IMG/VR virus record: IMGVR_UViG_3300031707_000150
Location: 1 to 26,410 of that record
Length of the DNA stretch: 26,410 bases
Origin: a virus
Strand: one strand, 5' to 3'
The notes below the pieces were generated by a model. That model saw nothing but the letters and a program-made list of their open reading frames with translations. It made no database searches and had not been told where the DNA came from. Positions 1 to 26,410 of this stretch are shown here, in pieces. The translations under genes and the position numbers were made by a program. Numbering within the stretch: position 1 is the first letter of the stretch; each line of letters opens with the position of its first letter.

Positions 1-1
1 T

Positions 2-124
2 AAAGCCCTCAATGCCTCGATTCTTTTAAGCGTAGATTATATGTCCGACGAAGGCGCTCAATGGCATTTATGGGAACCGTTGACACCAGAGCGATGTCCA
101 ATGAAGGTTTATAATTTCAGATAA
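2..124 (+). CDS. C-terminal end of an unrecognised protein (partial)
   Basis: An open frame enters from the left edge and runs 40 codons to a TAA at 122-124. The visible end contains the stretches GAQWHLWEPL and CPMKVYNFR. I do not recognise the family. The position, before small accessory genes and the portal, would suit the end of a packaging or accessory gene, but nothing in the residues shows this. Its stop codon lies inside the ATAAC core box of the first attC-like site, so the gene ends exactly where the proposed cassette insertion begins. The start lies outside the window. Confidence 0.5.
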   Translation, partial: KALNASILLSVDYMSDEGAQWHLWEPLTPERCPMKVYNFR

Positions 125-211
125 CGTGTTCATGAGCTGCGGGGGAGGAGTGACAATGGATGAGAAAAAAGACGGGGCTATTCCCCCGTCTGCTCGATGA
201 AATTGTTATAA
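119..211 (-). other. integron attC-like recombination site (left)
   Basis: On the + strand, ATAAC (121-125) pairs with GTTAT (205-209). After unpaired spacers of 3 nt, TTCAT-GAGC (129-137) pairs with GCTC-G-ATGAA (192-201), leaving G196 unpaired. A T-T mismatch and a G139-C190 pair follow. T189 is unpaired, and CGGGGG (140-145) pairs with CCCCCG (183-188). The unpaired G is 8 nt from the core and the two extrahelical bases are 6 nt apart, the layout I recall for the bottom strand of classical attC sites such as that of aadA1. This puts the recombinogenic strand on + and the site orientation on -. The large terminal loop holds the methyltransferase ribosome binding site and start codon. No attC covariance search was run. 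Confidence 0.65.
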
Positions 212-1008
212 ATTATGGGGGCGGCTGTTGCCTTTATAATTCTGATTGTCTTGATATTCTCAGGACACTCCCTGACGGCTCGGTGGACATGATTTTGCAA
301 GACCCGCCATATAACATGACGGCCTGTAAATGGGAATGTGAGATTGATTTCCCTGTTCTTTGGAAAGAGTGGGAACGGGTAGTCAAAGCCAACGGTGCTA
401 TCATTATGACGGCAAGCCAACCGTTTACAACTGACCTGATAAGTTCAAAGAGAACATGGTTTAAGTATGAATGGATTTGGAATAAACAACAAGCTGGTAA
501 TTTTACTATTGCTAAACAACAGCCGTTAAGAAAACATGAAAACATTTTAGTTTTTTATGCAAAACAACCGACATATAACCCACAAATGGAAAAAGCAAAG
601 GTTGAAAACATTAGGCCAACGATTGATTGTGGAGTTAATTCAATAACAAATTTAACATCAAAACACAGCGAAACATATTCACAGGAATATAATTACCCAT
701 CAAGTGTCATTGATAACTTCCACGGTCGCATGGCTGAATGTAATTCAGTGGCAAGGCAACACCCGACACAGAAGCCCGTTGACCTCTTCCGGTATTTGAT
801 AAGGACATACACAAATGAAGGGGAAACGGTCTTTGACGGATACGGAGGCTCAGGAACAACGGCTGTTGCCTGTATCAAAGAGAATAGAAAATATATCGTT
901 TGCGAAAAGGAGGCTGAATACATTGAGGTTGCAAAGAAGCGCATTGACGAAGCAACAAGGCAGGGGAATTTGTTTTCGGCTGTCGGCTGTTGCCCCCATG
1001 ATTTATAA
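125..1008 (-). mobile_element. putative integron-type gene cassette carrying a DNA methyltransferase
   Basis: If both attC-like sites recombine at G|TT on the - strand, the mobile unit is 884 bases: it starts with TTATAA (1008 down to 1003) and ends with the G opposite c125. As expected for a cassette, its start is complementary to the inner core of its own attC. The match extends over 205-222 and 992-1009 with one mismatch. The unit contains the whole methyltransferase, from its ribosome binding site (141-150) to its stop (1006-1008), but on the strand opposite to the attC orientation. No integron integrase is visible in the window. Confidence 0.5.
160..1008 (+). CDS. site-specific DNA methyltransferase, beta class (probable N6-adenine)
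   Basis: The 282-residue protein has the amino-methyltransferase catalytic motif IV DPPY at residues 48-51 and the S-adenosylmethionine-binding motif I as FDGYGGSGTTA at about 225-235. Motif IV before motif I is the beta-class order; DPPY rather than SPPY favours adenine over N4-cytosine. It would transfer a methyl group from S-adenosylmethionine to bases in phage DNA, commonly as protection against host restriction. No partner restriction enzyme is visible. The start at 160 follows GGGGGAGGAG (141-150); no in-frame alternative start exists before the methionine just ahead of motif IV. Start and ribosome binding site lie in the loop and stem of the left attC-like hairpin, and the stop lies in the core box of the right one. 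Recognition sequence cannot be read from the protein. Confidence 0.9.
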   Translation: MRKKTGLFPRLLDEIVINYGGGCCLYNSDCLDILRTLPDGSVDMILQDPPYNMTACKWECEIDFPVLWKEWERVVKANGAIIMTASQPFTTDLISSKRTWFKYEWIWNKQQAGNFTIAKQQPLRKHENILVFYAKQPTYNPQMEKAKVENIRPTIDCGVNSITNLTSKHSETYSQEYNYPSSVIDNFHGRMAECNSVARQHPTQKPVDLFRYLIRTYTNEGETVFDGYGGSGTTAVACIKENRKYIVCEKEAEYIEVAKKRIDEATRQGNLFSAVGCCPHDL

Positions 1009-1061
1009 CGACTGAACTGACCCGCTGTGCTTTGACAGTCGGGTCGAGTGATTTGTTATGC
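1003..1061 (-). other. integron attC-like recombination site (right)
   Basis: On the + strand, ATAAC (1005-1009) pairs with GTTAT (1055-1059), with full boxes TTATAAC (1003-1009) and GTTATGC (1055-1061). Unpaired spacers follow. Then ACT-GACCCG (1016-1024) pairs with CGGGTC-G-AGT (1040-1049), leaving G1046 out. CTGT (1025-1028) pairs with ACAG (1035-1038), leaving T1039 out, around a 6-nt loop. G1046 is 8 nt from the core and 6 nt separate the two extrahelical bases, identical to the left site. The + strand carries the G and T, as the bottom strand of attC does, so the site points to the - strand. At 59 nt it has the size of a classical short attC. Confidence 0.7.
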
Positions 1062-1270
1062 CTGAATTTTCCGTAGATTTTGAAGTTTTTTGTTCTTGCG
1101 GTGCTCCTCTTTGCAATAAAAGCGAAGGTAGAAATTCCAGAAATAGAGGACTTCCGCAGGTTGTTGTATCGCCTTGCGAAAAGTGCCTCCAAAAAGAATA
1201 CGATGCTGGATATGAAGATGGCCATAAACAAGGTTACGAAGATGGTAAAAAAGATTATGAATCGGCATAA
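1009..1270 (-). mobile_element. putative second gene cassette carrying a zinc-ribbon protein
   Basis: On the - strand the unit would start at TTATGCC (1270 down to 1264), directly after a G at 1271, and end with the right attC-like site. GGCATAAC (1264-1271) is the exact reverse complement of GTTATGCC (1055-1062), the cassette-start to own-attC relationship expected of a cassette. There is no third attC-like hairpin to the right of 1271. That fits the - orientation, where this is the first cassette and 1271 is the insertion point. It does not fit the + orientation, which would need another site there. Confidence 0.42.
1058..1270 (+). CDS. small zinc-ribbon protein with Gly-Tyr-Glu-Asp repeats
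   Basis: This 70-residue protein has CSCGAPLC near residues 12-19 and CEKC near 40-43, a likely zinc-binding pair. The tail carries repeated aromatic/acidic/Gly-Lys units (YDAGYEDG, QGYEDGKKDYE). Small phage proteins of this layout are common, but I know no assigned function. The ATG overlaps the GTTATGC core of the right attC-like site and the TAA lies in the GGCATAAC box at 1264-1271. A weak ribosome binding site (GAGTG, 1046-1050) lies inside the attC arm. The opposite strand is also open across the same stretch, but only this frame gives a recognisable cysteine pattern. Confidence 0.7.
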   Translation: MPEFSVDFEVFCSCGAPLCNKSEGRNSRNRGLPQVVVSPCEKCLQKEYDAGYEDGHKQGYEDGKKDYESA

Positions 1271-1325
1271 CCATTGATTAACAAACCATTTTGCCCTGAT
1301 AATGCAAAACTACGGCAGAGGGATT

Positions 1326-1568
1326 ATGAAAGAGACAACAGAAAAAATCATCGAGGGGTTACAGAAACCTACTTGGACGGTGGGCTATCCATCGGACGTG
1401 AGTGAATTGTTAGACCTCTTGGAGATTGCGGAAGGGGCACTGATAGACTCTATATCGTGCGAGGATGGTCTTGATGGTGATACTGGTCTACGGGTACTTA
1501 AAATGATTAGTGGTGCATTAGTGACACATGGACGATTAAGTTTATTTGTTCAAGTACCGGAAAAATAA
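1326..1568 (+). CDS. small hypothetical protein
   Basis: The 80-residue product begins MKETTEKIIEGL and is mostly helical and acidic, with no cysteine motif, signal peptide or membrane segment. An in-frame ATG at 1302 exists, but 1326 has GAGG at 1317-1320 in good position, so I prefer it. I do not recognise the family. It is the first gene to the right of the proposed cassette insertion point and is followed closely by another small gene, probably in the same transcript. Confidence 0.6.
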   Translation: MKETTEKIIEGLQKPTWTVGYPSDVSELLDLLEIAEGALIDSISCEDGLDGDTGLRVLKMISGALVTHGRLSLFVQVPEK

Positions 1569-1572
1569 ATTT

Positions 1573-1839
1573 ATGAAAATCAATTATAGAATATTGAGAG
1601 AAAGAACTGTCCGTATGTCTAAAAAATGTCCTATCCGTGGTTGCAAGTCTGGTCTCGAACCGACCGAAGAATTTTGGTTTTGGAATCGTCGGAAATCTGG
1701 CGTGGCAATCTGTCCAGCCTGTCGCATAAAATTAGACGAATACGTAGGGGATTGGGTAGATCGATTGCAAATAATATCTAAGGGTTGTTTCGAATACGAT
1801 TACGTACGATCTGTATTTGATGAAGATGCTGACGAATAG
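1573..1839 (+). CDS. small zinc-ribbon protein
   Basis: The core is CPIRGC followed about 30 residues later by CPAC, a treble-clef or zinc-ribbon type pair, then an acidic C-terminus (FDEDADE). The start is uncertain. ATG 1573 is the first ATG after the previous stop but has no clear ribosome binding site. ATG 1615 (giving MSKKCP) has GAGAG upstream at a long spacing of 14 nt. A TTG at 1546 would overlap the previous gene. The product is therefore 74 to 97 residues. No function is assigned; DNA, RNA or protein binding would suit the fold. Confidence 0.6.
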   Translation: MKINYRILRERTVRMSKKCPIRGCKSGLEPTEEFWFWNRRKSGVAICPACRIKLDEYVGDWVDRLQIISKGCFEYDYVRSVFDEDADE

Positions 1840-1867
1840 GGGCTTTCGTTAACGGAGGATACTACCC

Positions 1868-2176
1868 ATGCTATGTCCAGAATGTCCAAATAGACCCCTA
1901 TGTTCTTCGCTATGTCCTGAAGCTGAATTCTACCTAAAAGAAGAGGGGGCGATGCAAGAATTTATCAATCTTGGAGTTGCCGTATTCGGAAAATCAACCA
2001 GGGGGGATGTGGATGAACAAGAGAGAAAAAGAATATTGGATCAATTCTATTCTCTCCCCACAAAAGAACGGGTTTCACGCTTAATGGATGCCGGTTATAC
2101 CCGCCGAGAGATCTGCAAAGCACTTAATATCACAAGAACATATCTAAGAAAAATCCTACAAATACTTCCCGCCTAA
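1868..2176 (+). CDS. helix-turn-helix protein with N-terminal cysteine cluster, possible phage regulator
   Basis: This 102-residue protein starts MLCPEC and has cysteines at about residues 3, 6, 12 and 16, which could hold zinc or an iron-sulfur cluster. Residues about 72-100 form a helix-turn-helix (LMDAGYTRREICKALNITRT) resembling sigma region 4 or resolvase-type DNA-binding ends. Such small proteins are often seen near the packaging and portal genes of phages. The position just before the structural genes makes a role in late transcription plausible, but this is inference. GGAGG (1854-1858) upstream fixes the start. Confidence 0.72.
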   Translation: MLCPECPNRPLCSSLCPEAEFYLKEEGAMQEFINLGVAVFGKSTRGDVDEQERKRILDQFYSLPTKERVSRLMDAGYTRREICKALNITRTYLRKILQILPA

Positions 2177-2193
2177 ATTCACGCTTTCTTCCA

Positions 2194-2222
2194 TTTTTAT
2201 AGAGATAATACTTTTGTGCATT
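2194..2222 (+). promoter_or_regulatory. weak copy of the recurrent promoter/operator motif before the portal gene
   Basis: TTTTTA is followed by a 17-base spacer ending in ATACTTTTG and then TGCATT. The spacer end resembles the stronger copies before the capsid, tail-tube, tip and fibre genes. The match is partial and the -10-like part is poor. The rest of the 123-base gap (2177-2299) is AT-rich and holds no gene that I can support. Confidence 0.25.
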
Positions 2223-2299
2223 GGATTATATGCTTTTCATTCCATTCCCGTGGAGCTTTTATGTAACTGATTTTTCTTAACTTTCTGATCGGGAGAGCA

Positions 2300-3784
2300 T
2301 TGTCCTTCCTTCAACGTATTAAAAACTTCCTTCCTTTTGGACCGAGGGTAAACGTCTTTGTTTCTCCAGGCGGGATAGGTGTTGGATCGAAAGCCGTAAC
2401 CGACCCGATAGGTTCGTATGCTCAGAATATCTTTAGCACGATTCCCCGACAATTCAGCGAACTTCACAAGTATAATCTCGAAAACCTAATTAAATTAAGT
2501 TCTACCGATCTCATCCGGTTTTTGCTCTACGCAGAGCCTACGGTGTCCCATGCCTTCTCTAATTATCTCAGGGTCTTCGATAGCGGATATTATGTGTTGG
2601 CGAGGAAGGCAAACGGTTCCATCCATTCGCAAGGACAGGATTTTATTGACAATCTCATAGCCAGAATCGAACATCCGGTTAGTTCTGGTTTTGCTTCAGA
2701 CACGTCGCTTTCAAAAACCTATTTAGAGTTTGCAACTCATGTCTTGATTGATGGGGCTGCGTGCGGTGAGGTTGAATTTAACAGTGATTATAGGCTCGTG
2801 GCGATTCATTCGGTTGATCCGTACACCGTTATTTTTAAGTCAGACAACCAACGGTATGTGCCGTACCAGACCGGATTCGGTCAAGATATCTCCCTTGACT
2901 ACCGTAATTTTATCTACATTCCCGTGGATCCCATAGCCAATGATCCATACGGGACGAATCAAATCATCTCGGCTATTCAGGCTGTGATGAGTAAATTTAG
3001 ACTTCTTCAGGATTTTGCGAGGGCACTCCACAATATCGGATTTGATCGCATTGATATCCAGATTAACCAGGAGGCTATTATCAACGGTTGCAAGGCCGGT
3101 GGAATCAGTAATCCACAGGAGATCATCAAGACCATCAATACGGCAATATCGGAAGCCAAGACTTCGATGCAGTCCCTTGAGGCTGATGATAATCCTGTTC
3201 ATCTCGATAACGTAACAATCTCTACGTTGGAGGGAAGAAACTCTGGTAGAGGAGTCGATGTTCAGGCTATCGTCGATGTTCTTCTTTCTGATATCGCTTC
3301 GGCAATGAAAACCTACTCTACAATTTTAGGCAAGAGATTTGGAGGAGGTACGGAAGGCTATACTTCCATTGAAGCACTCATTTTTGTAAAACTTATCGAG
3401 GGATTTCAGAAAATCGTCAAACGACTTCTTGACCGTGTTTTTACCCTGGCACTGCAAGTTGAAGGTGGCATACAGGCATATGCAGATTGGGTATGGCTTG
3501 AACCGAGTTTGAGACCTGTTTATGAATCTGCTCAATATTATGCCGTATATTCGGGTCTTATTTGGGAGGAAGAGCAGATGGGTTCGATCTCCATGGATGA
3601 AAGAAATGCTCTCGCCCGAAGGATGCTCGGTCAAAAAGGTGCTCCACCTATTGATGCGGTAAGGGTAGATGGTTTTACACCATCCCCAAGAAATGATCCA
3701 CAAAGGAGCGTGACTCAAGAGGGCGGTAAAGAACAAAGACGTGCTGCGACCAATCGGGATCGTAGGTCTGGAGGTAATCCATGA
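2300..3784 (+). CDS. phage portal protein
   Basis: The 494-residue protein forms the dodecameric ring at the capsid vertex through which DNA is packaged. Evidence is its length, its place before the protease and capsid genes, the motif DPYGTNQI followed by a long helix (SAIQAVMSKFRLLQDFARAL) typical of portal stem regions, and the later helix-rich crown with YTSIEALIFVKLIEGFQKIV. The C-terminus is charged and disordered-looking (Arg, Gly, Gln rich). It starts at TTG 2300 after GGGAGAG (2291-2297); there is no better ATG nearby. It ends with an ATGA overlap with the next small gene. Confidence 0.9.
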   Translation: MSFLQRIKNFLPFGPRVNVFVSPGGIGVGSKAVTDPIGSYAQNIFSTIPRQFSELHKYNLENLIKLSSTDLIRFLLYAEPTVSHAFSNYLRVFDSGYYVLARKANGSIHSQGQDFIDNLIARIEHPVSSGFASDTSLSKTYLEFATHVLIDGAACGEVEFNSDYRLVAIHSVDPYTVIFKSDNQRYVPYQTGFGQDISLDYRNFIYIPVDPIANDPYGTNQIISAIQAVMSKFRLLQDFARALHNIGFDRIDIQINQEAIINGCKAGGISNPQEIIKTINTAISEAKTSMQSLEADDNPVHLDNVTISTLEGRNSGRGVDVQAIVDVLLSDIASAMKTYSTILGKRFGGGTEGYTSIEALIFVKLIEGFQKIVKRLLDRVFTLALQVEGGIQAYADWVWLEPSLRPVYESAQYYAVYSGLIWEEEQMGSISMDERNALARRMLGQKGAPPIDAVRVDGFTPSPRNDPQRSVTQEGGKEQRRAATNRDRRSGGNP

Positions 3785-3930
3785 AGGGGGAAAGTTGGCC
3801 TATGTGTTGTCACGATATCGCACCAGAAGATGAAGCCGGAGATTTGGAGTTAAAGAAGAAGAAAGAATTTCTTAAAGCACAAGAGGAGTTGGAAACAGAG
3901 GAACTATTAAGGGGGTTTTGCAATGGATAA
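3781..3930 (+). CDS. 49-residue conserved-looking small protein between portal and protease
   Basis: The ATG at 3781 overlaps the portal stop (ATGA), and GGAGG upstream (3770-3774) fits as a ribosome binding site. The product begins MKGESWPMCCHD, then is acidic and Lys-rich with a helical stretch (LELKKKKEFLKAQEELETEEL). The gene overlaps the protease start at 3923 by 8 bases. Translational coupling and the clean overlaps on both sides argue it is real despite its size. The function is unknown; the CC-H group might bind metal. Confidence 0.6.
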   Translation: MKGESWPMCCHDIAPEDEAGDLELKKKKEFLKAQEELETEELLRGFCNG

Positions 3931-5287
3931 AGTTGTTCGTATACCAACTATCGAAGAACTCGAAATTATCAATAAATATTTTGCGAAGAAGGAACTGACG
4001 GCGGAAGAGATTTATGTGTTCGATGTGAAGGCTGCCGAGACAGACAAGCTCACACAGCACTGGTCGTATCTCGGTAAAGATATGATCGAGGGTTTTCATG
4101 CCGACATACAGAGGAGACATGAAAATTCAGAAACAGAAATAGTGGGATATCTCTTCGGCCATGATAAGACGAAAATTCCATCTGGAACTCTGTTTCAATC
4201 TGTTGTGTCCTCAATGGGTGACGGTGAGAATCCTCCGGTGGCATTTAAACCGAGTGTCTACATGTTGAAGAATCTGAATGTCTCTGGTTTGAATACCGAT
4301 GATTACATCCGGGCAGTCGAAGCTGGTCATACCGAAGCTGTCAGCGTGGGATTCCAAGCTGGTTCTTTTATCTGCAATCTTTGTAATCAGGATATCCGCA
4401 CCATGACCTGCATTCATATACCTGGTCGGTTCTACAATATGGCTGCGGAAGGAGAATCACCTGTGGTGAAGCGTTGTACCTATACGGTTCATCAAGGATT
4501 CGTCAAGGAAAGAAATCTTGTCGAGCTTTCCGGTGTCTATGCGGGGGCAATGCCGGGAGCCCGTATCCAGTCTGAATTTACGGTTCCAGAGAACGCACAG
4601 GTCAAGGACGGAAAGGTAATAGACGAGAAGGGTTCTGTCTTGATGTCTGATAACATCAAGGATTTTTCCCAAAACGATATTCTCCGCTTCAATTATGACT
4701 TCGATGGCAGTATCGAAAGGGTTGGAAGTGTGGAGTCGGAAGAAGAAAGCACCCGTGATCTTAGTGGAACAGTCGAAGCCCTCGCCGCAGATATGGCAAC
4801 ACTACAAAAAGCAAAGGATGAACTGATTGTCCTGAAGGACACATTAGAGGCCACACTGGAGGATTTACGGGCCAATGATGAGTTGCTCCGCAAGAACCTT
4901 GGGCTTTCCGAGATCGACAAGATTGAACTCCAAGGAAAATTGGGGAAGGCAGAGAAAAGGGTTTCCGTTTTGGAAGCAGAGAACAAGGAACTGAAGGCCA
5001 TAAAGGATGCCTACGTTGCAGATTTAAGGGGCAAATGTAAACATCTATCGGTTGCCATCAATGGTGAGAATCACAGTGATGAGCTTTTCGACAAGGAGAT
5101 TGGGGTACTCTCCATCGATGAGTTAAAGGAGAAGATCGGTCTGCAACAGAAACAGTTAGCACAAATCATTCCACCTGAACGCAAAACGAAAGTTCAAGAA
5201 ATAGTTAGGATAGAAACTGGCAGTCCTAACGCTATTGACAAGAGTCGGGTGGTTAACCAGAAGTCTGAGTTATTCAAAACCAGTTAG
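3923..5287 (+). CDS. prohead maturation protease fused to a coiled-coil scaffold
   Basis: This 454-residue protein sits between portal and capsid, where the maturation protease and scaffold normally lie. Residues about 1-215 look like the protease: HTEAVSVGF at 136-144 (S141 a candidate nucleophile) and ELSGVYAGAMPGA at 201-213, a signature seen in phage proheads. C151, C154, C163 and H165 form an unusual knuckle in the middle. Residues about 280-360 are a heptad-rich coiled coil (repeated Leu, Glu, Lys), the expected scaffold domain, so one polypeptide would both template and then cleave the prohead. The start follows AGGGGG (3910-3915). Catalytic residues are proposed by position, not proven. 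Confidence 0.8.
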   Translation: MDKVVRIPTIEELEIINKYFAKKELTAEEIYVFDVKAAETDKLTQHWSYLGKDMIEGFHADIQRRHENSETEIVGYLFGHDKTKIPSGTLFQSVVSSMGDGENPPVAFKPSVYMLKNLNVSGLNTDDYIRAVEAGHTEAVSVGFQAGSFICNLCNQDIRTMTCIHIPGRFYNMAAEGESPVVKRCTYTVHQGFVKERNLVELSGVYAGAMPGARIQSEFTVPENAQVKDGKVIDEKGSVLMSDNIKDFSQNDILRFNYDFDGSIERVGSVESEEESTRDLSGTVEALAADMATLQKAKDELIVLKDTLEATLEDLRANDELLRKNLGLSEIDKIELQGKLGKAEKRVSVLEAENKELKAIKDAYVADLRGKCKHLSVAINGENHSDELFDKEIGVLSIDELKEKIGLQQKQLAQIIPPERKTKVQEIVRIETGSPNAIDKSRVVNQKSELFKTS

Positions 5288-5320
5288 GAATATCAAAGTC
5301 AAAAATAAGGAGGTTTTCGT

Positions 5321-5704
5321 ATGGCTGCAAGAGGAGTTAGTTTTGAAGGTATTGGGTTTACGGGGTTGGTTTCTTTCAAAAGTGCCTTGGTAAAGGGTAC
5401 GGATGAAGACAAATTGGTGAAGGTTTCTGCCAATGATACCGTTGCTTTATGTGCAGAGAATGATCCCTTCATTGGGGTCGTGAGGGTAATTGACGCATTC
5501 GATGGTCTCGCGGGCGTCCAGATCGATGGATTTGTGACCATGGATTTTGATCCAGCTCACGATGATCCCGCTCTGAACTTTGACTCCTTCGTAGGCGGTG
5601 TTACTGCCAATCTTGTCAAACAACTTGATGCGGTAGCCGGTGCTAATGCCCACAGGGTAGTCAACATGGATGCGGCGAATCATAAAGTGACATTCGAACT
5701 GTAA
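5321..5704 (+). CDS. probable capsid decoration protein
   Basis: The 127-residue protein is glycine-, valine- and aspartate-rich with many predicted beta strands (FIGVVRVIDAFDGLAGVQI, GFVTMDF). Its place between the protease/scaffold and the major capsid gene is that of lambda gpD-type or other head-decoration proteins, which trimerise on the capsid to stabilise it. A strong AAGGAGG site (5307-5313) suggests high expression. I see no exact family motif, so the call rests on position, size and composition. Confidence 0.6.
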   Translation: MAARGVSFEGIGFTGLVSFKSALVKGTDEDKLVKVSANDTVALCAENDPFIGVVRVIDAFDGLAGVQIDGFVTMDFDPAHDDPALNFDSFVGGVTANLVKQLDAVAGANAHRVVNMDAANHKVTFEL

Positions 5705-5722
5705 TCGGAACCGGAAATTTTT

Positions 5723-5751
5723 TTAACCTTAACATATACATTTTGTAGACT
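5723..5751 (+). promoter_or_regulatory. putative promoter/operator motif before the capsid gene
   Basis: TTAACC is followed by a 17-base spacer with TATACATTTTG at its end, then TAGACT. TTAACC and the TATACAnTTTG core are shared with the 10649 and 25361 copies. The start of the capsid gene lies about 20 bases downstream behind an AAGGAGG site. A promoter here would raise capsid expression above the upstream operon. Confidence 0.45.
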
Positions 5752-5772
5752 TCTATAAGGAGGATAATCAGC

Positions 5773-6906
5773 ATGATTGAGATTGTAAGGCAAAATGCCA
5801 ATGACATTAATCTGAATCAGGATTTGTATGCGAAGGCATACGATAACTATATGAGTCTTTCAAGTCTTTTGGAGTTAATTGATCCATCTGCTCCCAAGGA
5901 TCAACTCGATGCCTTTGAGAGACAGTTGATGCGGTTTGGGATTCGAACCAAGAACGATCCCAAAAGTGGAACAGGGGCCTCTATGGGAGAGATGTTCTTT
6001 CAGAGCAATCTGCCTGCGTCGAGGATTCTCTTTCCCGAATTTTTGAACCGGATCGCCAGGGTTGCGGTGATGGCCCAGGATGATATTGAATCTCAGTTGG
6101 TGGCTTCAACCGAGACGTTAGTTGGAACCAGTGTATATCGTGCCATTTACATTGATGATACGGCGGCACAGAGGGCTACTTACCGAGTCAGTGAGATGGG
6201 TAAGTTCCCGGTAACCAAGATCAGTTGGTCAGAGAAGGCAACCACCTTAGCGAAATATGGTGTTGCTCTTGAAATGTCCTACGAGTTCGTTAGGAGAAGT
6301 TCAATTCCTATCATTACCCTATTGATCCAGCGAATCATGCTACAGAGAAGGGCCGCTGAGATCTCACAGGCTATCGCTGTTCTTTACGCTGGTGATGGAA
6401 GTGGTACTGTGGGTGGAGCGGGAGCCATCGCCGTAACGGAACTAAAAGATGACATTCAGGGTGGAGCTCCAGCCGGTACGGAAGATTTGGAATATACGTC
6501 TTGGCTTACTTGGTTATGCAGTTTCTATCCTGGAATGTGTACTACCGTCATAGGTTGTGCAGATGACATCATCAAGGCTTATGCGATTGCTGCGCCGAGT
6601 ATTTTCCCTATTTATATGACTAATTTTATTGACCAGAGCAAATTACAGGGAGTTCCAAGATTGATTAACGGAAGGGTGCCTGGGAATGTCAATTTCGTCA
6701 TCCATGATGATGTGGTGGCTAACGATTTGATCGGCATCGATAACAGATATGCCCTGATTGGCTATCGAGAGGCTGGTGCTGATCTTACTGAGACCAACAA
6801 GATCATCAATGGTCAATGGGACGAGATCGTACTGTCCAATACCATTGGATATCAGTGCTTATTCGCCTCCGCCCGTAATAAACTGTTAACCACGGGTGAC
6901 AAATAA
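5773..6906 (+). CDS. major capsid protein (HK97-type fold expected)
   Basis: The 377-residue protein follows the protease/scaffold and decoration genes and has typical capsid length. It has a polar helical N-terminus, a central segment with GDGSGTVGGAG that may lie in a loop, a long helix with SYEFVRRSSIPIITLLIQRI (spine-helix-like), and a C-terminal part NGRVPGNVNFVIHDDVV resembling HK97-family P and A domain strands. It builds the icosahedral shell. AAGGAGG at 5758-5764 gives a strong start, and a promoter-like motif lies just upstream. The scaffold is supplied by the preceding gene and not as an N-terminal delta domain. Confidence 0.88.
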   Translation: MIEIVRQNANDINLNQDLYAKAYDNYMSLSSLLELIDPSAPKDQLDAFERQLMRFGIRTKNDPKSGTGASMGEMFFQSNLPASRILFPEFLNRIARVAVMAQDDIESQLVASTETLVGTSVYRAIYIDDTAAQRATYRVSEMGKFPVTKISWSEKATTLAKYGVALEMSYEFVRRSSIPIITLLIQRIMLQRRAAEISQAIAVLYAGDGSGTVGGAGAIAVTELKDDIQGGAPAGTEDLEYTSWLTWLCSFYPGMCTTVIGCADDIIKAYAIAAPSIFPIYMTNFIDQSKLQGVPRLINGRVPGNVNFVIHDDVVANDLIGIDNRYALIGYREAGADLTETNKIINGQWDEIVLSNTIGYQCLFASARNKLLTTGDK

Positions 6907-6911
6907 TTAAC

Positions 6912-7066
6912 ATGCAATCCGTGGCGAAGCCGGTTGAGGGGAACCGCCTCCAATCGAGTCACGGATTTATCGAGGATCAGGATGCGGCCAGTCATCAGCA
7001 ATGACGAAATGTCCTGATCTTTAATATCTTTCAATTCCTTTAGAGCGGGGTAGGTTTACCTATCCC
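6912..7066 (+). other. structured gene-free spacer after the capsid gene (three hairpins)
   Basis: AATCCGTG (6916-6923) pairs with CACGGATT (6960-6967). Inside it CGGTTGAGG (6931-6939) can pair with CCTcCAATCG (6947-6956), or CGGTT with AACCG in an alternative fold. GATCAGGA (6975-6982) pairs with TCCTGATC (7012-7019), with GTCAT-loop-ATGAC (6991-7005) nested inside. GGGG-TAGGT pairs with ACCTA-T-CCCC (7047-7066). No strong T run follows any of them, so they are not classical terminators. No supportable reading frame is present. It may be an RNA processing, attenuation or small-RNA element. Confidence 0.55.
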
Positions 7067-7093
7067 CATAAAAGCGAAGGAGATGGAACAGAA

Positions 7094-8068
7094 ATGAACC
7101 CAAAAAAATTAACCCTGGAGCAATACAGGGATTTATTGAAGGAAAGCAAGGCCCAGATTCAGGAATGGGATAAGACCCAAGTTATTCAATTGGCATATGT
7201 TGGAGCACAGGCAACAGCACGGGCAAGCGTTCTTGACGGGAAACACGGGATTGTGGTTACTTACGTGGGGGCGGAAGCCTCTGGCACTATCGAGGTAACG
7301 GAAAACAGTATTATTCTATGTGCGCCAGCCTTGACACCTGTTTACACTCTCGATCTGACGGCTGCGGCTAATGATACTATTACCGAATTGGTAGCTGTTA
7401 TTGATGCGTATGCCGATTGGACATGCACCAAACATGCCGATATGGTTGGAACTGAATTATCCAAGAATATGTTGATCGTTGCTGCGGCGGATTGTAAGTC
7501 TGGTGCTTACACCACCCATATGGATCGATACCTTTTTATCGAAGCTCCCAATGCAACGCCTGATACTAATGTGGGGCCAGGTGGAAAGGTGTTTTTGAGA
7601 GATCTTGCCTATGACACCTTGGCCGAACTGGTCGCATTCCTTGATGGGTTGGCCGATTATACCTGTGCATTGGGTACTCAGTTTGACGGAACAGATTTAA
7701 GTTCCAACTTGGCTGCGGTGGTGGCAACCTCTATTAAGACTGCTCTTTGGTTAGCGGGTGATACAAATCTTCAATTGAAGATTACGGTTCCTGCCGTGGT
7801 TCTTGATAAGAGTTTAAAGATTACCAAAATTCTCGGTTCCTCTACTTTCAATGGTGGTACATCTTTCTTTCGGGTGTATGATGGAGCCAATTTGAAGTGG
7901 TCTGAGGCCGCAGGTGCGACCACAGTTGAAAAGGTTAGCACAATGCCGGGTCTTACAATAACACCTGGCAACCAGGCAGTGATTAAGATTTTAAATTCAT
8001 CCGTAATGACTGCTGGCTACCTGACAATAGGTTACGACGAAAAAGAGCAAGGACCATATACATCGTAA
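7094..8068 (+). CDS. virion protein with internal 80-residue-spaced duplication, probable head fibre or decoration protein
   Basis: The 324-residue protein has two related blocks exactly 80 residues apart: ELVAVIDAYADWTC at 98-111 and ELVAFLDGLADYTC at 178-191, each followed by a GTxLSxN segment. The C-terminal region (about 240-312) is beta-rich with aromatic and glycine residues, like a small adhesin or capping domain. The N-terminus is a helix (LEQYRDLLKESKAQIQEWDK) that could anchor on the capsid. Its place after the capsid gene suits a head fibre or outer decoration protein. AAGGAGATGG (7077-7086) sets the start. I do not recognise a named family. Confidence 0.6.
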   Translation: MNPKKLTLEQYRDLLKESKAQIQEWDKTQVIQLAYVGAQATARASVLDGKHGIVVTYVGAEASGTIEVTENSIILCAPALTPVYTLDLTAAANDTITELVAVIDAYADWTCTKHADMVGTELSKNMLIVAAADCKSGAYTTHMDRYLFIEAPNATPDTNVGPGGKVFLRDLAYDTLAELVAFLDGLADYTCALGTQFDGTDLSSNLAAVVATSIKTALWLAGDTNLQLKITVPAVVLDKSLKITKILGSSTFNGGTSFFRVYDGANLKWSEAAGATTVEKVSTMPGLTITPGNQAVIKILNSSVMTAGYLTIGYDEKEQGPYTS

Positions 8069-8143
8069 TGTAAAATTGAGGGCGGTCAGATACTTACAGT
8101 TGCCCCTATGTAATTTGGTTACTGGTGGTGAGGTAGAAACATA

Positions 8144-8587
8144 ATGGCCCTAAGTTTTTTAACGGGTTCTTGGCAACAGGATGTAAGGGATATATGCTTC
8201 GGGGTGTCGGATAAGGATGTATTCACCGCACTTCTTGACGGGGATCTCTATGGTCCAGAATCTGAAGATGCGATTAAGGAATTGATACCCGACTGGGAAG
8301 CCTTGAAGATAGAATTCGCAACGGAATTTAAAAGGGCTACTGTTTACCATGTTGCCTCGAAGGTATGTAATTACCTCAAGGGAAAGCTAAAACAATCAGA
8401 ATCTATTGGTGGTGGAGATTATCAGTATTCTATCCAAAACATCGATTGGGGTCTCGAATCTGCCAAAACGATGAATATGTGTATGACATACCTGGCCAAG
8501 ATCGATCCTGATGTAAAAGAGGAGTTAACCTTTATCGAAATAGTTCCCAGAACTCCACCGATGTTTGAAGAAATAGAACTTTATTAG
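8144..8587 (+). CDS. probable head-tail connector/adaptor protein
   Basis: The 147-residue protein is mainly helical with an acidic end. Its size and place, first of a run of neck genes after the capsid block, match head-tail adaptors that dock under the portal (HK97 gp6 or SPP1 gp15 type). GTGAGG (8127-8132) precedes the start, at a rather long spacing of 11 nt. No unmistakable motif is visible, so the role is inferred from order and size. Confidence 0.55.
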   Translation: MALSFLTGSWQQDVRDICFGVSDKDVFTALLDGDLYGPESEDAIKELIPDWEALKIEFATEFKRATVYHVASKVCNYLKGKLKQSESIGGGDYQYSIQNIDWGLESAKTMNMCMTYLAKIDPDVKEELTFIEIVPRTPPMFEEIELY

Positions 8588-8598
8588 GATGGGTCAAT

Positions 8599-8781
8599 AT
8601 GTACCTCTCGAAATGTTGCAAGGCGGAGGTTCAGTGGGTTCTAAGTCCAGATTTTTTGGGTGACGATCCAAAGACCATGAGGGTGGGGACATGCTCATTT
8701 TTATGTAGTCGATGTGAAAAACCTTGTGATGCGGATATAGACCCTAAACTTTATAAGAAAACAAGAAAACGCACAACTTGA
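8599..8781 (+). CDS. 60-residue cysteine-rich protein
   Basis: The product begins MYLSKCCKAEVQW and contains a second group CSFLCSRCEKPC, then a basic tail (KKTRKRTT). The arrangement of CC followed by CxxxCxxC suggests a zinc ribbon like those in many small phage proteins of the MxxSxCCxA type. The function is unknown. It lies inside the neck gene cluster without breaking it, with AGGATGGG (8587-8594) as ribosome binding site. Confidence 0.65.
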   Translation: MYLSKCCKAEVQWVLSPDFLGDDPKTMRVGTCSFLCSRCEKPCDADIDPKLYKKTRKRTT

Positions 8782-8788
8782 GGTAACA

Positions 8789-9406
8789 GTGGGTTTACAG
8801 GATGCCATCTCAATTTTGATATCTAAGGCCGGAAGGACGGTAACGATCCTTCGCAATGCCGGAAATATTACCGAGATATGCTATATCAATCCTTCTCACG
8901 GTCAGACCATCCAGCTTTTTGAATATCAGCGGATGGCTTATTTTGCGTGGGATTCTCAGGTAATTAGTGGCGATATCTTTCAGGACACGTTGAACTTTGA
9001 AAGATTTTTAGTCGTATCAACCCAGTATGTTGGGAATGAAAGCACGAAAGACTACAAGAAACTTCTCGTTTTTAAGACGAATGATTCTGCCACACTTTAT
9101 AAGGCTATGCCTCCGGTGGCATCGGGTCATTTTGGAGACAAGGAATTTCCGTTCAATGTGGTTACTACGGATTATGCCCATATTGCTTCTCTGGTTAAGG
9201 ATGACACCCTCACCCCGATTGGAGAAATGGGAATGACTGACGTTTCGATCATATTTTCCAAGAGGAATATGTCTGGCTATACGCCTAAGTTGGGAGACAG
9301 GATTGTAACCAGTGACCAACGTAAATGGCAGGTTAATGCGGTAGACAGTTTTTCGTATCCGAATTGCCTTAATATGTTGTGTTCTCTGGATCAGAGGATG
9401 GCATGA
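8789..9406 (+). CDS. probable head-closure / neck protein
   Basis: The 205-residue protein is beta-rich, with a C-terminal block (YTPKLGDRIVTSDQRKWQVN) that resembles stopper or minor capsid proteins with a small beta barrel. It lies between the connector and the tail-completion genes, the usual place for the stopper that closes the portal channel. The start is GTG 8789 behind GAGGTAAC. It ends in an ATGA overlap with the next gene, which points to coupled translation. The role comes from gene order; the family was not confirmed. Confidence 0.55.
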   Translation: MGLQDAISILISKAGRTVTILRNAGNITEICYINPSHGQTIQLFEYQRMAYFAWDSQVISGDIFQDTLNFERFLVVSTQYVGNESTKDYKKLLVFKTNDSATLYKAMPPVASGHFGDKEFPFNVVTTDYAHIASLVKDDTLTPIGEMGMTDVSIIFSKRNMSGYTPKLGDRIVTSDQRKWQVNAVDSFSYPNCLNMLCSLDQRMA

Positions 9407-9933
9407 TAGATTTCCAAATTTCACTCAATAAGGCGGATTGCGATAGACTGAAAAAGAAAGTGTTATCTCTGGCCTCTGGTATTGAGAGTAAAATTCAAGA
9501 ACCTCTTAAAAAGGCCGGTGAGCAATATTGTGAGATCGTGATTAGCCACATGGGGTTCCATCCTGGTGGTCGTGTGATGGGGGAATATTGGAAACAGTTA
9601 TCGAAGTTCTGGTTAAAACAGAAGCAAGAACATGGTTGGGTGATGGAGATATGGGAAGCCACGGGAAGAACCAAGGGGGCTGTCAGGGTTCATAATATCG
9701 AACAGGTCCCTGGTGGGTTTAAGTTGTTTGCCGGTATTTCCGGTGTGAGTTCTGCGGAACTACAGAAGGCAATTCAAAATGAGTTTGGGGCCGTTTTGGA
9801 GGACAGAAACATACCCTCCCGTCCCCTCTTTATACCAGCCATTAGAGAGATGGTTCACAACCTGTTTGAACGTGGAAAATATATCGGGGCATTTAAGGTA
9901 ATCGTTAAGGATGCCCTCAACGCAATACGGTAA
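9403..9933 (+). CDS. phage virion morphogenesis / tail-completion protein (Mu gpG or HK97 gp10 type)
   Basis: With the start at ATG 9403 (MIDFQISLNK), which overlaps the previous stop as ATGA, the protein has 176 residues. An ATG 24 bases upstream is in frame but lies within the previous gene and is less likely. The segment NEFGAVLEDRNIPSRPLFIPAI near residues 122-145 is the hallmark of this family (a conserved IPxRPF-like element), together with a central amphipathic helix. Members attach the tail to the head. It is followed by a TAATG overlap. Confidence 0.72.
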   Translation: MIDFQISLNKADCDRLKKKVLSLASGIESKIQEPLKKAGEQYCEIVISHMGFHPGGRVMGEYWKQLSKFWLKQKQEHGWVMEIWEATGRTKGAVRVHNIEQVPGGFKLFAGISGVSSAELQKAIQNEFGAVLEDRNIPSRPLFIPAIREMVHNLFERGKYIGAFKVIVKDALNAIR

Positions 9934-10370
9934 TGAGCAATTTACTGACTTACCTAAACCTGTTCGAATCGTTCAAACGCTACATCAGTGAGGAATTCTT
10001 GGGGATAGAGTTCTATTGTAATCCGGTAGCAATACCAAGTACCAGTGCAAGTAGCTTTATGATAATCGATTTTTCAGATGAGGTTATCGGAAAGCTTTCT
10101 CATACTTATCCGAGGATCTTTGCCGTCGCAAAATCGGATCCTAACCTAACGGTTCTATCTGGACTGGTAAGTCAGATTGTTGAGAAATTTTCGTCTCCCT
10201 CGTCTGGGAAGAAAAGTTTTTCTCTCTACGATGTTGCAACCGAACAGGTGGTTGGATTGATTATGGTTGAAGATGTAAGACCAAGAATGGTCTTGCCCTA
10301 TGAAGAGGGATATGTTTCCCGGGCCATTGATATCCACCTAACCTATCAGGTTTCGACAAGGCATTTATGA
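9933..10370 (+). CDS. probable tail terminator protein
   Basis: The 145-residue alpha/beta protein lies after the tail-completion gene and before the tail tube, the position of lambda gpU or similar proteins that cap the tail and join it to the head. It ends with a strand ending in a typical pattern (SRAIDIHLTYQVSTRHL). Both borders are stop/start overlaps. No single diagnostic motif is visible, so the call depends on size and order. Confidence 0.55.
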   Translation: MSNLLTYLNLFESFKRYISEEFLGIEFYCNPVAIPSTSASSFMIIDFSDEVIGKLSHTYPRIFAVAKSDPNLTVLSGLVSQIVEKFSSPSSGKKSFSLYDVATEQVVGLIMVEDVRPRMVLPYEEGYVSRAIDIHLTYQVSTRHL

Positions 10371-10594
10371 TTGATCGTGAACTGGCAAGGCAGATCGGAT
10401 GCGTTGTAAACCGAATAGTGGAAATTGCGAACATGAAGGTAAAGGGTTCACTAACGGTACATTTCGATGGATCAGGGGTTATCGGTAACACCTTCGATGA
10501 AAACCTTAAATCGTGGAGGGATAAATTTTCCAATGAGAAACGTGGGATTCCGTTAGACGAAGATGAGTTCATCCGAATTCTAACGGAAAGATGA
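10367..10594 (+). CDS. small hypothetical protein before the tail tube gene
   Basis: The 75-residue product overlaps the terminator gene by ATGA. It contains a helical N-terminus and ends acidic (LDEDEFIRILTER). I do not recognise it. Tight coupling suggests it belongs to the neck operon. Confidence 0.5.
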   Translation: MIDRELARQIGCVVNRIVEIANMKVKGSLTVHFDGSGVIGNTFDENLKSWRDKFSNEKRGIPLDEDEFIRILTER

Positions 10595-10613
10595 TCACGA
10601 TAAGGGGCTATCC

Positions 10614-10644
10614 AAAGGGGTTTGTCCCGAGGTAATGCCTCTTT
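10614..10644 (+). terminator. possible weak terminator ahead of the tail-tube promoter motif
   Basis: AAAGGGG (10614-10620) can pair with CCTCTTT (10638-10644) with one G-T pair, and a smaller GAGG/CCTC stem lies inside. Only a short TTT tract overlaps the stem. It sits directly before the 35-base repeat, so it may end the neck transcript before a new one begins. The evidence is weak. Confidence 0.25.
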
Positions 10645-10647
10645 AAA

Positions 10648-10682
10648 TTTAACCAAGGGTTATACAATTTGTATATCAATTT
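10648..10682 (+). promoter_or_regulatory. 35-base repeat, copy 1: putative promoter/operator before the tail-tube gene
   Basis: The block is identical to 25360-25394. It contains TTAACC (10649-10654), a 17-base spacer, and TATATC (10672-10677), a reasonable sigma70-like layout. It also contains the near-perfect palindrome TATACAATTTGTATA (10661-10675), which could be an operator. The tube gene starts about 20 bases downstream behind AAGGAGG. Confidence 0.55.
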
Positions 10683-10703
10683 TAGAAAAAAGGAGGATAT
10701 TTA

Positions 10704-11786
10704 ATGAGCTATTCATTTTCTCAACCGGAACTTTATTCGGATTATATTATCATTTCTTCACCAAGGATCTTCGTCAGGCCCTATGCCTCGACCGTCCTAT
10801 ATTCTGGTCAGTCAATCTTGAACGTGGCTTCTCCGTTGACTGGATGGACGGACGTTGGTCTGATTTCTAATGTCGCCATCCCAGTTACCAGAAATATGGT
10901 GAAGTTGCAACTGGGCCTCCCCAAGACCACAAGAAAGGTTCAGGAGTTGTTACGTGAAGGTCAGGTCACCCTTACCTATCACGAAATGGCTTTAGCTACC
11001 ATCGCTGCGTTGATTGGTGTCACAGAGAAAAATGTTATTTCCCTGGCGGCCATTGTTTCCCAGGCCAATTCGGTCAATGCCGTTTCAACTCTTGCCAGTG
11101 CCAACGATGCCAACAAGTTTGTCGTCGGCGATTACGTGACATTCTGGGATGCAAGTGGGGATGCGCTTTCTACGGAAGAGTTGGTGATTTCTGCGGTTGA
11201 TCCAACCGCCAAAACCGTGACCTGTGTTGGCACATGGACTATACCCCCAGAAGCAGCCGATCAGTTGATTGCAAAGGCTGGTACGGTTGCCTCATACAGT
11301 ACCAGCGATCCGTCTGTTACGTTGGCAACTGGTGACGGTTCCCGATTCGCCGTAGGTGATCGTGTGATTTTTATTGCCAAAGCTGGTATTTCCGCTGACA
11401 ATCTCGGTGGATTAAGAACATCCACAGACCGGAGATATATTACTGCCCTAACCAGCACCAAGTTAACCTTGAGTGCGGCCTTTACGGGTACACCAGTCGC
11501 AACGGATATCGTTGCCGCCTATAAGAGTGTAGAGATGCTTGATCCTCTTGGAACGATTGCTGAGAAAAGCCTGCTCGTTTTCTTCGATTGGGTCGTGAAC
11601 AGTGTCCAGAGACAGTTGGCGATCTGGTATCCGAAGGCAACCGTTATCGGGAGTTTTGCACCAGATTTTAAGGCTGGTGAGAATTTTATGGAAGCGAACA
11701 TGAGTTTTGAGGTTCAGAGTACCACACAGATAATGACGGACGGAACCTCACAGCTTGTCGTGGCAATTCCCTTCATGTTCGATTGA
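10704..11786 (+). CDS. major tail tube protein with two inserted beta modules
   Basis: The 360-residue protein precedes the tail chaperones, as tube proteins do. Residues about 1-115 and 275-360 look like the tube fold (for example GQVTLTYHEMALATIAALIG and MEANMSFEVQSTTQIM). Between them lie two related blocks, FVVGDYVTFWDASG (139-152) and FAVGDRVIFIAKAG (215-228), each continuing with several strands. These look like duplicated SH3-like or immunoglobulin-like decorations on the tail surface. The protein polymerises to form the tail. Strong ribosome site AAGGAGG and its own promoter-like motif suggest high expression. Confidence 0.75.
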   Translation: MSYSFSQPELYSDYIIISSPRIFVRPYASTVLYSGQSILNVASPLTGWTDVGLISNVAIPVTRNMVKLQLGLPKTTRKVQELLREGQVTLTYHEMALATIAALIGVTEKNVISLAAIVSQANSVNAVSTLASANDANKFVVGDYVTFWDASGDALSTEELVISAVDPTAKTVTCVGTWTIPPEAADQLIAKAGTVASYSTSDPSVTLATGDGSRFAVGDRVIFIAKAGISADNLGGLRTSTDRRYITALTSTKLTLSAAFTGTPVATDIVAAYKSVEMLDPLGTIAEKSLLVFFDWVVNSVQRQLAIWYPKATVIGSFAPDFKAGENFMEANMSFEVQSTTQIMTDGTSQLVVAIPFMFD

Positions 11787-11805
11787 TCCAATGATTTCAA
11801 TAACT

Positions 11806-11856
11806 TACTGAGTAGCGGTAGGGGGTCGTAAGGCTATCCACCTTCGCTACTCAGTA
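11806..11856 (+). terminator. hairpin after the tail-tube gene, attenuator-like
   Basis: TACTGAGTAGCG (11806-11817) pairs perfectly with CGCTACTCAGTA (11845-11856) around a 27-nt loop, followed by GCTTTTCC. The stem is strong but the T run has only four bases, so it may be a leaky terminator or an RNA-stabilising 3' hairpin that sets tube output above that of the downstream genes. Confidence 0.55.
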
Positions 11857-11886
11857 GCTTTTCCTTATCCCCATAGGGAGGGATAA

Positions 11887-12411
11887 ATGCCTAAGAAGGC
11901 TAACCGGACTCATCCTAACACGGAGGTTAAAATGGTAGAAAAGAAACAGATTCCAAGTCAAGACCAGATTAATGAAGTAATCGATCCCACCCTTTCTAAA
12001 GACGATTTCACTCTTTTAGGAAAGAAATTTCCTATCCGCATTCTTCCAATCTCATACGAAAAGAAAATAGCACTCGCTTTAGGACCCGTGATGGATCTTA
12101 TTGGCGAGTTTAAAGATAAACCATGGACTGAGGTATTGGCTAATGCAGGTGCATCCAAGATTGCTCAATGTATGGACGTGATGGTAGATGTAGTCTGTAT
12201 TATCTGTTCCAAGTATGATGCCGATATTACCAGAGAAGCCATATCCGAATCCGATGATGCCCATGCAAGCACTCTTCTTCCGATAGTCATGGCCCAACTT
12301 AACAAGCAGGGGATCGGAGATCTGGTATCAAGTTTTTTCTTGCTGGCAGCCCAGAGGATGGCTGCACTGATGGCAAAAAATCCAGCATCCCCACCGAACT
12401 TAGAGAGTTAG
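11887..12411 (+). CDS. tail assembly chaperone, upstream part (lambda G-like)
   Basis: The 174-residue protein lies between tail tube and tape measure, where a frameshifted chaperone pair is expected. It is mostly helical with no membrane segment. GGAGGGAT (11877-11884) supports ATG 11887, but an internal in-frame ATG at 11932 has an equally good GGAGG (11922-11926), so two forms may be made. Near the 3' end the in-frame sequence A AAA AAT (12375-12381) is a classic -1 slippery heptamer that leads into the frame of the next coding region. The chaperone binds the tape measure and guides tube assembly. Confidence 0.75.
   Translation: MPKKANRTHPNTEVKMVEKKQIPSQDQINEVIDPTLSKDDFTLLGKKFPIRILPISYEKKIALALGPVMDLIGEFKDKPWTEVLANAGASKIAQCMDVMVDVVCIICSKYDADITREAISESDDAHASTLLPIVMAQLNKQGIGDLVSSFFLLAAQRMAALMAKNPASPPNLES
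12375..12381 (+). promoter_or_regulatory. -1 ribosomal frameshift site (A AAA AAT)
   Basis: In the chaperone frame the codons are AAA (12376-12378) and AAT (12379-12381), preceded by A, which fits X XXY YYZ. After slipping back one base the frame reads on from TCC AGC ATC without a stop to 12647. This is the G/GT arrangement of lambda-like tails. Confidence 0.7.
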
Positions 12412-12647
12412 CGATCTATGATTCCTTCATGGAGAAGTATGGTATCCCAAATCTCCAAACGGTTTTCGAGACTTATTCGATGGGTCAGATTGGCCTTCTT
12501 ACTCATGTCTCTTGGCTTAAATTTAAAGATATGGAGCGCGATAATAAGGATTCATCTCGTGATTCTCCGGCTCGTGGGAAAAAGAGATTTTTGAACAAGA
12601 ACAACGCCGAAGCAGCGGCTCTGATTATGCAAGGGCTTTGCTCGTAG
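12382..12647 (+). CDS. tail assembly chaperone, frameshift extension (lambda T-like)
   Basis: This region is expressed as the C-terminal part of a fusion of about 253 residues made by -1 frameshifting at 12375-12381. The open part runs SSIPTELRELAIYDSF, then MEKYGIPNLQ (an ATG at 12429 without a good ribosome site), and ends in a basic region (ARGKKRFLNKNN) before AAALIMQGLCS. T-type extensions recruit the major tail protein to the chaperone and tape-measure complex. Family-wide the extension is poorly conserved, so the call rests on frame, position and slippery site. Confidence 0.7.
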
Positions 12648-12678
12648 TTAATGAAAGGCGTTAAGGTGATTAAATAAA

Positions 12679-13599
12679 ATGGCAGACGTGATAATGAATC
12701 GGAGAATCTGCCCAGAATGCAAAAAAGAATTTACCACTAATCACTATAGAAAAATATATTGCAATAAATCTTGTAGAAACAAACAGCATCTCAAACAACA
12801 TCCGGGGGTGAAAAATCATAGACAACATCAAGAAAGTATTCATAGAACGCAGTTACCCAAAGTGTGTCCTATTTGTACAAAGGAGTTTTTCGTAGACATA
12901 CTGCATATTAATCAGAAATATTGCAGTAGAGAATGTGGGCGCAGATTCACTTGTTTAAATAGAAAGAAAATTTATACCAGCAGAGAGATCCAATGTGGGA
13001 TTTGCGGAAAATCATTTATAGAAATGAGCAAAAGAAACAAGAAATATTGTAGCCCCAAGTGCGAGAACAAGGCTCATTCCATGAGATATCGTAAAAAGAT
13101 TAATGACAGCGATAACGGGGAGATTGAGAAATTATATCGTGCCGGGACATCTATGGTCGCCATAGCTTCCAGGTTTGATATTTCAGACAATGCGGTCAGA
13201 AGAAGATTGATTAAGTTGGGTGTACCATTAAGAAACCCGCATCTTTCGGAACACAGTAGTAATTGGAAGGGCGGTAGACGTATTACCAAAAATGGATACG
13301 TAGAGGTTTTAAACCCAGATTACCGTAATACCTCGAAATCCTACTATATACATGAACATCGCCTGGTATGGGAAAAGACATATGGAAAAAAGATACCAAA
13401 GGGTTACGTTGTTCACCATCTAAATGGTGTCAAGGATGACAACCGTCCCGAAAATTTGGTTGCAATGAAAATCGGAGAACACTTAAATCAGGCAGAACCA
13501 TACAAGAAAAAGATTAGAGAACTTGAAGAAAAAATTAGATCATATCAACAAAACAATTTATTTAACAGTAGGGATATACGGACATGTCAGAAATCATAG
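12679..13599 (+). CDS. HNH homing-type endonuclease with three zinc fingers
   Basis: The 306-residue protein has three CxxC...CxxxC fingers (C11/C14/C28/C32, C63/C66/C82/C86, C106/C109/C124/C128), a helix-turn-helix at about 154-182, and a C-terminal HNH nuclease with H225-E-H227 and VVHHLNGVKDDNRPENL at 244-260. Such free-standing enzymes nick or cut related phages lacking the gene and spread by repair. It separates the chaperones from the tape measure, which are normally adjacent, and is visibly more AT-rich than its neighbours, both signs of insertion. Its last 16 bases overlap the tape-measure start. Three N-terminal fingers are more than usual for this type. Confidence 0.9.
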   Translation: MADVIMNRRICPECKKEFTTNHYRKIYCNKSCRNKQHLKQHPGVKNHRQHQESIHRTQLPKVCPICTKEFFVDILHINQKYCSRECGRRFTCLNRKKIYTSREIQCGICGKSFIEMSKRNKKYCSPKCENKAHSMRYRKKINDSDNGEIEKLYRAGTSMVAIASRFDISDNAVRRRLIKLGVPLRNPHLSEHSSNWKGGRRITKNGYVEVLNPDYRNTSKSYYIHEHRLVWEKTYGKKIPKGYVVHHLNGVKDDNRPENLVAMKIGEHLNQAEPYKKKIRELEEKIRSYQQNNLFNSRDIRTCQKS

Positions 13600-16500
13600 T
13601 AGAAAAATTGGGAGTAGAATTTTTTTCGAAGGTCTCTCCCGACTTCTTTTCTACAATACAAAAAGCCGTCGATCAGTTCAATCAACAGATCCAACCTTCC
13701 CTGAAGGCTATCGCCTCACAGTTTAAGGCCATCGGAGCATCCGTTTCTACCTTCTTTGAACTCCTCAAAAGTGTCCCGGCAGGCGACATTTTTAAGGGTT
13801 GGAACGTCCAGGGTGCGACCGATAAGATGTCGGCCAGCTTTAAAACAGCGAAGGATCAATCGCTGAAATACGTAGAGGAATTAAGTACGGGTATTAAGGC
13901 AAAACTACGTGACCTTGAACGGGAGTTTGCGAAGAATCAGAAGATCATCTCATCCCTTCAGGCAGGTGAGGATATTGTCACCAGCTGGGGACAGCCTAAA
14001 TGGTCTACAAGGAAGAAGAAAATGTACTTCCCTAATGCTCAATGGGCTGTTGGATCGGGTGGCATGCGAGAAGGAGTAGATTACCCTCAAGGCAGTTCCC
14101 CTTATGGGGCTGATACAGACAGGGTGTTTTCCGAAGTTAGTGCCGGTTATCAATCCAGACAACTTACCATTTACAAAGAGATGGAATCTGTCTTGGGTAG
14201 AATGGGTGCATTCGAACGGGCCAGACTCGCCACGGATGAACTGATAGCCCGTGCTAATCAATCAGAGGTCGATGCTAAAAGCAAGATTGCCGAAGTTTCA
14301 AAAATCATCGATGTTCTCCGAAGTAAAGGGTTGACCGTTGAAGGCAAGGATGATAAATATTTCTCTTCTGCTAAGAAGCATCTTGAAGATATCTGGAATA
14401 CTACCAAAGATATAAATATTCTTAATCAAGAGGCCGAGGCCGTCATTGCTCGTATCTGCGGAAGTGAAGAAGCCCTCAAGAAAATCATCCTCGAACGGTT
14501 CGAGATCGAAGGTAAACTGGTCACCCTTGCCACTTCGATGGCAAACGAATATGAACGTGCCAAAGCATCCCAATTCCAGTCCCTGAATGTTGGTGGGTTG
14601 TGGACCAAGGGAGATATAAACGTAGAGTCCTGGCAGCGACTGATAGGTTATGTAGAACAAGCCAGGGGTGCGGTCAATGCTTTCCAACAGAATATTCAAG
14701 CCGTACAGATGAAGGCTTTTATTGATCCTAACGAATTGGAAAGGATCAATAGGTTGACCTCTGTTCTTAACGCTGAAATAGATAGCCTGTCTAATCGTCT
14801 TTCCAAGATCGGAAGTCAAACGGGTGCGAAGGCGATAGCCGAACCTTTCGTTGCCCTCGAAGCCCAAATTACTAAGGTCGAGACCGCATTAGCCGCAGCT
14901 CAAGCCTCCGGTAAAGGTGGCGCGGTTGTTTATACCAATTTAGATGCAACGGTCAGAAAACTTGCCAATGACCTCAAAGAACTGGCTGCCTCTACTAAGT
15001 TATGGCGTGTTGATGAGATCAGGGCTGGCATGGGTGTCCTTGATGCCCAGATCAATAAACTTAGTGGGGGTGCAGAGTTAAGTTATAAATCCCTGAAAAA
15101 GATGGGTATGGGGATGTTGGAGGTTGAAGAAATCCAATCTCTCCTCGGCACCAAGATGAAACTGATCCGGGAAGAGTTTGCTTTAACCGGAGTTGCTACT
15201 ACTGCCATGAATACGGAGATGAATAAATCTTCGCAGGCCATGGTGGGGTTAAGGGCTTACGCCGGAGAGGTAGAGAAGAAAACGGGTGATGCAGCCAGAG
15301 CCATGCAACGATGGTCTATCGAAGGTTTCGGCAATATGCTGAAATCTCAGATGGCATGGTTGGTTGGTGGGGCTCTTATCTTCGGTACTATCTTTAAGAT
15401 TCAACAAGCCTTCCGTGAAGCCACAAGTACCCTTATGAAGTTTAGTCAAGCGATTATTGATGTCGGAGCTATCACCAATGCTTCGGCTGGCGATATGAAG
15501 GTTCTTGAAAAGGCTGCCCGTGATGTTGCCACTACCACCAAAATGAGTTTTCTGGAAGCGGCGGACGCTCTCAAAATCTTGGGTCAGGCCGGTTTGACTG
15601 CCAAACAGTCTGCCGATGCTCTTAAAACTGTTGGTATGATGGTTTCAGCCACAGGTGCGAGTGCGCAGGAAGCCGTCAAAATTCTGACTACCTCCATGTA
15701 TGTTTGGAATATTTCAGCCAAAGACGTTACCAGAATCGGGAATGTGCTGGCTGCTGCCTTAAACTATTCAAAATTGGAAGTCGGGGATCTGACAACCTCT
15801 TTTAACTATTTGGCTGCAACCGCTTCACAGGTGGGGATGGGTATTGAGGAAACGGCTGCTACGATTGCGGTTCTTTCCAATGCTGGTTTAAGGGCCTCCA
15901 CGATCGGTACAGGTCTACGGGGCATCCTTGGACAGTTGATTGCTCCCACCAAGGCATTTAGGGATGAACTTCATTCTATCGGGGTGGACTTTGAAGCTAT
16001 CAGGATGCCAGGCCACAACCTCATCGAAGTCCTCGGCGTTCTCGGTAAAGCCGGATTCGACCTTACTAATACATTTGAAGGATTAGAGAAGAGACAAGCC
16101 GGTGTCTTTGCGGCCATGAGCAATATGGGTAAAGATGCCTTCCAGAAGATGACCGATGCCCTGACTGGTACGAATGCCTTATTGGTGATGAATGAAAGAG
16201 CTATGCAGGGACCCATGGCTCAACTCCATGTTTTTAAGACAAGCCTTCTCGACGTGGCCCTAAGTACAAGTGATATAGTTGTTCCGTCCTTTAATCTGTT
16301 GTTGAAGGTTCTGGGGGAACTTGTCGCAACCTTCAAACTCCTATGGCCGGTCTTTATTGGTGGTGCGGTTATCTCTGGTATCCAATATCTGATTAAACAG
16401 TTTGATCTTCTCGCATTGGGGGCTGGCACTCTCAATACGGTCTTAACCTTCTTGGGTAAACACCCCATTTTCCTGGCCCTCAGTCTACTGGCGGCCGCCG

Positions 16501-19100
16501 TAACTGCTGTCAAATTGGCTTATGATGGTCTCCATCAATCCAATGAGGACAGGATTAAACAGATTGATCGGGAAGTCTTGCTTTATATCCAACAGGTTCA
16601 GGAGTTGGAACAATTAAAAATCAAGGTTTTGGATCTTAAGATCAGTGATGATGAATTAAGGACTTCCGTCAATAACCTTAGTGGTGAATATTCGGGCCTC
16701 AAGGAAATGGTTAATCAGGTTGGATTTAGTCATGGCGCCGTCAAAGATAAGATAATTGCTGACATCAATGAGATGTATAAGGCTATTGATTCACTTAAGT
16801 TCGATAGATTAAAACTTCTCTTGGATGACCTTGAGACATTGCGGAAAAGAGCAGATCAAGCCAGGGAACGTCTTGCCATGGTTAAGACTGGTAAGGGATC
16901 GGGTGCAGAAGTGGGTGTCCTCGAAGTATCATCCAAAGGAGCAGAACTAAAGATTATAGACGAGATCACCGATCTGACCGAAAAGGAGATTAAACTTAAA
17001 CAGGCCGCTATCGAAACAGGTCGTGCCTATAAGAACAGAACCGAAGATGAATTGAAGGCTTTGGCTAAGGAAAAGGAATTTAGTGAGGCATACCTTAAGG
17101 TTGCTCTCGATACCCGGAAACAAGCCATTCAGGAAGATGTAGATGCTGCGGCGAAAAGTATCGAATCCGGTATGCAGGCTCGTTTAAGTTCTATGAGAAG
17201 TGCTGCCAATGAGATGAAGAAAGCATTGGCCGACGAGAGGGGTAAATTAGCACTGACCAGGGAAGACGAATTGGCTAAATTCCCAGAGAAGGGATACGCC
17301 GATACAGAGACAGGGCGTAAGGCGGCTCAACTTGCTGCAGAACAAAGAAAGTTGGTATGGGCAAAATACTATGATGAGATAGGCAAACTTGACGAGAAGG
17401 AACGGTATCAGGAGATTCAGTTCAATTTCAGGGTATCGGAAGAAGAATATCGTCAGGCTCTACAATTAGCCTCCAAAACATCCGACATGGAAGTGAGGAT
17501 TCAGAAGGAGACTCATTTTAAGATACTCCTTGAAATTCTTGATTTTCAGAAGAAGATGGCTGACATTGCTAATCGTGAAATGATGAAACAGATCAAACCG
17601 GAGGGAGCGGGTAGGGAACGTGGTGTTGCCCAGGCTGAATTCGTCAAGAGAACCCTTCTTCTGAGAGAGCAAGAGGCAGTTGAAATTGCCAATGCACAGG
17701 CGAAGCAGAGAGAAAGGGATGCGGCGAAAGAAGTTGAATATCTCAATTGGACAAGGAGATTAAAGGAAGAAGATGCCCGTGCCAGAATTGCGATAGCCAA
17801 AACTGTAGGGAAAGACGTGGAAGCCCAACAGGAGGCAACCAATATTGCCCTTGAGAGGTTAGAAGAAGAACATACCGAAGAGTTAAAAAAGATCGAATTA
17901 AAATATCAGGATGAATGGGGACTTATTACGTTTAAGGGTATGGCATTGCAGGCGGAGGAAGAAAAAGCATACCAGAATAAAAGGATTGGTATCGTTGAGC
18001 AAGGTCGAAAAAATATCGAACAGGCCCAGGATCAATGGAACCAGAAGGAACTGGAAGATATCCGTAAAAGGATGAAGGCACAAACCGATGAAGAAACCAA
18101 GGGGATGAGGGATCAACTTAAAAATCTCCAAGTTCAATACGATAATTTAGACAAGGCAACCAGAGAATCAGAATTCGGTCAGAACCTTAAGAATCAGATC
18201 GATGGGATTATGATCACCATTGATGAGGCCAACAAGAAGGTTCTTGAGTGGGGGATTAAGATGGCAGAGGCATTGCCGAATCAAACCTATTCGACTGCTG
18301 CTGCGATCTCCCAACTGAGACAGGACTTTGAACAGCTTACCGATAAGGTTAGGGCTGCAAAGAGAGAAATGTCGGATTACAATACTCGCTTTCTTGGTCT
18401 TACCAAGGGGATGGAGGCGGGTCTAAAAGAATTTAGCACTTCCCTTGACTGGACATTTGATGTTGGTAGAAAATCGGTCGTTGACTTTGGTAAGGCCCTC
18501 TATGACTCTACTGGTGGTGTCCTGAATGACCTAATGACTCACGAGATGAAAAACTGGAAAGATTATTGGTTAAATCTTCTCAAGAGTATCGGTCAAAATT
18601 TCTCCAAAATGATCAATGGGATGATTTGGGATTTTATCGGATTTAAGAAGGCTACGGAGGCCGGAGGTTTTGATTGGGGTAAACTCCTCGGAGGAATCTT
18701 TGGAGGAGGGGGCGGGGGTGTGTCCGCTACCGGAGCAGGACAGTTCGAGGGAGTGGATTGGGGTTCTATCCTGGGAAGTGCGGTTCATCAAGGCGGATTT
18801 CCAAGATATCATTCCGGCGGATTAGGACGTGATGAAATTCTCGCTCTACTTCTTAAAAAAGAATATGTCTTAAGACCGCAGGCCACCCAGTCTATCGGTA
18901 AAGACAGGTTAGACTACATGAATGCCACGGGTCAGATTCCTGGGGGTCAGGGTACTAAGTCTAAAATAGAGGTAGAGGTGAGGTTAGAACCAGGCTTACT
19001 GGCAAGCGTTAGACCTTCGGCAGATGAAATTGATCTTACCGTAGCCACCAAATATCGTATGGGTGGAGAACTTTATAAACAATTACAGGGATCACGATAA
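13584..19100 (+). CDS. tail tape measure protein
   Basis: The 1838-residue protein sets tail length and is ejected at infection. It shows long helical, coiled-coil stretches, especially about residues 1050-1660 rich in Glu, Lys, Gln and Ala. Hydrophobic segments lie at about 590-606, 918-936 and 959-978, and a TP901-like core (ATTTKMSFLEAADALKILGQ) at about 650-670. The glycine-rich C-terminus carries HSGGLGRDEILALL followed by a KKEYVL and MNATGQIP pattern, seen in many tape measures. By the usual ratio of about 0.15 nm per residue the tail would be near 270 nm. The start at 13584 has only a weak site (AGGG) and lies inside the endonuclease gene. Confidence 0.93.
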   Translation: MSEIIVEKLGVEFFSKVSPDFFSTIQKAVDQFNQQIQPSLKAIASQFKAIGASVSTFFELLKSVPAGDIFKGWNVQGATDKMSASFKTAKDQSLKYVEELSTGIKAKLRDLEREFAKNQKIISSLQAGEDIVTSWGQPKWSTRKKKMYFPNAQWAVGSGGMREGVDYPQGSSPYGADTDRVFSEVSAGYQSRQLTIYKEMESVLGRMGAFERARLATDELIARANQSEVDAKSKIAEVSKIIDVLRSKGLTVEGKDDKYFSSAKKHLEDIWNTTKDINILNQEAEAVIARICGSEEALKKIILERFEIEGKLVTLATSMANEYERAKASQFQSLNVGGLWTKGDINVESWQRLIGYVEQARGAVNAFQQNIQAVQMKAFIDPNELERINRLTSVLNAEIDSLSNRLSKIGSQTGAKAIAEPFVALEAQITKVETALAAAQASGKGGAVVYTNLDATVRKLANDLKELAASTKLWRVDEIRAGMGVLDAQINKLSGGAELSYKSLKKMGMGMLEVEEIQSLLGTKMKLIREEFALTGVATTAMNTEMNKSSQAMVGLRAYAGEVEKKTGDAARAMQRWSIEGFGNMLKSQMAWLVGGALIFGTIFKIQQAFREATSTLMKFSQAIIDVGAITNASAGDMKVLEKAARDVATTTKMSFLEAADALKILGQAGLTAKQSADALKTVGMMVSATGASAQEAVKILTTSMYVWNISAKDVTRIGNVLAAALNYSKLEVGDLTTSFNYLAATASQVGMGIEETAATIAVLSNAGLRASTIGTGLRGILGQLIAPTKAFRDELHSIGVDFEAIRMPGHNLIEVLGVLGKAGFDLTNTFEGLEKRQAGVFAAMSNMGKDAFQKMTDALTGTNALLVMNERAMQGPMAQLHVFKTSLLDVALSTSDIVVPSFNLLLKVLGELVATFKLLWPVFIGGAVISGIQYLIKQFDLLALGAGTLNTVLTFLGKHPIFLALSLLAAAVTAVKLAYDGLHQSNEDRIKQIDREVLLYIQQVQELEQLKIKVLDLKISDDELRTSVNNLSGEYSGLKEMVNQVGFSHGAVKDKIIADINEMYKAIDSLKFDRLKLLLDDLETLRKRADQARERLAMVKTGKGSGAEVGVLEVSSKGAELKIIDEITDLTEKEIKLKQAAIETGRAYKNRTEDELKALAKEKEFSEAYLKVALDTRKQAIQEDVDAAAKSIESGMQARLSSMRSAANEMKKALADERGKLALTREDELAKFPEKGYADTETGRKAAQLAAEQRKLVWAKYYDEIGKLDEKERYQEIQFNFRVSEEEYRQALQLASKTSDMEVRIQKETHFKILLEILDFQKKMADIANREMMKQIKPEGAGRERGVAQAEFVKRTLLLREQEAVEIANAQAKQRERDAAKEVEYLNWTRRLKEEDARARIAIAKTVGKDVEAQQEATNIALERLEEEHTEELKKIELKYQDEWGLITFKGMALQAEEEKAYQNKRIGIVEQGRKNIEQAQDQWNQKELEDIRKRMKAQTDEETKGMRDQLKNLQVQYDNLDKATRESEFGQNLKNQIDGIMITIDEANKKVLEWGIKMAEALPNQTYSTAAAISQLRQDFEQLTDKVRAAKREMSDYNTRFLGLTKGMEAGLKEFSTSLDWTFDVGRKSVVDFGKALYDSTGGVLNDLMTHEMKNWKDYWLNLLKSIGQNFSKMINGMIWDFIGFKKATEAGGFDWGKLLGGIFGGGGGGVSATGAGQFEGVDWGSILGSAVHQGGFPRYHSGGLGRDEILALLLKKEYVLRPQATQSIGKDRLDYMNATGQIPGGQGTKSKIEVEVRLEPGLLASVRPSADEIDLTVATKYRMGGELYKQLQGSR

Positions 19101-19642
19101 TGGCAATGTTTCCTACGGATACCGTTTGGACGAACAACACCCCCTATGCGAAGGGTGCATTGATAGTGCCCACGGTTGGCAATAATCGTTTTTATGAGGC
19201 CCTTAATGCGGGTACTTCGGCTAATGGTCAACCGGGATGGTCTACCACTCCGGGAAATCTTACCTATGATGGTGCTGATTCTACGATGATGGTGTGGATT
19301 TGCAGACAATATCCCGAAGAATATGATGTGGCAGAATATACTCCCGAATGGCCTATGAACGTTGTGGAATTTGAGAAAAGATATTCCCAGTTTCTATCTT
19401 TGGGATTTAAACGGAGATATTGGAAAGCAAAGTTCCTGATCTTGGATGGTGGTATCCCATACCTTCTAACCTTCTATGATAATCGCAGGGGGAGTGTAGA
19501 AAAGTTTAATCTCTATATTCCACTTTTATCCTCTCTGGTATCTGTTAGATTTGCAAGGGACTGGAGACCTGTTTTTAAAAATATGGTTCAGGGAGACTAT
19601 TCATCCCTGGAAGTGGAAATTCCATTTGAGGAAGCCTTCTAA
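19100..19642 (+). CDS. minor tail protein with N-terminal adhesion-type module
   Basis: The 180-residue protein follows the tape measure with a TAATG overlap, where the tail-distal protein (lambda gpM or similar) lies. Residues about 9-69 form a module with W, YAKGALIVP, GTS and ending VWICR, closely like the module at 274-333 of the tail-tip protein. The rest (about 78-180) is the likely tail-docking part, with RYWKAKFLILDGG and ending EVEIPFEEAF. It probably joins tube to tip. The family is inferred from position. Confidence 0.62.
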   Translation: MAMFPTDTVWTNNTPYAKGALIVPTVGNNRFYEALNAGTSANGQPGWSTTPGNLTYDGADSTMMVWICRQYPEEYDVAEYTPEWPMNVVEFEKRYSQFLSLGFKRRYWKAKFLILDGGIPYLLTFYDNRRGSVEKFNLYIPLLSSLVSVRFARDWRPVFKNMVQGDYSSLEVEIPFEEAF

Positions 19643-20169
19643 TGCCATTAGAAATTTCAAATAATCTCAAGACTCAGAAAAATAAGTTAGAGCAGAAAGA
19701 TCCCTGGGTCTATCTTTGTGAGATCGAACTTCCTTCCGGGTGGTATAGGATAACAAACCATGTCCACGATATCGAGTGGCCTACCGGAAGCGAAACGATT
19801 TGGTATGCTCATCCATTAGCAGTATCATCCATTAAATATTCATCCAAGGGAGAGGTTCAAACTGCTACCGTTTCCATTTCCAACTTAGGGGATATCTTAA
19901 CCGATTACTTGGTAGAAAACATTGGGTTAACCGGAAAAAAAGGTAATCTTTACCTTGTGAATCTTCTTTATTTGGATGATCCTGTGTACTCTGTCATACC
20001 AGAAAGATTTGTTGTGGCGACGACCTCTAATCAAATTGGGATAGCAACTTTCAACCTTACATTGGGGATTGATGCATACGGGATCGAGGGACCGATAGGA
20101 AATTATACAAGACTCGAATTTCCATCAATGCCAATCGTAAACCTACGTTACAGCGTTGGGTCTATATAA
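19642..20169 (+). CDS. minor tail protein, lambda gpL-like / DUF1833-type
   Basis: The 175-residue protein begins after a TAATG overlap. Features include an N-terminal helix, then YLCEIELPSGWYRITNH and VQTATVSISNLGDIL, a pattern shared by tail-tip L-like proteins that sit between distal and tip proteins. A zinc ribbon gene and a peptidase gene follow, matching the lambda order L-K. No C-terminal iron-sulfur cysteines typical of lambda gpL are present. Confidence 0.6.
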   Translation: MPLEISNNLKTQKNKLEQKDPWVYLCEIELPSGWYRITNHVHDIEWPTGSETIWYAHPLAVSSIKYSSKGEVQTATVSISNLGDILTDYLVENIGLTGKKGNLYLVNLLYLDDPVYSVIPERFVVATTSNQIGIATFNLTLGIDAYGIEGPIGNYTRLEFPSMPIVNLRYSVGSI

Positions 20170-20177
20170 ATTTAATA

Positions 20178-20321
20178 ATGAAGTGTCCTAAGTGTAATTC
20201 TAAGAATGTAGACAGAACGACCAATAATTTTAAAAAAGACGAACTGCCCATTTGGACTGGTTATTACTGTTACGATTGTGGTCATTGGTGGATTGACGAT
20301 GGATGCAAAATTTTATATTGA
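20178..20321 (+). CDS. 47-residue zinc-ribbon protein
   Basis: This short product begins MKCPKCNSKNV and has CYDCGHWW about 28 residues later, giving a CPxC...CxxC zinc ribbon. It overlaps the peptidase gene by 23 bases in another frame. No clear ribosome binding site is seen, so expression may depend on coupling. The function is unknown. Confidence 0.5.
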   Translation: MKCPKCNSKNVDRTTNNFKKDELPIWTGYYCYDCGHWWIDDGCKILY

Positions 20322-20670
20322 CAAATATCTTGGCAAGAAGTTTGGGGAAGGTTCATCGGGTTGCTTCCTTTTCGTTAAACATTTTTATCAGGAAGAGTTC
20401 GGTATTGATCTGGTAAATGACTATCTGGAAATGCTAACGGTTTTTAGAGAGATCAAAAAGGTTCCTGAATTCGGGGATATTGTAGTAATAAGGAACCATC
20501 CAATGATCCCCAATCATATAGGGGTTTACCTTGCTGGCGGTGAGTTCTTACACGGTGGGGCTACTCTGGACCACGATGAGGTTATTTTAAGTCGGACAGA
20601 TGATCCTCTTCACGGCAAACGTATTATGGGATTTTTGAGGCATCCTGGTGTTGTGTTCACCAAATGGTGA
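20299..20670 (+). CDS. NlpC/P60-family tail-tip peptidase (lambda gpK-like)
   Basis: With the start at ATG 20299 (GGTGG upstream), the protein has 123 residues. A GTG 21 bases upstream is possible but less likely. GSSGCFLFVKHFYQEEFG at 18-35 carries the candidate nucleophile C22, and PNHIGVYLAGGEFLHGG at 71-87 holds H73 and H85, the expected catalytic histidine region. These enzymes cut peptidoglycan peptides at the tail tip to let DNA through. The gene lies between the L-like and I/J-like proteins, as in lambda. It ends inside a terminator hairpin. Confidence 0.83.
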   Translation: MDAKFYIDKYLGKKFGEGSSGCFLFVKHFYQEEFGIDLVNDYLEMLTVFREIKKVPEFGDIVVIRNHPMIPNHIGVYLAGGEFLHGGATLDHDEVILSRTDDPLHGKRIMGFLRHPGVVFTKW

Positions 20671-20701
20671 ACTGTTCATTATTGGTGAACACTATTTTTT
20701 T
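20653..20701 (+). terminator. rho-independent terminator after the peptidase gene
   Basis: GTGTTCACCAA (20653-20663) pairs perfectly with TTGGTGAACAC (20682-20692), an 11-bp stem with an 18-nt loop, followed by TATTTTTTT (20693-20701). This is the clearest terminator in the window. It overlaps the end of the peptidase gene, so the tail-tip gene needs its own promoter. Confidence 0.8.
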
Positions 20702-20728
20702 CTGAACTAAATATACGGATTGTATAGT
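20700..20728 (+). promoter_or_regulatory. putative promoter/operator motif directly before the tail-tip gene
   Basis: TTCTGA, a 17-base spacer ending TATACGGATTG, and TATAGT match the architecture of the other copies, and TATACGGATTGTATA (20712-20726) is a near palindrome. The ATG at 20731 is only 3 bases beyond TATAGT and has no ribosome site, so if TATAGT is a -10 box the transcript would begin at or after the start codon. It may therefore be an operator, not a core promoter. Confidence 0.35.
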
Positions 20729-20730
20729 CC

Positions 20731-23700
20731 ATGATTAAATTAAAAGTTCCAATCGGTAAGTCTGAAACGGGTCTTTTTGAATACCATGAATGGGAGAAGG
20801 AGTGGATTCCCCTTCAAACCATCTCTGATTACCTAAAACCCGAATTAGATGGTGTTCAGGTCAATCGTGTGATTTGGAATGGCCGATCCATCCCCGATTT
20901 TCCATATCGTGATCTTAGTCCTTGCGAAAACAATGAAATTTTCGATCAGTTTATTCTTAGAGATGACGATGAACTAATTATAATCCCGGGATTTCAAATT
21001 CCCGTAGCGGGATATCTAGGTATAGTTGGATTTTGGGGCGTAGTTGTTAACCTCCTTGCCAATGCAGCGATTTCTTTTCTTCTTAATACCCTGATTTCCT
21101 ATTTAACCGCTCCTTCCAAACCCAAAGGGCAGGGCCAATCGTCTGCCACATCTTACGGTTGGCAAGGAATTCAAAACAGTTATGGCCCGGGTGATCCTAA
21201 ACCAGTAATATTCGGAAAGCATCGGGTGGGTGTCAAGGTAATCCATTACTCGGTAGAGGAAGAATATCTAAGCGGTAAAAAACACCAAATTGACCTCACC
21301 AAAACCAAGATGTGGGTCAATATGTTGGGTGCTATCGGTCGCCCTATCCATCATTTGACGAACATTGAGATTAATAATAATCCGATCACTAATTACGGTT
21401 CGGATATTTTGTGGTGGTGGGCTAACGGTGCTACGCCTAATGAGGTATTGGATAAAGATGGAAATCCGATAGCAGACGGTATCATCCCTGGATTTGACGA
21501 AGATAAACAAAGTATTCAATATGGAGCTGAACTTTACTATACTCCCGTATGGATACACCACAATTATTATAGTGTTGGAGATCTTGTTCTTGCAACAATA
21601 GAGAATGAATATGAATACGAATGCACCGTTGAGGGTAAATCTGGCGGTACTGAACCAACTTGGCCTACGACAGAAAATGGAACCGTTAAAGATCCCCTAC
21701 CGAACGGACCCCTTACATGGATATGCAGGAAAGGTAAACGATGCATCTATACTACCAGTGAGGGAGATGACCGTAAAATAACGGCCTTTCAGGTGCATTT
21801 CGAAGCCCCTGGCGGAATTTACTGGTCAGACACGGGTGGTATAATCCCCAATACGGTAACGACAAGGATTGAATATCGGGTTTACAAGGACACCCTTCCA
21901 TATAATGCATGGGTTGTTCTTGAATCAGACATAGCAGCATCTAACAAAACATCGGTCTGTCGATGGTCGAAACGGATTGACGATTTAACCTCTAATAGAT
22001 ACGACATTCGTATTACGGAGCTTTATCTAAAATATCCCAAAACCCCCAGAGATAGTGCTCCCACTAATCCTATCCAAACTATTATTCAGGTTGCCAAGAT
22101 CACGGAAATTCAACCCTCTGTTCCCCATCGATATGATGGTACTTCGCTAATAGGAATTAGGGCTCTTGCCACGGCTAATGTTTCGGATGCCCCCCCTACC
22201 GTTACTGGTCTATGTGATGGAATTGAGTTACCCGTTTGGACCGGATCTGCTTGGGAGGATCAATGGACAGATAATCCTGCTTATATCGGGCGGGCAATTG
22301 CCCTCGATCCAGATTGGGGTTTTGGAAATTGGATTTCACCCGCGGAAATTAATGATGATTGTGTTAAGATCTTTGCTAATTATTGTGCCGAATGTAATCT
22401 ACTGAGATGGTCGGAAGAATTTGATAATGCTGCCTGGATAAAAATCAATACAACCGTCACTCCCAATTCTACTCTTTGTCCCGATGGTATCAGACAGGTA
22501 GCGGATACCCTGACAGCCACTGCTTCCAATGGCATGATAGTGCAAGACATTAATGGTTCGAGTGTCCAGAGAACTGGAAGTGTATACCTCAAGCGCAAAA
22601 CAGGAACAGGGACTATCCAGATAACAACAGATGGCACTACTTGGGTTACAGTTTTAATTTCGGATGCGGCATGGACACGAGTCAGAGACATTAGGACAAC
22701 CATCAATCCTTCCCTTGGCATCAAAATAATAACCTCTGGTGATGCGATTTATGCATGGGGGGCAATGTTTAATGCTGGTGATGTTGACCTACCCTACCTC
22801 AGAACCCAAGATGTTGCTGGTCTACCGCGTCACTCTTGTAATTTTGTCTGGGATCAAAGAAGAAAATTCATGCCGATGCTTCTGGATGTATGGGGTGGAG
22901 CACGGGGAACAATCTTTAGGGCTGGCGGTAAATTCTATGTTGTGCCAGACAGGTCACGTTCGCCATCACAACTCTTTACGATGGAAAATATCGTTAGAAA
23001 TTCCCTCAAGATGGAATGGGTGGACGAACGGTTAAATTACAATGCCTATGATGTTAGTTTCCTCTCTGCCAATCAGGGTTATAAGACATTTGCGTTCTCA
23101 GCCGACTTAGGCGAAACCCCTATCAAACCCAAGAATATAAGTCTTTTTGGTATTACCGACGGGGATGAGGCAACCCGAAACGTCAACTACCAATTAAATA
23201 TTATTAGAGATCTTCACGAATCCATCTCTTTCCAGGCTGGCATCGATGCAATTTACTGTCTACCCGGTGACGTGATTAATTTTCAGCATAAGTTATTTTT
23301 ACCTCAATACGGAACTATATCTGGTCGTGTCTCCCTGGATTCCGTAGGACAAAATATCATCCATTTAGATGCTCCCGTAACCCTTGCACCCGACAAAACC
23401 TATCGGATTATGGTTCGTTTCTCGGGTGGCAATAATCCTGACGTGATAGAAACCAGAACTATCGCTAACGGAGAAGGTGTCTATACGGATCTATTGGTAA
23501 CGGTTAATTTTTCACAGGTAGTAAAACGGTACGATCTTTATGTGATCGGTGAAGTAGGGATTATTGTAAAACCCTATATCCTCCTTGAAATTGAGAGAAA
23601 ACCAGATCAGACCTGTCAATTGAATTGTCTGGAATACAAAGAATCCGTCTATTTTGATTCAGGATTCTTAGAGGATATACATATCCATTTAATTAATCCT

Positions 23701-25098
23701 ACCGATGTTCCGCCTAATCCTATTCTTAGTTTTGACGCAACAGAGGAGGCCCAAAGACAAGACGATTTAACCTATGTTTATAATCTTCTCTTGAGTTGGT
23801 CTCGTCCCGTGGATACCCTTGGTGTAGGTGAATATCTCGGGGCAAATCTTTACTATGCATCTGGTGAGATTGCCGCTATCTTGGGAGATTTTGATACTGC
23901 CGAAGGATGGGTTGGTGGGGTTAAAAACACGACCGTTGGAAAATTCAAGAAATCTCCATCCAGAAAAGTAACCTCAACGGCTGAGACATGGGTAAGCACG
24001 ATCAGAACACTTGGGGCTTCCCAAGATTTCTCCGGTGATGATTACGCCTATATCGGTTTATGGGTTTTTATCGACAATCCCCAATTTCTATTCAGTGGTG
24101 ACTGTCTGAAAATTTTCATCAAAACCGATGATTCCCATTATTATTCTTATATAAAATCTAATGCAACCTTAACGGGTGGCTGGAATTATATTCTACTTTC
24201 CAAGTCCGATCTTGTAACCCATGGTTCACCGAGTTGGAGCAACATCAATAAATACGAACTTTGGATTAAATCGAACTCGGCTCAAATCATCGGTGGACAA
24301 TCCGTTGGCGGAACCGTCAATGCATCGTTTGATTCTTTCGACTTCTTCAAGTCCTTTGCGTGGCAATTTAAAGGAAGAATTGATGGCACTTCTTATCGTT
24401 GGCCAAATGCACAGCGGGGAGAAGTGTTACTCTTTAAGGTTCACCCATATTCAAAAACATTAATTGAGAATCCTACGGGATGTGCTTATGCTAGTATTGC
24501 CGTAACGGGTTATGATGTTACCGCTCCTGCGATGCCGACCGGACTTGGTCTTGAAACAGATGGATTTTCCATTACCGCCAAATGGAATCAAAACTCCGAA
24601 TCTGATTTCGACGGATATGAGATCCACGCCAAAAAGACTGGCGAAGAATTTACACCAGATGCCACCACGTTAAAAAGAGGAATCGGTCGTTCCAATATTA
24701 TTACATTTCCGGTTAGTTCTCAGGGGACATATTCGGTAAAACTTAGGTCGTTTGACCAATCTGATCCTCCGAATTACTCCGATTATTGTGCGAAGGTTTC
24801 CATCACCATTAGTATACCCTCTCAGGTCATAGATGTTGCCCTTTATAATGTGGGAACTTATATTGATTCCCAAACTGGTACTGCAATGGCAAAGATTTCG
24901 GTCGAATGGGCCGAAAATAACGATTCCGAAAACGTGACGGATTATGAAATTTTAATCCAAGAGAAGGAAACAGATATCGATTTACCGGATAATATTGTGA
25001 CGGATAATCCCGGATTCGGTCATGGACCTGCGGGGGATATTCCCGCAGGACATGGGACTGCGATGAAATTTGGTTGGAGTAAAAAAGGGGGGGGATAA
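20731..25098 (+). CDS. tail-tip attachment protein, fused lambda I-like and J-like, with inserted adhesin modules
   Basis: The 1455-residue protein forms the central hub and fibre that binds the host. Residues 1-90 look like a ubiquitin-like fold, 94-127 are hydrophobic (as in gpI-type tail assembly proteins), and from about 138 a J-type start appears (PKPVIFGKHRVGVKVIHY). Inserted modules lie at 274-333 (WIHHNYYSVGD to WICRK), 557-692 (WSEEFDNAAW, phage carbohydrate-binding type) and 1051-1210 (jelly-roll-like, GDFDTAEGW). A fibronectin type III domain lies at about 1267-1361. A Gly- and Lys-rich end follows a homopolymer A6G8 tract. ATG 20731 has no ribosome site but is the only start that keeps the N-terminal fold. 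Confidence 0.85.
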   Translation: MIKLKVPIGKSETGLFEYHEWEKEWIPLQTISDYLKPELDGVQVNRVIWNGRSIPDFPYRDLSPCENNEIFDQFILRDDDELIIIPGFQIPVAGYLGIVGFWGVVVNLLANAAISFLLNTLISYLTAPSKPKGQGQSSATSYGWQGIQNSYGPGDPKPVIFGKHRVGVKVIHYSVEEEYLSGKKHQIDLTKTKMWVNMLGAIGRPIHHLTNIEINNNPITNYGSDILWWWANGATPNEVLDKDGNPIADGIIPGFDEDKQSIQYGAELYYTPVWIHHNYYSVGDLVLATIENEYEYECTVEGKSGGTEPTWPTTENGTVKDPLPNGPLTWICRKGKRCIYTTSEGDDRKITAFQVHFEAPGGIYWSDTGGIIPNTVTTRIEYRVYKDTLPYNAWVVLESDIAASNKTSVCRWSKRIDDLTSNRYDIRITELYLKYPKTPRDSAPTNPIQTIIQVAKITEIQPSVPHRYDGTSLIGIRALATANVSDAPPTVTGLCDGIELPVWTGSAWEDQWTDNPAYIGRAIALDPDWGFGNWISPAEINDDCVKIFANYCAECNLLRWSEEFDNAAWIKINTTVTPNSTLCPDGIRQVADTLTATASNGMIVQDINGSSVQRTGSVYLKRKTGTGTIQITTDGTTWVTVLISDAAWTRVRDIRTTINPSLGIKIITSGDAIYAWGAMFNAGDVDLPYLRTQDVAGLPRHSCNFVWDQRRKFMPMLLDVWGGARGTIFRAGGKFYVVPDRSRSPSQLFTMENIVRNSLKMEWVDERLNYNAYDVSFLSANQGYKTFAFSADLGETPIKPKNISLFGITDGDEATRNVNYQLNIIRDLHESISFQAGIDAIYCLPGDVINFQHKLFLPQYGTISGRVSLDSVGQNIIHLDAPVTLAPDKTYRIMVRFSGGNNPDVIETRTIANGEGVYTDLLVTVNFSQVVKRYDLYVIGEVGIIVKPYILLEIERKPDQTCQLNCLEYKESVYFDSGFLEDIHIHLINPTDVPPNPILSFDATEEAQRQDDLTYVYNLLLSWSRPVDTLGVGEYLGANLYYASGEIAAILGDFDTAEGWVGGVKNTTVGKFKKSPSRKVTSTAETWVSTIRTLGASQDFSGDDYAYIGLWVFIDNPQFLFSGDCLKIFIKTDDSHYYSYIKSNATLTGGWNYILLSKSDLVTHGSPSWSNINKYELWIKSNSAQIIGGQSVGGTVNASFDSFDFFKSFAWQFKGRIDGTSYRWPNAQRGEVLLFKVHPYSKTLIENPTGCAYASIAVTGYDVTAPAMPTGLGLETDGFSITAKWNQNSESDFDGYEIHAKKTGEEFTPDATTLKRGIGRSNIITFPVSSQGTYSVKLRSFDQSDPPNYSDYCAKVSITISIPSQVIDVALYNVGTYIDSQTGTAMAKISVEWAENNDSENVTDYEILIQEKETDIDLPDNIVTDNPGFGHGPAGDIPAGHGTAMKFGWSKKGGG
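25021..25054 (+). repeat. palindrome in the last codons of the tail-tip gene
   Basis: CCTGCGGG (25027-25034) pairs with CCCGCAGG (25042-25049), flanked by CATG on both sides (25021-25024 and 25051-25054), giving 12 bp in all with a small internal loop. The encoded peptide also reads nearly symmetrically (GHGPAGDIPAGHG). It lies about 27 bases before the A6G8 tract. Confidence 0.6.
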
Positions 25099-25101
25099 GT
25101 T

Positions 25102-25344
25102 ATGGCGATAACTCCTAAGTATGGATGGGAATTTTTTGACGAACATGAACCCTCTTGGTATCCCCTTTTTGTGTCTCTTGTCGAATCTATCGATGCCAAA
25201 TGCTACGACATCGAAATGGGTATGAGAAAACTTGCCTCCGATCCCGAGGGATTGGGAGAAGCGGAGGCGGGATGTACTTGGTTCAATACCACTACCAATC
25301 ATTACAGGGGATGGAATGGAACAAATTATGTTGACTTAGACTAA
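25102..25344 (+). CDS. small tail-associated hypothetical protein
   Basis: The 80-residue product begins MAITPKYGWEFFDEHEPSWYPLF and ends WFNTTTNHYRGWNGTNYVDLD, an aromatic-rich, beta-type end seen in fibre-associated proteins. It is in the same frame as the tail-tip gene with only TAA GTT between them, so it might once have been its extension. The ribosome site is GGGGGG within the A6G8 tract of the upstream gene. Confidence 0.6.
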   Translation: MAITPKYGWEFFDEHEPSWYPLFVSLVESIDAKCYDIEMGMRKLASDPEGLGEAEAGCTWFNTTTNHYRGWNGTNYVDLD

Positions 25345-25359
25345 GGTGTGGGGTATTTT

Positions 25360-25394
25360 TTTAACCAAGGGTTATACAATTTGTATATCAATTT
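25360..25394 (+). promoter_or_regulatory. 35-base repeat, copy 2: putative promoter/operator before the fibre-type gene
   Basis: Identical over 35 bases to 10648-10682, with TTAACC (25361-25366), a 17-base spacer and TATATC (25384-25389), and the same palindromic core. The next gene starts at 25415 behind AGGAAAG. Identity over 35 bases at a distance of 14.7 kb suggests selection or recent duplication. Confidence 0.55.
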
Positions 25395-25414
25395 CAGGAA
25401 AGGAAAGAAGCAAA

Positions 25415-25966
25415 ATGAAAATAGGATCAAAATCAAATTTAGAAATAGCGGGAAGTTTAGAGATCAACAAACAATTTCATGCAAAGACAGTCCTTAAACA
25501 TCATTATCAGGTAGAGTGTTATGACAAATCTGGTAAGCGGAAATGGACGGAAGAATTTGACAATCTTGTCGTAACGGCAGGTCTTAATAAATACCTCGAT
25601 GCAACCCTCAAGACTGGCCTTTCTTCTCCTGCTTGGTATGTAGGTTTAAAAGATACGGGAACCGTTGTTCCCGGAGATACTATGGCAAGTCATGGTGATT
25701 GGGCAGAGTTGGATGTCTACACTGGAAATAGGAAGGGATTTACTCCCGGAACGATTTCTGGGGGGTCAGTCAATAACTCTGGAAGTAAGGCAATCTTCAC
25801 TATTGATACGCAAGATACTGTTTACGGTGCTTTTTTATGCAATGCTGCTACGGGATCTGGGGTTGAGGTTACACTTTTAGGAGCAGGAGATTTTAGTACT
25901 CCAAGAGTGGTTGAAATTGACGACACCCTCAACATCACGATTACAGCTTCCATTGCGGCCGATTGA
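25415..25966 (+). CDS. tail fibre-type virion protein
   Basis: Starting at ATG 25415 (MKIGSKSNLEIAG, AGGAAAG upstream), the protein has 183 residues. The block NLVVTAGLNKYLDATLKTGL followed by PAWYVGLK is shared by a family of phage virion proteins that lie near tail fibres. The later part is beta-rich and ends NITITASIAAD. An upstream in-frame ATG at 25346 would translate the promoter repeat and is rejected. It may be a fibre tip or a capsid-exterior protein. Confidence 0.68.
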   Translation: MKIGSKSNLEIAGSLEINKQFHAKTVLKHHYQVECYDKSGKRKWTEEFDNLVVTAGLNKYLDATLKTGLSSPAWYVGLKDTGTVVPGDTMASHGDWAELDVYTGNRKGFTPGTISGGSVNNSGSKAIFTIDTQDTVYGAFLCNAATGSGVEVTLLGAGDFSTPRVVEIDDTLNITITASIAAD

Positions 25967-26016
25967 TCATGATACATCAATTATAAATAAGAGAAAACAA
26001 ATGGAACCATGGCCGG

Positions 26017-26283
26017 ATGGGAAAAATAACGGTTACGGGTTTGATGCATGTCGCCGACATTCTTAGAGTGCCGCTGATCGCCATGTTCGGGCCGACCTTG
26101 CCTACCAAGAATGCCCCGAGGGGAAAAGGATCGAAAATCATCCAGACTGGACAGAAGTGTGTCCCGTGCCAGGACACGTCGGCCTTTCAGGTCTGCAAGT
26201 CCAACGAGTGCATGAGGTCTATAACTGTGGGGGACGTGATGGCGAAAGCAAGGGAAATGCTTTTTAATCATTCAAAGTCGTAG
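26017..26283 (+). CDS. glycosyltransferase family 9 (heptosyltransferase-like) C-terminal fragment
   Basis: The 88 residues match only the C-terminal donor-binding end of this family: TGLMHVADILRVPLIAMFGPT near residues 7-27, then a cysteine group (CVPC, VCKSNECM) and ITVGDVMAKAREM. Complete members have about 320-360 residues, so some 75 percent is missing. A stop in frame at 25984-25986 excludes a longer upstream part here. The base composition is richer in G and C than its neighbours, as in captured DNA. It may be a pseudogene remnant or, less likely, a small functional protein; there is no convincing ribosome site. Confidence 0.68.
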   Translation: MGKITVTGLMHVADILRVPLIAMFGPTLPTKNAPRGKGSKIIQTGQKCVPCQDTSAFQVCKSNECMRSITVGDVMAKAREMLFNHSKS

Positions 26284-26295
26284 AAGGGAGAACCT

Positions 26296-26410
26296 ATGAA
26301 CACAGGACGAAATCTTATTATCGGTTTTGATCAGGTCGGAAAGCATTACGATTTTATAATTGATGTTTCTACTAACAGTGGGATGGGAGTGGCAAATTAC
26401 TATTTCCTAC
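26296..26410 (+). CDS. start of an unrecognised gene (partial)
   Basis: ATG 26296 follows AAGGGAG (26284-26290) and the frame is open to the right edge (38 codons, beginning MNTGRNLIIGFDQVG). No family can be named from this short piece. Confidence 0.5.
   Translation, partial: MNTGRNLIIGFDQVGKHYDFIIDVSTNSGMGVANYYFL

Follow-up and report, generated by a model that had tools for sequence, protein, structure and literature searches.

Polarity-inverted gene cassettes ending at an attI site in phage genomes, an array probably moved by a host integron integrase

We analyzed a 26.4 kb (26,410 nt) phage fragment, IMG/VR record IMGVR_UViG_3300031707_000150, and refer to this whole stretch of DNA as the window. 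A PHROG profile search placed portal, major head and tape-measure genes in it, and among the tail genes lies an HNH endonuclease gene (12679-13599), likely a homing endonuclease, with no attC site nearby. The left end of the window holds the remainder of a truncated gene, two hairpins that are each followed by a gene, and a boundary site past which the phage genes begin (Table 1). In near-identical contigs a large terminase gene lies upstream of the array, and the array site in these relatives falls between the large terminase and portal genes. Another relative, G5 (capsid at 55%), is array-free, with a terminase-portal gap of 1.9 kb in which no attC site was found; because G5 is too distant, it offers no exact empty site.

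Table 1. Features at the left end of the window (coordinates are window positions).
Feature	Position	Strand	Remarks
3' end of upstream cassette gene (...KVYNFR*)	2..124	+	stop 122-124; cut by contig end
attC1	119..211	+, recombinogenic (bottom-type) strand	cores AAC 123-125 and GTT 205-207; extrahelical T189 and G196; long loop
Cassette 1, excised unit	125..1008	+	attC1 body and methyltransferase; AA^C crossover 124/125 and 1008/1009
N4/N6 DNA methyltransferase gene	160..1008	+	PF01555 E 8e-30; PHROG 67 E 4.5e-68; PADLOC MTase_II
attC2	1003..1061	+	cores AAC 1007-1009 and GTT 1055-1057; extrahelical T1039 and G1046
Cassette 2, excised unit	1009..1270	+	attC2 body and 70-aa gene
70-aa cassette gene	1058..1270	+	no family match in profile searches
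attI site AACCATTGATTAACAAACCATTTTGCCCTGATAA	1269..1302	+	fixed right boundary of the array; common to phage contigs and bacterial loci
First phage gene past the array	1302..1568	+	reads away from attI; at least 99% constant in the window, G1, G2 and G3
Portal protein gene	2300..3784	+	PHROG 3753 E 2.5e-52; 100% identical in L002-L004; constant flank and query for relatives

Both hairpins fold on the + strand, with ATAAC at 121-125 pairing with GTTAT at 205-209 in attC1 and ATAAC at 1005-1009 pairing with GTTAT at 1055-1059 in attC2, and both carry on the 3' arm an extrahelical G 8 nt before GTT and an extrahelical T 6 nt further. They display the paired R core, unpaired spacer, L stem and extrahelical G/T spacing of an attC site, and an earlier note, made from the letters of the window, had described the layouts of 119-211 and 1003-1061 correctly. 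The same note had pointed to complementarity between each cassette's ends, which we recovered as 17 of 18 paired positions for 205-222 with 992-1009 and 8 of 8 for 1055-1062 with 1264-1271. Such pairing exceeded chance: of 69 phage cassettes, 39 reached 8 bp or more, as compared to 2.2% of swapped pairs.

We built a covariance model, R1, from 19 viral hairpins only (17 pairs, 95.7% of cells paired), including attC2 in the training set and leaving attC1 out. Covariation in this hairpin family, whose consensus is AAC|GACTGAACTCAGCGGCG...CGTCCGCTGGAGTGATTG|GTTAT, was marked by 9 pairs that had changed on both sides, a level reached by none of 500 shuffles. On the + strand of the window, R1 scored attC1 at 29.5 bits (E 7.4e-6), a site outside the training set, and attC2 at 65.1 bits (E 3e-16), a site within it. 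In the class 1 integron NC_004998 it recovered every one of the four attC sites, all on the strand complementary to the genes, and it also recovered one attC site of phage TJE1, its single match in about 759 kb of other viral DNA. Both window sites are therefore matched by a model that finds proven attC sites and little else, and the suggestion that they are real attC sites rather than random hairpins held; fold and model together confirm them as integron-type on sequence grounds. The attC sites of P12002L were missed, so R1 does not cover every attC type, and no Rfam match reached its gathering score. A simple fold-energy scanner had been dropped in favor of the covariance model for want of specificity.

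Evaluating this hairpin family beyond viruses, we found that a DNA pattern derived from it matched 34 bacterial MAG loci, mainly of Deltaproteobacteria/Desulfobacterota-type, Nitrospirota and Nitrospinota, and that R1 matched 79 sites across these 34 loci and 2 viral loci. IntI matches with E <=1e-30 (up to 473 bits) were present in 12 of the 21 genomes found by the attC pattern, R1 sites recurred through those bacterial genomes, and several shared a contig with IntI.

A scan with the portal protein revealed three contigs with a 100% identical portal, which match the window at 99-99.95% from position 1262/1268 onward and have no match upstream, where other cassettes lie; to the left of 1262-1268, the near-identical G1, G2 and G3 carry different cassettes. 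G2 and G3 share both flanks at 99.8-99.9% identity (12.4 kb on the left and 12.9 kb on the other side), and between these common flanks the array spans 2.85 kb in one and 0.46 kb in the other. The differing stretches consist of successive genes, each bounded by the one hairpin family. G4 is another phage, with portal and capsid in other families (Phage_portal with Phage_Mu_F, Phage_capsid), and carries three cassettes common to the window-type phages, including the window methyltransferase at 95%; compared to G006, with which it shares a flank at 99.85%, it differs to the left of the same kind of boundary. In contig G007 (66 kb; locus L125) two divergent attC arrays lie about 7 kb apart, both of the inverted polarity described below.

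Inside the arrays, shared stretches ended, after trimming, within 5 nt of an AA^C core, except for one end 10 nt away, in agreement with the predicted cores. The breakpoint at the methyltransferase start (129 in the window, 3365 in G4) lies at the AAC of a long hairpin outside the core list of our script. Two breakpoints at the GTT side (+41, +48) lie inside similar hairpins and could stem from homologous recombination between them, and some G006/G4 and L205/L211 breakpoints, outside the arrays or at an array edge, are ordinary phage mosaicism. No relative kept the same genes without attC geometry. As read from these alignments, cassette units have been swapped at AA^C in near-identical phages, the genomes recording outcomes and not the enzyme.

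These comparisons also delimit the units themselves. For cassette 1, the breakpoints with G2 and G4 lie at 126, 129 and 1015, and attC1 moves together with the methyltransferase (G4 3365-4254, 95%), the earliest in-frame start codon of which falls within the attC1 hairpin loop. A cassette unit accordingly comprises a hairpin and the gene downstream of it, cut at AA^C, and such units have the mobility, crossover within the cores and complementary ends of gene cassettes. What had been proposed as a single unit, 125-1270, resolves into two cassettes of about 125-1008 and 1009-1270. The presence of gene cassettes stood, while the extent of the array had been drawn too short: the upstream ORF is the end of another cassette, truncated in the window. 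This portion has a 100% match at G2 14567-14692 and G4 293-418, and in both contigs the ...KVYNFR* cassette is complete, flanked by attC sites and with further cassettes after it.

Past the last AAC the window reads CATTGATTAACAAACCATTTTGCCCTGATAA, and the boundary it belongs to recurs. The same site closes the arrays of G1, G2, G3 and G009 and, in an altered form, that of G013; in G4 and G006 only the first ten bases of the boundary are common with the window. Its motif is present in about a dozen attC-bearing phage contigs. A pattern built from this site alone, without attC information, had matches in 27 viral stretches, and among those newly fetched, nearly all with a correctly spaced AAC core have R1 attC sites; none were found in those without such a core, nor in L221, in which the AAC is shifted. 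In bacteria, the pattern gave 4 matches in 395 genomes of one phylum and 1 in 396 of another, and its reversed control gave none. Two bacterial loci place the site beside an integrase gene, with attI at 1343-1376 and intI from 1477 in L173 (IntI 441 bits) and attI at 1501-1534 and intI from 1712 in L229 (IntI 450 bits), the two IntIs being 73% identical. Because the same site lies upstream of bacterial intI, the boundary is an attI site of a bacterial integron lineage with the array on its usual side, so that 1269-1302 supplies the attI site of a complete integron; 1264-1271 is the R core of this site and does not belong to a further attC. We had considered TAACCATTGATTA as a phage repeat until the bacterial loci revealed attI. 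A possible third attC, in which 1264 would pair across a long hairpin with GTTAGAC near 1408, was discarded as it gave no matching fold and its place is that of attI.

Two further occurrences of attI were observed. G2 15036-15281 (L089) and G4 1046-1291 (L092) each hold a second attI copy within the array. The gene after it (MKESTERIIDLGEDEHYPY...) begins much like the first phage gene past the array, and these units look like attI-type cassettes. In L223, from a genome of the same phylum as G022, the same attI (1501-1534) lies beside a classically oriented large gene that by eye resembles DUF262/GmrSD, and no intI was seen within the stretch read.

To evaluate the orientation of genes relative to their attC sites, we judged polarity by the longest ORF per interval between attC sites. 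Of the 55 phage cassettes that could be decided, 50 had their gene on the recombinogenic strand (50:5), as opposed to 1 of 34 (1:33) for bacterial and plasmid cassettes, and a cruder neighbor count concurs (93:28 for phages vs 20:111 for bacteria). Independent support comes from the unusual hairpins of the methyltransferase and the ...NFR* gene, which move with the downstream gene. Since the unit is an upstream hairpin and its gene, cut at AA^C, the phage attC polarity is the reverse of the classical one; the attC sites of the window run against their genes, which the earlier note had missed, as it had the attI site. The order of a gene followed by its attC, with a non-coding recombinogenic strand, is the exception in the phage arrays. 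Single inverted genes do occur in integrons, and gene-attC order is not an absolute criterion. All five phage exceptions come from two viral contigs, L204 and L121, which have the same attC family in classical polarity, L204 also having attI; they may be fragments of host integrons carried by phages, or contigs that were misclassified.

In Vibrio cholerae, excision increases when an array is inverted so that its recombinogenic strand becomes the lagging-strand template (PMC11023631). We hypothesize that inversion in phages may likewise put the recombinogenic strand on the lagging-strand template, with the genes co-directional with replication, wherever phage genes run with replication.

The phage arrays lack an integrase of their own as far as the contigs extend. 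With TIGR02249 we found no integron integrase above the cut-off in 30 phage contigs (the window and 29 others, all fragments, including lengths of 94, 66, 66, 63 and 57 kb), and the intI in cis of a complete integron is thus absent from this fragmentary set. Tyrosine recombinases near attC in G011, G014 and G016 were considered as integron integrases and rejected, scoring best as XerC/XerD and far below the cut-off. The earlier reading of an integrase-less cassette cluster agrees with this, the window fragment having at least two nearby attC sites and no intI; this is the makeup of a CALIN, from which the window array differs by having attI. Since the phage contigs lack an integrase, the likeliest agent moving the cassettes would be IntI supplied in trans by the host; the contigs being fragments, an integrase may lie elsewhere in these phages. 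A Pc promoter at attI could not express the window cassettes because of the gene direction.

The cargo of the cassettes includes DNA methyltransferases of the N6_N4, MT-A70, Dam and C5 types, a PAPS-reductase-like protein that also matches BrxP, a TAGT glycosyltransferase and radical-SAM proteins, besides numerous small proteins of unknown kind. Because the cassettes are rich in DNA methyltransferases, this content suggests interchangeable anti-restriction genes with which a phage population may change its DNA modification. The link to attC is not general to phage methyltransferases, as attC sites of this family were absent from 79 other viral methyltransferase loci. One N-terminal leader, MKSKRAIPAQVQPVV or a near variant of it, also recurs in cassette genes from different phages, fused to unrelated continuations (L126 4427-4624, L129 3326-3688, L220 2776-2970, L125 5105-5383, L217 3408-3608), and another leader, MTKENSGLSNVRSNELL, is repeated within L125; the common leader is perhaps a start module tied to the hairpin. 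On the minus strand of L089, a dNMP phosphatase gene (12844-14178) has its profile matches split into two stretches, at about residues 13-55 and 308-441, which are separated by an HNH match, a possible intein or inserted homing gene.

Taken together, we consider it highly probable that window 1-1302 is the attI-proximal end of an integron array in a tailed phage, located between terminase and portal, moved by host IntI and bearing anti-restriction cargo. During infection or lysogeny, host IntI would recombine the folded attC strand, here the coding strand, and circular cassettes would be excised and then re-inserted at attI or attC, with the newest cassette landing last, beside attI. The backward genes would run with the phage operon and be read by upstream phage transcription, not by an integron Pc. 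Methyltransferases, the PAPS-reductase-like protein and the glycosyltransferase would most likely let the phage population alter its DNA modification and escape restriction.

We weighed other explanations against this one. That the exchange reflects ordinary homologous recombination of phages wherever cassettes share short sequences, the attC sites being passive leftovers of host integrons, strikes us as unlikely: it would suit the similarity of hairpin bodies across cassettes and the breakpoints at the GTT side, yet most breakpoints hug AA^C with few identical bases on either side, and leftovers would be expected to keep the host polarity, whereas here polarity is inverted, stems keep pairing via compensatory changes, own-end complementarity is retained and the attI boundary is conserved across unrelated phages. 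No more probable is a phage-encoded recombinase other than IntI, for which the XerC/D-like enzymes near attC could be candidates, but G011 is one of the two classical-polarity contigs, the phage attI matches the attI of bacterial IntI, and the window, G001-G010, G012, G013 and G015 gave no match to a tyrosine recombinase, nor did 13 further contigs save for a 26-residue partial match in G044. Very improbable is that the differing arrays are metagenome assembly chimeras; the arrays do hold repeated stretches of about 25 bp from which repeated hairpins might be misjoined, but they come from four separate metagenome records, junctions share only a few bp, many cassette bodies are unique, the G2/G3 flanks agree over 25 kb and a second phage pair behaves alike. 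We give next to no credence to the hairpins being terminators or other intergenic repeats with a coincidental likeness to attC, G+C-rich and intergenic as they are, for R1 transfers between phage hairpins and proven integrons with a near-zero background.

Beyond the window, we lean towards a distinct, phage-specific integron lineage in the phages of environmental bacteria, in which attI and polarity-inverted, mostly DNA-modification cassettes would be exchanged among unrelated phages via host IntI, in a pool apart from that of bacteria; selection would have favored the inversion because attC stays recombinogenic and the genes still run with phage transcription. If host-mediated exchange of this kind is true, integron recombination would be visible inside phages at strain resolution, the renewal of their anti-restriction genes would have an explanation, and a further cassette pool, distinct in its polarity rule, would come to light. 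Two questions would become testable, namely phage use of host integrase in trans and whether the attC strand relative to replication tunes turnover, and attI-bearing phages could carry host cassettes, which would open a two-way route between integrons and phages.

How does this array compare to known systems? The class 1 integron NC_004998 (L200) shares with the window an attC geometry with extrahelical G and T, and differs in its non-coding recombinogenic strand, its intI1 and its resistance cargo. For mobile integrons, attI-type gene cassettes have been described (PMC12901181), and the attI-containing units of G2 and G4 look like putative phage counterparts. Chromosomal integrons of Desulfobacterota-type, Nitrospirota and related bacteria (L173, L229; G017, G022, G033, G514) have the attC family of the window, and L173 and L229 also have the same attI with the array on the same side; unlike the window, these integrons have intI beside attI, in the place occupied here by the first phage gene past the array, and their cassette genes use the strand that the phage genes do not. 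A further group are the CALIN phages (Tetrasphaera phage TJE1, Polaribacter phage P12002L, Pseudoalteromonas phage PH101 and phage MW202573), which like the window have attC sites and cassettes without intI; the main text of Qi et al. 2023 (PMC9892861) describes integron parts in 21 phages with 17 attC clusters, methyltransferase cassettes, and recombination by IntI1 of 5 of 6 tested phage attC sites. As phage attC clusters are published there, ours is not a new kind of element. The TJE1 site found by R1 has classical polarity, unlike the window, and the main text of that paper reports neither a general inversion of polarity, nor an attI common to the array ends of lytic phages, nor strain-level swapping. 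Open-licence PMC literature contained nothing on inverted cassettes in phages beyond that study, and within the literature searched, conserved inverted polarity, an attI without an integrase and strain-level array turnover appear to be new.
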